The notes below the pieces were generated by a model. That model did no database searches and was not told the origin of the DNA. It worked only from the letters and a program-made list of their open reading frames with translations. 64,000 nt of DNA from Terasakiella brassicae (GTDB lineage Bacteria > Pseudomonadota > Alphaproteobacteria > Rhodospirillales > Terasakiellaceae): assembly GCF_014641495.1 (NCBI RefSeq), contig NZ_BMHV01000010.1, forward strand, positions 62,001 to 126,000, read 5' to 3'. Positions 1 to 64,000 of the stretch are shown here, one piece after another. Position 1 is the stretch's first letter. Every line of letters begins with the position of its first letter. Both the position numbers and the translations under genes were made by a program.

Positions 1-768
1 ATTTTTCACCATAATAATATTGGCCGGGATTTGCGGGATATGCCCACTGGCAAACCCGACCACCAAAATTCGCCCGTCTTGTCGTGTCGAACGCAAAGTC
101 TCGGTAAACAGATCCCCACCGACCGGGTCATAGGCCACATGCGCGCCCAGACCACCTGTCAGTTCCTTTATTTTTTCACGCACACCGCCTTCGCGATAAT
201 CGATCAAATGATCCGCGCCGTGTTCTTTACAAATGGCCAGTTTTTCCGGCCCGCCTGCTGTGGCAATCACCGTTGCCCCAACCCGTTTGCCGATTTCCAC
301 CGCCGTTAGACCGACACCACCAGCAGCCCCATGCACAACCAGCGTTTCGCCCGCCTTTAAGCCAGCTTTCACGATCAAACCATGATGGGATGTGCCATAG
401 GCAACCGGGATAGCTGCCGCCGTGGTAAAATCCAGATTATCGGCAATCGGGTAAACATCTGATGCTGTTGCCAGGGCATATTCGGCAAACCCACCCCAAT
501 CCAGCACGGCCATCACCCGTTGACCGACTTTACAGCTTTCCACATCTGCACCCATTGCCTCCACCACACCAGCGCATTCCAGACCGGGGGAAAACGGCAA
601 AGGTGGCTTGACCTGATACTTGCCTTTTACAATAAGGCTATCTGCAAAATTCAAAGCGCTCGCTTGCACACGAATTAAGACCTGTCCGGCCCCCGGTTCG
701 GGGACTGCAACATCCGCAAGGTCAAGGGACTGATATCCATCAAATGACGTACACAGGGCCGCTTTCAT
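1..768 (-). CDS. NADPH:quinone oxidoreductase family protein (MDR superfamily), 3' end cut off by window
   Basis: Reading the minus strand from the ATG at 768-766 gives an open frame of 256 codons running off the left edge. The start reads MKAALCTSFDGYQSL. The N-terminal GroES-like half is followed by a nucleotide-binding fold with the glycine-rich stretch HGAAGGVGLTAVEIG, typical of zinc-independent quinone oxidoreductases (QOR/Qor2 type) in the medium-chain dehydrogenase superfamily. These enzymes use NAD(P)H to reduce quinones or reactive carbonyls in the cytoplasm. I see no structural-zinc cysteine cluster in the visible part. About 70 C-terminal residues are expected beyond the window. 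The substrate cannot be told from sequence. It is divergent from the methyltransferase gene that starts at 853. Confidence 0.85.
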   Translation of the reverse strand, partial: MKAALCTSFDGYQSLDLADVAVPEPGAGQVLIRVQASALNFADSLIVKGKYQVKPPLPFSPGLECAGVVEAMGADVESCKVGQRVMAVLDWGGFAEYALATASDVYPIADNLDFTTAAAIPVAYGTSHHGLIVKAGLKAGETLVVHGAAGGVGLTAVEIGKRVGATVIATAGGPEKLAICKEHGADHLIDYREGGVREKIKELTGGLGAHVAYDPVGGDLFTETLRSTRQDGRILVVGFASGHIPQIPANIIMVKN

Positions 769-852
769 GTAAGAACTCCTTGATCAATGTGGGTGAGCGC
801 GATAGGTAGAGAACACTTTTGTAGCAAGCTTTGCGTTCTGGAGAAAGACACT

Positions 853-1431
853 ATGCGCGGATATTTCGGCATTGGCATTCACGGCGTCAACAAACCGTTC
901 AACGTTGGCAATCTGTTTCGCACCGCGCATGCTTTTGGCGCAAGTTTTGTCTATACGGTCGATGCCCAATATACAAAACGCAAAGGCAACAAGGCCGATA
1001 CCTCCAAATCACTAGAGCACACCCCGTTTTATGCATTCCCCACGTTGGAAGATATGCTCTTGCCCAAAGGTTGCCAATTGGTCGGGGTGGAACTCACCGA
1101 AGATGCTATTGAACTGCCGAGTTTTCGCCACCCCACCCAAGCGGCTTATATATTAGGCCCCGAACGATCCAACTTGCCGCAAAGCACGATTGATCGTTGT
1201 GATCATATTATCAAAATTCCAATGAAATTTTGCGTCAATGTCGGGGTTGCCGGTGCACTTGTTATGTATGACCGGGTTCAAAGCATGGGACGTTTTGCCC
1301 CACGTCCGGTGCGCGCAGGTGGCCCGACCGAAGAATTGCCCACACAGACCAGTCACGGCAGTCCAATTTTTCGCAAAGGCTCCCCCTTTGAAGAAAGCCC
1401 ACCGGGCGTGCCTGAGAAGTGGGACGAGTGA
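853..1431 (+). CDS. TrmH/SpoU-family RNA 2'-O-methyltransferase
   Basis: This 192-residue protein has the three SPOUT motifs: FNVGNLFRTAHAFGA near residue 15 (motif 1), ILGPERSNL near 100 (motif 2) and a C-terminal motif 3-like stretch with IPMKFCVNVGVAGAL. Such enzymes form knotted dimers that transfer a methyl group from SAM to a ribose 2'-OH in tRNA or rRNA. The frame is open upstream to 787, but I chose the ATG at 853 because GGAG lies about 9 nt before it and homology begins there. The last 40 residues are polar and proline-rich and look like a flexible tail. The RNA target is unknown. A 290-bp gap separates it from sdhC. Confidence 0.85.
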   Translation: MRGYFGIGIHGVNKPFNVGNLFRTAHAFGASFVYTVDAQYTKRKGNKADTSKSLEHTPFYAFPTLEDMLLPKGCQLVGVELTEDAIELPSFRHPTQAAYILGPERSNLPQSTIDRCDHIIKIPMKFCVNVGVAGALVMYDRVQSMGRFAPRPVRAGGPTEELPTQTSHGSPIFRKGSPFEESPPGVPEKWDE

Positions 1432-1721
1432 CCTATAAGTTGCATATAACTTTAGAACAATTTTCATTCTCAGAACGTTCTTTCATTGTGCATTGCAACG
1501 AATCCACGACATAAATACGCATTCCAATACCGATTTTGTTCGCTCTCCCATCGAAATTGTCCGATTTTGCCGCTCAGCGGTCATACCACTCGCCTCTGAA
1601 CCCCTATATTTTCCTTAATTTTAACCGAAATGCGTGGCGGCGATTGACTTCGGTCGTTCGGAGGGGTAAACCCAGAATGTTTTTCAGCATCCCTCTTTTT
1701 CATGGTTAAAGGAACCGCTCC
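1432..1721. promoter_or_regulatory. Intergenic region upstream of sdhCDAB (probable sdh promoter)
   Basis: No gene is seen in these 290 bp. A small inverted repeat (AAGTT-6-AACTT, 1437-1452) may end the methyltransferase transcript, and a 10-bp perfect palindrome AGAACGTTCT sits at 1472-1481. A possible sigma-70 -35 element TTGACT at about 1645 has no convincing -10. The sdh operon promoter must lie here because sdhC is the first gene of the cluster and has a ribosome-binding sequence (AAAGGAACC) just before its ATG. Which regulator, if any, uses the palindrome is unknown. Confidence 0.4.
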
Positions 1722-2102
1722 ATGACAACGGGAAATCGGCCCTTATCGCCGCACCTACAAGTTTATAAACTGCCGCTCGCCGGCAAAATGTCAATTACAC
1801 ACCGGATGACAGGGATTATTATGTCCCTTGGTCTGGTCTTTTTCACTTATTGGATTGTCGCAGCCGCGTACGGTCCAGAAGCTTTCGCAACGGCACAAGC
1901 CCTGATGACGTCCTGGTTTGGAATGATCATCGTCTTCGGCTGGACTGCGTGCCTGTTTTATCACCTCGTAAACGGGATCCGTCACCTGCGTTGGGACACG
2001 GTTCGTGGACTTGAAAAAGAAGATCTCGTGGCTTCTGGCCGCGTGACCATCGGTCTCGCCGTTATTCTGACGGTGACCTTCTGGATTTTTGCAGCGCTGT
2101 GA
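1722..2102 (+). CDS. sdhC: Succinate dehydrogenase cytochrome b556 subunit
   Basis: The 126-residue SdhC anchors complex II in the inner membrane and helps bind heme b and ubiquinone. It starts with the family signature RPLSPHLQVYKLP and SITHRMTG (residues 6-31), has three hydrophobic helices (about 31-50, 65-83, 106-125), and carries the likely axial heme ligand His81 in FYHLVNGIRHLRWD. Length and order match alphaproteobacterial SdhC. It is the first gene of sdhCDAB; its TGA at 2100-2102 lies inside the ribosome-binding region of sdhD, 11 bp before that start, suggesting coupled translation. Confidence 0.96.
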   Translation: MTTGNRPLSPHLQVYKLPLAGKMSITHRMTGIIMSLGLVFFTYWIVAAAYGPEAFATAQALMTSWFGMIIVFGWTACLFYHLVNGIRHLRWDTVRGLEKEDLVASGRVTIGLAVILTVTFWIFAAL

Positions 2103-2112
2103 GGATGAACGA

Positions 2113-2493
2113 ATGAAAATGCAAAGCTATTTGGGTCAGGCGCGCAGCCTCGGCTCTACAAAGAACGGCGTCCATCACTGGTGGCATCAACGCTTAACCG
2201 CGATTGCCCTTGTGCCGCTGTCTCTTTGGTTCGTCTTCTCTCTCATTGGCCTCGCCGATGCCGATTATGCCGCCTACAAGGACTGGCTCGGTGATCACGG
2301 CAACGTTGTTTTCCTCTGCCTGTTCATCTTCACGATGTTCTATCACGCAGTTCTCGGCCTTCAGGTCGTGATTGAAGACTACGTATCCTGTGAAGCCAAG
2401 AAGGTTTTCCTTCTGGTGTTTATCAAACTGATCGCAGCACTGATGGGCTTTGCGTCCATTACCGCAGTTCTGCGCGTTGCCTTTGGAGGCTAA
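2113..2493 (+). CDS. sdhD: Succinate dehydrogenase membrane anchor subunit
   Basis: A 126-residue, three-helix membrane subunit of complex II. N-terminal GVHHWWHQRLTAIAL and the second-helix stretch YHAVLGLQVVIEDY are family hallmarks; the latter carries the histidine region facing heme b and the quinone site. The frame is open back to 2089, but the ATG at 2113 is preceded by GAGGAT (2101-2106) and gives the normal N terminus MKMQSYLGQA. It ends 6 bp before sdhA. Together with SdhC it forms the anchor that delivers electrons from SdhAB to ubiquinone. Confidence 0.95.
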   Translation: MKMQSYLGQARSLGSTKNGVHHWWHQRLTAIALVPLSLWFVFSLIGLADADYAAYKDWLGDHGNVVFLCLFIFTMFYHAVLGLQVVIEDYVSCEAKKVFLLVFIKLIAALMGFASITAVLRVAFGG

Positions 2494-2499
2494 TGAACC

Positions 2500-4290
2500 A
2501 TGGCTCATGCCTACGAAATTATCGAACACGAATATGACGTGGTCGTACTGGGTGCTGGTGGTGCAGGTTTGCGCGCGACACTCGGTATGGCAGCGACAGG
2601 CCTGAAAACGGCTTGTGTAACCAAAGTTTTCCCGACACGTTCTCATACTGTGGCGGCTCAAGGTGGCGTTGGCGCTGCACTGGGCAACATGGCAGAGGAC
2701 AAATGGCAATGGCATATGTACGATACCGTCAAGGGCTCCGACTGGCTCGGTGACCAAGACGCGATTGAATATATGTGTCGCAACGCCATTCCGGCAGTAC
2801 AGGAACTGGAACATTTCGGTGTGCCGTTTTCACGTACGGAAGAAGGTAAAATCTACCAGCGCCCGTTCGGTGGACATATGTCCAACTACGGCGAAGCGCC
2901 GGTTCAACGTGCTTGTGCTGCGGCTGACCGTACAGGTCACGCCATTTTGCACACGCTTTATTCCCAGTGTCTGAAACATGATGCCACATTCTTTGTTGAA
3001 TATATCGGTATCGACCTGTTGATGGACGAAGACGGCACATGCCGTGGCTTGCTCGCCTGGGATCTGGACACAGGTAAACTGCACCGTTTCCGCGCGCACA
3101 AAGTTGTGCTGGCGACAGGTGGGTATGGCCGTGCGTTCTTCTCTTGTACATCTGCCCACACCTGTACCGGTGACGGTAACGGTATGGCGGCACGTGCCGG
3201 CATTCCGCTACAGGATCACGAATTCGTACAATTCCACCCGACCGGTATCTATGGCTCCGGCTGTTTGATCACCGAAGGCGCGCGGGGCGAAGGCGGCTAT
3301 CTCACCAACTCTGAAGGTGAGCGTTTCATGCCGAACTACGCGCCGACTGCGAAAGACCTTGCCTCACGTGATGTTGTTTCACGTTCTATGGCAATGGAAA
3401 TTCGTGAAGGCCGTGGTGTTGGTAAAGAAAACGACCATATTTATCTCCATCTGGAACACCTTCCGGCGGAAGAACTGTGGAAACGCCTGCCGGGCATTAC
3501 CGAAACAGCGAAAATCTTTGCCGGTGTGGACGCAACCAAAGAACCGATCCCGGTTCTGCCGACCGTTCACTACAACATGGGTGGTATTCCGACCAACTAT
3601 CATGGCGAAGTGATCCGTCCGACCAAAGACGACCCGGATGCGGTCTGCGAAGGTTTGATGGCAATCGGCGAATGTGCGTCCGCGTCCGTACACGGGGCCA
3701 ACCGTCTGGGGACGAACTCCCTGCTTGATATCGTTGTCTTTGGTCGTGCTGCTGCGATCCGTTGTTCTGAAACGATGAAAGCCGGTCAACCGCACAAAGC
3801 CCTGTCAGAAGACATAACAGACAATATCATCAAACGTTTTGACGGTCTGCGCAATGCAAACGGGGAGCATAAAACAGCTGACGTTCGCCTTGAAATGCAA
3901 AAAGTCATGCAAGGTCACGCCGCAGTCTTCCGGACTTCTGAAGTTCTGGCTGAGGGTGTTGAGAAACTGTTTGAAACATCCAAAAAGATGGAAAGCCTGA
4001 AGGTCACCGACCGTTCTATGGTCTGGAACTCCGACCTTGTGGAAACGCTTGAGCTTGAAAACCTGATGGCCTGTGCGAAAGCAACCATTGTTTCAGCCGA
4101 CGCGCGTAAGGAATCACGTGGGGCACATGCCCACGAAGACTTCCCGAACCGTGACGATGAAGAATGGATGAAGCACACATTGGCTTACGTCAAGGAAGAC
4201 GGTTCCATTGAGCTTGACTACCGTCCGGTCCACACATGGACATTAACGGACGAAGTCGAATATATCGTACCTAAAGAACGTGTTTACTAA
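2500..4290 (+). CDS. sdhA: Succinate dehydrogenase flavoprotein subunit
   Basis: This 596-residue catalytic subunit oxidises succinate to fumarate in the TCA cycle. Visible features are the FAD-binding GAGGAGL at 18-24, the covalent-FAD histidine His49 in [10 protein letters not shown], the substrate-site stretch HPTGIYGSG followed by ARGEGGYL, the motif HYNMGGI, and [18 protein letters not shown] near residue 400. The C-terminal helical domain with the final [15 protein letters not shown] is complete. Length is normal. It follows sdhD after 6 bp and precedes sdhB by 14 bp, so the four genes form one transcript. Confidence 0.98.
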
Positions 4291-4304
4291 GGGGAGCTTG
4301 GAAA

Positions 4305-5084
4305 ATGGCTGAATTTTCTCTACCCGCCAATTCGGTGGTTAAAGAAGGCAAAACCTTCAAAGCTCCTGCCGGGGCAAAGAACGTTAAGAAGTTCAAAATC
4401 TATCGCTACGATCCTGATTCAGGTGAAAACCCGCGTCTGGATACCTTCGAGATTGATCTCGATGATTGCGGCCCGATGATTTTGGATGCGCTGATCAAAA
4501 TCAAAAATGAAATTGATACAACGCTGACATTCCGCCGTTCTTGTCGCGAAGGGATCTGCGGATCTTGCGCAATGAACATTGACGGGACAAACACGCTGGC
4601 ATGTTTGAAACCCATCGCCGATGTAAAAGGCGATTGTGCGATTTATCCCTTGCCGCACATGCCGGTCATCAAAGACTTGGTGCCGGACCTGAACATGCCT
4701 TACGCTCAGTTGCGTTCTGTCGAACCTTGGATGCAGGCCGACACACCGGCCCCTGCCAACCAGGAACGTCTGCAATCTATTGAAGAACGTGAAAAACTGG
4801 ACGGTTTGTGGGAATGCATTTTGTGCTTCTCCTGTCAGACCTCCTGCCCGAGCTATTGGTGGAACGGTGATCGTTACCTCGGCCCGGCGGTTCTGCTGCA
4901 AGCCTACCGCTGGATCGCAGATAGCCGTGACGAAGCAACCGGTAAACGTTTGGATGATTTGAATGATCCATTTAAAGTTTATCGTTGTCACACGATCATG
5001 AACTGCACCAACACCTGCCCGAAAGGTTTGAACCCGGGTAAGGCGATTGCAGAAATCAAAAAATTGCAGTTCGAACGCCAGTAA
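4305..5084 (+). CDS. sdhB: Succinate dehydrogenase iron-sulfur subunit
   Basis: A 259-residue subunit carrying electrons from FAD to quinone. All cluster ligands are visible: Cys80, Cys85, Cys88 and Cys100 for [2Fe-2S]; Cys171, Cys174, Cys177 with Cys238 for [4Fe-4S]; Cys181, Cys228 and Cys234 for [3Fe-4S]. The quinone-site tryptophans in SYWWNGDRY (183-191) are present. A GGGGAG ribosome-binding sequence precedes the ATG. It is the last gene of the operon and is followed by a factor-independent terminator. Confidence 0.98.
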
Positions 5085-5102
5085 GGCATTGATGCAAAAA
5101 AT

Positions 5103-5140
5103 AAAAAAGGCCGGTGAGTTTTATCTCATCGGCTTTTTTT
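5103..5140 (+). terminator. Rho-independent terminator of sdhCDAB
   Basis: A 9-bp stem (5110-5118 with 5125-5133, one G-U pair) with a 6-nt loop is followed by seven T (5134-5140). It lies 25 bp after the sdhB stop codon. An A-run before the stem could let it work weakly on the other strand, but no minus-strand gene is close. Confidence 0.9.
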
Positions 5141-5298
5141 ATGCCTAAGCATGTTCAATTACTCTTTTTACGCACTTTTATAAATACAATAATAACCATT
5201 TTGTTGCTAAGTATAACCACTTAAAGTGAAGGGATTCGTTGCATAAAGCCTGTATTTATGAGACTTTCCGCACAAACAACCATAAGGGGGGATCCAAT

Positions 5299-6702
5299 AT
5301 GTCATTTTTCTCAAAGAAAACGGACCATCGTGATATCGAAGGCCAAGCACAGACATCTGAGACTGCCATGGAAACAGAACGCTGTGAATTTTCACTCGCC
5401 ATGCAACAGGTGGAAGCCATTTTGGCCCGTAACTACCAAGATGTGCCGGAAGGTAAAGACGAGCTTACAAACAAGCTTAAATTTCTAGCGCAAGAAAACG
5501 AACGCCGTGCTGAGGTCAATTTATCGCGTTCCGTTGGCCTCTCCATTTCCAATAACTCAACGGTTATTTCTGTGGCCCATTCTGCCCGCAGCCTTGGCCA
5601 ACTCAACCATATCGCCCAGTCATTGGCCTCGGCAATGGAAGAAATGTCCGCATCCATTCACGAAATTTCCGAAAACACACATAACAGTTCTTCTGAAGCC
5701 AACCATCTTCAGGAAATTGTCCAGCAAAGTATGCAAGGCTCACAAGAAGCCATCGATGCGATCAATACGATCTCTCATTCTGTGACAGAAGCGGTCGAAA
5801 AATTACAAGATCTCGCCGATGCCTCCAGCAAAATCGGTGAAGTGGTCGGCCTGATTAACAATATCGCCAGCCAGACAAACCTGCTGGCGCTAAACGCAAC
5901 CATCGAAGCTGCACGCGCGGGTGAAGCCGGCAAAGGTTTTGCTGTTGTTGCCTCCGAAGTCAAAAACCTTGCTAATCAAACAGAACGGGCCACCAGCGAT
6001 ATTAATGATCGCATTGAACTTCTGCGCAATGAAATGGAAAGTATTACCAAATCCATGTCCGAAGGGGCCGAGGCGGTTGAAAACGGTCAACAGATCATCA
6101 CATCCACGCTGAAAAGTATGGAAGAAATTGATCGTGGTGTCACACGCGTTACATCTGATATGCAGGAAATTGCCTCTGTTTTGGAACAGCAGCAAGGGGT
6201 GACACAAGAAACCTCCACGCATGCCACAACAATTTCGGATATGTCGGCTGAAAACCTGAAGGCTAATTCCATCGTTCTTGATGAAATGGATGAAACCGAA
6301 AAATTGATCGGCGATCAAATGGAAGCCTTGATGCGTCACGACTTCCCATCCCGTGATCTCATCCGGGCCAAGGCCGATCATATGATCTGGCGCAAAAAAC
6401 TGGCGGACATGCTGGTCGGGCGCGCAAAACTGGACCCGAACGAGCTATCGGATCACCAACATTGCCGTCTGGGCAAATGGTACTTCGGGGATCAGGACGA
6501 AGCCGTTAAAACACACCCGGCCTTTTCTGCCATTAACGGGCCGCACGAACAGGTTCATGCCTTGGGCATTGCCGCCGCACGGGCTTATAACGACCATAAA
6601 CTGGATGAAGCAATCTCGCTGGTTGAACAAGTCGAAGAACCGTCGCGTCAGGTCCAGCAATATCTGGACGAGCTTATTGCATTTGTCGGACAAAACCTGT
6701 AA
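5299..6702 (+). CDS. Soluble methyl-accepting chemotaxis protein with C-terminal CZB zinc-binding domain
   Basis: The 467-residue protein has no transmembrane segment or signal peptide, so it should be a cytoplasmic chemoreceptor. Residues about 100-330 are a long coiled coil with the CheA/CheW-contacting hairpin tip at 177-226 ([20 protein letters not shown]). Residues 355-460 form a chemoreceptor zinc-binding (CZB) domain: His361 in HMIW, Cys389 in CRLGKWY, and His416 and His420, the 3-His/1-Cys set known from TlpD-type receptors, which sense zinc or oxidants such as hypochlorite. The N-terminal 60 residues are unassigned. The ATG at 5299 is favoured over upstream codons by AAGGGGGG at 5284-5291. 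Confidence 0.93.
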
Positions 6703-6724
6703 TTACAAATTGCACACGCATCAA

Positions 6725-6761
6725 CCTAAAATGGGCAAATGACCAAACTGTCCATTTTAGG
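6725..6761. repeat. 13-bp inverted repeat between the chemoreceptor and bactofilin genes
   Basis: Positions 6725-6737 pair with 6749-6761 (12 Watson-Crick pairs plus one G-U) around an 11-nt loop. No T-run follows on either strand, so it is not a classic intrinsic terminator. It could be a Rho-linked 3' end, an RNA-stabilising hairpin or an operator upstream of the bactofilin gene. Confidence 0.6.
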
Positions 6762-6835
6762 TATCTGTTAATCGGTTGTTTACACCTTTGCGACATACTG
6801 GCTACAGATACAAAATTTATTAGAAAGTCTGTCTC

Positions 6836-7222
6836 ATGTTTCTAAAACCTAAAAAAGCAATCGTGAAACGTAACCGCCTTATTCAAGGGGATTTAATCGG
6901 TCAAGGTTCTTTGGACTTGCGTGGCAATGTCGAAGGGTCCATCGAAGTCGATACCCTTGTGATTGGGCGCAAAGCTTCTTTAACAGGCAACGTGATTGCC
7001 GAAACCGTTCGCATCCTCGGGCACGTCAAGGGCACCATTCACGCACGCCGTGTCATCGTTGAAAAAGGCGCGCATGTCGAAGGTGAGCTTTCTTATGAAC
7101 AACTCTCTGTTGCGCCACATGCCGATGTCGCCGCGAAACTAACACCACGCCCACTTCTTAAATTGTGGCAGGAACGCCAACCGATTGAAGAAGTCTTGCA
7201 AGGTTTGACCTTAGCTGCCTAA
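6836..7222 (+). CDS. Bactofilin (polymer-forming cytoskeletal protein)
   Basis: The 128-residue protein has a short basic N-terminal tail (MFLKPKKAIVKRNRL) and a glycine- and valine-rich right-handed beta-helix core (about 16-110) with the repeating pattern GxxxxxG-hydrophobic, e.g. GSLDLRGNVEGSIEVDTLVIG. This is the bactofilin (DUF583) fold, which polymerises into membrane-associated filaments without nucleotide and organises cell-wall enzymes, stalks or flagellar and chemotaxis components. It stands alone, 133 bp after a chemoreceptor gene, and ends at a strong hairpin inside the convergent gene. Its partner cannot be inferred with confidence. Confidence 0.9.
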   Translation: MFLKPKKAIVKRNRLIQGDLIGQGSLDLRGNVEGSIEVDTLVIGRKASLTGNVIAETVRILGHVKGTIHARRVIVEKGAHVEGELSYEQLSVAPHADVAAKLTPRPLLKLWQERQPIEEVLQGLTLAA

Positions 7223-7255
7223 TCACTGATTTAAGACTGACTTTCAAACTATTTA

Positions 7256-8053
7256 TTATGCGCTGGATTTTATCCGGCGCATTTTTTCTTGTATGAGGGA
7301 AAACCCCAACAAATAGATCGTTGCAGCCCCAAAGGAGACAAGCGTTCCAAGCCCTAATCCCAGATCGACAAGGTACAACGCATAAACCACACCAAAAGTG
7401 ATCATCGCCCCTAAACCACTGGGAAAATGTTTAATAACGGTTAGAACCGGGGCCGGACCATAGGTAAAATGAACAATAACAATCATCGGTAAAACCGTTG
7501 ACGGGAAACCGGCAAGGACCCCGGCCATTTCGGGTCCCAGCGAATGGGCCAATCCCGTAATAGACAGCACAACAAAACAGGCCATCGCCGCACGAATGGC
7601 CGTTACCCAGAAGCTCAATCTCACTGCCTTGCTAATTTTCATTTCCGCAAAATGGCGAAACGTAAAAATGCATAAAATCACAACAATAACAATAAAACCC
7701 AAGGCAATCGGTAAGGTGAAATCAATCCAGCTTAACGGGACCCCCACGGCCAAAAACGCCATCACCGTACAGAGCGTTGGCAGAATAAACCCGCTATTAG
7801 GTCGCAACGTCAGAACCAGACCATAGGCCGCAAAAACACATAAGTTTGCGGTTAAACCTGCCAAGGTATGAACGGCACTATTTGCCGCAAAAGCCGTGCC
7901 TTCTTCATAACCGATAAAAATAAGGACAATCGCGGTTCCCAACGGATATCCGCCCAACAGTCCAGCCCAGCGCGGGCTGACCCGCTCCGCCACGATGGAT
8001 AATCCCAAAACGATAGAAATCGTTACAAAGGTTTTAATTAGAATTAATGTCAT
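7256..8053 (-). CDS. Uncharacterised membrane protein with internal duplication, coupled to ogt
   Basis: A 265-residue, very hydrophobic protein with about eight predicted membrane helices. I do not recognise the family. The two halves are related: near residue 27 it reads SPRWAGLLGGYPLGTAIVLIF and near residue 165 GPEMAGVLAGFPSTVLPMIVI, so it probably arose by duplication and folds as a two-repeat transporter or channel. Its ATG (8053) overlaps the ogt stop codon as ATGA, so it is translated as the third gene of the alkylation-repair operon. Nothing in the sequence links it directly to DNA repair; export or sensing of an alkylating compound is only a guess. Confidence 0.75.
   Translation of the reverse strand: MTLILIKTFVTISIVLGLSIVAERVSPRWAGLLGGYPLGTAIVLIFIGYEEGTAFAANSAVHTLAGLTANLCVFAAYGLVLTLRPNSGFILPTLCTVMAFLAVGVPLSWIDFTLPIALGFIVIVVILCIFTFRHFAEMKISKAVRLSFWVTAIRAAMACFVVLSITGLAHSLGPEMAGVLAGFPSTVLPMIVIVHFTYGPAPVLTVIKHFPSGLGAMITFGVVYALYLVDLGLGLGTLVSFGAATIYLLGFSLIQEKMRRIKSSA
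7258..7288 (+). terminator. Terminator of the bactofilin gene, embedded in the 3' end of the convergent coding sequence
   Basis: An 11-bp stem (7258-7268 with 7272-7282, one G-U) with a TTT loop is followed by a T-rich tract (7282-7287). The whole hairpin is also coding: on the minus strand it encodes the last residues of the membrane protein ending at 7256. Confidence 0.85.
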
Positions 8054-8562
8054 AAGGCGGCGAGAATAGCGCCTTCATGTCGCAACAGCCATTCTTTTCT
8101 GCTCAACCCACCGGCATATCCGGTCAAGCTGCCATCCGAACCGATCACCCGGTGACAGGGATAAATAATGGAAAGCGGATTCAATGCATTTGCACGAGCC
8201 ACTGCGCGCACGGCCTTTTCATTACCGATCTCAAGTGCCAATTGGCGATAGCTCCAGGTTTCACCCGTAGGAATTTCACAAAGTTTATCCCAGACCTGGC
8301 GCTGAAAATCTGTTCCACCCTGCACACAAGAAAGCTTGCGCAAAGCACCATATTTACCGTCAAAATAGGCCTTTAATGCGGAACGGATAACATCGGATCT
8401 TGCTTGTTTCAGCTCAACAACCCCAAATCGTTTTGCCAATAATTTTTGCTGACGATCCCCCTGATCCGGAAAATCCAAATGATACAAGCGATCAAGTTCG
8501 TCAAAAACGATTGAAATCTGACCACAGGGACTGTCAAATTGATCCCCATAAAGAACCGTCAT
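8050..8562 (-). CDS. ogt: Methylated-DNA-[protein]-cysteine S-methyltransferase
   Basis: The 170-residue protein removes methyl groups from O6-methylguanine in a suicide reaction. It has the invariant active site PCHRVIGSDGSLTGYAGG with acceptor Cys136, and an upstream helix-turn-helix region with GETWSYRQLA. The frame is open to 8604, but the ATG at 8562 has GGAAGG 5-10 nt upstream and overlaps the preceding alkA stop codon (ATGA). It is the second gene of alkA-ogt-membrane protein. Because the upstream fusion protein carries the Ada N-terminal half, the two neighbouring genes together supply the activities of the adaptive response. Confidence 0.95.
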   Translation of the reverse strand: MTVLYGDQFDSPCGQISIVFDELDRLYHLDFPDQGDRQQKLLAKRFGVVELKQARSDVIRSALKAYFDGKYGALRKLSCVQGGTDFQRQVWDKLCEIPTGETWSYRQLALEIGNEKAVRAVARANALNPLSIIYPCHRVIGSDGSLTGYAGGLSRKEWLLRHEGAILAAL

Positions 8563-9971
8563 GTCAGAACCTTCCATAAATGCAGCGCACCATAGGCCCG
8601 CCAAGGGCGCAGATTGTCAAAAAACTGTTCCATATCTTTTTTCCCGGCAGGTTGATCCAGTTTTTCCAGCGCCCGAACCAGACCAAGATCGGCAACCGGA
8701 TAAATATCAGGTTCCCCGAAAGCCCGCATAATAATGTAATGGGCCGTCCACGGACCAATGCCGGGAAGGTCGCAGAGATCCTTTAGCAATCTTTCCACCC
8801 CCTTTGTGCAATCCAATGCAGGCCAGCTTGCCGCCAGTTTTTTCAAGGTGGTAATCCGTCGCCCGGTCAACCCCAATCCATCCAGATCGGTGGTTTCTAT
8901 ATCCAATGGTGTGGGAAAAACCGTTTTCCCTACCCGTTCGACAACCCGGTTGCAGATAGTTCGCGCCCCTTTGACACTGATCTGTTGTCCAATAACAGCG
9001 CGCACGGCAATCTCAAACCCATCCCATGCACCGGGCACACGCAACCCCGGCGTTGTCCTCACCAAATCACGCAAGACATCATGGCGGGATAAGTCAGTAT
9101 TGATAATGGCAGGGTCTGCATCCAGATCAAACACGCGCCGGATTTTTTGTGATAAAGGGCGTAAATGCTGCACATCAACACCACTGATATGGGCTTTCAG
9201 ACGGTTGCGTTGATCATCATGCGTGATCCTCACCGTTGCAATCTGTTCCTCCATCGCAATCCGTCGCAGATAACCATTTTCTGTCACCTGTTCCACCGCA
9301 TCAATCGCACGGCTTTCAAAAAAGGCAAGCAACCCTGCCCAATCAAAGGGAGGGCGATAATTGAAATGAAGGGTGAAAGAGTCACACGGATTTGCCTTTT
9401 CATTTTCCTTACTTTTCTTGCGTTCAAAGGAAGGCGCAAAATCAAAGGTCTTTTTATAAGCATCGTTAAAACGGCGCAAACTGTTGAACCCGGCTGCCAG
9501 CGCAATATCCATCACGGACGCATCGGTTTGTGCCAACAGTTTTTTGGCAAACATCAAGCGCCGCGTCAGGGCAATCTGCTTGGGCGAGGCCCCCAAATGT
9601 GTCTGGAACAGTCGGCGTAAGTGTCGTTCCCCAACACCCAATCTGTTACAAAGGCTCTCCAGGGATTGTCCGTCATCCAGTGCCCCGTCTTCAATCAGGC
9701 TCAAGGCCCGTTTTACGGTCGCTTCGGTCCCGATCCACGCCGGGCTTGCCGGGGCACTTTCGGGGCGACAACGTAGACAAGGGCGAAAACCTGCTTGAAG
9801 GGCCGCACTGGCAGAGGCAAAAAACGTACAATTTTCAGGCTTGGGCGTCGAAGCCGGGCAGACCGGACGACAAAAAATTCCCGTAGAGGAAACCCCGGTA
9901 AAAAATCGGCCATCAAATCGGGCATCACGGCTTTTTAGCGCCTGATAGCATATGTCATGTTCAAGTTTCAT
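8559..9971 (-). CDS. alkA: Ada N-terminal domain / AraC helix-turn-helix / AlkA 3-methyladenine DNA glycosylase fusion
   Basis: This 470-residue protein joins three modules. Residues 1-75 are the Ada zinc domain with Cys34, Cys38, Cys65 and Cys68; Cys38 is the expected methylphosphotriester acceptor. Residues about 85-185 are an AraC-type DNA-binding region. Residues about 200-470 are AlkA, with the helix-hairpin-helix LCDLPGIGPWTAHY (399-412) and catalytic Asp428 in YPVADLGL. It should sense methylated phosphates, activate transcription and excise N3-alkylated purines. This architecture is well known in actinobacteria and proteobacteria. The ATG at 9971 has no visible Shine-Dalgarno sequence. 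It heads an operon with ogt. Confidence 0.95.
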   Translation of the reverse strand: MKLEHDICYQALKSRDARFDGRFFTGVSSTGIFCRPVCPASTPKPENCTFFASASAALQAGFRPCLRCRPESAPASPAWIGTEATVKRALSLIEDGALDDGQSLESLCNRLGVGERHLRRLFQTHLGASPKQIALTRRLMFAKKLLAQTDASVMDIALAAGFNSLRRFNDAYKKTFDFAPSFERKKSKENEKANPCDSFTLHFNYRPPFDWAGLLAFFESRAIDAVEQVTENGYLRRIAMEEQIATVRITHDDQRNRLKAHISGVDVQHLRPLSQKIRRVFDLDADPAIINTDLSRHDVLRDLVRTTPGLRVPGAWDGFEIAVRAVIGQQISVKGARTICNRVVERVGKTVFPTPLDIETTDLDGLGLTGRRITTLKKLAASWPALDCTKGVERLLKDLCDLPGIGPWTAHYIIMRAFGEPDIYPVADLGLVRALEKLDQPAGKKDMEQFFDNLRPWRAYGALHLWKVLT

Positions 9972-10113
9972 AAATGTAGTTTACACGATTGCTTGCCAAA
10001 AACTCGCCATTTTCGGACATTAATGTTTCCCTCAAGGACAAGGTTGGGCTTGCCCCGACTTAAACGTTCCCATACAAATAAGAAAATAAACCGAAACGAG
10101 GCTCCATTCGCTC

Positions 10114-11211
10114 ATGCTTGCCTATATCATTCGACGCTTATTGCTGATCGTTCCGACACTCTTCGGCATTATGGTGTTGAACTTCGTCATCATTCAGGCT
10201 GCCCCCGGCGGACCGGTCGAACAAATGCTGGCACAAATTCAGGGCGAGGCGGTTGATGCCACCGCACGTGTTTCCGGTACAGACGGTGGTGAGGTCAAAG
10301 GCGCTGCCCCCAGCATTGGCACCAATGCAAATTCCCAATATCGCGGGGCACAAGGGGTCCCCCCTGAATTAATCGCCCAATTGGAAAAACAATTCGGTTT
10401 TGACAAGCCCGCCCATGAGCGTTTTTTCCAGATGCTTGGCAACTATGTCCGTTTTGATTTCGGCAACAGCTTTTACAGCGATCAAAGCGTTGTCGATCTG
10501 GTCTTGCAAAAAATGCCGGTTTCCATCTCATTAGGGATCTGGTCAACCCTGCTGATTTATCTCATCTCTATCCCCCTAGGCATTAAAAAGGCCGTGCGCG
10601 ATGGATCGCGTTTCGATATCTGGACAAGCGGGGCTGTTATTCTGGGCAATGCGATACCCAGCTTTCTCTTTGCGATTTTCCTGATGGTGGTCTTTGCCGG
10701 TGGGCGTTATCTCGACTGGTTCCCCATTCGTGGCCTGACATCGGATAATTGGGCAGAACTGTCCACATGGCGACAAATCACAGACTATTTCTGGCATATT
10801 GCCCTGCCTGTCTTTTCCATGGTGGTCGGTGGGTTTGCAAGCCTCACCATGTTGACCAAAAATTCCTTTCTGGAAGAGATTAACAAACAATATGTCGTCA
10901 CCGCACGCGCCAAAGGCTTAACGGAAAACCGTGTGCTTTATAAACATGTGTTTCGCAATGCCATGCTGATTGTCATTGCGGGTTTCCCCGCGACTTTTAT
11001 CGGGGTGTTTTTTACCGGATCCTTGTTGACCGAAATTATTTTCTCCCTCGACGGGCTTGGCCTTTTGGGATTTGAAGCCGCCATTAACCGTGATTATCCG
11101 GTGGTCTTCGGCACACTTTATTTCTTCACGCTGGTGGGGTTGGTGCTGAACCTGATCGGAGATATCATGTATCACATCGTTGATCCCCGCGTTGATTTCG
11201 AGGCGAGGTAA
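10114..11211 (+). CDS. yejB: Peptide ABC transporter permease YejB
   Basis: The 365-residue inner-membrane protein has about six helices. It starts with the conserved [19 protein letters not shown] and has the permease-ATPase contact loop (EAA motif) around [16 protein letters not shown] near residue 270. A polar insertion at about 50-85 ([16 protein letters not shown]) is typical of YejB and separates it from DppB or OppB. YejABEF imports microcin C-like and other peptides and helps resistance to antimicrobial peptides in several Proteobacteria. No yejA (binding protein) is next to it here. It is divergent from alkA with 142 bp between. Confidence 0.93.
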
Positions 11212-11215
11212 CAAG

Positions 11216-12241
11216 ATGATGAGCCCGATCAATCAACGCCGCTGGCAGAATTTTAAAACCAACAAACGGGGCTATTGGTCCCTGTGGATTTTTCTGTTCT
11301 TGTTTGTCTTGTCCCTGTTTGCCGAACTGATTGCCAACGACAAACCACTTTTGATTTCCTATGAAGGGGGGCTTTACACCCCGTTCTTAAAGGAATATCC
11401 CGAAACCACATTCGGCGGTTTTTTTGAAACCGAGGCCGAATACCGTGATCCCGAAGTTCAAGCCCTGATCACGGACACCGGGGGATGGATTATTTGGCCG
11501 ATGGTGCGCTACAGTTACGACAGTATCAATTATGCCCTGACCGTACCCACCCCCGCCCCACCCAGTGCCGACAACTGGTTAGGTACGGATGATCAGGGAC
11601 GTGATGTGGTGGCGCGAATTATTTATGGATTTCGGATTTCGGTCCTGTTTGGATTGGGTTTAACCATCCTGAGTTCCATCATCGGTATTGCCGCCGGGGC
11701 CATTCAGGGATATTTCGCAGGCCTTATTGATCTGATCGGCCAACGGGTGATTGAGGTCTGGTCCGGCCTGCCCACCCTGTATCTATTGATCATCCTTGCC
11801 AGTTTTGTCGAACCGAACGTCTGGTGGCTATTGGGAATTATGCTGCTGTTTTCATGGATTGCGCTTGTCTCGCTGGTGCGTGCCGAATTTCTGCGCGCGC
11901 GTAATTTTGATTTTGTCCGCGCCGCCAAGGCCTTGGGCGTCAGCGACCACACCATCATCATCCGCCACGTTCTCCCCAATGCGATGGTGGCGACCTTTAC
12001 CTTTTTACCCTTTATCCTGAACGGGTCCATCACAACCCTGACCGCGTTGGATTTCCTTGGATTTGGCCTGCCCCCGGGCAGTGCCTCACTGGGTGAACTG
12101 CTGAATCAGGGTAAAAATAATCTGCAAGCCCCGTGGCTGGGGCTAAGTGCGTTTTTCGTTCTCTCCCTCATGCTGTCTTTGCTGATTTTTATTGGCGAAG
12201 CTGTGCGAGATGCCTTTGACCCAAGGAAGACATTTCAATGA
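11216..12241 (+). CDS. yejE: Peptide ABC transporter permease YejE
   Basis: The second permease (341 residues) has an N-terminal helix, the long YejE-type periplasmic loop (ISYEGGLYTPFLKEYPETTFGG) and five C-terminal helices with the EAA loop RAAKALGVSDHTIIIRHVLP. The frame is open to 11180, inside yejB, but the ATG at 11216 follows GAGG (11205-11208) and gives the usual MSPINQRRWQNFKTNKRG start. It begins 5 bp after the yejB stop and its stop overlaps the yejF ATG (ATGA, 12238-12241), so the complex is made from one message. Confidence 0.94.
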   Translation: MMSPINQRRWQNFKTNKRGYWSLWIFLFLFVLSLFAELIANDKPLLISYEGGLYTPFLKEYPETTFGGFFETEAEYRDPEVQALITDTGGWIIWPMVRYSYDSINYALTVPTPAPPSADNWLGTDDQGRDVVARIIYGFRISVLFGLGLTILSSIIGIAAGAIQGYFAGLIDLIGQRVIEVWSGLPTLYLLIILASFVEPNVWWLLGIMLLFSWIALVSLVRAEFLRARNFDFVRAAKALGVSDHTIIIRHVLPNAMVATFTFLPFILNGSITTLTALDFLGFGLPPGSASLGELLNQGKNNLQAPWLGLSAFFVLSLMLSLLIFIGEAVRDAFDPRKTFQ

Positions 12242-13857
12242 GCGCCCCTTTACTCGACATTAAAGACCTGCATGTTTGCTTTGGCGATGATGTGGCCGTG
12301 CGCGGTGTTTCCTTCCATCTGGAAAGGGGGGAAACACTGGCTTTGGTTGGGGAATCCGGGTCCGGTAAATCCGTCAGCGCCTTATCCATCCTGCAACTGC
12401 TGCCATATCCCCACGCCCACCACCCAAAAGGATCCATCAAACTGGATGGTGAGGAATTACTAGGCTGCAAAGAACACACCATTCGCGGCATTCGCGGCAA
12501 CCGTATTGCCATGATTTTTCAGGAACCCTTAACCTCGCTTAATCCGCTGCATTCCATTGAACGCCAGATTTCCGAAGTTCTCTTTGTCCATAAAATGATG
12601 ACCAAGCGCCAGGCACGCGCACGGGTCATTGAACTGCTAAAACTCGTCGGTCTGGAAAATGCCACCAGCGAAGACCGTCTCAAGGCCCTGCCGCATCAAT
12701 TCAGCGGGGGGCAACAACAACGCATTATGATCGCAATGGCCTTGGCGAACGAACCGGACATCCTGATCGCAGATGAACCGACAACCGCCCTTGATGTCAC
12801 CGTTCAGGCACAAATTTTAAAACTGCTCAAAGAATTGCAGGCCAAGCTGGGCATGGCCATTTTAATGATCACCCATGATCTTGGCATCGTGCGCCATGTC
12901 GCTGATCGGGTCTGTGTGATGAATGACGGTGAAATCGTTGAAAGTGGCGATTGTCGCCAAATTTTCGACGCCCCCACACACCCGTACACCCAAAAACTTC
13001 TGGCAGCTGAACCGACAGGGAAACCGGCTGATACCATTAATGATAAAGAAATTTTACGCGTTGAAGATTTCAAGGTCTGGTATCCCATTAAACGCGGCAT
13101 CATCAAACGCACCGTTGATCATGTGAAAGCCGTCGACGGTATTACGCTTACGGTTCGACAAGGTGAAACTCTTGGCGTTGTCGGGGAATCAGGATCCGGC
13201 AAATCCACATTGGGCCGTGCCATTTTGCGCCTTGAAGACAGCGATGGCACCTTAGTTTTTGACAACCACAATCTACAAACCCTCCCGGCGAAAGACCTGC
13301 GGCCCTTACGCAAGGAAATGCAAATGGTTTTTCAGGACCCGTTCGGGTCCATGTCCCCGCGCATGAGCGTCCAGCAAATTGTCGAAGAAGGCCTGCTTGT
13401 TCACGGATTAGGCGGCACCCGTGCAGAACGCCGTGAACTCGTCGGGGATGTGCTGGAGGAAGTCGGCCTGAAACGCAGTGCACAGGACCGTTACCCCCAT
13501 GAATTCAGCGGGGGGCAACGCCAGCGTATCGCCATTGCCCGCGCCATCGTCTTGCGCCCGCGCCTGATCATTCTGGATGAACCCACCAGCGCACTGGATA
13601 TGTCGGTTCAGGCGCAGATTGTCGAATTGTTACGCAACCTGCAAGCCAAATATAATCTGGCTTATATCTTTATCAGCCATGACCTGAAAGTCGTGCGTGC
13701 CATGAGCCATAAAGTCCTTGTCATGCAAAACGGCCAAGTTGTCGAACAAGGTTTGCGCGACGATATTTTCGATGCACCGCAAACGCCTTATACCAAGGCC
13801 TTAATGGCGGCAGCCCTTGAAAACAAGGCTGATGAAAACGGCGTGGTTTCCCTATAA
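12238..13857 (+). CDS. yejF: Peptide ABC transporter ATP-binding protein YejF (two ATPase domains)
   Basis: This 539-residue protein carries both nucleotide-binding domains of the importer. Domain 1 has Walker A GESGSGKS at 38-45, signature FSGGQ at 155-159 and Walker B LIADE at 176-180. Domain 2 has GESGSGKS at 316-323 and a second FSGGQ near 422 with LILDEPTSALD after it. Each half ends with the oligopeptide-transporter extension (HPYTQKLLAAEP and TPYTKALMAAAL). All catalytic motifs look intact. It would pair with YejB-YejE. The downstream rubredoxin-like gene follows after 82 bp on the same strand. Confidence 0.95.
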   Translation: MSAPLLDIKDLHVCFGDDVAVRGVSFHLERGETLALVGESGSGKSVSALSILQLLPYPHAHHPKGSIKLDGEELLGCKEHTIRGIRGNRIAMIFQEPLTSLNPLHSIERQISEVLFVHKMMTKRQARARVIELLKLVGLENATSEDRLKALPHQFSGGQQQRIMIAMALANEPDILIADEPTTALDVTVQAQILKLLKELQAKLGMAILMITHDLGIVRHVADRVCVMNDGEIVESGDCRQIFDAPTHPYTQKLLAAEPTGKPADTINDKEILRVEDFKVWYPIKRGIIKRTVDHVKAVDGITLTVRQGETLGVVGESGSGKSTLGRAILRLEDSDGTLVFDNHNLQTLPAKDLRPLRKEMQMVFQDPFGSMSPRMSVQQIVEEGLLVHGLGGTRAERRELVGDVLEEVGLKRSAQDRYPHEFSGGQRQRIAIARAIVLRPRLIILDEPTSALDMSVQAQIVELLRNLQAKYNLAYIFISHDLKVVRAMSHKVLVMQNGQVVEQGLRDDIFDAPQTPYTKALMAAALENKADENGVVSL

Positions 13858-13939
13858 ACGAAAATCATATTTCCTTCATAAAAGAGTCTTTGAAACCGCG
13901 TATTTTTCGACTCTCAAAATCAAAAAACGGGAGGTTCAT

Positions 13940-14176
13940 ATGTGGTTATATCGCGGAAACATTCAAAAGGCTGTTGCTATGATGCCAATGGCAGGGTTTG
14001 GTGCTATTAAGGCGTTTGAGCCGCAACGCTGGATTTGCAGTTGTTCAAAATACGTTTACGACCCGGCCAAAATGGATGGGATCGCCTTTGAAGAACTGGG
14101 TAAAAAATGGAAATGCCCTTCTTGCGGTGCCAAGAAAAAAGCCTTTAGCAAGACCAACAAATATCCCTTGTCCTGA
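13940..14176 (+). CDS. Rubredoxin-like protein with CxC instead of CxxC in the first knuckle
   Basis: The 78-residue protein has a 30-residue N-terminal extension and then a rubredoxin core: WICSCSKYVYDP (31-42), AFEELGKKWKCPSCGAKKKAF (49-69). In ordinary rubredoxin four cysteines in two CxxCG loops bind one iron. Here the second loop is normal (Cys59, Cys62), but aligning on YVYDP puts Ser36 where the second ligand should be and Cys35 one place earlier (Cys33-x-Cys35). Iron binding may be altered or lost. The frame is open to 13817, but the ATG at 13940 has a strong GGGAGG at 13929-13934. It lies 9 bp before the FRG gene, suggesting an operon. Confidence 0.8.
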   Translation: MWLYRGNIQKAVAMMPMAGFGAIKAFEPQRWICSCSKYVYDPAKMDGIAFEELGKKWKCPSCGAKKKAFSKTNKYPLS

Positions 14177-14185
14177 TCCCTTAAA

Positions 14186-14863
14186 ATGCGCGAAATTCAG
14201 GTTGAAAACTTTGGGGATTACCATAATGCCCTGTCGCAATATCAATGGTTTGAACGCTGGATGTTTCGCGGACAATGCGAAGCCGACTGGCCCCTGATCC
14301 CCAAGATCGGGCGCAAAAAATATAAACACGCGTTAAAATACGAACGCGCCTTTTTTCGTGCCTGGAAACGTCAGGCTGTGGCCTATTTTTCCCGTGATAA
14401 TATTGATGATTGGGATTATCTCGCGCTGGCCCAGCATCACGGATTGGCCACCCGATTGCTGGACTGGACCCGCAATCCACTGGTGGCCCTGTTCTTTGCG
14501 GTACATGGACAATATGACACCGATGGTGTGGTTTATGTCTTCAAACCCAAACATCATTATGTGCAGGATGAATCCCCTCACCCCTTAAAAGCAGAAAAGA
14601 CAGGTTATTTTACCCCACATTCTTTTTCTGAACGCATTGTGCAACAACGCGGCGTTTTCACCGTTCACGGCAAACCCGATAAAAAACTAAATGAAAAAGA
14701 CGGGGAACTGCATCAATACATCATCCCCAAACAGATCAAACAACATCTGTCCAAAGATTTGAATAATTACGGCATCAACATGATGACCCTGTTCCCCGGT
14801 CTGGACGGCCTGTCTGATTTTATGAATTGGCAGGCTGCCATTCTACATGAATTTGAGGAATGA
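14186..14863 (+). CDS. FRG domain-containing protein
   Basis: The 225-residue cytoplasmic protein shows the FRG domain: MFRGQCEADWPLIPKIGR at 26-43, with the name-giving F-R-G at 27-29, and the core QHHGLATRLLDWTRNPLVAL at 83-102. FRG proteins are widespread and mostly unstudied; they turn up in mobile and defence-rich regions, and some relatives have been proposed to act on nucleotides or as toxins. No second domain is visible. It starts 9 bp after the rubredoxin-like gene and overlaps nothing; the convergent acetyltransferase gene ends 7 bp away. Its function here is unknown. Confidence 0.85.
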   Translation: MREIQVENFGDYHNALSQYQWFERWMFRGQCEADWPLIPKIGRKKYKHALKYERAFFRAWKRQAVAYFSRDNIDDWDYLALAQHHGLATRLLDWTRNPLVALFFAVHGQYDTDGVVYVFKPKHHYVQDESPHPLKAEKTGYFTPHSFSERIVQQRGVFTVHGKPDKKLNEKDGELHQYIIPKQIKQHLSKDLNNYGINMMTLFPGLDGLSDFMNWQAAILHEFEE

Positions 14864-14870
14864 CCCCCAC

Positions 14871-15401
14871 TTAATCGCTCCAATATTCCCGTGCACTGAT
14901 TTGATCAGCGACACGGACTTGCCCGTGATAACGATCAATCGCCCCACCGTTTAAATCCTTTACCATCCAAGCTTCACGATATTGCGATGGGATGGGCTGT
15001 GGCGTTGCAAAACCTTGGCCGCCCGCATCTGTCACAAAGCCCACACGCGGGTAATAAGCAGGGTCTCCCAACACAAAAACCAGTTCCACCCCCATACCTG
15101 CAAGCTGGCGAAAACCTTCTTTCATCAAACGTTGGCCAATCCCTTTATATTGGCGACCCGGGTGCACCGCCAAGGGGGCCAGCAACATGGCGGAAACATC
15201 GCTTGCTTCCACAGAAGCCTTGGTGAACAAAATATGCCCCAGAATCTCCTCGTCCTCTTCCATCAACAAGGATAAAAGCGGATATGCTGTTTCATCATCC
15301 AGTAGATTTTCCACAAGGATTGCTTCGTCTTCTTCCTCAAAGGCGAGGCGATGGATATCCAGCACCGCAGGCATGTCTTTTTGTGTCGTAATTCTGATCA
15401 T
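14871..15401 (-). CDS. GNAT family N-acetyltransferase
   Basis: The 176-residue protein has the acetyl-CoA-binding motif A in PLAVHPGRQYKGIGQRLMKE (about 75-94), with the R/Q-x-x-G-x-G/A pattern as QYKGIG, and the following beta-bulge stretch VELVFVLGDPAYYPRVGF. This matches the predicted N-acetyltransferase YhbS-like group. The substrate is unknown. The ATG at 15401 has GGAAG about 8 nt upstream. It is convergent with the FRG gene and divergent from cobN, with 62 bp between the two starts. Confidence 0.85.
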   Translation of the reverse strand: MIRITTQKDMPAVLDIHRLAFEEEDEAILVENLLDDETAYPLLSLLMEEDEEILGHILFTKASVEASDVSAMLLAPLAVHPGRQYKGIGQRLMKEGFRQLAGMGVELVFVLGDPAYYPRVGFVTDAGGQGFATPQPIPSQYREAWMVKDLNGGAIDRYHGQVRVADQISAREYWSD

Positions 15402-15463
15402 AATTTGTCTTCCTATAAGGTCTGTTCTATAAGACAGGGATTGTTAAAGAATGGAAGTAAAAA

Positions 15464-18400
15464 ATGCATCTTTTGGCCGCCACACCGGGCGCTGTCTCTG
15501 ACGGGTCCGAAGCGATTGATCTGGGACAGACACCGGGCGACATTGTCGTTCTATCGGCAGCTGATACCGAACTCGCCTGTTTGGCGTTGGCACAAAACCG
15601 CTTGCATGACCAAGACAACTGTATTCCCAGCCTGCGCCTCGCGTCCTTGCTGCATATGGGGCACAATATGTCGGTGGATTTATATGTGGATGATATCATC
15701 CAGCATGCCAAACTGGTCATTGTGCGCTTATTAGGCGGCAAAAGTTATTGGGAATATGGCGTGGATGAAATCACACGCATCTGTTCAGAAAAAAACATCC
15801 CCTTGGCCCTGTTACCCGGCGATGACCAACCCGATGCGGAACTGGCCAACCTGTCCACACTGGATCAGGAAAACACGCACCGCCTGTGGCAATATTGCGT
15901 CCACGGCGGCATTGAAAACGCGGTTGAGTTTTTAAATTTCAGCCATCACCTGTTGGGGCTAAGCCGTGACTGGGCCGAACCCGCGCCCTTGTTGCGCGCC
16001 GGGATCTATTGGCCCGGCCAGAGTACCCTCAGCCTCAACGACCTGCGCAACAATCATTGGACAGACGGACGACCCGTTGCCGCGATTACTTTTTATCGCG
16101 CCTTGATGCAGGCTGGCAATACAGCCGTTATTGATGGTTTGATTGAGGCCTTGCAAGCCCAAGGATTAAACCCGCTGCCCCTTTATGCCGCCAGCCTGAA
16201 AGATGCAATTGCAGCGGCACAGATCGAAGACCTGCTGGCACAAAGCCATACATCCGTGATTTTAAACGGCACAGGCTTTGCCCTGTCCAAACCCAATGCC
16301 AAACGCACAAAAACACCTTTTGATATCGCCGATTGCGCGGTCCTGCAAGTCGTCTTCGCCGGCAGCAACGAAGACAGCTGGCGCGAGGGTACCCACGGGT
16401 TAAGTGCACGCGATATCGCCATGAACGTGGCCTTGCCTGAGGTTGACGGACGTATTTTAGCACGCGCCGTTTCGTTTAAAGGACTGGCCCAACGCGACGA
16501 GTTGACCCAATGCGACATTGTCAGTTACAAACCTGTGCCCGATCGTCTGACATTTACGGCAGAACTTGCGGCAAACTGGGCCAGACTGAAAACCACCCCC
16601 GCCAACCTGCGTAAAATCGCCCTTGTCCTTGCCAACTATCCCAACAAAGACGGGCGTATGGGCAACGGGGTCGGACTGGATACCCCGGCCGGGTCCCTGA
16701 ATGTTTTAAAGGCAATGGCAAGAAACGGATACCGCGTGGAAGACATCCCGACAGACGGAAATGACCTGATCGCCCGTCTGCAAGCAGGCGTTACCAACGA
16801 TTTCACCCAGATCGACAGTCGCGATATTTGTGAAACGCTCCGCCTATCTGATTATCAGATTTTCTTTTCCAGCTTGCCGCAATCTGTTCAACAGGCGGTT
16901 CTGGACCGATGGGGTCCGGCTGAAAAAGATCCGTTTTTCCGCCCCGGTGAACTGGATTGTGGGCAATTCCTGCTTCCGGCTTATCGCTGCGGCAATGTGG
17001 CCGTTTGCCTGCAACCCGCACGGGGTTACAATATCGATCCGGTGGAAAGTTATCACAGCCCCGATCTGGTACCGCCCCATAACTATCTGGCCTTTTATGC
17101 ATGGCTACGTTTTGAATTTCGCAGTCATGCGATTGTTCATATGGGCAAGCATGGCAATATGGAATGGTTGCCCGGCAAAGCCATTGCCTTGTCTGAAAAC
17201 TGTTTCCCCGAGGCCGTCTTCGGCCCCAGCGTGCATCTTTATCCCTTCATCATTAATGATCCCGGTGAAGGCACGCAGGCCAAACGCCGTGCCCAGGCCG
17301 TCATCATTGATCATTTAACCCCACCTTTGACGCGGGCGGAAAGTTATGGACCTTTGCGCGATTTGGAATTACTGGTCGATGAATATTACGAAGCTGCTGG
17401 CGTGGACCCGCGCCGACTGAAGGTTTTGAAAAAAGAAATCCTCGCCTTGTCGCGCAGTACCGGGCTGGATATCGATTGTGGCATTGATCGCGACGATGAC
17501 GATGAAACCGCACTTGGCAAGCTTGATAACCATTTATGTGAGCTTAAAGAAATGCAAATTCGTGACGGTCTGCATATCTTTGGCGAAAGCCCGGCAGATC
17601 GTTTACTTAACGACTTGTTGGTCGCACTTGTGCGTGTGCCGCGTGACAAGGGCGAAGGGCGTGATGCTTCCCTCATCCGCGCGATTGCCGATGATCTGAA
17701 ACTGAATTTCGATCCGCTCAATTGTGAAATGGCGACTACGTGGACAGGACCAAAACCCGATATCCTGAGTAGTGCAGACCATTGGCGCACCTGTGGGGAT
17801 ACCGTTGAACGGCTGGAAACCATTGCCTCTCAACTTATCAGCAATGATCTGTCCTGCCCAACAGAATGGTCCCGGACACAAGCTGTTCTTACTTATGTGG
17901 AAGATACAGTTCGTCCCGCCGTCATGGCCTGTGGCGATGCAGAAATTGATGCTATCCTGCGGGGACTTGACGGGCGTTTTGTTTTGCCCGGTCCCAGTGG
18001 CGCACCAACACGCGGACGACCGGAAATCCTGCCGACCGGAAAGAATTTTTATTCCGTCGATACCCGTACCGTACCTACACCAGCCGCCTGGACGCTGGGC
18101 TGGAAATCCGCAAGTTTAATGATTGAACGCTACATGCAGGATCACGGCGACTGGCCGCGCACAATGGCCTTGACCGCATGGGGAACATCCAACATGCGCA
18201 CCGGCGGGGATGATATTGCCCAAGGTCTTGCGTTAATGGGGGTCCAACCGCAATGGGACCCGGTTTCACGCCGTGTCACCGGGTTTGAAGTCATGCCGCA
18301 AACTGTGCTTGGTCGTCCCCGCGTGGATGTCACCTTGCGGGTATCCGGTTTCTTCCGTGACGCCTTCCCCGGTTTGATCGACCTATTTGACAGTGCGGTG

Positions 18401-19231
18401 CGCGCGGTTGCGGCCCAAGATGAACCTGAAGACCTCAACCCGTTGGCTGCTCGCGTCAAACAGGAAAAGGCTGATATGATCGCCAAGGGTGCCAGCCAAG
18501 AAGACGCCGACCTGCAATCCGGTTTTCGCGTTTTTGGTTCCAAACCCGGGGCTTATGGCGCAGGCTTGCAGGCCTTAATCGACGAAAAAGGCTGGGATAC
18601 AGCCGACGATCTTGCGCGGGCCTATGTCGCATGGGGGGGATACGCCTATGGTCAAGGCAGCAGCGGGAAAAGTGCACACGGTTTGTTTGAAGAACGCCTG
18701 TCAAAGGTCGAAGCCGTTGTCCAAAATCAGGATAACCGCGAACACGATCTGCTGGACAGTGACGACTATTACCAGTTTGAAGGCGGCATGACAGCCGCTA
18801 TTCGCACGCTGAAAGGCGGCGAAGCCCCAACCGTTTACCACAATGACCATTCCCGCCCCGAAACCCCGCGCATCCGTACCTTGGAAGAAGAAATCTCGCG
18901 TGTTGTGCGCGCCCGTGTCGTTAATCCCAAATGGATTGATGGGGTAAAACGTCATGGCTACAAAGGGGCGTTCGAAATGGCGGCGACGCTGGATTACATG
19001 TTCGCTTTTGCTGCGACGGCGCAATGTGTGCGTGATCATCATTTTGATGCGGTTTTTGAGGCCTTCATCATGGATGACGATACTTTTGCATTCTTAAAGG
19101 AAAACAACCCGGCGGCCTTAAAAGAAATGCTGGAACGTTTTCAGGAAGCACAGGATCGTAACCTGTGGAAACCACGCTCCAACTCTGCACGATTTATGAT
19201 CGGGGATTTGCTGGACGGCCTCAAGACGTAA
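15464..19231 (+). CDS. cobN: Cobaltochelatase large subunit CobN
   Basis: The 1255-residue protein is the substrate-binding large subunit of the ATP-dependent cobaltochelatase, which inserts cobalt into hydrogenobyrinic acid a,c-diamide in the oxygen-tolerant B12 pathway. It is colinear with known CobN (about 1270 residues) and has the CobN/BchH hallmark MGKHGNMEWLPGKA near residue 560, plus the C-terminal region with GGYAYGQGSSG. The ATP-driven partners CobS and CobT (or ChlI/ChlD) are not in this window. GGAAG lies about 9 nt before the ATG. It is a single-gene unit 12 kb from the corrin operon, and no B12 riboswitch fits in the 62 bp upstream. Confidence 0.96.
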   Translation: MHLLAATPGAVSDGSEAIDLGQTPGDIVVLSAADTELACLALAQNRLHDQDNCIPSLRLASLLHMGHNMSVDLYVDDIIQHAKLVIVRLLGGKSYWEYGVDEITRICSEKNIPLALLPGDDQPDAELANLSTLDQENTHRLWQYCVHGGIENAVEFLNFSHHLLGLSRDWAEPAPLLRAGIYWPGQSTLSLNDLRNNHWTDGRPVAAITFYRALMQAGNTAVIDGLIEALQAQGLNPLPLYAASLKDAIAAAQIEDLLAQSHTSVILNGTGFALSKPNAKRTKTPFDIADCAVLQVVFAGSNEDSWREGTHGLSARDIAMNVALPEVDGRILARAVSFKGLAQRDELTQCDIVSYKPVPDRLTFTAELAANWARLKTTPANLRKIALVLANYPNKDGRMGNGVGLDTPAGSLNVLKAMARNGYRVEDIPTDGNDLIARLQAGVTNDFTQIDSRDICETLRLSDYQIFFSSLPQSVQQAVLDRWGPAEKDPFFRPGELDCGQFLLPAYRCGNVAVCLQPARGYNIDPVESYHSPDLVPPHNYLAFYAWLRFEFRSHAIVHMGKHGNMEWLPGKAIALSENCFPEAVFGPSVHLYPFIINDPGEGTQAKRRAQAVIIDHLTPPLTRAESYGPLRDLELLVDEYYEAAGVDPRRLKVLKKEILALSRSTGLDIDCGIDRDDDDETALGKLDNHLCELKEMQIRDGLHIFGESPADRLLNDLLVALVRVPRDKGEGRDASLIRAIADDLKLNFDPLNCEMATTWTGPKPDILSSADHWRTCGDTVERLETIASQLISNDLSCPTEWSRTQAVLTYVEDTVRPAVMACGDAEIDAILRGLDGRFVLPGPSGAPTRGRPEILPTGKNFYSVDTRTVPTPAAWTLGWKSASLMIERYMQDHGDWPRTMALTAWGTSNMRTGGDDIAQGLALMGVQPQWDPVSRRVTGFEVMPQTVLGRPRVDVTLRVSGFFRDAFPGLIDLFDSAVRAVAAQDEPEDLNPLAARVKQEKADMIAKGASQEDADLQSGFRVFGSKPGAYGAGLQALIDEKGWDTADDLARAYVAWGGYAYGQGSSGKSAHGLFEERLSKVEAVVQNQDNREHDLLDSDDYYQFEGGMTAAIRTLKGGEAPTVYHNDHSRPETPRIRTLEEEISRVVRARVVNPKWIDGVKRHGYKGAFEMAATLDYMFAFAATAQCVRDHHFDAVFEAFIMDDDTFAFLKENNPAALKEMLERFQEAQDRNLWKPRSNSARFMIGDLLDGLKT

Positions 19232-19260
19232 AAAAAACCTCGCTTTTTATCAAAACGAGG
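19230..19260 (-). terminator. Likely terminator for the folE transcript
   Basis: Read on the minus strand, CCTCG/CGAGG (19256-19260 with 19238-19242), with extra inner T/A pairing, is followed by a run of seven T (19231-19237). It is the left arm of the palindromic element and lies beyond the REP hairpins for RNA coming from folE. Confidence 0.55.
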
Positions 19261-19455
19261 CTCAGATTGCTGACAAAGTGTTTTTCGTAAATAATTGACC
19301 AAAATCGTCATCTCGCACTTGATGCGGGATCCATTTAAAATCAACAGGTTAGATATCCCTCATTGAATCAAGATGGATCCCCGATCGGGTCGGGGATGAC
19401 AGTTTAGGGCTTTGTCAATAACCTGAGCCTCGCTTTTCATCAAAGCGAGGCTTTT
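19232..19455. repeat. Composite palindromic intergenic element (MITE/REP-like) between cobN and folE
   Basis: The whole gap is an imperfect inverted repeat. The left end (CCTCG..., CGAGGCTCAG, TGACAAAG; 19238-19278) reappears inverted at the right end (19410-19450). Inside lie two REP-type hairpins in opposite orientation: 19310-19330 (ATCTCGCA/TGCGGGAT) and 19377-19397 (ATCCCCGA/TCGGGGAT), each bordered by GGATC on one side and GAC on the other. No coding frame is seen. The element also supplies the terminators of both flanking convergent genes. Confidence 0.75.
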
Positions 19456-19456
19456 A
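19426..19456 (+). terminator. Intrinsic terminator for cobN
   Basis: A perfect 11-bp stem (19426-19436 with 19442-19452) and a TCATC loop are followed by TTTT. It is the right arm of the palindromic element, about 200 bp after the cobN stop. Confidence 0.8.
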
Positions 19457-19463
19457 ATCTTTT

Positions 19464-20093
19464 TTAGAAGCTATTGACCGCCGGTCCACTGGCCGGATTA
19501 CCGATCATTGTCAGAAATTCCTTACGAGTCGCAATGTTATTTCTGAAGGCACCCAACATTCGCGAGGTCACCATCGTCACCCCCGGCTTATAAACACCAC
19601 GGGTGGTCATACATTGGTGTTGCGCTTCAATTACAATTGCCACGCCCAATGGATCCAGCACATCCTGAATGACATTGGCAACTTGCGCTGTCATCTTTTC
19701 CTGAATTTGCAGGCGTTTTGCATAGACCTCGATAATACGGGCGAGTTTGGAAATGCCAACGACACGTTTTTTCGGCATATAGGCAATATGCGCCTTGCCC
19801 AAAATCGGCACCATGTGATGTTCGCAATGGGATTCGAAACGAATGTCGCGCAAAACGACCATTTCGTCATAACCGTCCGTTTCTTCAAACGTACGTTTTA
19901 GAATCTCTTCCGGGTCTTGATCATATCCGGCAAAGAATTCTTCGTAGGATCGCACCACCCGGTCCGGCGTGCCGACCAGACCTTCACGGGTCGGATCATC
20001 ACCCGCCCATTTGATTAAGGTACGAACCGCTTCTTCGGCTTCTTCCCGGCTGGGTTTGGCGTCGATGACGTTCAATTCAGGTTTATGGCTCAC
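19464..20093 (-). CDS. folE: GTP cyclohydrolase I
   Basis: The 209-residue enzyme converts GTP to 7,8-dihydroneopterin triphosphate, the first step of folate synthesis. Zinc ligands are visible in [10 protein letters not shown] (Cys and His near residues 95-98) and in the later [10 protein letters not shown] (Cys about 166). The GTP-site stretch [13 protein letters not shown] is intact. An extended N-terminal tail with a helical region ([17 protein letters not shown]) is normal for the type IA enzyme. It is transcribed away from serA, with a hairpin in the 131-bp gap. folB is encoded 27 kb away at 46862. Confidence 0.97.
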
Positions 20094-20158
20094 GAGACAT
20101 TCCTTTCATCTGGACATTCACTGTAGAGCTTATCGTGTGAAATCTATCATTTGAATTA

Positions 20159-20199
20159 CAATACCCGACAAGAATAATCAACTATTCTTTTTGGTATTG
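20159..20199. repeat. Stem-loop between serA and folE
   Basis: CAATACC (20159-20165) pairs with GGTATTG (20193-20199), and an inner AAGAATA/TATTCTT stem (20170-20176 with 20183-20189) is separated by an internal loop. It lies 26 bp after the serA stop on the minus strand. It may help end serA transcription, though no T-run follows. Confidence 0.5.
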
Positions 20200-20224
20200 T
20201 TCTAAACTGAACGTCACCTGTGTG

Positions 20225-21460
20225 TTAACGCAAGAACCGCAAGCGAATGGTTCCCGCAATATCTGTCAATGCCTGACGCACGCCTTGGCCTTCGACAATA
20301 TCGGCGTCCACATCGACCACAACATAACCAAACTCACCATCTGTTTGCAGATATTGCCCGGTGATATTGAAGCCATGCTCGTTCATAATTTCGGCAATAC
20401 GTGCCATGACACCCGGTTTATTTTCATGGATATGCATGAAACGCGTGCCGGACCCTTTTACAGGCAAGGAAACTTCCATGAAGTTCACCGCCCCGAAGGT
20501 GGAACCATCATCGGAATATTTAACAAGCTTTTCGGCAACTTCCGTCCCGATATTGGCCTGTGCTTCCTGTGTAGACCCACCGATATGCGGCGTTAGAATG
20601 ACATTGGACAGGCCACGCAGTTCAGAAACAAATTCATCATCGGCCCCTTTCGGTTCAACAGGGAAGACATCAACCGCCGCCCCGGCGAGATGATCACTTT
20701 TCAACGCATCTGCCAAAGCCGGAATATCAACAACAGTACCGCGTGCCGCGTTGATGAAATGCGCCCCTTTTTTCATTTCACCAAATTCGCGCGCGCCCAT
20801 CATGTTGCGTGTTTCCGGTGTATCGGGCACATGCAGGCTGACAACGTCGGACATTTGCAGCAATTGATCCAGTGTCTCAACCGGTGATGCGTTCCCCAAG
20901 GGAAGCTTGTTGACAATATCAAAATAGATCACTTTAAAGCCAAGGGCTTCTGCCAAAATGGACAATTGGCTGCCGATATGGCCGTAACCGACGATCCCCA
21001 ATGTCTTGCCGCGCACTTCAAAAGACCCTGCTGCGGATTTAATCCAGCCCCCTTCATGGCAGCTTGCGTTTTTCGCCGGAATGCCGCGCATCAGCATAAT
21101 GGCTTCTGCCAACACCAGTTCCGCCACGGAACGGGTGTTGGAATAAGGTGCGTTAAAGACCGGAACCCCTTTAGACAAGGTGCTACGCAGATCAACCTGA
21201 TTGGTGCCGATACAGAAACACCCCACCGAAAACAGTTTTTCCGCCCCTTCAATGACTTCCTCAGTCAATTGCGTGCGCGAACGAATACCAACGATGTGAG
21301 CGTCCTTAATTTTTTCCTTCAGGACCTCTTCATCCAAAGCTTTTTTGTGAAACTCGATATTGCTGTAACCGGCATTTTCAAAAACACGAATGGCATTTTC
21401 ATGAACGCCTTCCAACAACAAAATACGAATTTTATCTTTGGCCAAAGACAGATTGCTCAA
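20225..21460 (-). CDS. serA: D-3-phosphoglycerate dehydrogenase (ACT-domain form)
   Basis: The 411-residue enzyme oxidises 3-phosphoglycerate to phosphohydroxypyruvate in serine synthesis. It shows the NAD-binding GYGHIGSQ (about 162-169), the catalytic Arg in NAARGTVVDI, and the catalytic His in TPHIGGSTQEA near residue 297. Residues about 338-411 form a C-terminal ACT domain (HIHENKPGVMARIAEIMNEH), so serine feedback inhibition is likely, as in E. coli SerA. Length matches the E. coli type (410). The aminotransferase gene lies 59 bp upstream on the same strand, so the two are probably co-transcribed. Confidence 0.96.
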   Translation of the reverse strand: MSNLSLAKDKIRILLLEGVHENAIRVFENAGYSNIEFHKKALDEEVLKEKIKDAHIVGIRSRTQLTEEVIEGAEKLFSVGCFCIGTNQVDLRSTLSKGVPVFNAPYSNTRSVAELVLAEAIMLMRGIPAKNASCHEGGWIKSAAGSFEVRGKTLGIVGYGHIGSQLSILAEALGFKVIYFDIVNKLPLGNASPVETLDQLLQMSDVVSLHVPDTPETRNMMGAREFGEMKKGAHFINAARGTVVDIPALADALKSDHLAGAAVDVFPVEPKGADDEFVSELRGLSNVILTPHIGGSTQEAQANIGTEVAEKLVKYSDDGSTFGAVNFMEVSLPVKGSGTRFMHIHENKPGVMARIAEIMNEHGFNITGQYLQTDGEFGYVVVDVDADIVEGQGVRQALTDIAGTIRLRFLR

Positions 21461-21519
21461 CGGACTTCTCCTGTTTCAAGGGGGTGATATAGGCGCTAAG
21501 TTTTAAGTGGTCTGACCCG

Positions 21520-22698
21520 TTAAAACAATATTTTTTGCGCTGCATCAACTGCTTTTCCGCTTTCAACCTTCACATTTGCCTGTGAAAGCAAGGTTTCCAA
21601 CGTTGATAAACAAAGTAAAATATTACGTGGCGTTGCACTTTGCCCCATCAGACCGATCCGCCATATCTTACCCGCGAATGCGCCCAATCCAGCCCCGATT
21701 TCAAGACCATAGCGTTCCAATGCCCGTTTGCGCAACGCAGCGTCATCGACACCATCCGGGATTTTAACCGCATTTAATTGCGGCAAACGGTACATTTCAT
21801 CAACGGCAAATTCCAGACCCATTGCTTCCAGTCCGGCTTTCAGGCCCAGATGCATTTTGGCATGACGATGCCATGCATTTTCCAGTCCTTCTTCCTGCAA
21901 CATCACCAAAGATTCGTGTAAAGCATAAAGCGCATTGACCGGGGCCGTATGATGATAGGCCCGTGTTGCCCCCTCGCCCCAATAGCCCATAATCAAATTC
22001 AGATCGAGGAACCAGCTTTGAACCTTTGAACTACGCTTGCGGATTTTATCCAGCGCCCGTTCACTGAAGGTCACGGGCGACAAGCCCGGAACGCAAGACA
22101 AACATTTTTGCGTGCCCGCATAAACCGCATCCGCCCCCCAGTCATCGACCAGCACAGGCACCCCTGCAAGGGCCGTGACCGCATCGACAAGGCTTAAAGC
22201 CCCATACCGTGTGGCGAGTTTACACAGAATCAATGGATCGGTATGGACCCCGGTTGACGTTTCCGCCTGCACGAAAGCAACGATTTTTGTATCGGGGTTG
22301 GCTTTCAGTGCGTCTTCGACTTTATGGGCGTCAACAGAACATCCCCAGTCATCTTCGACCACAATCGCAACGCCACCACAACGTTCGACATTTTCTTTCA
22401 TGCGCAGGCCGAACACGCCGTTGATACAGACAATCACCTTGTCCCCGGGTTCCACCAGATTGGCAAAACAGCTTTCCATTCCGGCAGAACCCGGTGCGGA
22501 AATCGGAAACGTCAGGGCATTATCTGTTTGAAATGCATATTGCAGCAGGCTTTTAACCTCGTCCATCATGCCAATAAAAGCCGGATCCAAATGCCCGACC
22601 GTGGGACGCGCCATTGCCGCCAGAACACGTGGGTGAACATCACTTGGCCCCGGCCCCATCAGAGTGCGTAAGGGGGGATTGAAAGAAGAAATTGTCAT
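21520..22698 (-). CDS. Pyridoxal-phosphate aminotransferase, alanine-glyoxylate / serine-glyoxylate type
   Basis: The 392-residue class V aminotransferase has the family start MGPGPSDVHPRVLAAM (14-29), the cofactor-binding DAVTALAGVPV region and the Schiff-base Lys198 in AGTQKCLSCVPGLSPV. These features fit the AGXT group (alanine-glyoxylate, serine-glyoxylate or serine-pyruvate transaminases). Being next to serA, it may supply the second step of serine synthesis in place of SerC, or link serine to glyoxylate; sequence cannot choose between these. It is divergent from ribF. Confidence 0.88.
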   Translation of the reverse strand: MTISSFNPPLRTLMGPGPSDVHPRVLAAMARPTVGHLDPAFIGMMDEVKSLLQYAFQTDNALTFPISAPGSAGMESCFANLVEPGDKVIVCINGVFGLRMKENVERCGGVAIVVEDDWGCSVDAHKVEDALKANPDTKIVAFVQAETSTGVHTDPLILCKLATRYGALSLVDAVTALAGVPVLVDDWGADAVYAGTQKCLSCVPGLSPVTFSERALDKIRKRSSKVQSWFLDLNLIMGYWGEGATRAYHHTAPVNALYALHESLVMLQEEGLENAWHRHAKMHLGLKAGLEAMGLEFAVDEMYRLPQLNAVKIPDGVDDAALRKRALERYGLEIGAGLGAFAGKIWRIGLMGQSATPRNILLCLSTLETLLSQANVKVESGKAVDAAQKILF

Positions 22699-22782
22699 AG
22701 CGGCCTCACTATCTGCTGATCAAGTTGCATCAACATATGCATATTTTCACGTGGTGAATAGACGAAAAACGCCATTTTAGAC

Positions 22783-22816
22783 TTGACCCCGTGCCCAATC
22801 TCGCTACCTTCGCGCC
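22783..22816 (+). promoter_or_regulatory. Predicted promoter giving a leaderless ribF message
   Basis: TTGACC (22783-22788) and TACCTT (22805-22810) with a 16-bp spacer look like -35 and -10 elements. The -10 ends 6 bp before the ribF ATG at 22817, so transcription would begin at or next to the start codon. No Shine-Dalgarno sequence is present in the short stretch before the ATG. Confidence 0.5.
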
Positions 22817-23767
22817 ATGCGGATATTCAGACATTATGAGGACTTGCCGCCCGAGGTCAAAGGGGGCGCAGTCGCCATCGGTAACTTTGACGGTGTACAC
22901 CTGGGACACAGGGAAGTGATTGGCGAGGCCGGATGGATCGCCAAGGCCCACCGGATTCCATGGGTTGTCCTGACGTTTGAGCCCCACCCGCGCATGGTTT
23001 TCATGCCAGATCAGGACCCGTTTCGCATTACCCCGTTTCGTATCAAAACCCGCCATATCGAAGAGCTGGAGGTTGACCATCTTGTCACCCTGCAATTCGA
23101 CATGGATTTCGCCAAAAAATCGGCAGAAGACTTTATCAAGGAGGTGCTGGTCGATGGACTGCAAGCTCGCCATGTGGTCAGCGGCTATAATTTTTATTTC
23201 GGGGCACATCGTCGCGGCAACCCGGATATGCTGTTGCAGGAAGGCCAGAAACACGGCTATGGATTTACCTGTGTAAACCCGGTCAGCGATGCGGGCGGCG
23301 TGGCTTATTCCTCCACACGGGTACGTGACTACCTGACAACAGGCGGCCCCCGCCAAGCTTGGGATGTACTGGGTCGTCCCTTCGAAATTGAAGGTCGTGT
23401 GATCAAGGGCGATCAACGCGGGCGCACAATCGGCTTTCCGACCTGCAACATCGAATTACATGATTATCTGACACCGGCCTTGGGCGTTTATGCTATTCGC
23501 GCCGGTATCGATCATGGCACTCATACTGTCTGGCATGACGGCGTTGCCAATATCGGCAAACGACCAACGTTTGATAAACGCGACATCCTGCTGGAAGCCC
23601 ACCTTTTTGACTTCGACGGCGACCTTTATGGCAAGCATGTGCGCGTTGCCTTGGTCGAATTTATTCGCCATGAACAGAAGTTCTCCGGCCTTGACGAAAT
23701 CAAGGCACAGATTGCAAAAGATTGCATCCAGGCCAAAGACATATTAAAGAAGACCGAACCTTTTTAA
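22817..23767 (+). CDS. ribF: Bifunctional riboflavin kinase / FAD synthetase
   Basis: The 316-residue enzyme makes FMN and FAD from riboflavin. The N-terminal adenylyltransferase has GNFDGVHLGHREVI (22-35) and the later SSTRVRDYLTTG; the C-terminal flavokinase has RVIKGDQRGRTIGFPTCNI (about 195-213) and the final YGKHVRVALVEFIRHEQKF. Both halves are complete. The ATG at 22817 lacks a ribosome-binding sequence and sits right after a good promoter. It precedes ileS by 18 bp; ribF-ileS-lspA is a common gene order in Proteobacteria. Confidence 0.96.
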   Translation: MRIFRHYEDLPPEVKGGAVAIGNFDGVHLGHREVIGEAGWIAKAHRIPWVVLTFEPHPRMVFMPDQDPFRITPFRIKTRHIEELEVDHLVTLQFDMDFAKKSAEDFIKEVLVDGLQARHVVSGYNFYFGAHRRGNPDMLLQEGQKHGYGFTCVNPVSDAGGVAYSSTRVRDYLTTGGPRQAWDVLGRPFEIEGRVIKGDQRGRTIGFPTCNIELHDYLTPALGVYAIRAGIDHGTHTVWHDGVANIGKRPTFDKRDILLEAHLFDFDGDLYGKHVRVALVEFIRHEQKFSGLDEIKAQIAKDCIQAKDILKKTEPF

Positions 23768-23785
23768 ATCTCAAGCGAGCAGACC

Positions 23786-26575
23786 ATGACTGTGGATTAT
23801 AAATCAACTGTATTTCTTCCCAAAACCGACTTCCCGATGCGTGCCGGCCTTGCCCAGAAAGAGCCGCAAATTCTGGCGAAGTGGGAAGAGATTGGTCTTT
23901 ACGAAAAATTGCGCGAAGATGCCAAAGACCGCGAGCCTTTCGTGCTGCATGACGGCCCCCCGTACGCCAACGGTCATCTGCATATCGGTCACGCGCTGAA
24001 CAAGATTTTAAAAGATATCATCGTTCGTTCCCAACAAATGATGGGCAAAAACGCCAATTACGTACCGGGCTGGGATTGCCACGGCCTGCCGATCGAATGG
24101 AAGATCGAAGAAAAATACCGCAAGAAAAAGAAAGATAAGGATCAGGTTCCTGTTCTGGAATTTCGCGAAGAATGCCGCCAGTTTGCCAAAGAATGGATCG
24201 ACATTCAGCGCGAGGAATTCAAACGCCTTGGCCTCGTCGGCAACTGGGAAGATCCTTATCTGACCATGACCAACCGTGCCGAAGCCATCATTGCCAAGGA
24301 ACTTTGTCGCTTTTTGATGAACGGCAGCCTTTATAAAGGGGCAAAACCGGTCATGTGGTCGCCTGTGGAAAAAACAGCCCTGGCCGAAGCCGAGGTCGAA
24401 TATTTCGATCACGAATCCACAACGATCCACGTCCGTTTCAAGGTTGAAGAAACCAAACTGGACGTAATCAAAGACGCGACAATCGTCATCTGGACGACAA
24501 CCCCGTGGACCATGCCGGGCAACCGGGCAATCTCTTACGGCAACGACATTGATTATGCCGTCTATGAAATCCTTGATGTCCATGATGGTTCCCTCGCTCG
24601 TGTCGGGGAAAAAATCTGTCTGGCTGATGCCTTGGCCGCTGAAGTTATGGGCGAAGCCAAAGTTGCAGACTTCAAACAAATTGCCCGGTTCAAAGGAAAA
24701 GAACTGGAAGGCACCATTTGTTCCCACCCTTGGCGTGGTCGCGATTATGATTTCGACGTGCCTTGTATCGCTGGTGACCATGTCACAACCGAGGCCGGGA
24801 CAGGCTTTGTCCACACCGCCCCCGGTCACGGTCAGGAAGACTGGGAAGTGTCCATGCAATATGGCATTGCCGTGCCCGATACGGTCGGCCCGGATGGCTG
24901 TTATTATGACCATGTGCCGATCTTTGCCGGTGAACATGTCTATAAAGTCGCCCCGCATGTACTGGAACAACTAACCGAAGTGGGCTCTTTGCTGGCCTCT
25001 GGTAAAATCATGCACAGCTATCCCTGTTCGTGGCGTTCCAAGGCAAAACTGATTTTCCGCAACACACCGCAATGGTTCATCTCGATGGAGACCAACGGCT
25101 TGCGTGAAAAAGCGTTAAAAGCCATTGATGAAACCCGCTTTGTTCCTGCGGCTGGTCGCAATCGCTTGGGTGGCATGATCAAGGATCGTCCCGACTGGTG
25201 TGTCTCGCGTCAACGGGCATGGGGCGTGCCGATCACTGTCTTTGTCGATAAGAAAACGGGTGAGCCGCTGCGTGACCAAAATGTCGTGGACCGCATCGTC
25301 AAGGCTTTCGAAGAAGAAGGCGCAGACGCATGGTATTCGCGCGACCCGCAAGAATTCCTCGGCAATGAATATAGCGCCGATGATTTTGAACAGGTCACAG
25401 ACATTCTTGATGTTTGGTTCGATTCGGGTTCCACACACGCCTTTGTTCTGGAAGACCGCGACGATTTGACCTGGCCGGCCTCGCTTTATCTGGAAGGCTC
25501 TGATCAGCACCGGGGCTGGTTCCATTCATCCTTGCTGGAATCTTGTGGAACGCGGGGCCGCGCGCCCTATGACGCCGTTCTCACACACGGTTTCGTATTG
25601 GATGAAAAAGGTTACAAAATGTCCAAGTCCTTGGGCAATGTGACCTCCCCACAAGATGTCAACAATCAGTACGGCGCCGATATTTTGCGCCTGTGGGTGG
25701 TTTCTGCCGATACGGCGGATGATTTGCGCATCGGCCCGGAAATCATCAAACAGCAATCCGATGTTTATCGTCGCCTGCGCAACACCCTGCGTTACTTGCT
25801 GGGTAATCTGGACGGTTTCAGTGACGCGGAAAAACTGCCGTTTGAAGAAATGCCGGAACTGGAACGTTGGGTTCTGCATCGTTTGTTCACACTGGATAAA
25901 CAATTGCGCAAGGCCTGTAACGATTTCGTCTTCCACAAAGCCTTTGCCGAATTGCATCACTTCTGTGCGGTTGAATTGTCCGCCTTCTATTTCGATATCC
26001 GCAAAGATGCGGTTTATTGTGATGGGGCAGACAGTGTCCGCCGCCGCGCTGCCCGCACGGTTCTCGACATTCTGTTCAACACATTAAGTGCATGGTTTGC
26101 CCCCTTCATGGTCTTTACAACGGAAGAAGCATGGACCAGCCGCTTTGGTGAAGATGCAGACAGCGTTCACCTGCGCCAGTTCCCGGAAATTCCCGCCAAT
26201 TGGCAAGATGATGCCTTGGCTGCCAAATGGGCCAAAGTCCGTGATTTGCGCAAAGTGGTGACAGGTGCCTTGGAATTAAAACGTAAAGAAAAAGTCATCG
26301 GTGCTTCTTTACAAGCCGCCCCGGACGTTTACGCCCCGACAGAATATGTCGAGGCCATGAACGGGATCGACCTTGCCGAACTGTCGATTACCTCTGCGGC
26401 ACAATTGCATGAAGGCAATGTGCCAAGCGGTGCCTTCATCATGGAAGATATCAAAGGGATCGGCGTTGTCTTTAAAGAAGCCGACGGCGGCAAATGCGAA
26501 CGTTGCTGGCAAATCCTGCCGGAAGTCAGCGACGAAGGCGGGATCTGCAAACGTTGTGAAGACGCTATTGCCTAA
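23786..26575 (+). CDS. ileS: Isoleucyl-tRNA synthetase
   Basis: The 929-residue class I synthetase has the HIGH motif in HLHIGHALNKI near residue 60, the CP1 editing domain (TTPWTMPGNRAI, about 235-246), the KMSKS loop GYKMSKSLGNV near residue 611, and a C-terminal zinc-binding set CERCWQ and CKRC (about 900-925). This is the normal bacterial eubacterial-type IleRS. It follows ribF closely and is separated from lspA by a terminator-like hairpin, so lspA may be read partly by read-through or from its own promoter. Confidence 0.98.
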   Translation: MTVDYKSTVFLPKTDFPMRAGLAQKEPQILAKWEEIGLYEKLREDAKDREPFVLHDGPPYANGHLHIGHALNKILKDIIVRSQQMMGKNANYVPGWDCHGLPIEWKIEEKYRKKKKDKDQVPVLEFREECRQFAKEWIDIQREEFKRLGLVGNWEDPYLTMTNRAEAIIAKELCRFLMNGSLYKGAKPVMWSPVEKTALAEAEVEYFDHESTTIHVRFKVEETKLDVIKDATIVIWTTTPWTMPGNRAISYGNDIDYAVYEILDVHDGSLARVGEKICLADALAAEVMGEAKVADFKQIARFKGKELEGTICSHPWRGRDYDFDVPCIAGDHVTTEAGTGFVHTAPGHGQEDWEVSMQYGIAVPDTVGPDGCYYDHVPIFAGEHVYKVAPHVLEQLTEVGSLLASGKIMHSYPCSWRSKAKLIFRNTPQWFISMETNGLREKALKAIDETRFVPAAGRNRLGGMIKDRPDWCVSRQRAWGVPITVFVDKKTGEPLRDQNVVDRIVKAFEEEGADAWYSRDPQEFLGNEYSADDFEQVTDILDVWFDSGSTHAFVLEDRDDLTWPASLYLEGSDQHRGWFHSSLLESCGTRGRAPYDAVLTHGFVLDEKGYKMSKSLGNVTSPQDVNNQYGADILRLWVVSADTADDLRIGPEIIKQQSDVYRRLRNTLRYLLGNLDGFSDAEKLPFEEMPELERWVLHRLFTLDKQLRKACNDFVFHKAFAELHHFCAVELSAFYFDIRKDAVYCDGADSVRRRAARTVLDILFNTLSAWFAPFMVFTTEEAWTSRFGEDADSVHLRQFPEIPANWQDDALAAKWAKVRDLRKVVTGALELKRKEKVIGASLQAAPDVYAPTEYVEAMNGIDLAELSITSAAQLHEGNVPSGAFIMEDIKGIGVVFKEADGGKCERCWQILPEVSDEGGICKRCEDAIA

Positions 26576-26587
26576 AACCAATATTGC

Positions 26588-26624
26588 GTGGCCTTGTATG
26601 TTGAACGACATCAAGGCCACTTTT
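26588..26624 (+). terminator. Terminator-like hairpin between ileS and lspA
   Basis: A perfect 9-bp stem (26588-26596 with 26612-26620) with a 15-nt loop is followed by TTTT. It lies 12 bp after the ileS stop. The short T-run suggests partial termination or attenuation. Confidence 0.65.
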
Positions 26625-26672
26625 ATGCCATCGATCAGATTTTGTCCGCATGCGCGGTTTTGACAGGATAAC

Positions 26673-27182
26673 ATGAACCGAATTTTCCAAACCAAGCCCT
26701 ACCTTGCGGGTCTTTTGATCTCACTGCTTGTTCTATGCATCGATCAATGGAGTAAGTTTGTCATTGTCTACGATGTCATGATGCGCCCCCATGTGATCGA
26801 AGTGACCTCGTTTTTCAATATCGTCATGGCATGGAATCGAGGTGTCAGTTTCGGTATGTTCGGTTGGGATTCCTCGGTTAAGGTTTATGTTTTAACCGCT
26901 ATGGCCTTTGGTGCAGCAATCGGTTTGACCATTTGGATGGTGCGTGAAAATCGGATTCGCTTTGCCTTACCATGCGGAGCCATCATCGGTGGTGCCTTGG
27001 GCAACGGTATTGATCGCCTGCATTGGGGGGCGGTTGCCGACTTTCTTGATTTTCATATGGCAGGCTATCACTGGCCTGCTTTCAATGTTGCAGACATCGG
27101 CATCACCTGCGGAGCAACATTTTTGATTTTAGATAGCTTGTTTAGCAAGGCAGATTCATCTAAAACAGATGAGTGTGAATAG
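26673..27182 (+). CDS. lspA: Lipoprotein signal peptidase (signal peptidase II)
   Basis: The 169-residue inner-membrane aspartic protease cleaves signal peptides of diacylated prolipoproteins. It has four hydrophobic helices, the motif DQWSKFV near residue 24, the stretch GNGIDRLHWGAVADF (110-124) with likely catalytic Asp123, and FNVAD (137-141) with Asp141. AGGAT precedes the ATG. The next gene, itself a lipoprotein and so a likely substrate, begins within 20 bp of the stop codon. Confidence 0.96.
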   Translation: MNRIFQTKPYLAGLLISLLVLCIDQWSKFVIVYDVMMRPHVIEVTSFFNIVMAWNRGVSFGMFGWDSSVKVYVLTAMAFGAAIGLTIWMVRENRIRFALPCGAIIGGALGNGIDRLHWGAVADFLDFHMAGYHWPAFNVADIGITCGATFLILDSLFSKADSSKTDECE

Positions 27183-27200
27183 TTGGACAGTAAAACGGCG

Positions 27201-27782
27201 ATGAAAATGTCAGTACTCAACTTAAAAAATATGATGGTTTTAGCAATTGCAGTCGCGAGTCTGAGTGCCTGTGGTGATGCTAAAAAAATGATGGGTCTGG
27301 AAAAGACGGCGCCGGATGAATTTGCCGTTTATTCGCGTGCGCCACTCAGCTTGCCGCCGGATTACGCCCTCAAACCACCAAAGCCGGGGGCTGATCGCCC
27401 ACAGGCCGAAGACGAAACCCTTAAGGCCCAACGTGCCCTAACGGGTCGTGATGTCAATACGCCCCGTGCCAACGAAAATGGATATGCCAATATGACACCG
27501 GGTCTGGAGTCATTATTGCAACAAACCGGTGCCGCCGGTGTCGATCCGACTATCCGCCAGACGATTGACCGCGAAACCAGTGCCTTTGTCGAAGAATCAA
27601 AACATTTTACAGACGAAATTATGTTCTGGAAAAATAAAGAAGCCTTCGGCACCAAAGTTGATGCGGCCAAAGAAGCCCAACGTATTCGCGAGGCACAAGC
27701 TTTAGGTAAAGTTGTCGACGGTCAGGGTGCGGTTGTGATCGAACGCAAAGACCAAGCCATCCTTGAAGGCTTATTTAAATAA
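27201..27782 (+). CDS. DUF3035 (BamF-like) lipoprotein
   Basis: The protein (193 residues from the ATG at 27201) has a lipoprotein signal peptide ending in SLSAC, followed by the family pattern TAPDEFAVYSRAPLSLPPDYAL and a polar, helical C-terminal half. It matches DUF3035 (PF11233), named for BamF, an alphaproteobacterial subunit of the outer-membrane protein assembly complex. The frame is open to a TTG at 27183, directly after the lspA stop; a second ATG at 27207 is also possible, and none has a strong ribosome-binding sequence. It sits between lspA and periplasmic M16 proteases, a context pointing to envelope biogenesis. Confidence 0.82.
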   Translation: MKMSVLNLKNMMVLAIAVASLSACGDAKKMMGLEKTAPDEFAVYSRAPLSLPPDYALKPPKPGADRPQAEDETLKAQRALTGRDVNTPRANENGYANMTPGLESLLQQTGAAGVDPTIRQTIDRETSAFVEESKHFTDEIMFWKNKEAFGTKVDAAKEAQRIREAQALGKVVDGQGAVVIERKDQAILEGLFK

Positions 27783-27800
27783 ATGCCGCGATAAATCTGC

Positions 27801-27880
27801 CCTTGTTTGAACAAGGTTTCAGGCTAAATCCTTAAAGACTCGATTGGTTTCGTTTTTGCCATCCGTTTGAAACGGGTGGC
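27801..27880. repeat. Two hairpins ahead of the M16 protease pair
   Basis: CCTTG-TTTGAA-CAAGG (27801-27816) and a longer near-perfect stem (27858-27868 with 27870-27880, one G-U) share a TTTGAA-like centre. Neither is followed by a T-run. They may stabilise or end the upstream transcript; the second lies 14 bp before the ribosome-binding sequence of the first M16 gene. Confidence 0.45.
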
Positions 27881-27905
27881 TCCCTATTGATTGTTTGAGG
27901 TAAAC

Positions 27906-29246
27906 GTGCGTTTTCTTATTGCTGCATTGATCGGCCTGCTTGTTTCCTTTCCGCTACAGGCCCGCGTTTTTAATCCGCAAAGCTTTACACTGGAAAACGG
28001 GATGCAGGTGGTTCTGATCCCGAATACCCGCGTCCCTGTTGTAAAACATATGGTTTGGTATCGCGTGGGTTCTGCTGATGAACCGGCAGGTAAGTCCGGC
28101 ATTGCCCACTTTTTTGAACATCTGATGTTCAAGGGAACACCCAGCATCCCTGCGGGTGAATTTTCAAGAATCGTTGCCAAAAATGGGGGGCGCGATAACG
28201 CTTTTACCTCGTACGACTATACCGCCTATTTTCAAACCGTTGCCAAAGATCGTCTCGAACTGGTTATGAAAATGGAAGCCGATCGTATGACGCATCTGAG
28301 CCTGACAAAAGAGGTCATTGAACCGGAACGTCTGGTGATCTTGGAAGAACGCCGCCAACGGACCGATAACGACCCCAGTGCACAATTGCGCGAACAAATT
28401 GACACCGTTCAATATATGAACCACCCCTATCGTATTCCTGTCATCGGCTGGGCCCACGAGATTGAAAACCTCAGCCTCAAGGATCTGCGAGATTTCTACA
28501 AACAATGGTATGCGCCCAACAATGCCGTTTTGGTCGTTGAAGGTGATGTCACAATGGAAGAACTGCGCCCTCTGGCTGAAAAATATTACGGTGTTATCCC
28601 ACGTGGACCCGATATAATCCGCCAACGCCCGAGCGAGCCCCCCGCCCATGCAGACCGCCGTGTGATAAAGAAAGACCCGCGTGTGCGTCAAGCCAGCCTG
28701 CAACGCAGTTACCTTGCCCCCAGCTATGGCGATGATAAAACAGATACAAAGGCACCTTATGCCTTGCAAATTCTCCAACAAATTATGAGCGGTTCAGCCA
28801 CAAGCCGTCTCTATCAATCTTTGGTCGTGGATCAAAAACTTGCCGTCTCTGCCGGTATGTCCTATTCCCCCACCCGTCTGGATGTGTCCGAACTGACCTT
28901 CTGGGCCAGTCCACAACAGGGGGTTTCCCCCGACAAGTTGGAAAAAGCCCTGATCAAGGAAATCGACTTGCTGATTGAAAAAGGTGTTGCACAGGATGAA
29001 GTCCTGCGTGCTCAAAAATCCCTCATCAACGATGCGGTGTTTGCCCGTGACAATCTGGGCACAGGCGCACAAGTGTTTGGCTCCACCCTCGCCATCGGCA
29101 TGACAATCGATAAAACCGAAAACTGGCCCGACGATATCAAATCCATCTCACGTGATGACGTCAATCGGGCTTTACGCAGCGTATTGGCAAATAAACACAC
29201 CGTAACCGGCATTTTGATGGCGGCTGAGAAGGGAGAAAAACAATGA
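27906..29246 (+). CDS. M16 family zinc metallopeptidase, catalytic subunit, periplasmic
   Basis: The 446-residue protein starts at GTG 27906, chosen because TTTGAGG lies 5 nt before it; a TTG at 27891 is the only earlier start. An N-terminal signal peptide (VRFLIAALIGLLVSFPLQA) sends it to the periplasm. The inverted zinc motif H68-F-F-E71-H72 and the downstream acidic ligand region (VILEERRQR) mark an active pitrilysin-type protease. It has the two M16 halves. Its stop overlaps the next ATG (ATGA), and the partner lacks the zinc motif, so the two likely form a heterodimer. Confidence 0.93.
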   Translation: MRFLIAALIGLLVSFPLQARVFNPQSFTLENGMQVVLIPNTRVPVVKHMVWYRVGSADEPAGKSGIAHFFEHLMFKGTPSIPAGEFSRIVAKNGGRDNAFTSYDYTAYFQTVAKDRLELVMKMEADRMTHLSLTKEVIEPERLVILEERRQRTDNDPSAQLREQIDTVQYMNHPYRIPVIGWAHEIENLSLKDLRDFYKQWYAPNNAVLVVEGDVTMEELRPLAEKYYGVIPRGPDIIRQRPSEPPAHADRRVIKKDPRVRQASLQRSYLAPSYGDDKTDTKAPYALQILQQIMSGSATSRLYQSLVVDQKLAVSAGMSYSPTRLDVSELTFWASPQQGVSPDKLEKALIKEIDLLIEKGVAQDEVLRAQKSLINDAVFARDNLGTGAQVFGSTLAIGMTIDKTENWPDDIKSISRDDVNRALRSVLANKHTVTGILMAAEKGEKQ

Positions 29247-30544
29247 TCCGATTTATTGTCCTTGCCGCCATAATCTTGCTGAACGTGCCCGCATATGCCT
29301 TGGCCCCCGTCCAGAAAGTCATTTCACAAAACGGCATTGAGGCTTGGTTGATCGAAGACCATACCAATCCCATCGTTTCCCTGCATTTCGGTTTTGAGGG
29401 CGGCAGCGCACAAGATCCTGTTGGAAAAGAAGGATTGGCCCGTCTGGCTTCTGCAACAATGGATGAAGGCGCCGGTGAATGGAACTCGCAAAGTTTTCAG
29501 GCCCGATTAAATGATCTGTCCATCACGTTACGGTTTGAAGCCAGCATGGACCGTTTTGGCGGTCACGTCCTGACCTTGCGGGAAAATCTGGAACCCGCCC
29601 TTGAGATGTTAAATCAGGCCTTGCTTGCTCCACGTTTTGAAAAAGACGCGATTGAACGTATTCGTGCACAAATTCTGGCAGAGCTGCGCCAACGCGAAGA
29701 AGATCCCGACACCATTGCAGCCCTGAACCTGTATCAGTCCATTTTTGCCGACCACCCCTATGCGCGGGGTTCTAAAGGGACCATAGAAGGCGTGCAAAAT
29801 ATAACACAGGCCGACTTACATAATTTTGTGCAAACCCGCCTTAACCGCCGTGATTTAAAGATCGGTGTATCCGGCGACATCACAGCCACAGAATTAAAAA
29901 CCCTGCTTGATAAAACCTTCGCCGCCCTGCCTGAAAAAACAGAAAACCGCCCGGTTTCGGATGCGGTTTTGCATTTGGACAATGAACTGAGCATCATTCA
30001 AAAACCCGTCCCGCAAAGCAGTATTCTGTTCGTGCAGGAAGGCGTCGAACGCCATGACGAAGATTTCTACGCAGCCTATGTTCTGAATTATATTTTAGGT
30101 GGCGGTGGGTTTTCGTCTCGTCTGACCGAAGAAGTTCGCGAAAAACGCGGGCTTGTCTATTCTGTCTACAGCTATCTGGCGGGCTATCAGCATGCCGATT
30201 TGTGGATTGTCGGGGCGGGTACCCAAAATGCGCGCGTCAAAGAAACATTGGATGTTGTGCGCGCCGAATGGAAAAAAGCCGCCACACAAGGTGTCAGTGC
30301 CGAAGAAGTGCGCGATGCCAAAACATTTTTAACCGGCTCCTTTGCCCTGCGGTTTAATTCCAGTGACAATATTGCGGCAATTCTTCTCGGGATGCAGATG
30401 GATAAACTCCCCATTGATTTTTTGGAACAACGCAACAAACAAGTGGAAGCTGTTACGCCTGAAGATGTCAACCGGGTTGCAAAAACTCTGCTGACACCGG
30501 ACAAATTAAAAGCCGTTGTTGTCGGTCAACCCGAAGGCCTTTAA
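29243..30544 (+). CDS. M16 family peptidase-like protein, non-catalytic subunit, periplasmic
   Basis: The 433-residue protein has a signal peptide (MIRFIVLAAIILLNVPAYA) and the M16 fold, but where HxxEH should stand it reads GLARLASATMDEG, so it cannot bind zinc. It keeps the substrate-binding R/Y region FSSRLTEEVREKRGLVYSV near residue 288 that completes the active site of the partner. This active/inactive pairing is usual for bacterial M16B proteases. The substrate is unknown. A clear terminator follows. Confidence 0.93.
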   Translation: MIRFIVLAAIILLNVPAYALAPVQKVISQNGIEAWLIEDHTNPIVSLHFGFEGGSAQDPVGKEGLARLASATMDEGAGEWNSQSFQARLNDLSITLRFEASMDRFGGHVLTLRENLEPALEMLNQALLAPRFEKDAIERIRAQILAELRQREEDPDTIAALNLYQSIFADHPYARGSKGTIEGVQNITQADLHNFVQTRLNRRDLKIGVSGDITATELKTLLDKTFAALPEKTENRPVSDAVLHLDNELSIIQKPVPQSSILFVQEGVERHDEDFYAAYVLNYILGGGGFSSRLTEEVREKRGLVYSVYSYLAGYQHADLWIVGAGTQNARVKETLDVVRAEWKKAATQGVSAEEVRDAKTFLTGSFALRFNSSDNIAAILLGMQMDKLPIDFLEQRNKQVEAVTPEDVNRVAKTLLTPDKLKAVVVGQPEGL

Positions 30545-30551
30545 CAAAAAA

Positions 30552-30588
30552 AGCCCGCTGCCTATAAAGAACAGCGGGCTCTTTTTTT
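30552..30588 (+). terminator. Rho-independent terminator after the M16 gene pair
   Basis: A perfect 9-bp GC-rich stem (30552-30560 with 30572-30580) is followed by C and seven T (30582-30588). It lies 7 bp after the stop codon. Confidence 0.93.
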
Positions 30589-30706
30589 ATTTTCATTGTT
30601 ATATTAGATTTTATTGATAACCGTCAATGCCACAGGTGCGCTTATTGCGTATCACGATCAGGAGGGATAAGCTTTCCTTTCCCCCCTTTATTTTCGAGAT
30701 GCAGCC

Positions 30707-31666
30707 ATGTCAGAAAAACACAGTAGCCTCCAACATTTCCCCTTACCCATGTTTTCAACAACAATGGGGCTGTCCGGCTTGACCATTATTTCACATAAAA
30801 TGGAATGGATGCTCGGCAGTAACGGTATTGTATTTTACACGCTCGCCTATCTGACACTGGCCATTTATATTGTAATCCTTGCGACTTATACCCTCAAGTC
30901 CCTGCGCTATCCTCAAGCCGTGCTGGCAGATTGGAACCATCCGATCAAAATTAGTTTTTTCCCCGCCGCCAGTATCAGTCTGCTTTTACTTGGCGCGGCC
31001 TTTTACCCCATTAATGAACGGCTCTCTTTCTTTCTGTGGGCAACCGGGTGCTTCTTCCAATTTTTCCTATCTATGGCAATCATTAGTAGCTGGATCAATC
31101 ACGCCCGCTATGAGGTGGTTCATAGTACCCCGGCCTGGTTTATCCCTGCCGTTGGGAATATTATTGTGCCTTTGGTCGGCGTGCGTCACGCGCCTCTGGA
31201 ACTATCCTGGTTTTTCTTTGCCTGGGGCATTTTGTTCTGGGTGATCCTGCTGATCCTGATCATCAACCGCTTGATGTTTCACAATCCCATGCCGCAAAAG
31301 CTGCTGCCGACTTTATTTATTCTGCTTGCCCCGCCCAGTATCGGTTTTGTCTCCTACATTCAAATGACAGGTGAACTCGATACACTCGGGCGGTTGATCT
31401 ATTATTGGGCGGCCTTTTTCTTCTGTTTATTGCTTTCTCAAATTCACCGTATGGTGCGCATCAAGTTTGCAATGTCGTGGTGGGCCTATACCTTCCCGCT
31501 GGCTGCTTTTACCAGTGCCACCCTTTTGATGGGGCAATTGACCCATCTCGCCTTTTTCGACTATCTCGCACAAGTGCTTTATGTCCTGACATGGGTTGTC
31601 ATTGCCAGCTTATTTCTGCGCACTGTTATTGCTCTATTCAAATGCGAAATTTGTGTGCCGGATTAA
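30707..31666 (+). CDS. SLAC1/TehA (TDT) family anion channel-like membrane protein
   Basis: The 319-residue protein has about ten membrane helices in the arrangement of the tellurite-resistance/dicarboxylate transporter (TDT) family. Typical stretches are FPLPMFSTTMGLSGL at the start, TPAWFIPAVGNIIVPLVG in helix 5 region and FAMSWWAYTFPLAAFTSA in helix 9. Members include the TehA anion channel and plant SLAC1. The permeating anion is unknown. It is a lone gene between a terminator and the convergent corrin operon, with its own promoter expected in the 118-bp gap. Confidence 0.88.
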   Translation: MSEKHSSLQHFPLPMFSTTMGLSGLTIISHKMEWMLGSNGIVFYTLAYLTLAIYIVILATYTLKSLRYPQAVLADWNHPIKISFFPAASISLLLLGAAFYPINERLSFFLWATGCFFQFFLSMAIISSWINHARYEVVHSTPAWFIPAVGNIIVPLVGVRHAPLELSWFFFAWGILFWVILLILIINRLMFHNPMPQKLLPTLFILLAPPSIGFVSYIQMTGELDTLGRLIYYWAAFFFCLLLSQIHRMVRIKFAMSWWAYTFPLAAFTSATLLMGQLTHLAFFDYLAQVLYVLTWVVIASLFLRTVIALFKCEICVPD

Positions 31667-31682
31667 CCCTGCTCGTAGCAGA

Positions 31683-31718
31683 AAAAGAAGAAAGCGAGGT
31701 TTTACGCTTTCTTCTTTT
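31683..31718. terminator. Bidirectional terminator between the SLAC1-like gene and cobM
   Basis: A 14-bp perfect stem (31683-31696 with 31705-31718) with an 8-nt loop is T-rich on its 3' arm on both strands. It overlaps the last codons of cobM (stop at 31702) and lies 16 bp past the plus-strand stop. Confidence 0.75.
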
Positions 31719-32466
31719 CACGCAAGACATGGGTATGATCCACGTCATAAAGCTTGCTGTCGGTAAAATCTTCACTGCCCAGCACATGACCAACCAAAAT
31801 CAAAGCTGTGCGGGTAATCCCGCTGTCTTTTACCTTTGCCCGGATGTCGGAAAGCGTGCCATGAATAAAGGCTTCATCCGGCCATGACACACGATAGGCC
31901 ACAACAACCGGGCAGTCCGCACCATAATAAGGGCTCAGTGTGTCCACCACGTGTTTCAGGTTATTAACCGACAAATGAATTGCCAAGGTTGCGCCGCTTT
32001 TGGCAAAGGTTTCCAGATCCTCGTTATTCGGCATTTTGGAAGAACGAACGGCTGTTCGCGTCAACACGATGGATTGGGACACATCCGGCAAGGTGAGTTC
32101 GGTCTTTAAGGCCGCCGAGGCTGCCGCATAGGCTGACACACCGGGTACAACTTCATAATCAATATCCAGTTTATCCAGACGGCGCATCTGTTCGGCAATT
32201 GCCCCGTAAAGACAGGGATCCCCGGAATGAACACGGGCGACATCATGACCTTGTTTGTGCGCTTCTTCGATTTCAGTAATGATCTCGTCCAAATGCATCG
32301 GCGCCGTATCTTTCACCACAGCTGCCTTATCAGCTTGGGCAACAATACCTTCCGGGACCAAGGATCCAGCAAATAAGACCACTGGGGCTTCCTTGATGAT
32401 ATTAAGCCCACGCACCGTGATTAAATCCGGTGCCCCCGGACCTGCGCCGATAAAATAAACCGTCAT
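31702..32466 (-). CDS. cobM: Precorrin-4 / cobalt-precorrin-4 C11-methyltransferase
   Basis: The 254-residue SAM-dependent enzyme methylates C11 of the corrin precursor. It has the tetrapyrrole methylase N-terminal loop YFIGAGPGAPDLITVRG (4-20), the catalytic-site stretch VHSGDPCLYGA near 80 and VPGVSAYAAASAAL near 105. It corresponds to CobM/CbiF. It is the last gene of the corrin operon; its ATG overlaps the stop of the cbiG-cobJ fusion (ATGA). The lysine-rich end (REKKKA) is encoded within a terminator hairpin. Confidence 0.95.
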   Translation of the reverse strand: MTVYFIGAGPGAPDLITVRGLNIIKEAPVVLFAGSLVPEGIVAQADKAAVVKDTAPMHLDEIITEIEEAHKQGHDVARVHSGDPCLYGAIAEQMRRLDKLDIDYEVVPGVSAYAAASAALKTELTLPDVSQSIVLTRTAVRSSKMPNNEDLETFAKSGATLAIHLSVNNLKHVVDTLSPYYGADCPVVVAYRVSWPDEAFIHGTLSDIRAKVKDSGITRTALILVGHVLGSEDFTDSKLYDVDHTHVLREKKKA

Positions 32467-34277
32467 GATTGCACCTTCATTTTCTTTTCATAGCCACGTG
32501 GCGTATAGACCCATTTATTGACACCACGTTCAATGACGCGGCTTTGACTGGAACCGACCAAAACCATAGTCAGCATATCCGCATGATCGGACGTTAATTC
32601 GCCCAAGGTAATCACCTCAAGGCTTTCAGTCGCACGCCCCAGATTGCGCCCCAAAACGACAGGCGTTTCTGCCGGGCGTCCCGTCAACAAGATATCGCGG
32701 GCCTTTTCAATTTGCGTCACCCGGCGTTTGGAACGCGGGTTATAGAACGCTACAACGAAATCGCCATCGGCCGCCGCTTTCAACCGTCGTTGGATATCTT
32801 CCCACGGCGTCAACAGATCAGACAGGGAAATAGTGCAAAAATCATGGTTAATCGGTGCCCCAATGCGCGCCGCACAGGCTTGCAAGGCCGAAATACCCGG
32901 TGCAACATCAATGCGCAGACGGTTCCATTCAGGTTTATTTTCTTTATCCAGCAATTCAAATGCCAATGTCGCCAAGGCATAAATCCCGGCATCACCAGAA
33001 CAAACCAGACAGACCCGTTTTCCCTCTGCCGCCAAATCAAGGGCAATACGGGCACGTTTTTCTTCATTCGCCAGACCGCTTTCGTGACGGTCTTTCCCAA
33101 CGATCAGATCCTCGACCAGATCAAGGTACAAACCATACCCCACCACATCGGTGGCTTCACGCAAGGCTTGTGTCGCCTGTGGGGATCGCCATTCATCAGA
33201 ACCCGGACCGATACCGATCACGGACAAATATCCCTGCGCCCGGCCCAATGCAACGGGTTGTAAATCAACCGGGGAACGCCCGATCGCACAAGTTGCCTTG
33301 TCCGTTTTTTGTTTTTCAACAACCAATTCACCCAGACCACCAACAGCTGCCAAGGCAGCCCCTTCGGCCACACCATGACAGCCCACCTCGTCAAAGACAA
33401 CATCAGACGGGTTCTTCAGGCGCGGTGTTTGGGCCTCCAATTCTTCAGGTGTGAAGAAACGTGCCGGCACCCCCAGCACATCGGCCAAGGCATGCACGGC
33501 TGCTTCGTTGGCCTTGACATCAACAGAAACCACGCAGCCAATCGATTGGCGCGATAATCCAGCGCTGGCCAAAGTTGCCAAGGCATGTTCGATTAAATGA
33601 TCGGCTGGACAGTTTCTCTCACATCCCACACCCAAGGCCAGTACGGGCGGATGGAATAACAATTCATTGCCGTCAGGTTCAACATCACGATCAGAAATCC
33701 GAATACGCGGAAAACCGACATCTTCAAAGGACAGGCCTTTTTCTTCCAACCAGACCGCTTCGCCCGCTTCAACTTCCAAGGAAACCGGATCATGGTTTAA
33801 CAAAGCTGCGGCAACATCTTTGGCATAATCAGGATTGGCAATCCGCCAACCGCGTGGCGGTTCATCCAGCGCCACACCGAAATTCAGTTCTCCGGCTGTT
33901 GTGATGGCAGCAGCGCCTTCCAAAATATCGGCAATCCAGCGCGCCAGTTCATTTGCACCGTGATGCCCCCCCAGCAACGGAACCGCACAGGAGGCGTCTT
34001 CAGCAACCGCAACCACGGGCGGTTCTGCCCATTTATCCGCCAGCAACGGGGCCAGCGCACGGATCAAAATACCGCTGGCGCAAATGCCGATAATCGGCTG
34101 TCCTTTGCGAAAGAGGCTGCGCACATGGTCAATGGTATTGTCAAAAGCAATCGCACAATCAGGGAGGCGTTTTTTCAAACCGTGAATTTCCACATCCCCC
34201 ATTGTCTGGGCCAGTTCTTGCGCCAGTTGATAGCCACCTGTGCTGAGACAGATCAATGCCGGAGTTGTCTGGGTCAT
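32463..34277 (-). CDS. cobJ: CbiG - CobJ/CbiH fusion (cobalt-precorrin-5A hydrolase plus C17-methyltransferase)
   Basis: The 604-residue protein joins two enzymes of ring contraction. Residues 1-about 335 are CbiG: N-terminal domain with GICASGILIRALAPLL, GHHGANELARWIA, and the C-terminal CbiG domain with ALGVGCERNCPAD. Residues about 349-604 are the C17-methyltransferase, starting LSVIGIGPGSDEW and containing VCSGDAGIYALA and FYNPRSKRR. CbiG opens the lactone and releases acetaldehyde in the cobalt-early route. The ATG at 34277 overlaps the cobI stop and has GAGG 7 nt upstream, so I prefer it to the GTG at 34283. Confidence 0.95.
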   Translation of the reverse strand: MTQTTPALICLSTGGYQLAQELAQTMGDVEIHGLKKRLPDCAIAFDNTIDHVRSLFRKGQPIIGICASGILIRALAPLLADKWAEPPVVAVAEDASCAVPLLGGHHGANELARWIADILEGAAAITTAGELNFGVALDEPPRGWRIANPDYAKDVAAALLNHDPVSLEVEAGEAVWLEEKGLSFEDVGFPRIRISDRDVEPDGNELLFHPPVLALGVGCERNCPADHLIEHALATLASAGLSRQSIGCVVSVDVKANEAAVHALADVLGVPARFFTPEELEAQTPRLKNPSDVVFDEVGCHGVAEGAALAAVGGLGELVVEKQKTDKATCAIGRSPVDLQPVALGRAQGYLSVIGIGPGSDEWRSPQATQALREATDVVGYGLYLDLVEDLIVGKDRHESGLANEEKRARIALDLAAEGKRVCLVCSGDAGIYALATLAFELLDKENKPEWNRLRIDVAPGISALQACAARIGAPINHDFCTISLSDLLTPWEDIQRRLKAAADGDFVVAFYNPRSKRRVTQIEKARDILLTGRPAETPVVLGRNLGRATESLEVITLGELTSDHADMLTMVLVGSSQSRVIERGVNKWVYTPRGYEKKMKVQS

Positions 34278-34978
34278 TTCCACGCCTCGCCGCGTTTATG
34301 TACAATAATCATCGAAAAATACGGTGCCTTTTCAAAAGTTGCCTCGTCCAGAGACATCATTTTTTGTGTCTCCATTGTGGCATGTTCAATGTAATAAGCA
34401 TGTTCGTTTAAGCCCAAGGTGCCGATCACATCACGTACCTTGGCAAAGTGGCGTCCCACTTTCATAATGATCGCCGCATCACACAGTTGCAGGCGTTCTA
34501 ACAAATCTTCACTGGGCAACGGAGCCGGTAAAATCGTCAACACATCGGCCCGCGATGTAATCGGCACGCCCAACTGGCAACAGCTTGCCATCGCAGAAGA
34601 AACACCGGGGACAACACGCGTTTCAAAACGATCCGCCAGCCGGGCATAGATATACATGAAGGACCCGAAGAAGAACGGATCGCCTTCGCACAAAACCGCA
34701 ACGTCTTTACCCTCAGCCAGTTTTTGCGCAATTTCTTCGCTATATTGATCGTAAACATCATTGGCGGGGAAATCACCGGGGATCATCGGCGTATCGATTT
34801 TAATTTCGTCCTGCCCACCGGGAAGGTGTTTTTCAACAATGGATCGCGCCAAGCTCGACTTACCAACCGGGGCCGGATAGGCAATCACCGGGGCGGCCTG
34901 AAGAATATTCAGCGCCTTTAAGGTGATTAAATCAGGATCGCCCGGACCAATGCCCAGACCGTACAAAGTACCTGCCAT
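34274..34978 (-). CDS. cobI: Precorrin-2 / cobalt-precorrin-2 C20-methyltransferase
   Basis: The 234-residue enzyme adds the C20 methyl group. Signature regions are LYGLGIGPGDPDLITLKAL (5-23), AVLCEGDPFFFGSFMYIY near 95 and VVPGVSSAMASCCQLG near 120. It corresponds to CobI/CbiL. Its start lies 5 bp after the cobL stop, and its own stop overlaps the cbiG-cobJ start (ATGA), so translation is probably coupled along the operon. Confidence 0.96.
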   Translation of the reverse strand: MAGTLYGLGIGPGDPDLITLKALNILQAAPVIAYPAPVGKSSLARSIVEKHLPGGQDEIKIDTPMIPGDFPANDVYDQYSEEIAQKLAEGKDVAVLCEGDPFFFGSFMYIYARLADRFETRVVPGVSSAMASCCQLGVPITSRADVLTILPAPLPSEDLLERLQLCDAAIIMKVGRHFAKVRDVIGTLGLNEHAYYIEHATMETQKMMSLDEATFEKAPYFSMIIVHKRGEAWK

Positions 34979-34983
34979 ATGTT

Positions 34984-36174
34984 CTATTCCTTTAACGCCG
35001 ACAGTTGCAAGACGGGCGCCATTGGTTTCAGCGCCGTCATTGTGCCAACGTTTTCTTCACGCGAAACGGCGATACGGGTCAACCGTGCGCCGAACTTGTG
35101 CGCAAAATGCAACATTTCGCGCTCAGCCTCAAGTGTTACTGCATTTGCAACCAATCGCCCACCAATTGGCAAGACGTTCCAGCAGGTTTCCAGCAAGCCG
35201 GGAATGGAGATACCACCCCCAACAAAAACAGCATCCGGCTGGGGTAATCCGTGCAATGCATTCGGGACACGACCATCAACAATTTCCAAGGTCGGCACAC
35301 CCAAGGCCGCCCCGTTATGGGCAATCATGGATCGGCGCTTATCATTTTGTTCAATCGCAATTGCATGACATTTGGGGTGGGCGCGCATCCATTCAATCGC
35401 AATGGACCCGCATCCGGCCCCGACATCCCACAACAGTTCACCGGGTTGCGGCGCAAGACTGGATAATGTCACCGCCCGCACTTCGCGTTTGGTCAATTGC
35501 CCGTCATGTTCAAACAAATCATCATCCAGACCATTGGTCACAGGCAGGCGGCGGGCCTTTTCTTCTGCAACGCATTCCACCGCGATGGTATTCAGGTCCG
35601 CAACTTTTGCCGTCCAACCGGTTGCACTGCCCTGCAGATGGTTTTCTTTCTCCCCGCCCATATGTTCAAACACATTCAGGCGAGAGGCACCATACCCATA
35701 TTTTGCCAAAAGATCGGCGACCTCAATCGGGGATTTTCCATCCCGGCTGAGGATCAGGATTTTCACCCCATCGGCCACATACCTGTTCAAACTTTCCAAG
35801 GCACGACCATGAATGGTCATACAGACACAATCCGGGATCGCCCATCCCATCCGCGCCGCCGCCAGTGAAAAGGCACCGTTCGCCGGATGAATGGTAATGT
35901 CTCGCTTATCGAAATGCTTCAACAGAGTTGTGCCAATGCCAAACCATAACGGCTCCCCCGTTGCCAAAACGACAATGGATTTGTCCAGACGGTCTTTAAT
36001 CGCCTCAATCCCGTGGTTTAACCCGCTACCCCATGATATTTTTTCAGCCAAGGTCGTCACCATATCCAGATGACGTTCCCCACCGACCAGAACATCTGCG
36101 CTTTCAATCAAGGCCCGTGATGTTGGATTTACCCCGTCCAGACCATCTTCACCAATACCGATAATATGGATCAT
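34984..36174 (-). CDS. cobL: Precorrin-6Y C5,15-methyltransferase (decarboxylating), CbiE-CbiT fusion
   Basis: The 396-residue protein combines CbiE and CbiT. The N-terminal tetrapyrrole methylase domain (about 1-200) begins IHIIGIGEDGLDGVNPTSR. The C-terminal class I methyltransferase (about 210-396) has the SAM-binding LLWDVGAGCGSIAIEWMRAH and DAVFVGGGISIPGLLE. It methylates C5 and C15 and decarboxylates the acetate side chain at C12. Length agrees with CobL. The start overlaps the stop of the cobH fusion (ATGA at 36174-36171). Confidence 0.96.
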   Translation of the reverse strand: MIHIIGIGEDGLDGVNPTSRALIESADVLVGGERHLDMVTTLAEKISWGSGLNHGIEAIKDRLDKSIVVLATGEPLWFGIGTTLLKHFDKRDITIHPANGAFSLAAARMGWAIPDCVCMTIHGRALESLNRYVADGVKILILSRDGKSPIEVADLLAKYGYGASRLNVFEHMGGEKENHLQGSATGWTAKVADLNTIAVECVAEEKARRLPVTNGLDDDLFEHDGQLTKREVRAVTLSSLAPQPGELLWDVGAGCGSIAIEWMRAHPKCHAIAIEQNDKRRSMIAHNGAALGVPTLEIVDGRVPNALHGLPQPDAVFVGGGISIPGLLETCWNVLPIGGRLVANAVTLEAEREMLHFAHKFGARLTRIAVSREENVGTMTALKPMAPVLQLSALKE

Positions 36175-37715
36175 TGTGTAATCCCTTTCTTGGCAAGTGC
36201 ATTCAAGGCAGAGGCAGCAATCGCACTGCCACCGCGTCGTCCGCGCAATGTAATATAAGGCACACCCAGATCGCCCGCCAAGGCAATCAGCGTTTCTTTT
36301 GATTCCATTGCCCCAACAAAGCCGACCGGGCAGGCGACAATCAAGGCCGGTTTGGCAAAACGCCCATCAAGGATCCCTTGGATTAAATGGAACAAGGCCG
36401 TTGGCGCATTGCCGATCACAACAACCGATCCCTCCAGCCAATCGCCCCAAAATTCCAAGGCAGCGGCTGAACGGGTGGTGCCCAATTCTTCGGCCTTGGC
36501 AGGGGTACGCGCATCATTTAAGGTACAGACAACCGGATTATGTTGGGCGAGGCGCTTGCGGATAATGCCATGTGACACCATTTCCACATCCACCAAAATC
36601 GGACATCCCTTTGCCAGGGCCGTCCGCCCCACACTCGCGGCCCCCGCACTATAGGCGATATCCACACCAACATCCACATCCCCACAGGCGTGGATCATGC
36701 GAATGGCAACGTCTTGCATATCCTCATCAAAACCGGAAACATCGATATCATGTTCAATCATTTTCTGTGATTTGCGATAGATATCGTTTGGTGCACGCAA
36801 ATAACTGTTCAACCAATCAAGGGCTTGGTCCTTATCGCTTTTACCGACACCCAAGACCCAGCCTTCTTCGCGCACGACAATGTCTTTTTGATCATCACTT
36901 AACGAGGGATCCCCCGCAAACAGCGATGCCAGTTCCCCGACTTGATCCAATTCGGCATAATGGCGGGCAAGGGTACGCACCTGCAAGGCATCCTTTGGCA
37001 AATTGCCCTGTGCCTGTACCTTGATCTGAGAGGGGTAAATTTCTGCCAAGGTAATCGCACCCAAGGAATTCGCAGTCAATCCGGTTTCAAAGGGCCAGAC
37101 CTTGATTTGATCTTGCAACCACGCATGACGGCGCAACTGTTCCAGCCGGGCAATTCCCATCAGGGTTTGGGATCCCACACAACCTGTTCCCAAAAGCTGC
37201 CAGACAGGTTTTACCCCGGAAATCCGTTGTTCACACAAACGCATTTCATTGGTCAGCGGATTCATATAAGGCTTTTTACTTTCCAAAAATTCATTTTGCT
37301 GGGCTTTCGGGCAGCCCCAGAACGGCCCCGTTGTACCGCTGATTTTACGGTTTAATTCAGCCGCAACGGCGAAACGGTTATTGGAATTATCCGCTCCGTC
37401 CTTGATCATTGCTGATAAGCGTTGCCAGACACCGGACCAGTCTTGCGCCCCAATACTGGGGGCAAAATCTTTTGGGTATCCAAAGGCAAAATCGCATCCG
37501 ACCAATACGCGCAACCCCCGCGCGCTCAGATCACTCAGACGGTCAGCTAAATCCTGCATGGCGGTTTCGCGGGTTGTCGGGTTATGCAACGCCGTTTCAA
37601 CCAGTTTGGTGCCTTGGCGTTCCACCACACAATACCAGATACTGTCGGCACCCTTCTTCGGGGTTGAGGATGCCGACCAATCCACCATGACATAACTGTC
37701 AAACAAATGCGTCAT
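36171..37715 (-). CDS. cobH: Precorrin-8X methylmutase with long N-terminal RNase-H-like (DUF429-type) extension
   Basis: The 514-residue protein has a normal CobH/CbiC at residues about 305-514: DIYRKSQKMIEHD, catalytic His342 in RMIHACGDVDV, and the C-terminal PVGFVGAMESK and RGRRGGSAIAAS. It moves the C11 methyl to C12 to give hydrogenobyrinic acid. Residues 1-about 300 are extra. They begin YVMVDWSASSTPKKGADSIWY, continue LVGCDFAFGYPKDF near 71 and ITLAEIYPSQ near 221; acidic residues Asp12, Asp75 and Glu225 fit the RNase H-like DUF429 pattern. The role of this half is unknown. It lies 12 bp after cbiX. Confidence 0.9.
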   Translation of the reverse strand: MTHLFDSYVMVDWSASSTPKKGADSIWYCVVERQGTKLVETALHNPTTRETAMQDLADRLSDLSARGLRVLVGCDFAFGYPKDFAPSIGAQDWSGVWQRLSAMIKDGADNSNNRFAVAAELNRKISGTTGPFWGCPKAQQNEFLESKKPYMNPLTNEMRLCEQRISGVKPVWQLLGTGCVGSQTLMGIARLEQLRRHAWLQDQIKVWPFETGLTANSLGAITLAEIYPSQIKVQAQGNLPKDALQVRTLARHYAELDQVGELASLFAGDPSLSDDQKDIVVREEGWVLGVGKSDKDQALDWLNSYLRAPNDIYRKSQKMIEHDIDVSGFDEDMQDVAIRMIHACGDVDVGVDIAYSAGAASVGRTALAKGCPILVDVEMVSHGIIRKRLAQHNPVVCTLNDARTPAKAEELGTTRSAAALEFWGDWLEGSVVVIGNAPTALFHLIQGILDGRFAKPALIVACPVGFVGAMESKETLIALAGDLGVPYITLRGRRGGSAIAASALNALAKKGITQ

Positions 37716-37727
37716 AAGGGGCGGCCC

Positions 37728-38702
37728 TTACTTATCGTCCCCATGATCATGGGAATGATGATGGTGGTGCCCATGATGGTGATGATGACCGTGGTCATGC
37801 CCGTGATGATGGTCATGTTCACCATCGGTGCCAATGCCCATGACATGATGATGGTGACCGACCTGTGCGGCACCAACTTCGCCTTCATAACCAATGATTT
37901 GTTCGCGGTATTTACACAGTTGGCAGTTCATATTGTTTTCACCGCTGAGCATTTCTTCCACGCGGTCCACAAACGTATCAATCACCAGCGGATGATCTTT
38001 CAGATAACCAACTTTGACAAATTCAATATCCGGGTGATTGGCCGCGACTTCATCGGTTTGATCATAAATTCGGTTCACCAGAATACCGGTAAACAGGAAG
38101 TAAGGGATCACGACGACACGCTTGTAACCCAGCTTTGCCGCATGTTCCAAACCATCGGGGACGCGCGGGAACGCCACACCGGAATAACACACTTCACCCC
38201 AACCAAAACCCATGCCTTCCCACAGCATCCGCATGACTTTATGGACGTTGGAATTGGCGTCACTGTCATTGGTGCCGCGCCCAACCACCATCAATAAGGT
38301 ATCCTTGCGCGCAACCTCATCCGGACAGTTTGCTTCGGCTTCTTCAATACGTTGTTTACAGACTTCCAGCAAACGACGATCAATTGCTAGTTCGCGCCCA
38401 AAACGCACATCCAGATCGGCATGTTCGGCGGCAAAATTGTTTACTTCGCTCGGCAAATCATTTTTAACGTGGCCGGCGGCAAACAACATACCGGGAACGC
38501 ACAGGATTTGTTTGGCCCCGCGTTCAACCAGTTTATCCAACCCGGTACGGATGATCGGTTTGGCAAATTCCAAGAAGCCACTTTCCACATCACGATCGGG
38601 GAAGCGTTCACGTAAATTTTTTGCCAAAAGATTGAATTCTTCAACAGCGCCTTCGTCGCGGCTGCCGTGACCGCAGATCATAATAGCGGGTTTATCGGAC
38701 AT
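37728..38702 (-). CDS. cbiX: Sirohydrochlorin cobaltochelatase CbiX (long form) with MxCxxC motif and His-rich tail
   Basis: The 324-residue protein has two chelatase halves (CbiX-L). Likely metal-handling residues are His12 in ICGHGSRDEG and His78 in FAAGHVKND. Near the end, Met258-x-Cys260-x-x-Cys263 matches the MxCxxC motif reported to hold an iron-sulfur cluster in Bacillus megaterium CbiX. The last 40 residues carry about 22 histidines in short runs and likely bind cobalt or nickel. It inserts cobalt into sirohydrochlorin early in B12 synthesis. It is the first gene of the operon; AGGAG lies 6 nt before the ATG. Confidence 0.94.
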   Translation of the reverse strand: MSDKPAIMICGHGSRDEGAVEEFNLLAKNLRERFPDRDVESGFLEFAKPIIRTGLDKLVERGAKQILCVPGMLFAAGHVKNDLPSEVNNFAAEHADLDVRFGRELAIDRRLLEVCKQRIEEAEANCPDEVARKDTLLMVVGRGTNDSDANSNVHKVMRMLWEGMGFGWGEVCYSGVAFPRVPDGLEHAAKLGYKRVVVIPYFLFTGILVNRIYDQTDEVAANHPDIEFVKVGYLKDHPLVIDTFVDRVEEMLSGENNMNCQLCKYREQIIGYEGEVGAAQVGHHHHVMGIGTDGEHDHHHGHDHGHHHHHGHHHHHSHDHGDDK

Positions 38703-38724
38703 GGGAGTCTCCTATATTTTATGT

Positions 38725-38769
38725 CTTGCCTTACAGCATCAGACCGTGAAGCTTTGCCTTACAGCATCA
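38725..38769. repeat. Short direct repeat upstream of cbiX
   Basis: A 16-bp unit (TTGCCTTACAGCATCA) occurs at 38726-38741 and again at 38754-38769, 28 bp apart. It lies in the 139-bp gap that must hold the corrin operon promoter. It might be a paired regulator site or a small slippage duplication. No B12-box-like sequence is recognisable here. Confidence 0.6.
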
Positions 38770-38841
38770 AGCCTTATTTCGAGGCCATGATGTAGCGTTT
38801 TGTGACGTTCAAGGCAAGGATATTGTTTGGTTACTTAACGA

Positions 38842-39843
38842 TTAAACCATCCAGAATGTAATCACAATTAAAGCCAGCCCTGCCAGATAAAGCGTTTCCA
38901 CCAACATTAAAACCAACGGCATCCAACCGACCTTGACCAAGGCGGCAAATGACGTCTTCATCCCCAAGGCAGCGACCGCCATCACAATACACCAGCGCGA
39001 TACATCAATCAGGGAACCGGAAATCACAACAGGGATGTCCACGCTGCTGTTTAAAATGACCAAGGCCACAAACCCCAGCACAAACCACGGAAACGGTAAT
39101 TTCGCTTCACTCGTCTTATCTGCCTTAAGATGGGCACGCGCCACCATCATCACAATCAAAACCACGGGTAACAGCATGGCAACACGTAACAGCTTGACAA
39201 CGGTTGCCACATCCCCTGTATGATCGGACACACCGTATCCCGCCCCAACCACCTGTGCGACATCATGAATGGTTGCCCCCAAAAACACACCGGTTTGTTG
39301 TTCATCCAAACCAAGGGCGGCGGCAATGATAGGGTAGATCACCATCGCCATCGTGCTGAAAGCCGTTACCGTGACAACCGTGAAAATGGTATCACGTTCC
39401 CCATCTTTTCCCTGTGGTAAAACAGATGACAACGCCATTGCGGCTGATGCCCCACAGATGGCAACGGCCCCACCGGTCAAACACCCGAATGCTGTCTTTT
39501 TTGTGAAAAGACGGGTCAAACCGATCCCCAAAAAGATCGTCGTGACCACCCCGGCAATCACCAGCACAACCGGGATCAGACCAAGGTCCTGCAAGGCGGC
39601 AAAGGATATGCGCAATCCTAACAAGGCAACGCCGATACGCAAAACCTGTTTGGCCGCCATATCAATCCCTTGGGCACATCTTTCATGTTCGGACAAAAAA
39701 TTAAACGCAATCCCCAGCAACAAGGCAAACAACATCGTCGGTGCGCCATAATGATCGGACAGAAACACCGCCGCGATTGCAATCGTCAGAGCCACCAACA
39801 GACCGGAAAATCTGTCCCGATAAAAATTTCCGATGTGTTCCAT
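38842..39843 (-). CDS. YeiH-family putative sulfate exporter / conserved membrane protein
   Basis: The 333-residue protein has about ten membrane helices and the family landmarks ALLLGIAFNFLSEH near 40, GVALLGLRISFAALQDLG near 70, GAVAICGASAAMALSSVLP near 128 and GATIHDVAQVVGAGYGVSD near 190. It belongs to PF03601 (YeiH); members have been called putative sulfate or sulfonate exporters, but evidence is thin. It stands 139 bp downstream-side of cbiX in the same direction but is transcribed before it; it could share a message, though the gap suggests separate units. Confidence 0.87.
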   Translation of the reverse strand: MEHIGNFYRDRFSGLLVALTIAIAAVFLSDHYGAPTMLFALLLGIAFNFLSEHERCAQGIDMAAKQVLRIGVALLGLRISFAALQDLGLIPVVLVIAGVVTTIFLGIGLTRLFTKKTAFGCLTGGAVAICGASAAMALSSVLPQGKDGERDTIFTVVTVTAFSTMAMVIYPIIAAALGLDEQQTGVFLGATIHDVAQVVGAGYGVSDHTGDVATVVKLLRVAMLLPVVLIVMMVARAHLKADKTSEAKLPFPWFVLGFVALVILNSSVDIPVVISGSLIDVSRWCIVMAVAALGMKTSFAALVKVGWMPLVLMLVETLYLAGLALIVITFWMV

Positions 39844-40001
39844 CGTCTCTGTACCTTGCTGAGGAGTTTTTCATTAGAGGCTACATCATAGCAGCCTGCA
39901 TTGTTAAAATCTTTTTAAAACCGATCACGCAGACGTGTTTTGTTTTCTTGATCCATCTCAGGCAGAATTTCAGAAAGACACAATTGATGAAAGGTTCGAT
40001 C

Positions 40002-40463
40002 ATGTTTCGCCTCTTGGCTGTTTTAAGCATATTGTCTGCGTTTACGTCCCAGAACGCCGATGCCGCCCAGGTGATTACCCTGACCCAAACCCCTTGCCAG
40101 TTTATTGAAGCTGAAAACGGGATTGACCACGCCATAACATCTACTTCCGCCAAAGATTGCGAAGCCTACAATCGCCAGACACAAGCAGAACGTCTGAAAA
40201 CAGCAAAAGTCCTGACCCTGAAAGCCGGTACATATACGTTCCGCGTCAAAAATGAAAATGTACCTTACGAACTCGGTTTTTGGCTGCGAGACAAAGATTA
40301 CAACTGGAAAAACCCGCTGCACAAATTGACCAAGACCAGTATCTCGGGTGGCGGTCTGACAACGGGCGTCAGTCAGGATTATGAGGTCGAATTAAAACCC
40401 GGGGAATATCTGTATTCCTGCCCTTTAAATCCGACACCGGATTACAAACTGATTGTTGAATAA
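40002..40463 (+). CDS. Secreted protein with cupredoxin-like C terminus, function unknown
   Basis: The 153-residue protein has a signal peptide (MFRLLAVLSILSAFTSQNADAA) and a beta-rich body. The end, PGEYLYSCPLNPTPDYKLIVE, resembles the last two strands of cupredoxins, where a Cys follows a GxYxYxC strand; however the usual downstream His and Met copper ligands are absent. Cysteines at about 36, 57 and in YSC are the only ones. The ATG at 40002 has AAGG 7 nt upstream; an ATG at 39987 in the same frame is an alternative. It is divergent from the YeiH-like gene. I cannot name a function. Confidence 0.75.
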   Translation: MFRLLAVLSILSAFTSQNADAAQVITLTQTPCQFIEAENGIDHAITSTSAKDCEAYNRQTQAERLKTAKVLTLKAGTYTFRVKNENVPYELGFWLRDKDYNWKNPLHKLTKTSISGGGLTTGVSQDYEVELKPGEYLYSCPLNPTPDYKLIVE

Positions 40464-40579
40464 TGCGCCCCCGACCAGCCATACGATCTTATTGGTAAAG
40501 AGCGTTTGTTTTTTATGGACTTTCCATGTCATTTCAGCCAAGAATCGCCCTTTCGGGCAATCCTTGACATAAAGCTGAC

Positions 40580-42034
40580 ATGAAACTCGACCTGCGACCT
40601 ATATATTTCATCATCGGTCTTTTGCTAATGACATTGGCTTTGGGTATGTTACTCCCCATGTTTGTCGATATGGCGCAAGATAACCCGGATTGGCAAGTCT
40701 TTATGCTCTCTTCCGGCGTGACCCTGTTTGTCGGTATCGCACTGGCCTTGGCAGGGCGCAGTCGGGAAAAAATGTATTTCTCCATTCGCCAAGGCTTCAT
40801 CATGGCAACGTTCAGTTGGCTTGTAATGACGATCTTTGCCGCTCTGCCCTTTGCTTTTTCCGAACTGGATATGTCCTACACCGATGCGTTTTTCGAGGCC
40901 ATGTCCGGCATCACCACCACCGGGTCAACGGTCATTTCCGGGCTGGATTATGCCCCGCCGGGCCTGCTGTTATGGCGGGCTCTGCTGCAATGGCTCGGCG
41001 GGATCGGGATCATTGTCATGGCGGTTGCGATCCTGCCCATGCTGCACGTTGGGGGGATGCAGCTTTTTAAGGTGGAAGCGTTTGAAGCATCGGATAAAGC
41101 CTTGCCCAAGGCCGCACAAATTTCAGCTGGAATTTCTGTCATTTACCTTGCCCTGACCGCCATTTGGGCCGTGGCCCTGTGGTTTGCAGGAATGACCCCG
41201 TTTGAAGCCGCCTGCCATGCCATGACCACCATTGCAACAGGTGGCTTTTCCACATCCGATGGATCGGTGGGGCATTTCGATAGCGGGACAATCGATGGGA
41301 TCATCACATTGGGTATGATTATCGGTTCCCTGCCCTTTATGCTGTATTTACGCACCTTGCGCGGTAATTATCAGGCGCTGATCAAAGATTCACAGGTCCA
41401 GTGGTTCATGGTGATTATCTTTTTATTGATTGCACTGGCCACCGGGTTCTTATGGCTGCAAGAAGGTTACGATCCCATCCATTCGTTACGTTACGGCGCC
41501 TTCAACGTGGTTTCCATCATCACCGGCACAGGCTACGCCACAACTGACTATCAGGTCTGGGGCCATTTTGCCTGGCCGATCTTTTTCTTTATTATGTTTA
41601 TCGGGGGCTGTTCCGGTTCCACGACTTGCGGGATCAAGATCTTTCGTTTTCAGGTTCTTTATGCCGCAGCAAAAACCCAGATCAGACGCCTGCTGGAACC
41701 TCACGGTGTTTTCATCCCTTATTATAACCGCCGTCCAATCCCGGACGAAGTTATGACCTCGGTTCTCAGCTTCTTCTTTATCTTTGGGGTCTGCTTTGCC
41801 CTTTTGACAATGGCACTTGGTATGATGGGACTGGACTATGTAACGGCCATCACCAGTGCGGCAACCGCACTTGCCAACGTTGGCCCTGCCTTGGGTGAAG
41901 TTGCAGGACCGAGCGGTAATTTCCAGACATTCCCGGATGCCGCCAAATGGGTGATGTCATTTGGCATGCTGCTCGGGCGGCTTGAATTATTTACCGTCCT
42001 CGTGCTGTTTATGCCGACTTTCTGGCGCGGTTAA
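40580..42034 (+). CDS. trkH: TrkH-family potassium uptake channel subunit
   Basis: The 484-residue membrane protein has the four pore-loop repeats of the TrkH/KtrB superfamily. Selectivity-filter stretches are GITTTGSTVI near 111, TTIATGGFSTSD near 215, ITGTGYATTDY near 315 and ALANVGPALGEVAGPSGNF near 430. It transports K+ together with a cytoplasmic, NAD-binding TrkA subunit, which is not in this window. It ends directly against the convergent lipoprotein gene (stop codons adjacent at 42034/42035). Confidence 0.95.
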   Translation: MKLDLRPIYFIIGLLLMTLALGMLLPMFVDMAQDNPDWQVFMLSSGVTLFVGIALALAGRSREKMYFSIRQGFIMATFSWLVMTIFAALPFAFSELDMSYTDAFFEAMSGITTTGSTVISGLDYAPPGLLLWRALLQWLGGIGIIVMAVAILPMLHVGGMQLFKVEAFEASDKALPKAAQISAGISVIYLALTAIWAVALWFAGMTPFEAACHAMTTIATGGFSTSDGSVGHFDSGTIDGIITLGMIIGSLPFMLYLRTLRGNYQALIKDSQVQWFMVIIFLLIALATGFLWLQEGYDPIHSLRYGAFNVVSIITGTGYATTDYQVWGHFAWPIFFFIMFIGGCSGSTTCGIKIFRFQVLYAAAKTQIRRLLEPHGVFIPYYNRRPIPDEVMTSVLSFFFIFGVCFALLTMALGMMGLDYVTAITSAATALANVGPALGEVAGPSGNFQTFPDAAKWVMSFGMLLGRLELFTVLVLFMPTFWRG

Positions 42035-42601
42035 TTAGAAAGATTGCGTCCGGATATTTTCCGTCATCACCTGATTAAAATCAGCCATCAATTTTTCCAG
42101 AAGCTCGTACCATTTTTTTTCAAGTTCCAGAAGGCTGGTATCTTCTGATACCGTCATATAACGATGTGCCTTTGCTGTCGCAAAGCCTTTATTTTTACCT
42201 TGGGCATCATAGACATCCAAGCGCCCGTCCACAGTCAGGTCATAGCGTTCAGACTGGTCCGTGGTAAAGACACCTTTGATACCTGTCTGTTTTTCCAGTT
42301 TATTTTCAACGGTCGAGGCTTCTAAAATCGTGAAAACGGCCCGTCCACCGGATCCGTTTGGTTGCAATCGATCATAAGCCCATTGCGTCATCGCCTGTTT
42401 TGGTGACGTTGGCAGACGGTGGGAAATTTCCTTACCTTCAACACTGGTGACACTTTTATTCACAACATCCAGTTTTGCCGCTTGCACCACAATGGGTGCA
42501 AGATGCTTAAAGGTCATTTCCGGCAGATTTTGCACCGGCGGCGTATTCGTACAAGCCGAGATCAGAAGTACACCTGCGAAAGCAAAAATCCATTTTTTCA
42601 T
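42035..42601 (-). CDS. Putative lipoprotein of unknown function
   Basis: The protein (188 residues from the ATG at 42601; a TTG at 42607 is also in frame) has a lipoprotein signal peptide MKKWIFAFAGVLLISAC with the lipid-attachment Cys at 17-18. The mature part mixes beta strands and a long C-terminal helix (SLLELEKKWYELLEKLMADF). I do not recognise a family with confidence. It is likely anchored in the outer or inner membrane. hslO lies upstream on another minus-strand unit, and trkH ends at the next base. Confidence 0.75.
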   Translation of the reverse strand: MKKWIFAFAGVLLISACTNTPPVQNLPEMTFKHLAPIVVQAAKLDVVNKSVTSVEGKEISHRLPTSPKQAMTQWAYDRLQPNGSGGRAVFTILEASTVENKLEKQTGIKGVFTTDQSERYDLTVDGRLDVYDAQGKNKGFATAKAHRYMTVSEDTSLLELEKKWYELLEKLMADFNQVMTENIRTQSF

Positions 42602-42661
42602 ATCCAAGACCTATGTCGTTATTTGCACCGACACCCAGTGAACGCACAAACGTTTCAATTG

Positions 42662-43591
42662 TCAATGTTTGACGGCTTGTTCCGCCTGTTTTTCATCGCG
42701 CAGTTCTGTTAAACGGTCTTTGCTAAACGTGTAGTTTGTGGAACAAAAGTGACACGTAACCGTTGTTCCGCCTTCTTCGATCATATCGTTTAGTTCCGGC
42801 ACTGGCATGCCCTTCAATGTTGCGCTCAGACGTTCTTCTGAACAGCGGCATTCCTGATGGATGGCCTTGGTTTCATAGACACGCACGCCTTCTTCATGGA
42901 ACAAGCGATAAGGCAGGTCCGCCATACCGAGGCTGGCATCCAGCATTTCCGCCTCCGTCAGACTTTTCAGCATAATGGAAGCATGGTTCCATTTTTCACG
43001 CGCCTCTTCATCATTGCCGCTTTCATCGGGCAAACGCTGGATCATCACCACACAAATTCCGCTGTCACCATGTGCGATTTTAAACGCCGTATCCAGCTGT
43101 TCTGAATTTTTAAAATAGTTGTAGGCACATTCGCTTAAAGACTGACCTTCCAACGCCGTCAATCCTTGATAAGGCTGCATATGTTTGCCTTGATCAACGG
43201 TAAAGGCCAAACGCCCGGTTCCCAACAGGGTTTCCACACTCGGTTCAACATCCTTGCCCAAGGCAGCCAGTTTATCCATATCAAAACCGGCATAACCGCG
43301 CAAACCGCCCTCAGACGTAATATCGCTGACCAGTGCCTTGATCGGGCCGGCCCCTTCGCCTTCGGAAATCGCCTGAAGAGAAAAAACACCGTCATATTTT
43401 AACCCGGACGCCAGCGCAACCGTCAGGCCCATTGCTTCGCTTAAGATATCGGCAATCGGTTTAGGATATTTATGGGCATCCAAGATCTTATGAACGGACG
43501 CCCCCAAACGAATGACCCGGCCACGAATATCCAGTTCATCAACCTGAAACGGTAAAACGCGGTCTTCCAACAATTGTTTGCTCATTTTCAT
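42662..43591 (-). CDS. hslO: Redox-regulated chaperone Hsp33
   Basis: The 309-residue protein matches Hsp33: N-terminal core domain (about 10-230) and a zinc-binding redox switch with Cys248-x-Cys250 and Cys280-x-x-Cys283. Oxidation releases zinc and turns it into a holdase for unfolding proteins. The start is uncertain: ATG 43591, ATG 43585 and TTG 43597 lie within 12 bp; 43591 is chosen by length and the preceding TTGAG. It lies 81 bp after argF on the same strand and may be co-transcribed. Confidence 0.95.
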   Translation of the reverse strand: MKMSKQLLEDRVLPFQVDELDIRGRVIRLGASVHKILDAHKYPKPIADILSEAMGLTVALASGLKYDGVFSLQAISEGEGAGPIKALVSDITSEGGLRGYAGFDMDKLAALGKDVEPSVETLLGTGRLAFTVDQGKHMQPYQGLTALEGQSLSECAYNYFKNSEQLDTAFKIAHGDSGICVVMIQRLPDESGNDEEAREKWNHASIMLKSLTEAEMLDASLGMADLPYRLFHEEGVRVYETKAIHQECRCSEERLSATLKGMPVPELNDMIEEGGTTVTCHFCSTNYTFSKDRLTELRDEKQAEQAVKH

Positions 43592-43678
43592 ACTCAACAG
43601 AACAGGTACGCCCCCAACCGTAACAAAACGGATCAGGGGCGCAACAAAATTAAACCTTGGCTGTTATATAGTCACAGA

Positions 43679-44587
43679 TTACATCATTGACCAGACCATA
43701 ACGCCTTTTTGAGCATGGAGACGGTTTTCCGCCTCGTCCCAAACGACGGAATTCACCCCGTCGATCACCTCGTCGGTAACTTCCTCGTTACGGTGTGCCG
43801 GTAAACAATGCAGGAACAAGGCATCATTTTCCGCCTGTGCCATCAAATCTGCATTGACCTGATAAGGGGTCAACAATTCCATCCGGCGATCATAATCCGT
43901 ATCACCCATAGATACCCATGTATCGGTCACAATAACGTCCGATCCACTGGCCGCCTGTTTGGGGTCTTTGACCACAGACACATTCCCGCCTGCGTTAGCG
44001 GCCCAATCCAGATAATGATCATCGACCATCAATTCATCCGGGCAGCACAGACGTAATTCAAAACCGAAACGGGTTGCCGCCTCCACATAAGAATTGGCCA
44101 TATTGTTGCCATCGCCAATCCATGTCACCACTTTGCCGCCAATGGGGCCACGATGTTCTTCAATCGTCATAATATCAGCCATCAATTGACAGGGATGGCT
44201 GTTATCCGTCAGGGCGTTGATGACAGGCACCGTACAGTAATGTGCCATTTCCATCAGTTTTTCATGGGAATCTGTGCGCAACATCACGCCATCAACCATA
44301 CGTGACAGAACGCGTGCGGTATCGGCAATCGTTTCACCGCGACCCAATTGGGAATTATCGCCCATGATCACCAGCGGGTGACCGCCCAGTTGCACCATAC
44401 CGACTTCAAAAGAAACACGCGTACGGGTACTGGGTTTTTCAAAAATCATCGCCAGCGTTTTACCGGCAAGCGGTGACATGCCACCAATGACGTTCATGCC
44501 ATTTTTGTAACTTATAGCATGATCCAAAATCTGGCGCAGATCACTGACGTCCAATTCACTTAAATCTAAAAAATGCTTCGGTTTCAT
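43679..44587 (-). CDS. argF: Ornithine carbamoyltransferase
   Basis: The 302-residue enzyme makes citrulline from ornithine and carbamoyl phosphate in arginine synthesis. The carbamoyl-phosphate loop KPSTRTRVSFE (51-61), the HPCQ motif in DNSHPCQLMADI and the ornithine-site HCLPAHRNEEV are all present. Length is normal for the anabolic enzyme. Its ATG overlaps the argD stop by one base (44587), so argD-argF are translated from one message. Confidence 0.97.
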   Translation of the reverse strand: MKPKHFLDLSELDVSDLRQILDHAISYKNGMNVIGGMSPLAGKTLAMIFEKPSTRTRVSFEVGMVQLGGHPLVIMGDNSQLGRGETIADTARVLSRMVDGVMLRTDSHEKLMEMAHYCTVPVINALTDNSHPCQLMADIMTIEEHRGPIGGKVVTWIGDGNNMANSYVEAATRFGFELRLCCPDELMVDDHYLDWAANAGGNVSVVKDPKQAASGSDVIVTDTWVSMGDTDYDRRMELLTPYQVNADLMAQAENDALFLHCLPAHRNEEVTDEVIDGVNSVVWDEAENRLHAQKGVMVWSMM

Positions 44588-45762
44588 TATACTTTTTCCG
44601 AAAGTTCTTTACAGGAGCGTTCGATAATCGCAATTGCCGCCTCGATATGTTCTTCTTGAACCACAAGCGGGGGCAACAAACGCATCACATTATCGCCTGC
44701 CGGCACTGCCAGCAGACCATTGTTAAAACATTGTGCAACCAAATCCGTGTTGGGCACAACGCATTCAAAGCCAACCATCAGGCCCAGACCACGTGCGCCT
44801 TTGACAATCTGCGGATATTTGGCGACCACATCGTCCATACGTTTTTGCAGATATTCACCCATCTGCGCGACATGATTTAAAAAACCGTCTTCCAAGACAA
44901 TATCCAGAACCGCATTGGTCGCCGCCATTGCCAAGGGGTTCCCACCATAGGTCGAACCATGCGCGCCCGGTGCCATACCGCTGGCAGCCTCAGCCGTTGC
45001 AATGCAGGCTCCAACCGGGAAACCACCACCGATCCCTTTGGCAATCGCCATGACATCCGGTGTAATCCCCGCCCATTCATGGGCAAACAGTTTACCTGTA
45101 CGACCAACGCCGGTTTGAACTTCGTCCATCATCAACAAAATGCCGTGTTCATCACATAACTGACGCAAGCCTTGAAGAAAGGCCATATCCGCCGGACGCA
45201 TGCCGCCTTCGCCTTGAACGGGTTCAACATGAACAGCGGCCGTTTCATCTGTAATCGCAGCACGTGCTGCGTCCAGATCGTTAAAGGCAACCTGATCAAA
45301 ACCGTCCAGCATCGGACCAAATCCATCACAATGCTTGGCTTGCTTCCCGGCGGACAATGTCGCCATCGTGCGCCCATGAAAGGCACCGGCAAACGTTAAA
45401 ATGCGATAGCGTTTGGACCCTTTGGCCGCAAAATATTTACGCGCAATTTTAATTGCACATTCATTGGCCTCTGCCCCGGAGTTACAGGAAAAGACCACAT
45501 CACCAAACGTGCTGTCGGCCAGACGTCGGGCAAATCGTTCCTGTCCCTTAATGCGATAGAGATTGGAACAATGCCACAATTTTGCAGCCTGCTCCGTCAG
45601 GGCAGAAACAAGATGCGGATGTGCATGTCCAAGACATGTCACCGCCACACCGGCACCGAAGTCCAGAAAGCGTTTTCCGTCCTCAGCGATTAGGTAAACA
45701 CCCTCGCCTTTATCGAAAACGACATCAGCCGGGGCATAGGTTTGCATGACTGCATTCGTCAT
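44587..45762 (-). CDS. argD: Acetylornithine aminotransferase
   Basis: The 391-residue class III PLP enzyme converts N-acetylglutamate semialdehyde to N-acetylornithine. It has the N-terminal FDFGAGVAVTCLGHAHP type start, the cofactor-phosphate stretch NSGAEANECAIKIARKY near 95, the acidic DEVQTGVGRTGK near 215 and the PLP lysine in AIAKGIGGGFPVGA near 245. Next to argF this assignment is firm; the same enzyme may also serve in lysine synthesis as a succinyl-diaminopimelate transaminase. It is the first gene of argD-argF. Confidence 0.94.
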   Translation of the reverse strand: MTNAVMQTYAPADVVFDKGEGVYLIAEDGKRFLDFGAGVAVTCLGHAHPHLVSALTEQAAKLWHCSNLYRIKGQERFARRLADSTFGDVVFSCNSGAEANECAIKIARKYFAAKGSKRYRILTFAGAFHGRTMATLSAGKQAKHCDGFGPMLDGFDQVAFNDLDAARAAITDETAAVHVEPVQGEGGMRPADMAFLQGLRQLCDEHGILLMMDEVQTGVGRTGKLFAHEWAGITPDVMAIAKGIGGGFPVGACIATAEAASGMAPGAHGSTYGGNPLAMAATNAVLDIVLEDGFLNHVAQMGEYLQKRMDDVVAKYPQIVKGARGLGLMVGFECVVPNTDLVAQCFNNGLLAVPAGDNVMRLLPPLVVQEEHIEAAIAIIERSCKELSEKV

Positions 45763-45889
45763 CTTCAGGTACCTTTACCACACGTTTGTTGAAAAAATAT
45801 TTTCCCGATCAGGAAAGCCGACGAGTATCGGGATTGCACCCGCCTCTGTCAATTCGAAAAAGGGCTGTTTTCACGGCTTTCTCGCCTTT

Positions 45890-46438
45890 TCAGTCGATTT
45901 TTTGCATTTCTTTGGCTTGTGCTGCACGCAAAATGCTCTCCAACCCCTCATCCACAATGCCCAAGGCCCGAATATGGCGACAGGTATTTTCCAGATATTC
46001 CAGGGAACGTCCCATCTGCCCCACCCCCTTCAACACATGATCGACCTTTGTGTCCAGTTCAAAATGTCCTGCATATTGCGGGTGGTCTGCGATGGAAACA
46101 AAGGTATAGGTTTCCAGCACGTCTCCCGTTTCATCCATCGCCTTCACCCATTTGGGTTCATAGACTTCATGGACCATCTCGCGCTCATAAAGATAATCCA
46201 TCACAGCCGCAACCTGTGTGCCCGCCACCCGAAAGGCCACGCCCAAACAGGTGCCACCGGGATTTAGCCCCAAAACCAGACCGGGAACCTGCGGCGTCCC
46301 GCGAAAGACATGAGACAAAATGCACAGATCACGGTGATATCCTTCCAATATCACCTTGCGGCTTTCCAGATAGTCAAACCCCGGACGCCACATCAAGGAA
46401 CCGTATGCAAAAACCCATATATCTGTCTTGACTGTCAT
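45890..46438 (-). CDS. ChaC-like gamma-glutamylcyclotransferase
   Basis: The 182-residue protein has the substrate-loop WVFAYGSLMWRPGF (8-21) and the catalytic Glu in YLYEREMVHEVY near residue 90, both typical of the ChaC group, which splits glutathione to 5-oxoproline and Cys-Gly. A single-domain cytoplasmic enzyme of normal length. It stands alone, with 127 bp to argD and a 423-bp intergenic region upstream that must hold its promoter. Confidence 0.92.
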   Translation of the reverse strand: MTVKTDIWVFAYGSLMWRPGFDYLESRKVILEGYHRDLCILSHVFRGTPQVPGLVLGLNPGGTCLGVAFRVAGTQVAAVMDYLYEREMVHEVYEPKWVKAMDETGDVLETYTFVSIADHPQYAGHFELDTKVDHVLKGVGQMGRSLEYLENTCRHIRALGIVDEGLESILRAAQAKEMQKID

Positions 46439-46861
46439 CTGCTCACTTTTATTTTTCGGCCACGAATATTTTTTTACTCAACACCATCGCCCGGTGTATT
46501 TCAAGTGGGAATCCAAGGACTTCTGCGATGTAGAATTTTAATCCACCAAGCCTGTGGATAAGTTTGTGAGTTAATCTTGGAGATGTACAATTAGGCCAGC
46601 AAAACTGCGCGTTCCTAAAGCATGCCTATTTTTTGTGCATCGAAATAAGTGATTGTTTTATATAGAGTTTTAAGAATCGTTTTTAGACCCGGACTCCTGT
46701 CGTAAGATTTTCTTAACGCAAATGTAACGTTTTTTTTCTCTTTACAGAATGTGCAAAACTTTGCAGGGGACCCGCCTACGGATTCCCTACGATTCGCAAA
46801 AAAGCGATTCTAAATCCGGCTCAACCTAACATAAAAAACAGGGCTTGATTCCCCGTCAAAA
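46439..46861. other. 423-bp AT-rich intergenic region with one perfect DnaA-box sequence
   Basis: No coding frame with homology is seen. TGTGGATAA (46553-46561) is a perfect 9-mer DnaA box on the minus strand; further exact copies are not found in the gap, so it is not an origin by itself. The middle part (46650-46760) is AT-rich with T-runs and holds a short AACG-9-CGTT repeat. The region must contain the ChaC-gene promoter and the 3' end of the folB message. A small untranslated RNA is possible but unsupported. Confidence 0.5.
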
Positions 46862-47275
46862 TCACACCCCAGCGTTGAAACGTTCGATCTCAACACCAAC
46901 ACTTGCGATATCGGCAAAGACGTCCAGCTTTTCAACACGGATGCGCGCACATCGTACACGAATATCTTGCAAACAGGAGGCGGCAATTTTTTCAGCAAGC
47001 GTCTCACACAGGTTTGTGTGATCGCCCGACACAATCTCGCGTACCTTATTGGCGACTTGTTCATAACAGACGACATGGTCGATGTTGTCGTTATGGTGAC
47101 TTTCGCTTACCGTCAGGTCCAGATTGACACGAATACGCTGCGGGGCATCGTGTTCGTGTTCGTAAACACCGATAGAACATAATAAAACGAGGTCACGAAT
47201 AAATACATGACGCACGGCGGCTTTCGCATCGGCAATACGAAGCGGTTGGACATTCTCGGCTTGAAACGCGCTCAT
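46862..47275 (-). CDS. folB: Dihydroneopterin aldolase
   Basis: The 137-residue enzyme cleaves 7,8-dihydroneopterin to 6-hydroxymethyl-dihydropterin and glycolaldehyde in folate synthesis. Family features are the start LVLLCSIGVYEHEHDAPQ near 30, VCYEQVANKVREIV with the substrate-binding Tyr-Glu, LCETLAEKIAASCL near 88 with the conserved Glu, and the catalytic lysine region IRVEKLDVF near 115. The N-terminal 20 residues are an extension. It lies 20 bp after the FolM-like reductase gene, which supports a joint role in pterin metabolism. Confidence 0.93.
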   Translation of the reverse strand: MSAFQAENVQPLRIADAKAAVRHVFIRDLVLLCSIGVYEHEHDAPQRIRVNLDLTVSESHHNDNIDHVVCYEQVANKVREIVSGDHTNLCETLAEKIAASCLQDIRVRCARIRVEKLDVFADIASVGVEIERFNAGV

Positions 47276-47295
47276 CGGCTTTACCTATCGGTCTG

Positions 47296-48060
47296 TTATT
47301 CTTTTGGCGGTGTGTGGTTGTCGCCTTGCGCCCAACCCAAATGTTCGCCGCCATCAAGGGCAATCATTTGCCCCGTCATCGCTTGTGCGCCTAGGATATA
47401 CAACACAGCGTTGGAAATTTCCACAAGATCGGTAGGTTTTTTTAGTGGAACGGACAAATACTGTTGCTCAAAGTCCTCAGCAGACTGGCGCGCACTGGCC
47501 AATGTCGGCCCCGGCCCAATCGCATTGACCCGCACATTCGGGGCAAAAGCCTGCGCCAATGTCTGCGTCATTGTCCACAGTCCCGCCTTGGAAATTGTAT
47601 AACTGGCAAAATGGGGGGTCAGGTTCCAGACCCGTTGATCGATGATATTGATAATATTTCCGGGCGTATCCGCAGGCCGCACCGAAACAAAATTTTGCGA
47701 CAAAACAAAAGGCGCACGCAAATTGACCGCCATGTGCAAATCCCAGCTTTGGCGCGTTGCATCATAAGCCGTATCATTTTCAAAAACCGATGCATTGTTA
47801 ATCAGGGCATCCACGCGCCCCATTTGGGCCTTGACCACCGGGATCAGATTTTGAACATCTTCTTCGTTTAAAAAATCCGCACTAAACGCACAGGCCGTCC
47901 CGCCGGCTTTTTCTATCACATGACAGACATGGGCCGCATCTTCGCGGGAGCCATGATAATGCAAAGCAACCGCCCAGCCCTGAGCCGCCATTTCCTGCGC
48001 GATATGAGCGCCGATGCGGTGGGCTGCGCCGGTGATTAAAGCCACTTTTTTCACCTTCAC
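47296..48060 (-). CDS. Short-chain dehydrogenase, pteridine/dihydrofolate reductase-like (FolM-like)
   Basis: The SDR enzyme (254 residues from GTG 48060) has the NADPH-binding ALITGAAHRIGAHIA with the TGxxxRIG form seen in pteridine reductases, the catalytic YTISKAG and the NASVFEND stretch. Coupling to folB points to reduction of dihydromonapterin or dihydrofolate (FolM). The frame is open to a TTG at 48081, but AAGGAG (48071-48066) is 5 nt before the GTG at 48060, giving VKVKKVALITG. It begins 24 bp after the antiporter gene, so all three may share a transcript. Confidence 0.87.
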   Translation of the reverse strand: MKVKKVALITGAAHRIGAHIAQEMAAQGWAVALHYHGSREDAAHVCHVIEKAGGTACAFSADFLNEEDVQNLIPVVKAQMGRVDALINNASVFENDTAYDATRQSWDLHMAVNLRAPFVLSQNFVSVRPADTPGNIINIIDQRVWNLTPHFASYTISKAGLWTMTQTLAQAFAPNVRVNAIGPGPTLASARQSAEDFEQQYLSVPLKKPTDLVEISNAVLYILGAQAMTGQMIALDGGEHLGWAQGDNHTPPKE

Positions 48061-48083
48061 CAACGCTCCTTCGCCTTTCAATC

Positions 48084-49061
48084 CTAGCTAAACTGTGCCA
48101 GAAGATTTTCAACGCCATAGGCTTGTGCTGAAATATAAGCCGCATAACACAGGACAAAAACGAAGCCTTCTTTGCGCGACAATTCCCATCGTGTCACCAT
48201 AAACGGCACCAGCAGGATCGTCGCTCCCATCATAACCCAAAGATCGAAATCCAACAATTGCTGAGCAACCGGCAAAGGCTGGATCAAAGCAACCAGCCCT
48301 AAAACACCCAGAACGTTAAACAGGTTGGAACCGATCACATTGCCAAGGGCCACATCGGTATGCCCGCGCAAGGCCGCCATACCGCTGGCCGCCAGTTCCG
48401 GCAGGCTGGTCCCGATTGCGATCATCGTCAGCCCGATGACTTCTTCAGGAACCCCATAAAGGCGCGCAACTTCTGTGGCCCCGTCCACCAACAGCTCTGC
48501 ACCATATACAACCGCCGCAATCCCGCCAATGGTCATCACCAGCATCAGCCAGATATTGTCCGGCACTTCGATTTCTTCCGCTTCATGCGCATGCAGTTCT
48601 GCCATTTCCGGGTCGGCACCATGACGTTCGCGCCAATAGGAATAAAACAGAAAACAGATAAACATCCCAAACAGGATGAAGCCTGCCGTGACATCCAGGA
48701 TACCAAACCAGCATAAAGCCGTAAAAACAGCCGAACAGACCAGCAAGATCACCCCATCACGCAAAACCGCGCCGGGATCTCCCTGTACAGGTTTGATCAG
48801 GGCCGTTATCCCCAAGATTAAAAGGATATTGGCAATATTGGATCCGATGATATTACCCGTGGCAATCCCGGCGGCATTCTTCAGCGCCGCATCAAGGCTC
48901 ACCACGAATTCCGGCGCGCTGGTGCCAAACGCCACCACAGTCATGCCAATCACCAAGGGCGATACACCGATACGACGCGCCAGACCGACAGAACCTTTGA
49001 CGAGAAATTCCGCACCTACCAACAGCAAGACGAAACCAATCGCAATCAAAACATACATCAT
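48084..49061 (-). CDS. Calcium/sodium antiporter (CaCA family, YrbG-like)
   Basis: The protein (about 325 residues) has ten hydrophobic helices and the two alpha-repeats of the cation exchanger superfamily: GTSAPEFVVSLDAA with GNIIGSNIANILLILG in the first half, and GTSLPELAASGMAAL with GNVIGSNLFNVLGVLG in the second. These carry the ion-binding acidic residues. It probably exchanges Ca2+ for Na+ or H+ across the inner membrane. A GTG (49064) and two ATGs (49061, 49058) compete as start; none has a clear ribosome-binding sequence. Confidence 0.92.
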   Translation of the reverse strand: MMYVLIAIGFVLLLVGAEFLVKGSVGLARRIGVSPLVIGMTVVAFGTSAPEFVVSLDAALKNAAGIATGNIIGSNIANILLILGITALIKPVQGDPGAVLRDGVILLVCSAVFTALCWFGILDVTAGFILFGMFICFLFYSYWRERHGADPEMAELHAHEAEEIEVPDNIWLMLVMTIGGIAAVVYGAELLVDGATEVARLYGVPEEVIGLTMIAIGTSLPELAASGMAALRGHTDVALGNVIGSNLFNVLGVLGLVALIQPLPVAQQLLDFDLWVMMGATILLVPFMVTRWELSRKEGFVFVLCYAAYISAQAYGVENLLAQFS

Positions 49062-49169
49062 CACAGGAGATCGACCTTTCGGGCTTTTTTCGAACGAGCT
49101 GACTGCTTTGCCACGCTCTCCCCTGAATGTAAAGGGGGTCTCGACATTTACAAGCCCTTTTGAAAGAAA

Positions 49170-49865
49170 TTACCTGCTGGTCATTCCTGTTCTGCGTTGC
49201 GAAAATCCCATCATTTCCATGCTGCGAAGCAAAATTTCCACGACTTGTTCATAGTGGGCAAAATGATCCGTATTGATTGTCAGATCGAAATTAGTCGGAT
49301 CATTCAATCGCGAACCAAACATATTCCAGACGAATTTTGCCCGTTCCTGATTGACCTCCTTACAGCGTGCTTTGGCCTCCGACAGACTAAGGCGCTCACG
49401 ATGGGCAACCCGTCTTGCGCACGCCTCGTTTGAACCGGTTAACCGGACCCGCAACACATCACGGCCTTGCAAAACCACATGACCACCCCGACCAATAACA
49501 ATGCCGCCTTTGTGATAAATACAGCGGATCACCGTCACCAGCGCGTTGATATAGTCTGTGCGCGAAACATTCTTACCCGTCACCATCGCATACAACCACG
49601 AGTCACTGGCTGAACTGACTTTCTCGTGTAACGTTTTCAAAACATTTTTATTCACTTCGGAGCGTTGAGCAATCGCATCGATGATATTTTCATCATAAAT
49701 ATCCAACCCCAACCGTTCCGCCAGCAGACGCGAAATTTCCTCGCCGCCGGTGCCTAGATCGCGTGAAATTGTAATCACCGGATAAAGCGTATGCCCCTTA
49801 TCACCGGGGGATACTTCCACCGCCCGACTTAAGGCCTGAATGACACCTTGTACATCAATAGACAT
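49170..49865 (-). CDS. Cytidylate kinase-like family protein
   Basis: The 231-residue protein resembles the cytidylate-kinase-like family (PF13189). Near residue 30 it reads ITISRDLGTGGEEISRLLAERLG, a P-loop kinase region, followed by IVIGRGGHVVLQG and ARRVAHRERLS. These proteins are not the essential Cmk, and their substrate is not known. The frame is open to an ATG at 49883, but the ATG at 49865 has GGGGAG 7 nt before it. It is monocistronic, upstream-facing the tRNA-Ser gene with 219 bp between. Confidence 0.85.
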   Translation of the reverse strand: MSIDVQGVIQALSRAVEVSPGDKGHTLYPVITISRDLGTGGEEISRLLAERLGLDIYDENIIDAIAQRSEVNKNVLKTLHEKVSSASDSWLYAMVTGKNVSRTDYINALVTVIRCIYHKGGIVIGRGGHVVLQGRDVLRVRLTGSNEACARRVAHRERLSLSEAKARCKEVNQERAKFVWNMFGSRLNDPTNFDLTINTDHFAHYEQVVEILLRSMEMMGFSQRRTGMTSR

Positions 49866-49998
49866 GATACATCTCCCCTGCATTCTGACTGCAAAACAGG
49901 CTATTCTGTTTCATCCCCTAATTATAACAAAAATCGCAGAGATTGTCTTGCGGTGGCGCAAGTGAGCAAAATAATCTCTGTAAAAACAAAAAAAACAG

Positions 49999-50025
49999 TT
50001 GCAGGCTTACGTCCTTTTCTATAGT
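49999..50025 (+). promoter_or_regulatory. Possible promoter of tRNA-Ser
   Basis: TTGCAG (49999-50004) and TATAGT (50020-50025) are separated by 15 bp, slightly short for sigma-70. Transcription would begin near 50032, about 50 nt before the mature tRNA. Confidence 0.35.
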
Positions 50026-50084
50026 TTCCGCCCTCGTTCCAGCACACTTGCTTTATGCAAGAACAGCTTATCGAAAGATATTGC

Positions 50085-50175
50085 GGACAGATGGCCGAGT
50101 GGCTGAAGGCGCTCGCCTGGAACGCGGGTATGGGTTAACAGCTCATCGAGGGTTCGAATCCCTCTCTGTCCGCCA
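50085..50175 (+). tRNA. tRNA-Ser (anticodon GGA)
   Basis: The 91-nt cloverleaf has acceptor stem GGACAGA/TCTGTCC, D arm with GCCGAGTGGCTGAAGGC, anticodon stem CTCGC/GCGGG with loop CTGGAAC (anticodon GGA), the long class II variable arm, T arm GAGGG-TTCGAAT-CCCTC, discriminator G and an encoded CCA at 50173-50175. It decodes UCC and UCU. A terminator follows 16 bp later. Confidence 0.97.
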
Positions 50176-50190
50176 TCATCCTAAGGAAAC

Positions 50191-50217
50191 AGCGGCTCTC
50201 GAGCCGCTTTTCTTTTT
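50191..50217 (+). terminator. Terminator of tRNA-Ser
   Basis: AGCGGCTC pairs with GAGCCGCT (50191-50198 with 50201-50208) and is followed by a T-rich tract to 50217. Confidence 0.85.
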
Positions 50218-50419
50218 CTACCACAAATGGGCGCGTGCTTAATGGAAACAGTATACCTTTATATTACTTTTCTCTTTGCTCTCGCATGTTTCATTTGATC
50301 GTCCACGCCAGTCATTCTAATTCGCCAATCAAACATTTGTTTGCTGACATTATAAATCTTTGAAGTGCAAAGTCTTCAACCTTAGCAGCAGCGGTTATTA
50401 TGATGGGCGGAAACGGCCT

Positions 50420-50656
50420 ATGTCGCAACGTCAATTGACCTTTCTGTCGTTGCTGAGCCAATGGGAAAAATCGGGCAATGCCCAACTGATTATCGCAACC
50501 CATTCACCGACCCTGTTGGCCTATCCAAATGCGCGTATCATTGAATTTACGACAGCTGGTTTACGCGATGTTGAATTTGAAGAAACCGAGCATTACAAGA
50601 TCACCAAGACCTTTTTGAACAACCCACAACGTTATTTGAAAGAGTTGATGGAATAA
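50420..50656 (+). pseudogene. Decayed 3' end of an AAA-type ATPase gene
   Basis: The frame (open from 50360, first plausible ATG 50420) encodes about 78 residues: SQRQLTFLSLLSQWEKSGNA, then QLIIATHSPTLLAYP and RYLKELME. This is the C-terminal part of a predicted ATPase (switch-histidine THSP region) of about 240 residues; Walker A, signature and Walker B are missing and the sequence before MSQRQ is unrelated. I take it as a remnant rather than a functional gene. It lies 245 bp after tRNA-Ser, a frequent site for insertion and deletion. Confidence 0.7.
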
Positions 50657-50687
50657 GGGCTATGTGATACTCCATCCATCACGGCAT

Positions 50688-50746
50688 CGTCGCAAATGCG
50701 AGGAACTTTGTGGCCGAAAAGATTCCCAATCGAGTTGGGAATGACG
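50688..50746. repeat. REP-like palindromic repeat related to the element after cobN
   Basis: The stretch begins CGTCGCAAATGCGAGGAA and ends in a perfect 8-bp hairpin ATTCCCAA-5-TTGGGAAT (50722-50742) followed by GACG. The hairpin shares its layout (GATyCCC-ATC-GT-GGGATGAC) with both hairpins at 19306-19400. Its first part resembles the GTCATTGCGAGGA repeats common in Alphaproteobacteria. Confidence 0.65.
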
Positions 50747-50766
50747 TCTTCTGAGAGAGATACGAA

Positions 50767-51645
50767 ATGCTATCCTACGACATGCCCCTTTATCGCCCGC
50801 CGTCTGAAGGCAATAATTTGATTATTCAGGCGACGCTGGGCTGTAGTTTTAATCAGTGTTCTTTTTGTTCCATGTACAAGACAAAAGAATATCACGCCCG
50901 TGCGTTGGAAGATGTGTTTGTTGATATCGAGCAGGCAGCCCGTGTTTGGCCCGAAGCCCATCGGATTTTTTTAGCCGATGGGGATGCCTTAACCCTGCCG
51001 ATGGAAAGTTTGCGCGCGATTTTGGATAAGTTGGCGGCGTGTTTTCCCAACCTTAACCGGGTTTCGGCTTATGCCACGCCGGGCAATATTCTGAAAAAAA
51101 CGCCAGAAGAATTGTCCGAACTGGCCGCCCGTAAAATGCCGTTGTTTTATGTCGGTATCGAGTCCGGTGCGCCGGTGATGTTGAAAAAAATCACCAAAGG
51201 GGCCTCGCAAAAAGGAATTGCAGAAGCCTTGATCAAGGCGCGAGAGGCTGGCTTAAAAATTTCCGCAACGGTTATTTTGGGGCTGGGCGGTCAGAAATAT
51301 TGGGAAGAACATATTGATGGGACGGTTGAATTACTGTCTCAGGCGCCTGTGAACTATTTGTCAACCTTGCAGCTCTATCTCGAAGAGATTGCCTATGACG
51401 AATTTATGACCAAATTTGGCGAACCGTTTGAACGGCAAAGCGATATTGCCGTGCTGACGGAACTGGAACGCCTGCTGAGCAATATCAAGCCACCTGCCCC
51501 GGTGATCTTTCGGTCCAATCATGCCTCAAACGCTTTGGCATTGGCGGGCAATCTGCCAAAAGATCAGGCCCGTCTGGTTGCACAGGTACGCACGTCTTTA
51601 CAGACACAACAAGGCATTCGTCCGGCTTTTCTGCGCGGACTTTGA
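50767..51645 (+). CDS. Radical SAM protein with CX4CX2C cluster motif
   Basis: The 292-residue protein has an N-terminal cluster-binding loop LGCSFNQCSFCSMYKTK (25-41): Cys26, Cys31 and Cys34, i.e. CX4CX2C rather than the usual CX3CX2C. Further radical SAM features are FLADGDALTLP near 68, the SAM-contacting GIESGAPVMLKKITKG near 127 and ATVILGLGGQKYWEEH near 163. It looks like an Elp3/coproporphyrinogen-oxidase-type fold without extra domains. The reaction is unknown. GAGAG lies before the ATG. Confidence 0.88.
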   Translation: MLSYDMPLYRPPSEGNNLIIQATLGCSFNQCSFCSMYKTKEYHARALEDVFVDIEQAARVWPEAHRIFLADGDALTLPMESLRAILDKLAACFPNLNRVSAYATPGNILKKTPEELSELAARKMPLFYVGIESGAPVMLKKITKGASQKGIAEALIKAREAGLKISATVILGLGGQKYWEEHIDGTVELLSQAPVNYLSTLQLYLEEIAYDEFMTKFGEPFERQSDIAVLTELERLLSNIKPPAPVIFRSNHASNALALAGNLPKDQARLVAQVRTSLQTQQGIRPAFLRGL

Positions 51646-51721
51646 ACCTAAGCGCGATTACAGTTGTCTTTTTTCGCCATACCAGACAAGCTATAAGAAA
51701 AATCTGGTAAGGGAGGTGCAC

Positions 51722-52057
51722 ATGCCATTTGTTCAACGTAACACAAACGGCCAGATTACAGGTTTGGTCAGAACGGCACAGGCTGGCTTTGAAGAAGAAT
51801 TGGCGATGAACCATCCAGATGTTCTCGCATTTTTACACGCGTCAGGTGATGCGCATGAAGCCTTACTCGACTTAACCCAAAGTGATTTGGCAATGGTACG
51901 GGTTTTGGAAGATTTAATCGAGATTTTGATGCTCAAAGGCGCCTTATCAATGGATGAATTACCCGAAGCCGCGCGTAACAAGCTGGAACACCGCCGAGAA
52001 TTACGCGGCAGTCTGGAGGAAGCATTAGAGACATTTGGCGGGAACAAGGTGATTTAG
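51722..52057 (+). CDS. Small conserved protein of unknown function
   Basis: The 111-residue soluble protein starts MPFVQRNTNGQITGLVRTAQ and is mostly helical and acidic (SDLAMVRVLEDLIEILMLKG, then ELPEAARNKLEHRRELR). It resembles a small proteobacterial family often mislabelled as tryptophan-synthase-beta-like; no catalytic motif is visible. The frame is open to 51521, inside the radical SAM gene, but GGGAGG at 51711-51716 fixes the start at 51722. It lies 76 bp after the radical SAM gene and 51 bp before the exporter gene. Confidence 0.82.
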   Translation: MPFVQRNTNGQITGLVRTAQAGFEEELAMNHPDVLAFLHASGDAHEALLDLTQSDLAMVRVLEDLIEILMLKGALSMDELPEAARNKLEHRRELRGSLEEALETFGGNKVI

Positions 52058-52108
52058 CGGCTTTACTTGATCTGGGGAAAAGGCTATAAAAGTTGCAAAT
52101 GTAACTAA

Positions 52109-53305
52109 ATGGTCTTTTCAATGCTTCGTCCTGAATCGTTTTTGTTTGCGGCTATTTTGACGGCACTTGTTGCCTTTGGTCCGCTTTCAACCGACATGTA
52201 TTTACCGTCTTTACCTGCCATGAAAACGGATTTTGGTGCAACGGTTTCTCAAGTTCAGTTAACATTAAGTGTATTTCTAGCCGGATTTGCGGTTTCACAA
52301 TTATTTTATGGCCCCTTATCAGACAGGTTCGGTCGCCGCCCGGTTCTTTTATTCGGCATTGCCGTCTATGGGGCGGCAAGTGTCGCCTGTTTCTTATCAA
52401 CCACGATTGAAGGGTTGATTTTAGCGCGTTTTTTTCAGGCCTTTGGTGCTTGTAGTGGCCCGGTATTGGGGCGGGCCATTGTGCGCGATGTTTATGGACA
52501 GGAACGCGCGGCACAGGTGCTGGCCTATATGGGATCTGCCATGGCCTTGGCCCCGGCTGTCGCACCCATGTTCGGCGGCTATTTACAGGTCTGGTTTGGC
52601 TGGCAGGCAAACTTTGTCGTCATCAGTATTTTTGCCTTCATTCTGATCGGTCTGGTTTTCTTGCTGATCCGGGAAACAAACGCACACCAAAACCCCGAAG
52701 CCCTGAAGCCCGCCCGTATTGTCGGCAACTACGCGCAATTGCTCAAACATCGTGAGTTTCTGGGCTATGTTTTGCTTAATAGTTTCGTGTTCTCGGGCCT
52801 ATTTGCGTTTATTTCAGGATCCTCCTTTGTCTTTATCGACATTTTCGGGCTGGAACCGAACATCTACGGAATTTGTTTCGGGGTCGTGGTGTGCGGCTAT
52901 ATCAGCGGCACCTTGTTGGCGGGACGTTTTTCGCGCAAATTGGGTGGCCCCCGCATGTTACGTTATGGCAGCAGTCTTGCGATGGTTGCGGGGCTGCTAT
53001 TGGCCGGGATTGCCTACATGGGTGGCCATACGGCAACCAGTGTGGTCGCCCCGATGGTCTTGTTTATGGTTGCCGTTGGTTTGGTGATGCCCAATTCAAT
53101 GGCCGGCGCCATTGGCCCGTTTCCCAAAATGGCGGGGTCGGCCTCTGCCTTGATGGGTTTTTTGCAAATGACCATTGCCGCCTGTGTGGGTGGTTCGGTC
53201 GGCCTGTTACATAACGGGACGCATTTACCAATGGTCAGCGCCATAGCGGTGATGGGAGTGCTGAGCTTTGTGACTTATTTTGTTTTCGTTCGTTCGAAGA
53301 TTTAG
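52109..53305 (+). CDS. Bcr/CflA family multidrug efflux MFS transporter
   Basis: The 398-residue protein has twelve membrane helices and the Bcr/CflA signatures GPLSTDMYLPSLPAM (24-38) and GPLSDRFGRRPVLLFG (about 68-83), plus QAFGACSGPVLGRAIVRD in helix 4. Relatives export bicyclomycin, chloramphenicol or sulfonamides by proton antiport. The start may be ATG 52109 or ATG 52121; neither has a strong ribosome-binding sequence. Its last 71 bp overlap the convergent protease gene. Confidence 0.93.
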   Translation: MVFSMLRPESFLFAAILTALVAFGPLSTDMYLPSLPAMKTDFGATVSQVQLTLSVFLAGFAVSQLFYGPLSDRFGRRPVLLFGIAVYGAASVACFLSTTIEGLILARFFQAFGACSGPVLGRAIVRDVYGQERAAQVLAYMGSAMALAPAVAPMFGGYLQVWFGWQANFVVISIFAFILIGLVFLLIRETNAHQNPEALKPARIVGNYAQLLKHREFLGYVLLNSFVFSGLFAFISGSSFVFIDIFGLEPNIYGICFGVVVCGYISGTLLAGRFSRKLGGPRMLRYGSSLAMVAGLLLAGIAYMGGHTATSVVAPMVLFMVAVGLVMPNSMAGAIGPFPKMAGSASALMGFLQMTIAACVGGSVGLLHNGTHLPMVSAIAVMGVLSFVTYFVFVRSKI

Positions 53306-54101
53306 GCGCACTCGGCTTACTCGCGCCTTGTGCCTGCGTCCACATCCCGTTCTTTTTTAAATAGTCTACAATGCGCTTCAGGCTGACCGCAACGCCTTGG
53401 GATTCGCCTGTACGTGTGGTTGCAACATGAATATAAGCCAGTGTCGGAACGCCGTTTTCCAGATAAAAGATAGGTGAACCTGAATCGCCATTCACCGCAT
53501 CGCAATTATGAAAAACCACATCCAATGCAGGATCATATTTTTGAAGCTGGCATTTTTTGTCAATGCTCAGAATATGAGCCTTATCCTGACTGTATCCGGC
53601 TTGCACATAATGAATATTGCGCTGCTTTAACCGGTTATAGGCTTGCAGGCTGGTTTGAGCCAAGGCAAAGGTGCCGACAACGGGGCTGATATCGGTTGCC
53701 AGTTCCACCAAGGCCCAGTCGTTGGCCGATTTAGGCAAATTATTAATTTTTTTTGGACTATAGCCGGGGGCAATATGGAATTTTTTGCCCTTGGCATGGG
53801 CATTGTAACTGCCACGCCGATAACCGGGAAGAAAATGTAACGTGTGCGGTTTGAACCAGACTTTGCGCTTTTTATTCCACAGGCAATGGGCCGCCGTTAA
53901 AATCAGTTTCGGTGCAATCAGGGTAGCGCTGCAAAACCCACCGACTTCGGAATTCAGCCGTCCGATGGCGCTCCAGGGGTATTGATATTTTTCGATTAAA
54001 ACGCGGTCGTCATGGCCTTTGATACCGCGCAAATGGATCTTGTCCGCCGCCTGTACGTTTTGGGCGATCAATAAAATCAGCAGAGCGAAAAGAAAACCCA
54101 T
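53235..54101 (-). CDS. Secreted trypsin-like serine protease
   Basis: The 288-residue protein has a signal peptide (MGFLFALLILLIAQNVQA) and an S1 chymotrypsin fold with His72 in LTAAHC, Asp128 in NDWALVEL and Ser207 in GDSGSPIFY. It should act in the periplasm or outside the cell. The last 28 residues (from KPSAPKSSNERK) are polar and disordered and are encoded antisense to the end of the MFS gene. The frame extends upstream into the E1-like gene; ATG 54101 fits the signal peptide, and TTG 54107 has an AAGGA better placed. It starts 11 bp after the upstream gene. Confidence 0.88.
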   Translation of the reverse strand: MGFLFALLILLIAQNVQAADKIHLRGIKGHDDRVLIEKYQYPWSAIGRLNSEVGGFCSATLIAPKLILTAAHCLWNKKRKVWFKPHTLHFLPGYRRGSYNAHAKGKKFHIAPGYSPKKINNLPKSANDWALVELATDISPVVGTFALAQTSLQAYNRLKQRNIHYVQAGYSQDKAHILSIDKKCQLQKYDPALDVVFHNCDAVNGDSGSPIFYLENGVPTLAYIHVATTRTGESQGVAVSLKRIVDYLKKNGMWTQAQGASKPSAPKSSNERKQNKSQSSALPSPLWR

Positions 54102-54111
54102 GCGCAACCGA

Positions 54112-54915
54112 TTATTCCTTCTTATGAATGGATAAGTCGACAATTTCCGGGTGTTCCCCACACAGCAGGCACCCCTTGTCGCGTTTGACTTTGACGGTGC
54201 GAAAATCGGTATAAAGCGCATCATAAATCATCAATCGACCGGACATGGATTGACCGATTTGCATAATTTCTTTCAAGACTTCCGTTGCCTGTAAAGACCC
54301 CATCGTACCGCAAATGGCCCCCAGCACCCCGGCTTGCGAACAGGTTGGCACCTGACCGGGCGGTGGCGGTTCGCGAAAGATGCAACGATAACAGGGTTTG
54401 TCTTCGCCCTCTTCATGGGCTTTGAATGTGGAAAGTTGCCCATCAAACCGCAGAATAGCGGCAGAAACCAACGTCTTTTTCGCAAAATAGCACGCATCGT
54501 TAATGAGAAAACGGGTTTCAAAATTATCCGTTCCATCTGCGACAATATCATAATCAGCGATGATCGATAAAATATTGTCCGGCGTCAGCCGTTTGCGGTA
54601 GGTCTGAATGTTCAGCCCCGGATTAATCGCCAGCATCCGTTCCTTAGCACTTTCGACTTTGGGCAAGTCAAGGGTCGAGGTGGCATGAATAATTTGGCGC
54701 TGCAAGTTGGATAAATCGACAACGTCATCGTCAATAATGCCAATGGTGCCGACGCCTGCTGCAGCCAGATACATCAGAACAGGTGCCCCCAACCCACCGG
54801 CCCCGACAACCAAAACCTTGGCATTCAACAACTTGGCCTGACCTTCCCCACCGACTTCGGGCAACAGGATATGGCGTGCGTAACGTTGTAATTGTTCGTC
54901 TGTAAAGTCCATCAA
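54112..54915 (-). CDS. HesA/MoeB/ThiF family E1-like adenylyltransferase
   Basis: The 267-residue protein has the nucleotide-binding VVGAGGLGAPVLMYLAAAG (37-55), the Arg-finger region DLSNLQRQIIHATS (67-80), the catalytic-region GTDNFETRFLINDAC and two zinc-binding pairs (CYRCIF and CLLCGE). Such enzymes adenylate the C-terminal Gly-Gly of ThiS, MoaD or a related sulfur carrier. MoeB in molybdopterin synthesis is most likely, but ThiF cannot be excluded; no carrier gene is adjacent. It lies just upstream of the protease gene, which is probably incidental. Confidence 0.92.
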   Translation of the reverse strand: MMDFTDEQLQRYARHILLPEVGGEGQAKLLNAKVLVVGAGGLGAPVLMYLAAAGVGTIGIIDDDVVDLSNLQRQIIHATSTLDLPKVESAKERMLAINPGLNIQTYRKRLTPDNILSIIADYDIVADGTDNFETRFLINDACYFAKKTLVSAAILRFDGQLSTFKAHEEGEDKPCYRCIFREPPPPGQVPTCSQAGVLGAICGTMGSLQATEVLKEIMQIGQSMSGRLMIYDALYTDFRTVKVKRDKGCLLCGEHPEIVDLSIHKKE

Positions 54916-55153
54916 ACACCCTTTTCCTTGTTCATTTTGTTGTCACATAGTCGCACTAGGCTTGCAAGCGAGAAACAAAGTTTAAGGTAGATATTTATAT
55001 GTATTGAAATTAATACAAAAAAACCCTTATATTAATCTCCAGTTGATAATTATAATCATACTAACCTTAAGTTACATACTTGTTTGGCGCTCATCGAATA
55101 AGAGTTTTTGTAAAAACTACAGTGAAAAAAATAATATAGGTCGGGAAAGAGCA

Positions 55154-57310
55154 ATGACATTATCAAATATTCAAATTTCGAAGAAGTTGCCTGTCTTCAC
55201 GGTCCTTCTTATGATTATGACAGGCGTATTGCTGAGTACAATCATCTTATTCGAGGTTTCCGATGGCTTTGAAAAGTCAGAAGGCAACAAGCTTGTCTCA
55301 TTGGTTGCGGCCCGTGAATCAGAACTTTCCAACTATTTGGATATTATTTCCAGCGATTTGAAAATTCAGGCCCACAATCCCGTTGTGGCGCAAGCCTTAA
55401 CCGGGTTTGAAGAAAGCTGGGCTTCCCTTGGCGGTGAACAAAAGCAACGCTTGCAACAGGCTTATATTACGGATAACCCGAATCCATCAGGCGAAAAACA
55501 CAAATTGCTAAAAGCCGCGACCGGGACGCCTTATGATGAGGTTCATGGCGAGTTTCACCCTTACTTCCGTACATTGCTGGAAGCCCGCAATTACTATGAT
55601 GTGTTCTTAATCGACCCGGCTGGGAATGTCGTTTACAGCGTGTTTAAAGAACTGGATTTTGCGACAAACCTCAATAATGGGGATTGGGCAAAAAGCGAAC
55701 TTGGTGTTCTTTTCCGCGATATTATAAAAAATCCACAAGATAATGGTGCCGTTTTCAAAGATTTTCGTCCCTACGCGCCCAGTGCCGATGCGCCCGCCAG
55801 CTTTATTGGCATGCCGGTTTTCAAGAAGAACTCCGATCTCGTCGGCGTATTGGTCTATCAGATGCCGATTGGCGAGATTAACCGCATTATGCAATCTGCC
55901 GAAGGTATGGGGGAAAGCGGGGAAACCTATATTGTGGGGTCAGACTATCTGATGCGTAGTGATTCGCGCTTTTCCAAAGAAAGTACAATTTTAAAAAATA
56001 AAGTAGAAAGCCAAACGGTTAAAGAAGCCTTACAAGGCAAAACCGGGGTCCATGAAATTCAAGACTATCGCAACATAGATGTATTGTCGGCCTATACACC
56101 GGTAGATTTTTTAAATACAAAATGGGCCATTATCGCCGAAGTTGATGTCGAAGAGGCCATGCAAACGGCAACTTTAGTACGTAACACCAGTATTGGTTTG
56201 GTTTTGGCTATTTCTGTAATCGGTGCGATTGTCGCGCTTCTGTTTTCCCGAACAATTACCGTCCCGATTACCCGTATTACAGAATCGATGAATGTTTTGG
56301 CGAAAGGCGATAATACCGTTGAGATCCCTTACCATGATCGTGGGGATGAAGTTGGTGACATGGCACAGGCCGTCAAGGTCTTTAAAGATAATGCGATTGA
56401 GCGCGTCCGGCTGGAAGCTGAAGAAAAAGAACGGGTGATCCAGCGTGAAAACCGACAGAAGAAAATTGAGGCACTGACCAAGAACTTTGATCAGGTTATC
56501 ACCGATATGCTGACCACCGTAAAAGGCTCAGTCGAAGAAATGCATGGTGCGGCAAACACCTTATCTGCCAATGCCGAACAAACCCAAAAACAAAGCACGG
56601 CTGTTTCGGCCGCAACGGAAGAAGCAACGGCAAATGTCCAGACCGTTTCAGCCGCGAGCACGGAATTAACCGCTTCAATTGAAGAAATTTCCCGTCAAAT
56701 TTCCGAGTCCAGCTCCATTTTAACCGATGCCGTTCGTCAAACGGAAGAAGCCAATCAGAAGATTGAACGACTGGCCGGAGCTGCCGATGAAATTGGCAAT
56801 GTGATCAATCTGATTAATGATATTGCAGACCAGACCAACATGCTGGCCTTAAATGCCACCATTGAAGCGGCACGCGCGGGGGATGCGGGCAAAGGCTTTG
56901 CCGTTGTCGCATCCGAAGTCAAAATGCTGGCGAGCCAGACAGGTGAGGCAACCGAACAAATTCGCAAGCAAATCAGTCAGGTGCAAGGCGAGACAAGCGA
57001 TGCCGTTGAGGCCATTCGGGCGATTTCCAATGTGATCGCACGCGTGAATGAACTGTCAACAGCAATTGCTGGCGCGGTTGAAGAACAAAATGCGTCCACC
57101 GCTGAAATTTCCCGCAATGTGGAAGAGGCCGCGCAAGGAACGCAGGAAGTGTCACGCAATATTCAGGGGGTGGCCCAAGCGGCAGGTGAAACCGGAACCA
57201 TGTCGCAAATGGTCTTTGATTCTGCCAATGCGCTTTTGCATGAAAGTGACGAATTGCAGCAACATGTGGTGAAATTCTTGCACGATGTTCACGAGGCCCA
57301 AAATAGCTAA
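55154..57310 (+). CDS. Transmembrane methyl-accepting chemotaxis protein with periplasmic Cache-type sensor
   Basis: The 718-residue receptor has TM1 (about 12-34), a large periplasmic region (35-340) with two PAS-like Cache lobes ([17 protein letters not shown] near 148; [18 protein letters not shown] near 256), TM2 (345-366), a HAMP domain (367-420) and a signalling coiled coil with tip [20 protein letters not shown] (about 555-574). No CheR-binding pentapeptide is seen at the end. The ligand is unknown. The frame is open to a TTG at 55004, but GGGAAAGAG precedes the ATG at 55154, and the 238-bp AT-rich gap upstream probably carries the promoter. Confidence 0.93.
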
Positions 57311-57346
57311 CCCCCCGAGTATGCTCCTTTTTACAATGGGGTGGCA

Positions 57347-58204
57347 TTAATTAATGATAAAAATAGGCACCTTACATGATTGAATTGTATGTGTTGTCGT
57401 CGAACCTGTTAAAAGCGTTCTTAACCATGAATGACCGTATCCCCCCATGACCAGTATTTGATTATCGTGGTTTTTGGTCATTTGGGACAGGATGGTTTCC
57501 GGTGTACCGTCTTTGATGACGGTTTTTGCAACCATATTTACAGCGGCAAGTTTCTCGCTGGCTTCCTGCATGGATTTTTCAATTTTTGGTGTTTCTTTTC
57601 CCGCATAAACAAGACTGACCTCCAGACCTGAAAACAGGGGGGATTGTGCGATATAGTCAACAGCCTTTAACGATGCCGTTCCACCATTAAAGGCAACCAA
57701 AATATTTTTTATTGTTTTAAAGGCATGATTGGCGACCAAAATTGGCTTGTGCGACCCGCGAACAATCTGTTCAAAATTCGAACCAAGATGCCCATCCAAA
57801 GATCCCCGGGTTTCGCCCCTTTTCCCGATGAGAATGAGATCAGCATTTTCTTCTTTCGAGAGGATTGTATCCAACAGATCCCCCTGACGCAGACGGGTTT
57901 CAACATCAACCTCGCCATTGGGTGAAATAATCCCTTGTGCATCTTCCAGAATGGCGCGTCCTTGCTCTTGTGAAAGTTTGCCTCGCTTTTCATCAAGTTC
58001 GCTCAGTTCTTTAAGCAGTCTGGAGCGTGCACCCAACCGGATGGCACCGCTTAAATCCTGACTGTCTGACCCTTCGCGCGGCCCCATAACATGGTAGACC
58101 TTGACCTTGGCGTTCAATCGTTTGGCGGCCCAGGCCGCATAGTAACAAACACTTTCAGAATATGCAGAACCGTCAACAAGTGCGATTAATGTATGTTCAG
58201 TCAT
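57347..58204 (-). CDS. Tandem universal stress protein (two Usp domains)
   Basis: The 285-residue protein has two Usp folds. The first (1-about 155) ends in GKRGETRGSLDGHLGS, the ATP-binding G-2x-G-9x-G(S/T) pattern; the second ends in GGYGHSWLRTLLTGST. Both could bind ATP. It lies 11 bp downstream of the SulP transporter gene on the same strand, so it is probably co-expressed and may regulate or serve the transporter; Usp-like domains are known fused or linked to anion transporters. Confidence 0.9.
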   Translation of the reverse strand: MTEHTLIALVDGSAYSESVCYYAAWAAKRLNAKVKVYHVMGPREGSDSQDLSGAIRLGARSRLLKELSELDEKRGKLSQEQGRAILEDAQGIISPNGEVDVETRLRQGDLLDTILSKEENADLILIGKRGETRGSLDGHLGSNFEQIVRGSHKPILVANHAFKTIKNILVAFNGGTASLKAVDYIAQSPLFSGLEVSLVYAGKETPKIEKSMQEASEKLAAVNMVAKTVIKDGTPETILSQMTKNHDNQILVMGGYGHSWLRTLLTGSTTTHTIQSCKVPIFIIN

Positions 58205-58215
58205 TGTTTTTCCCC

Positions 58216-59706
58216 TTAATGCCCCAAAAGTTTATCCATCGCGCCCGGCTTGTCGTGAATAGCCAGTTTGTCCACAATGGTTTCGGAAGCCTCGTTCAGG
58301 CCGATCAATTCAACCTCGGCCCCCTCACGGCGGAATTTAAGCACAGCCATATCGACGGCGGCAACCGAAGAAATATCCCATATATGGGCATGACTGACAT
58401 CAATCGTCACTTTCTCTGCGGCTTCCTTAAAATCAAAAGCCTTCATAAAGTCATCGCAAGACGCAAAGAAAAGCTGTCCCTCCACCGTATAGGTACGGTG
58501 ACGCCCGTCTTTGCTGATCAATGTTGTGACGCGGAAAATCTGTGCGATTTTCCACGCAAAGAAAATACCGGACAGCAGGACACCGACAAGAACGCCGATG
58601 GCAAGATTATGCGTATAAACAACAAAGAAAACGGTTGCTACCATCACAATAGAGGAAGAGTGCGGATGCTGTCGCAAGTTGGTAATGGACGACCAGCTGA
58701 ATGTCCCGATCGAAACCATAATCATAATCGAAACCAGCGCCGCCATAGGGATGCGAGCGACAATATCGCCAAGAACAACAACCATAATCAACAAAAACAC
58801 CCCGGCGGAAAAAGAAGATAGCCGCCCGCGACCACCGGATTTTACGTTAATAATGGATTGCCCGATCATCGCACATCCTGCCATACCACCGATAAAACCC
58901 GTCAAGCTATTGGCTATGCCCTGTCCAATACATTCCATATTGCGATTACTACCCGTATCGGTCAGGTCATCGACGATTTGCTGGGTCATCAAGCTTTCCA
59001 AAAGCCCCACAGCCGCAACCGCCACCGAATAGGGGAAGATGATTTGCAAGGTTTCAAAATTCAAGGGAATATCGGGGAGCAAGAATATAGGCAATGTATC
59101 GGGAAGCTCGCCCATATCCCCGACAGTGCGCACATCCCACCCGAAATAAACTGTCAAACCTGTCAGTACAACAATCGTTACCAATGGCGAAGGAATGGCC
59201 TCGGTTATTAAAGGGAAGAGATAGATAATCGCAAGCCCGGCGGCAACCAGAATATATGTCAGAAACGGAACGCGCCCGGGGTCCAATTCTGGTATTTGGG
59301 CCAGAAAAATCAAGATTGCCAACGCATTGACAAAGCCTGTCATCACAGATCTGGAGACAAACCGCATCACATAGCCAAGCCGCAAAAACCCGGCAAGAAT
59401 TTGCAACAAGCCTGCGAAAATAGTTGCGGCCAACAGGTACTGCAAGCCATGATCTTTCACAAGTGTCACCATCAAGACCGCCGTTGCCGCCGTGGCTGCG
59501 GAAATCATACCGGGACGCCCGCCTGCAATTGCAGTCACCACAGCAATTGAGAAAGAGGCATACAGCCCAATCTTGGGGTCTACGCCTGCGATGATGGAAA
59601 ACGCAATAGCTTCGGGAATAAGAGCGAGGGCGACAACAAGGCCGGAGAGAATATCACCCCGGATATTAAGGCCCCACTCGTGCATATATTTGGAAAAGGG
59701 TAGCAT
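58216..59706 (-). CDS. SulP family inorganic anion transporter with STAS domain
   Basis: The protein (about 496 residues from ATG 59706; 505 from ATG 59733) has 10-14 membrane helices. The SulP signature appears as [20 protein letters not shown] near residue 27, and [19 protein letters not shown] near 275. The C-terminal STAS domain (about 410-496) contains [20 protein letters not shown]. Substrates of the family include sulfate, bicarbonate and dicarboxylates; which applies here is unknown. Neither start codon has a visible ribosome-binding sequence. It forms an operon with the tandem-Usp gene. Confidence 0.92.
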
Positions 59707-59799
59707 GAAAAACCACAAAAGAAACCATCGCAATAAGGCTATTGCGTCAAAAGGTTTATAAAATCAGGGTTGTCTGGCGGGTTGGCGGCCAGAATAGCC

Positions 59800-59820
59800 A
59801 CTCGTTTCAAGAGAACGAGT
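59800..59820. repeat. Hairpin between marR and the SulP gene
   Basis: ACTCGTT (59800-59806) pairs perfectly with AACGAGT (59814-59820) around a 7-nt loop. It lies about 110 bp after the marR stop on the minus strand and upstream of the SulP gene. There is no T-run, so its role (3' end of marR or SulP leader) is open. Confidence 0.45.
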
Positions 59821-59928
59821 CCTAAGTGAGTTGAGGTCTTTTAGACAAAGTTTAAAGTTAATACAAGGCAAATTATCTGCTCTTAAAGAGAAGGGGGGCG
59901 CTCAATCCCGAAATTTGGTTTTCTGCAA

Positions 59929-60429
59929 TCAACCGATTTTGGACAATAAATCGCGTAACTGGGCCCCTTCCTCAGCGCTCAGTTTTTCAAGCATTTTGTC
60001 TTCGGTCTCTACATGAGACACCACCATTTCTTCTGCCAAGGCAAAACCGGCCTCGGTTAACATGATTTTAAGGCCCCGGCGGTCATTCGGATCCACAATC
60101 CGCTGAATCAGGTCGCATTTTTCCAGTCGATCCAACCTGTTGGTCATCGCAGACGTCGATAACATCATCTCTTTTGCCAAAACAGATGGCGATAAGGTTT
60201 CGCCCTTTCCCTGACGGCGCAACGTCATCACCACATCGAACTGTGGGAAATCCAGATCATATCGGGCCAAATTTACCATGACACCCCGGCGCAACACTTC
60301 GCTGGCCCGCCACACATCACCACAGATCGCCATTGATGTCGGATCAATATCCGGGCGTTCACGTTGCCATTGGGTCAAAATATCATCCGTGTTTTTGGAA
60401 CAGACATTGATCACTCTGTCTTGACTCAT
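59929..60429 (-). CDS. MarR family transcriptional regulator
   Basis: The regulator (166 residues from ATG 60429; 175 from ATG 60456) has the winged helix of MarR: helix-turn-helix LAKEMMLSTSAMTNRLDRLEK near 95 and the wing IVDPNDRRGLKIMLTEAG. MarR proteins bind as dimers to palindromes and are released by small ligands. The divergent nitroreductase-exporter operon and the palindromes between the starts point to autoregulation and control of that operon. Neither start has a strong ribosome-binding sequence; the MSQDRV start is favoured by length. Confidence 0.92.
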   Translation of the reverse strand: MSQDRVINVCSKNTDDILTQWQRERPDIDPTSMAICGDVWRASEVLRRGVMVNLARYDLDFPQFDVVMTLRRQGKGETLSPSVLAKEMMLSTSAMTNRLDRLEKCDLIQRIVDPNDRRGLKIMLTEAGFALAEEMVVSHVETEDKMLEKLSAEEGAQLRDLLSKIG

Positions 60430-60461
60430 CGTACAAGATACCCTATGTAGCTTCATGTAAA

Positions 60462-60496
60462 GTAATTTGATATCAAACTATATTATATCAAATTAC
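60462..60496. promoter_or_regulatory. Operator-like palindromes in the marR/nitroreductase divergent promoter
   Basis: A perfect 12-bp inverted repeat GTAATTTGATAT / ATATCAAATTAC (60462-60473 and 60485-60496) flanks 11 bp. Nested in its left half is the perfect palindrome TTTGATATCAAA (60466-60477). Sequence and spacing fit a MarR-family operator. It lies 33 bp upstream of marR and 48 bp upstream of the nitroreductase start, where it could block both promoters. Confidence 0.75.
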
Positions 60497-60543
60497 CAAA
60501 ACAAACTACCCGCCCCCCACAACAAAGTAAAGGCTTACAAACG

Positions 60544-61140
60544 ATGACATCCCCCCGACAGTCCACTCATCCCATTCATCCGGCGTTTCTGCAACGTTGG
60601 TCGCCCCGTTCTTTTGATGCACAGGCTGATTTGCCGGAAAACGATTTACTGACCATATTAGATGCCGCACGCTGGGCGCCTTCGGCCTATAATATTCAGC
60701 CGTGGCGTTTCACCTACAGCATGCGAAACGATAGCCATTGGGGCAACTACCTTGACCTTCTCGACCCGTTCAATGCCGGATGGGCCAAAAATGCCAGTGC
60801 GCTTGTCTTTTTGGCTTCCGACAGTCTGGTCGAAGGACAAAATGGCGAAGGGCCGCGCGCCTCTCATTATCATCATTTTGACAGTGGGGCGGCTTGGGCA
60901 CAATTGGCATTGCAAGCCACCATCATGGGCTATAGTGCACATGCAATGGCTGGTATTTTCAAAGATAGAGCAGCCGCATATTTGGGCTTTCCTGAACGCT
61001 ATCAGGTTCAAATTGCCTTGGCTCTGGGTAAAAATGACCATCCTGATAAACTGAACGAAGATCTGCGCGCGCGTGAACACCCCAGTAATCGTTTTACACT
61101 GGACCAAATCGCATTTGATGGAGTCTTTCAACATGAATAA
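60544..61140 (+). CDS. Nitroreductase family protein
   Basis: The 198-residue FMN-dependent oxidoreductase has the N-terminal cofactor site FLQRWSPRSFDAQADL (16-31) and AARWAPSAYNIQPWRFTY (about 41-58), with the C-terminal LALGKNDHPDKL region. Such enzymes reduce nitro compounds, quinones or flavins with NAD(P)H. The divergent marR and following exporter suggest an inducible detoxification unit. Its end overlaps the exporter start by 8 bp. Confidence 0.92.
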   Translation: MTSPRQSTHPIHPAFLQRWSPRSFDAQADLPENDLLTILDAARWAPSAYNIQPWRFTYSMRNDSHWGNYLDLLDPFNAGWAKNASALVFLASDSLVEGQNGEGPRASHYHHFDSGAAWAQLALQATIMGYSAHAMAGIFKDRAAAYLGFPERYQVQIALALGKNDHPDKLNEDLRAREHPSNRFTLDQIAFDGVFQHE

Positions 61141-62026
61141 AATCAGTGAAAACCCCATTGCCTTGCTCTTAATCACCGGACTTTTGATCGGGTTTAACTT
61201 TCCCTTGGGAAAATTGGCGGCTGAGGCTGCGATATCGCCAACGGTTTGGGCTTTTGTCTTCTCGTTGGGGGCGTGTTTATTGTTGTTTCCGGTTTTGATT
61301 TCGCAGAAAAAACTTATTTTTCCAAGAAAATCAACACTGCGTTATATCGTTTTATCCGCCATCCTGTCCTATATCATCCCCAATTTACTGCTTTTCAGCG
61401 TGATGTTACGCATGGGGGCAGGATATATGGGATTAATGTTTGCCCTATCTCCGGTCTTCACCTTATTTTTTGCCCTTAACCTGCGCATGAATATCCCGAA
61501 CCGTATCGGCTTGATCGGTATCCTTTTCGGTCTGATCGGCACTGCCGTTGTCAGTATCAGTAAAGGCAGTTTACCGGACGCGCCGCCGTGGGAACTGATT
61601 GTTCTCGCCCTTTGCGTCCCCCTTTGCCTCGCCCTTGGTAATATCTATCGCACACTGGATTGGCCCGATAAAGGCGAGCCCGACAGCCTTGCATTCTGGA
61701 GCCATACCATCGCGGTCCTTTTTTACAGCGGCCTGATTTTCTTTTATCAAACGGATGCCAGTTTCGGTGAAATCACCAACACACCGGTTGTTGTTCTCCT
61801 GCAACTCTTGGTCTCCGGCCTGATCTTCCCCGCTTTTTTCAGACTGCAAAAAGTTGGTGGCCCTGTTTTGCTCAGCCAAATCGGTTATGTATCAGCCGCT
61901 GTTGGCTTGGTTTGCGCCGTTCTGTTTTTGGGGGAACGTTACGATGTCACCACATGGATCGGGGCCGGTATCATTGCCTTTGGCATTGCGTTGAGCATTC
62001 AGGCCCAACGTCAAAAAACAGCTTGA
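61133..62026 (+). CDS. EamA/DMT family exporter
   Basis: The 297-residue protein has ten membrane helices in two EamA repeats (start MNKISENPIALLLITGLLIG; second repeat after ELIVLALCVPLCLALGNIY). Relatives export metabolites or drugs. The frame extends to 61073, but GGAG (61120-61123) supports the ATG at 61133, which overlaps the nitroreductase stop. Coupling with the nitroreductase under MarR control suggests removal of a toxic aromatic or redox-active compound; this is inferred. Confidence 0.9.
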   Translation: MNKISENPIALLLITGLLIGFNFPLGKLAAEAAISPTVWAFVFSLGACLLLFPVLISQKKLIFPRKSTLRYIVLSAILSYIIPNLLLFSVMLRMGAGYMGLMFALSPVFTLFFALNLRMNIPNRIGLIGILFGLIGTAVVSISKGSLPDAPPWELIVLALCVPLCLALGNIYRTLDWPDKGEPDSLAFWSHTIAVLFYSGLIFFYQTDASFGEITNTPVVVLLQLLVSGLIFPAFFRLQKVGGPVLLSQIGYVSAAVGLVCAVLFLGERYDVTTWIGAGIIAFGIALSIQAQRQKTA

Positions 62027-62076
62027 ACATAACGGGGAGCCTTAGCCTCCCCCTTTTCGAACCTAGAAACAGTCGA

Positions 62077-62367
62077 TTACTTCTTGATCTCGATTTCAAT
62101 CAACGTGACATCAAAATCGTTGGCGTTAATCACATTATGTTCAACACCCGCATCCCGATAATAACATTGTCCGCGTTTTAACACCGCATCCTGCACGCCT
62201 TTATCGCTCTCCATCCTCAAGACTGCGTCCTCCATCGGTACAATGACATAATCGCGTTCATGGCGATGCCATTGGGTTTGCGAATGCGCCGGAAAAAACA
62301 GATGATTAACACTGACTTTGTCGTTTTCAATCTGATTGGTCAGGGTAAACAGGCTTAATTGCGTCAT
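62077..62367 (-). CDS. Small cupin-domain protein
   Basis: The 96-residue protein has a single beta-barrel cupin with motif 1 around QWHRHERDYVIVPMEDAVL (about 32-50, His pair and Asp in place of the usual Glu) and motif 2 GVEHNVINAND near 75. It probably binds a metal and a small ligand; the function is unknown. AAGGA 7 nt before the ATG at 62367 favours this start over 62409. It is convergent with the EamA gene and divergent from the cysteine-rich protein gene. Confidence 0.85.
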   Translation of the reverse strand: MTQLSLFTLTNQIENDKVSVNHLFFPAHSQTQWHRHERDYVIVPMEDAVLRMESDKGVQDAVLKRGQCYYRDAGVEHNVINANDFDVTLIEIEIKK

Positions 62368-62491
62368 GCGATATCCTTCAAGGCTTTTACTTTTTTTGCA
62401 CATTTGCACGAAAATAGTATATTGGACAAGTTCCTGCCATATAGGCTATTCTTTTATTCCAATTTCAAGCTATTTCAGATTGAGCCGTCCC

Positions 62492-62815
62492 ATGAAACTC
62501 GCCGCCGTCTTTATTGCAAGCTTTCTCTTTCCCGTTTTTGCTTATGGACAAACCAGTTTAAAAGAATGTTTTGCCCAGCACAATCAATGTGTTGCAAATT
62601 GTTTCGAACTGGATAGCGAAGGCAGCCAAGCAAGTTGCATCGCCCAATGCGCTGGCGCAGAAGCCACATGTGCGGGCGAAATCGGACTGGAAAGCACCAA
62701 GCCTTTTATCCGTAAAAAGACCGAACAGCTTGAACAGCTTCTAGAAGATTTCTTCGGGGATATCCTGCCACAGGACGAACCAACACCCGAGTTTAAAAAT
62801 CAATCCGAAACCTGA
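62492..62815 (+). CDS. Small secreted protein with symmetrical six-cysteine pattern
   Basis: The 107-residue protein has a signal peptide (MKLAAVFIASFLFPVFAYG) and six cysteines: Cys26, Cys33, Cys37, Cys49, Cys53 and Cys60, spaced 6-3-11-3-6. The twin CX3C pattern suggests a disulfide-clamped helical hairpin, as in CHCH and small-Tim folds. The acidic, proline-rich C terminus (from about 85) looks disordered. I do not recognise the family. The ATG at 62492 is chosen because the signal peptide begins there; the frame is open upstream. Confidence 0.78.
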   Translation: MKLAAVFIASFLFPVFAYGQTSLKECFAQHNQCVANCFELDSEGSQASCIAQCAGAEATCAGEIGLESTKPFIRKKTEQLEQLLEDFFGDILPQDEPTPEFKNQSET

Positions 62816-62833
62816 TCCGATTATCATCAAGCC

Positions 62834-62849
62834 TCACTCATTTGAGTGA
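62834..62849. repeat. Short palindrome after the cysteine-rich gene
   Basis: TCACTCA pairs with TGAGTGA (62834-62840 with 62843-62849), 18 bp past the stop codon. The inner bases must form the loop. No T-run follows, so a terminator role is uncertain. Confidence 0.4.
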
Positions 62850-62915
62850 TGAAGCCCCATCGGCAGCACGTTAAATTAAACGTTATAGTGGTTTGAACGT
62901 GCAACAGGTTCGCTT

Positions 62916-63191
62916 ATGTATCAGTCACAGGAATATATGGAAATCGGCGGCAAACTTATTACCTGCCCTTATAACGAAGATGATTACATGTATGGTGTCA
63001 ATCTGCATGGCCTGTTGTGCCGTTTGCACGAAAGCGGGGCAACCCATGCAAACGATTTTCACAGCATCATTGTTTCTTCCATAGAGTGCGAAAACCGGCT
63101 TTCTGATAGCCAAAAGATCCATGATATTTACAATCACATCATGCATGATCTTGCCAATCTCGGCGTCACCCCCGAACAATCTGCGCATTAA
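62916..63191 (+). CDS. Small hypothetical protein
   Basis: The frame encodes 91 residues: MYQSQEYMEIGGKLITCPYN at the start, then YGVNLHGLLCRLHESG and IIVSSIECENRLSDSQKIHD. No signal peptide, membrane helix or known motif is visible. CAGG precedes the ATG at about 8 nt. An antisense frame of similar length (62925-63188) exists, but this frame has the better ribosome-binding sequence and a normal acidic composition. It ends 4 bp before the convergent cytochrome gene. Moderate confidence that it is real. Confidence 0.6.
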   Translation: MYQSQEYMEIGGKLITCPYNEDDYMYGVNLHGLLCRLHESGATHANDFHSIIVSSIECENRLSDSQKIHDIYNHIMHDLANLGVTPEQSAH

Positions 63192-63195
63192 TTCC

Positions 63196-63657
63196 TTATT
63201 TCAGCGCATCACTCAGACGTTGTTGGCGATCCTGAATTTCGCGGGGCCAACGGCTTTTAATAAAAGCCAGCACCGAGCGAATTTCCATATCACTCAGAAT
63301 TTTCCCGAAGGGCGGCATCCCGCTTTTAAAACCTTCCGGTCCCAAAGCCGCACCGCCACGTTTGGTATAATCAAATAACAACTGGTCATCATGGTGCCAT
63401 GTATGGCCGGTTTCATCATGGGGCGGGGCCGGTAAGGTTCCATCGGCCTTTGTTGTACGCCAATCGGGCGTTTCACCTTCCAGCTTGATGCCATGACATT
63501 CCGCACAATAAAGCCCATAAATCTGTTGTCCACGTGCAACCATCTTTTCATCCTGCGGATCAATCTTCGCATATGATCCTGACAGTTGGATAAACGCATA
63601 AGCCGCCGCGATTGCGATCAGGCTAATAGCAATATAAATGACCCCTTTATTCGACAT
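63196..63657 (-). CDS. Membrane-anchored class I cytochrome c
   Basis: The 153-residue protein has an N-terminal anchor helix (about 5-23), a heme-attachment motif Cys51-A-E-Cys54-His55 and the distal ligand Met114 in SGMPPFGKI. One heme c in the periplasm is expected. The inserted segment with WHHDDQLL resembles cytochromes c described as copper-resistance or oxidase-linked. The redox partner is unknown. It lies 23 bp after the dGTPase gene on the same strand. Confidence 0.9.
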   Translation of the reverse strand: MSNKGVIYIAISLIAIAAAYAFIQLSGSYAKIDPQDEKMVARGQQIYGLYCAECHGIKLEGETPDWRTTKADGTLPAPPHDETGHTWHHDDQLLFDYTKRGGAALGPEGFKSGMPPFGKILSDMEIRSVLAFIKSRWPREIQDRQQRLSDALK

Positions 63658-63680
63658 TTTACAACTTTGCCTTTGCGTTA

Positions 63681-64000
63681 TTAAAGCGAAATACCTTTTA
63701 AGACTTTAAACATATTTACGGCAGCACGATCACTCAGTCCAGAGACGAAATCACTGACTTGCATCAAATGTTCATAACGATCATTCTTGAACACAAATGG
63801 GTATTCAAGCAGGCGGATCACATGTTTATGTTTCGCCGACATGCGCTTAATATCCCCGCCGCATTTTTCAAATTCCAGCATGGCACGGCAGAAAACATCC
63901 AGCAAAAAGCCCAGCACCTCATAACTGGCTGTTTCAATTTCAAGCTTACGCCGTGTGCCAAAGATGGAACTTCCGGCAAATGTTTTACAGGCTTGGGCCT
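63681..64000 (-). CDS. dgt: Deoxyguanosinetriphosphate triphosphohydrolase-like protein, C-terminal part (gene cut by window end)
   Basis: Reading the minus strand from 64000 in the frame that ends at 63681 gives about 106 residues including SSIFGTRRKLEIETASYEVL, then HKHVIRLLEYPF and VSDFVSGLSDRAAVNMFKVL near the end. This matches the C terminus of bacterial dGTPase-like HD-domain proteins, which release triphosphate from dNTPs. The HD motif itself would lie outside the window. The GTG at 63917 is internal, not the start. Confidence 0.88.
   Translation of the reverse strand, partial: AQACKTFAGSSIFGTRRKLEIETASYEVLGFLLDVFCRAMLEFEKCGGDIKRMSAKHKHVIRLLEYPFVFKNDRYEHLMQVSDFVSGLSDRAAVNMFKVLKGISL

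What the first reader, a model, noticed from the sequence alone, without database searches (positions are those of the whole stretch)
13940..14176. Rubredoxin-like protein with a shifted cysteine (CxC instead of CxxC)
Seen: WICSCSKYVYDP ... KCPSCGAKK. Alignment on YVYDP puts Ser at the second iron-ligand position and Cys one residue earlier; the second knuckle is intact. A 30-residue extension precedes the core. Inference: altered iron site (for example three Cys plus Ser, or a strained CxC), zinc binding, or loss of redox function.
Basis: partly seen in the sequence, partly recalled or inferred. Interest (0 to 1): 0.52.

Follow-up and report, generated by a model that had tools for sequence, protein, structure and literature searches.

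The report
Genus-specific rubredoxin with CxC metal knuckle
A small protein of the marine bacterial genus Terasakiella is built like the simple electron carrier rubredoxin, but one of its four metal-binding cysteines sits one position early and its overall charge is positive instead of negative; its close relatives share both oddities, so this looks like a real, selected variant rather than an error.

Summary
Window 13940-14176 (+) encodes 78 aa with WICSCSKYVYDP...KCPSCG, a Pfam rubredoxin above cut-off. The CxC is no sequencing error: it is invariant in the 4 Terasakiella genomes that carry the gene, of 6 held. All other rubredoxin matches listed were read and are CxxC or CX4C. A four-Cys mononuclear site (Fe or Zn), held by CxC plus CPxC, fits best. 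Two further points emerged. (1) The core is cationic (net +4/+5) against -10 to +1 in 63 other distinct cores. (2) A conserved upstream element contains a 14-mer found 6 times in 6 genomes: before the four CxC genes, and twice before a standalone arsenate-reductase-like gene. It resembles the genus's Pho boxes, weakly by score. Most likely a genus-restricted rubredoxin variant acting as a small redox carrier for an anionic partner, perhaps under PhoB-like control. Metal, partner and regulator are unproven; zinc is a serious rival.

The parts
13940..14176 (+). CDS of the 78-aa CxC rubredoxin-like protein
   Evidence: PF00301 above cut-off; 4 orthologues aligned
13940..14026 (+). N-terminal extension, residues 1-29, low confidence in the structure models
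   Evidence: conserved, less than the core; 10-residue mean pLDDT 41-57
14036..14044 (+). first knuckle C33-S34-C35 (CxC)
14114..14128 (+). second knuckle C59-P-S-C62-G63 (canonical CPxCG)
13862..13890 (+). conserved upstream element: three half-sites in 11-bp phase, AAATCAT-ATTT-CCTTCAT-AAAA-GAGTCTT, Pho-box-like
13929..13934 (+). ribosome-binding site GGGAGG
   Evidence: direct reading
10114..13857 (+). peptide-type ABC transporter genes (two permeases and a double ATPase, YejBEF-like; the names yejB and yejE are recalled). The YejF-like gene lies just upstream in all four genomes with the CxC gene
   Evidence: BPD_transp_1 twice; YejF model 722.7 bits, below its cut-off of 834

Best explanation
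This is a Terasakiella-specific variant of rubredoxin. Shown: the rubredoxin sequence family, aromatic core residues and predicted fold are kept; the first metal knuckle is CxC instead of CxxC in every orthologue found; the net charge of the core has turned from acidic to basic; a conserved upstream element is shared with an arsenate-reductase-like gene in two genomes. Inferred: the four cysteines (33, 35, 59, 62) bind one metal ion, the CxC pair chelating it through a distorted knuckle; the metal is iron and the protein is a small one-electron carrier with a shifted potential; its lysine-rich face around the second knuckle docks on an anionic partner (a protein or a membrane surface) rather than on the usual rubredoxin partners; the gene is induced by PhoB or a PhoB-like regulator.
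For: CxC invariant in 4 of 4 orthologues, canonical ligand position not conserved as Ser. PF00301 matched by 4 of 4; over the cut-off in 4 of 4 in the genome search, one of them only together with its neighbours in the frame (22.6, then 26.6 bits). Y38, Y40, D41, P42, F50, L53, W57, F69 of the rubredoxin core are present. AF2: 10-residue mean pLDDT 73-84 over residues 31-70. Best PDB matches are the D. desulfuricans rubredoxin entries 6nw1 and 6rxn: Foldseek E 4.3e-4 and 1.3e-3, TMt 0.90 and 0.92; VIA Z 7.2 for 6rxn, rmsd 0.5 A over 45 residues. Net charge +4/+5 in 4 of 4 CxC cores against -10 to +1 in 63 other distinct cores. CxC cores form one group with 100/99 support on a tree made without the knuckle. 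Upstream element in 4 of 4; exact 14-mer 6 times in 6 genomes, 4 at this gene, 2 at an arsC-like gene. In one genome (G003) a thioredoxin-reductase-like flavoprotein gene lies next to it, a conceivable electron donor.
Against: No metal, spectrum or potential can be measured here; iron is assumed from the family. The Gly that follows the first knuckle in canonical rubredoxin is K/G/S/A. No coordinates of the models were available, so the CxC geometry was not checked. The charge reversal would suit a nucleic-acid-binding zinc protein as well. No redox gene lies beside it in all four genomes (by eye; the flavoprotein is next to it in G003 only). Two of 6 Terasakiella genomes lack it, so it is dispensable. 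The Pho-box scores of its upstream sites (4.4-13.4) are well below those of the pstS/phoR training sites (17.7-27.1).
Confidence: 0.5

Rival explanations
1. A structural zinc protein of rubredoxin fold: CxC plus CPxC hold Zn2+, there is no redox role, and the basic face binds nucleic acid, ribosome or another anionic surface.
For: Basic net charge conserved 4 of 4; weak Pfam hits to zinc fingers (zf-Sec23_Sec24 E 0.006, below its cut-off; 2 of 4 members); no redox neighbour in all four genomes (by eye).
Against: Rubredoxin aromatic core and predicted fold kept, PF00301 clearly the best family; the zinc-finger hits are below their cut-offs.
Confidence: 0.33
2. The reader's site with three Cys plus Ser36 as the fourth ligand, C35 being free or redox-active.
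For: The gap-free register puts Ser36 at the canonical ligand position in this species. The list holds a solved Cys-to-Ser rubredoxin mutant (1be7, C42S, by its title).
Against: The position is S, G, S, N in the four orthologues while C35 is invariant.
Confidence: 0.05
3. On origin, compatible with the best explanation: descent from the CX4C (type II) rubredoxin-like proteins of the same order by loss of three knuckle residues, rather than from ordinary CxxC rubredoxin by moving a Cys.
For: CX4C proteins have the same Cys-x-x-Tyr distance after the second Cys as the CxC proteins, and L009 shares QRWIC with them.
Against: The tree does not resolve it (39 columns, weak forks). HMM scores lean to the CxxC set (tails 36.8-47.6 bits against 31.7-40.3), though that set is larger (51 against 12 cores). 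The CX4C proteins often start with what looks like an export signal (by eye), the CxC protein does not. The short loop is that of CxxC proteins such as 6rxn.
Confidence: 0.25
4. A decaying, non-functional rubredoxin remnant.
For: Absent from 2 of 6 genomes of the genus; a canonical ligand position is lost.
Against: Purifying selection (dN 0.17-0.27; dS over 1.4 or saturated), invariant CxC and CPxC, conserved start, upstream element and position after the yejF-like gene.
Confidence: 0.05

Closest known systems
Short-loop rubredoxin of Desulfovibrio desulfuricans (PDB 6rxn)
   Same: Same core length and short loop; gap-free superposition, rmsd 0.5 A over 45 residues; 39.5 bits, best of the phmmer list.
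   Different: 6rxn has CxxCG and more acidic residues in the aligned stretch (alignment); here CxC, a lysine-rich core and a conserved extension of 29 residues.
CX4C (type II) rubredoxins: Desulfovibrio Rd-2 is recalled; CX4C proteins were read here, e.g. in L009, L010, L013, L014, L020, L022, L024
   Same: A rubredoxin-like protein with altered spacing of the first knuckle only, and Cys-x-x-Tyr after it.
   Different: The spacing is longer, not shorter; the 12 CX4C cores counted are acidic (net -10 to -2); several have a likely export signal (by eye).
Desulforedoxin (recalled)
   Same: A natural rubredoxin-type site with a shortened knuckle.
   Different: Recalled: an adjacent CC pair in the second knuckle of a 36-residue dimer; here the first knuckle is CxC in a longer chain.

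Membership tests
Rubredoxin (PF00301) | Score above the curated family cut-off | tested here: met
   32.9 bits against 23 for P0001; 4 of 4 orthologues counted as over the cut-off, one only with its neighbours in the frame
Rubredoxin (PF00301) | First knuckle CxxC-G | tested here: not met
   CxC in 4 of 4
Rubredoxin (PF00301) | Second knuckle CPxCG | tested here: met
   CPSCG, CPCCG, CPCCG, CPKCG
Rubredoxin (PF00301) | Aromatic core YxYDP...F..L...W.CP...F and fold | tested here: met
   (the first Tyr is Phe in two orthologues, Asp is Asn in one)
Rubredoxin (PF00301) | One iron bound by four cysteinates, one-electron redox | not testable with these tools
   needs purified protein
NCBIfam NF045768 rubredoxin (equivalog) | Score over the cut-off of 90 | tested here: not met
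   37.1 bits
CX4C type II rubredoxin | CX4C first knuckle | tested here: not met
   CxC
CX4C type II rubredoxin | Common descent with the CX4C group | tested here: inconclusive
   unresolved tree
Desulforedoxin | CC in the second knuckle (definition recalled) | tested here: not met
   CPSCG
Pho regulon member | Pho box upstream | tested here: inconclusive
   half-sites in 11-bp phase; 2, 4, 1 and 0 of 118 control upstream regions score as high, but scores are below true pstS/phoR sites; no consensus match within 3 mismatches at this gene

The most novel reading that the evidence does not exclude
A natural mononuclear Fe(Cys)4 protein in which one ligand pair is a CxC chelate on a rubredoxin scaffold, with an inverted, cationic docking face, forming with a standalone arsenate-reductase-like protein a two-gene set under one PhoB-like operator in Terasakiella: a redox carrier re-tasked for phosphate limitation or arsenate entry.
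Probability: 0.25. Interest if true: 0.6.

Novelty: new variant of a known kind. Interest (0 to 1): 0.4.

Why it matters
Rubredoxin is the simplest iron-sulfur protein and a standard model for how a protein tunes a single Fe(Cys)4 site (recalled). A natural, selected CxC knuckle would let the effect of knuckle geometry on potential and metal choice be tested on an evolved rather than an engineered protein. I saw no report of such a knuckle in the searches, which cover open-licence papers only, and I did not read the sequences of all solved rubredoxins. The charge reversal says that partners probably changed too.

Tried and rejected
Sequencing or assembly error: rejected, four assemblies agree. 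Three Cys plus Ser: disfavoured by the orthologues. Upstream TTG start giving 119 aa: rejected, the MW start is conserved and the stretch before it differs in length and reading frame context while a DNA block is conserved. Phage or plasmid origin: tblastn found only distant rubredoxins or unannotated places (15 plasmid and 2 phage records, none covering 80% of the query); viral contigs: of 116 stretches with a pattern none encodes a relative; PHROGs 0 families. Sigma-70-type promoter and terminator scan of 13700-14300: none found. Consensus CTGTCAT-N4-CTGTCAT in the window, up to 3 mismatches: 6 hits, 4.3 expected, none at this gene, which tells against a consensus Pho box in this species. 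PstS by TIGR00975: 0 of 6 genomes; the pst genes were then found through PhoU, full-length over the cut-off in 5 of 6 genomes, so the sixth (G003) gave no training site. Tree to place the CxC group: unresolved (66 rows of 67 cores, one having been overwritten by a second core of the same locus). The two ArsC-type proteins of the window's own genome (L123, L124) are ArsR-ArsC fusions (HTH_5 plus LMWPc) without the element, so the shared operator is shown for 2 genomes only.

Literature, all searches: 'rubredoxin + CX4C' 0 papers; 'rubredoxin + Terasakiella' 1, passages of PMC6431628 read, nothing on this protein; 'rubredoxin + desulforedoxin + cysteine + spacing' 0; 'rubredoxin + cys-x4-cys' 1, passages of PMC11138216 read, the motif there belongs to ferredoxins; 'rubredoxin + cysteine ligand + serine + mutant' 9, listing only; 'rubredoxin-like + CXC motif' 0; 'new family of rubredoxins' 1, listing only; charge-related terms, 17 papers with at least 4 of 5 terms, 12 listed, listing only; Pho regulon terms 3, passages of PMC4796936 and PMC11208175 read for what a Pho box is; 'rubredoxin + phosphate starvation + PhoB' 6 papers, 5 listed, listing only. 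The library lacks most subscription journals.

Full report
OBSERVATION. A GGGAGG ribosome-binding site ends five bases before the ATG. Pfam places the protein in Rubredoxin PF00301 (E 6.7e-8, 32.9 bits, cut-off 23). It is the only PF00301 match over the cut-off in its genome. NCBIfam's rubredoxin equivalog model gives only 37.1 of the required 90 bits.

CONSERVATION. Of 6 genomes held in the genus, 4 carry the gene. The other three proteins are 60-65% identical to the window's; C33, C35, C59, C62 and the run AFEELGKKWKCP are invariant. The position that canonical rubredoxin uses for its second Cys is S, G, S, N. Two orthologues have an additional Cys in the second knuckle (CPCCG). Nei-Gojobori pN is 0.15-0.23 against pS 0.64-0.96. 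The gene follows the YejF-like transporter gene in all four, but in two of them an oppositely directed ORF lies between, so an operon with it is not general. In the two genomes without the gene, tblastn of 11.5 kb around yejF found no remnant.

IS CxC UNIQUE? Searches took 100 relatives, 297 genomes of the order, 385 of the class and 398 of the phylum; these sets overlap, and class and phylum were cut at E 1e-5. First 77 loci were read, repeats of one place included: 4 CxC, all Terasakiella, 13 CX4C, the rest CxxC (four of these were unclassified by the script and are CxxC by eye). So every match listed in the four searches was read, and only the Terasakiella ones are CxC. A scan of genome contigs found 3 loci, all of them the same orthologues; its bait peptides did not include the first knuckle. 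The orthologous family is thus confined to this genus in what was searched; that no other CxC rubredoxin exists is not shown.

STRUCTURE. AlphaFold2 with 4 and with 28 sequences gives mean pLDDT of only 64 and 67 for the whole chain, but 10-residue means of 73-84 over residues 31-70; the extension is uncertain. The best structural matches are rubredoxins, first that of D. desulfuricans; just one Foldseek match has E under 0.001. In the second look all 45 residues of 6rxn align at 0.5 A without a gap, Z 7.2. The second model leaned on 24 ordinary rubredoxins in its alignment, which favours the canonical backbone. No coordinates were given, so sulfur positions were not checked.

CHARGE. The CxC cores have net charge +4 or +5 and computed pI 9.0-9.2. 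The 63 other distinct cores caught by the same script have -10 to +1; four more loci that its pattern missed have -8 to -4. Lysines crowd around the second knuckle (GKKWKCPxCGAKKK), near the side on which rubredoxins usually meet their partners (recalled). I take this as the strongest sign that the partner, and perhaps the job, has changed. Charge was counted on sequence, not on a surface.

ORIGIN. On the tail of the domain the four CxC proteins form one group (100/99) on a long branch, but its neighbour is unresolved (39 columns). After its second Cys the CxC protein has the spacing of CX4C proteins; its loop length is that of short-loop CxxC proteins. HMM scores lean to CxxC. I leave the origin open.

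UPSTREAM ELEMENT. An alignment of the upstream regions shows a conserved block TCA[TC]-N7-TCAT-V-AAAGAGTCT; the 29-base site ends 49-58 bases before the start codon. In the window the 25-base pattern, with up to 3 mismatches allowed, occurs once, here, with none (0.10 expected in shuffles). The exact 14-mer TCATVAAAGAGTCT occurs 6 times in the 6 genomes: once before each of the four CxC genes, and before a standalone arsC-like gene in G004 and G003; the reversed control pattern occurs twice. The arsC-like protein is a low-molecular-weight phosphatase fold member (PF01451) that scores below NCBIfam's cut-offs for arsenate reductase (60.9 of 174.3 bits), so 'arsenate reductase' is a resemblance, not an assignment. 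Its close relatives (75-100% identity) are in just those two genomes; the window's genome has two at 53-54%, both ArsR-ArsC fusions without the element. Of 25 one-mismatch places 24 were read; none has TCA[TC] in phase 11 bases before, one has TAAT. Of the 6 exact places five have TCA[TC] and the sixth TAAC. The element looks like a Pho box: in the same genus pstS and phoR carry 11-base-spaced half-sites such as CTGTCAT-GAAA-CTGTAAC and TCGTCAT-AAAA-GCGTATC. A weight matrix from ten pstS/phoR sites of five genomes ranks the four CxC upstream regions near the top of 118 control regions (2, 4, 1 and 0 controls score as high), but their scores (6.7, 4.4, 9.2, 13.4) fall short of the training sites (17.7-27.1 when left out), and shuffles of the regions reach them in 64, 194, 34 and 4 of 2000. 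The motif was first seen by eye in these four sequences; the matrix was made without them. Control by PhoB is plausible, not shown; the sharing of one operator by the two gene families is better supported.

MECHANISM. Best reading: a mononuclear four-Cys site made by a CxC and a CPxC knuckle on a rubredoxin scaffold, most likely iron and redox-active, docking through a basic face. Recalled precedents for short chelates on one metal are the CC pair of desulforedoxin and the CxC of mitoNEET; a Cys-to-Ser rubredoxin has been solved (1be7, by its title), so the scaffold tolerates a changed ligand. A pyridine-nucleotide flavoprotein, thioredoxin-reductase-like but below the cut-offs, lies next to the gene in G003 only; it is a conceivable donor, not an argument. 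The zinc reading is nearly as likely. Nothing here measures metal or redox.

VERDICT. Observation confirmed; interpretation half right; a real new variant within a known family, of moderate interest, made somewhat more interesting by the charge reversal and the shared operator.

Noticed in passing
window 14186-14863 (+): An FRG-domain protein (PF08867, E 1.2e-27) starts 9 bases after the stop codon of the CxC gene in this genome; judged by eye from ORF starts it is not next to the gene in the other three.
   Followed up: partly
L009, L010, L013, L014, L020, L022, L024/L092, L161, L164, L165, L169, L172, L173: CX4C rubredoxin-like proteins in the order; several reading frames start with what looks like a twin-arginine or other export signal (by eye). 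G004 carries both a CX4C and a CxC protein.
   Followed up: partly
L119 1574-2047 (+); L120, - strand, ending with the gene read: Standalone arsC-like protein (PF01451) near a likely cobO gene, with the same upstream element as the CxC gene.
   Followed up: partly
L123 and L124, 1111-1986 (+), the window's own genome: Two ArsR-ArsC fusion proteins (HTH_5 plus LMWPc), each with a likely transporter gene downstream (by eye).
   Followed up: partly
L028 12810-13826 (-), genome G003: A pyridine-nucleotide flavoprotein (PF07992; thioredoxin-reductase-like, below NCBIfam cut-offs) convergent with the CxC gene, in this genome only.
   Followed up: partly
L090, L091 (G002, G005): Another rubredoxin with a CxxCW knuckle (CKICWHVYDP), resembling hydrogenase-linked HoxR/HupI by recall.
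   Followed up: no
L110-L114, right after phoB: An EamA-type transporter and a fatty-acid-hydroxylase-family membrane protein (both scanned in L110 only) and a third gene follow phoB in all five genomes read.
   Followed up: partly
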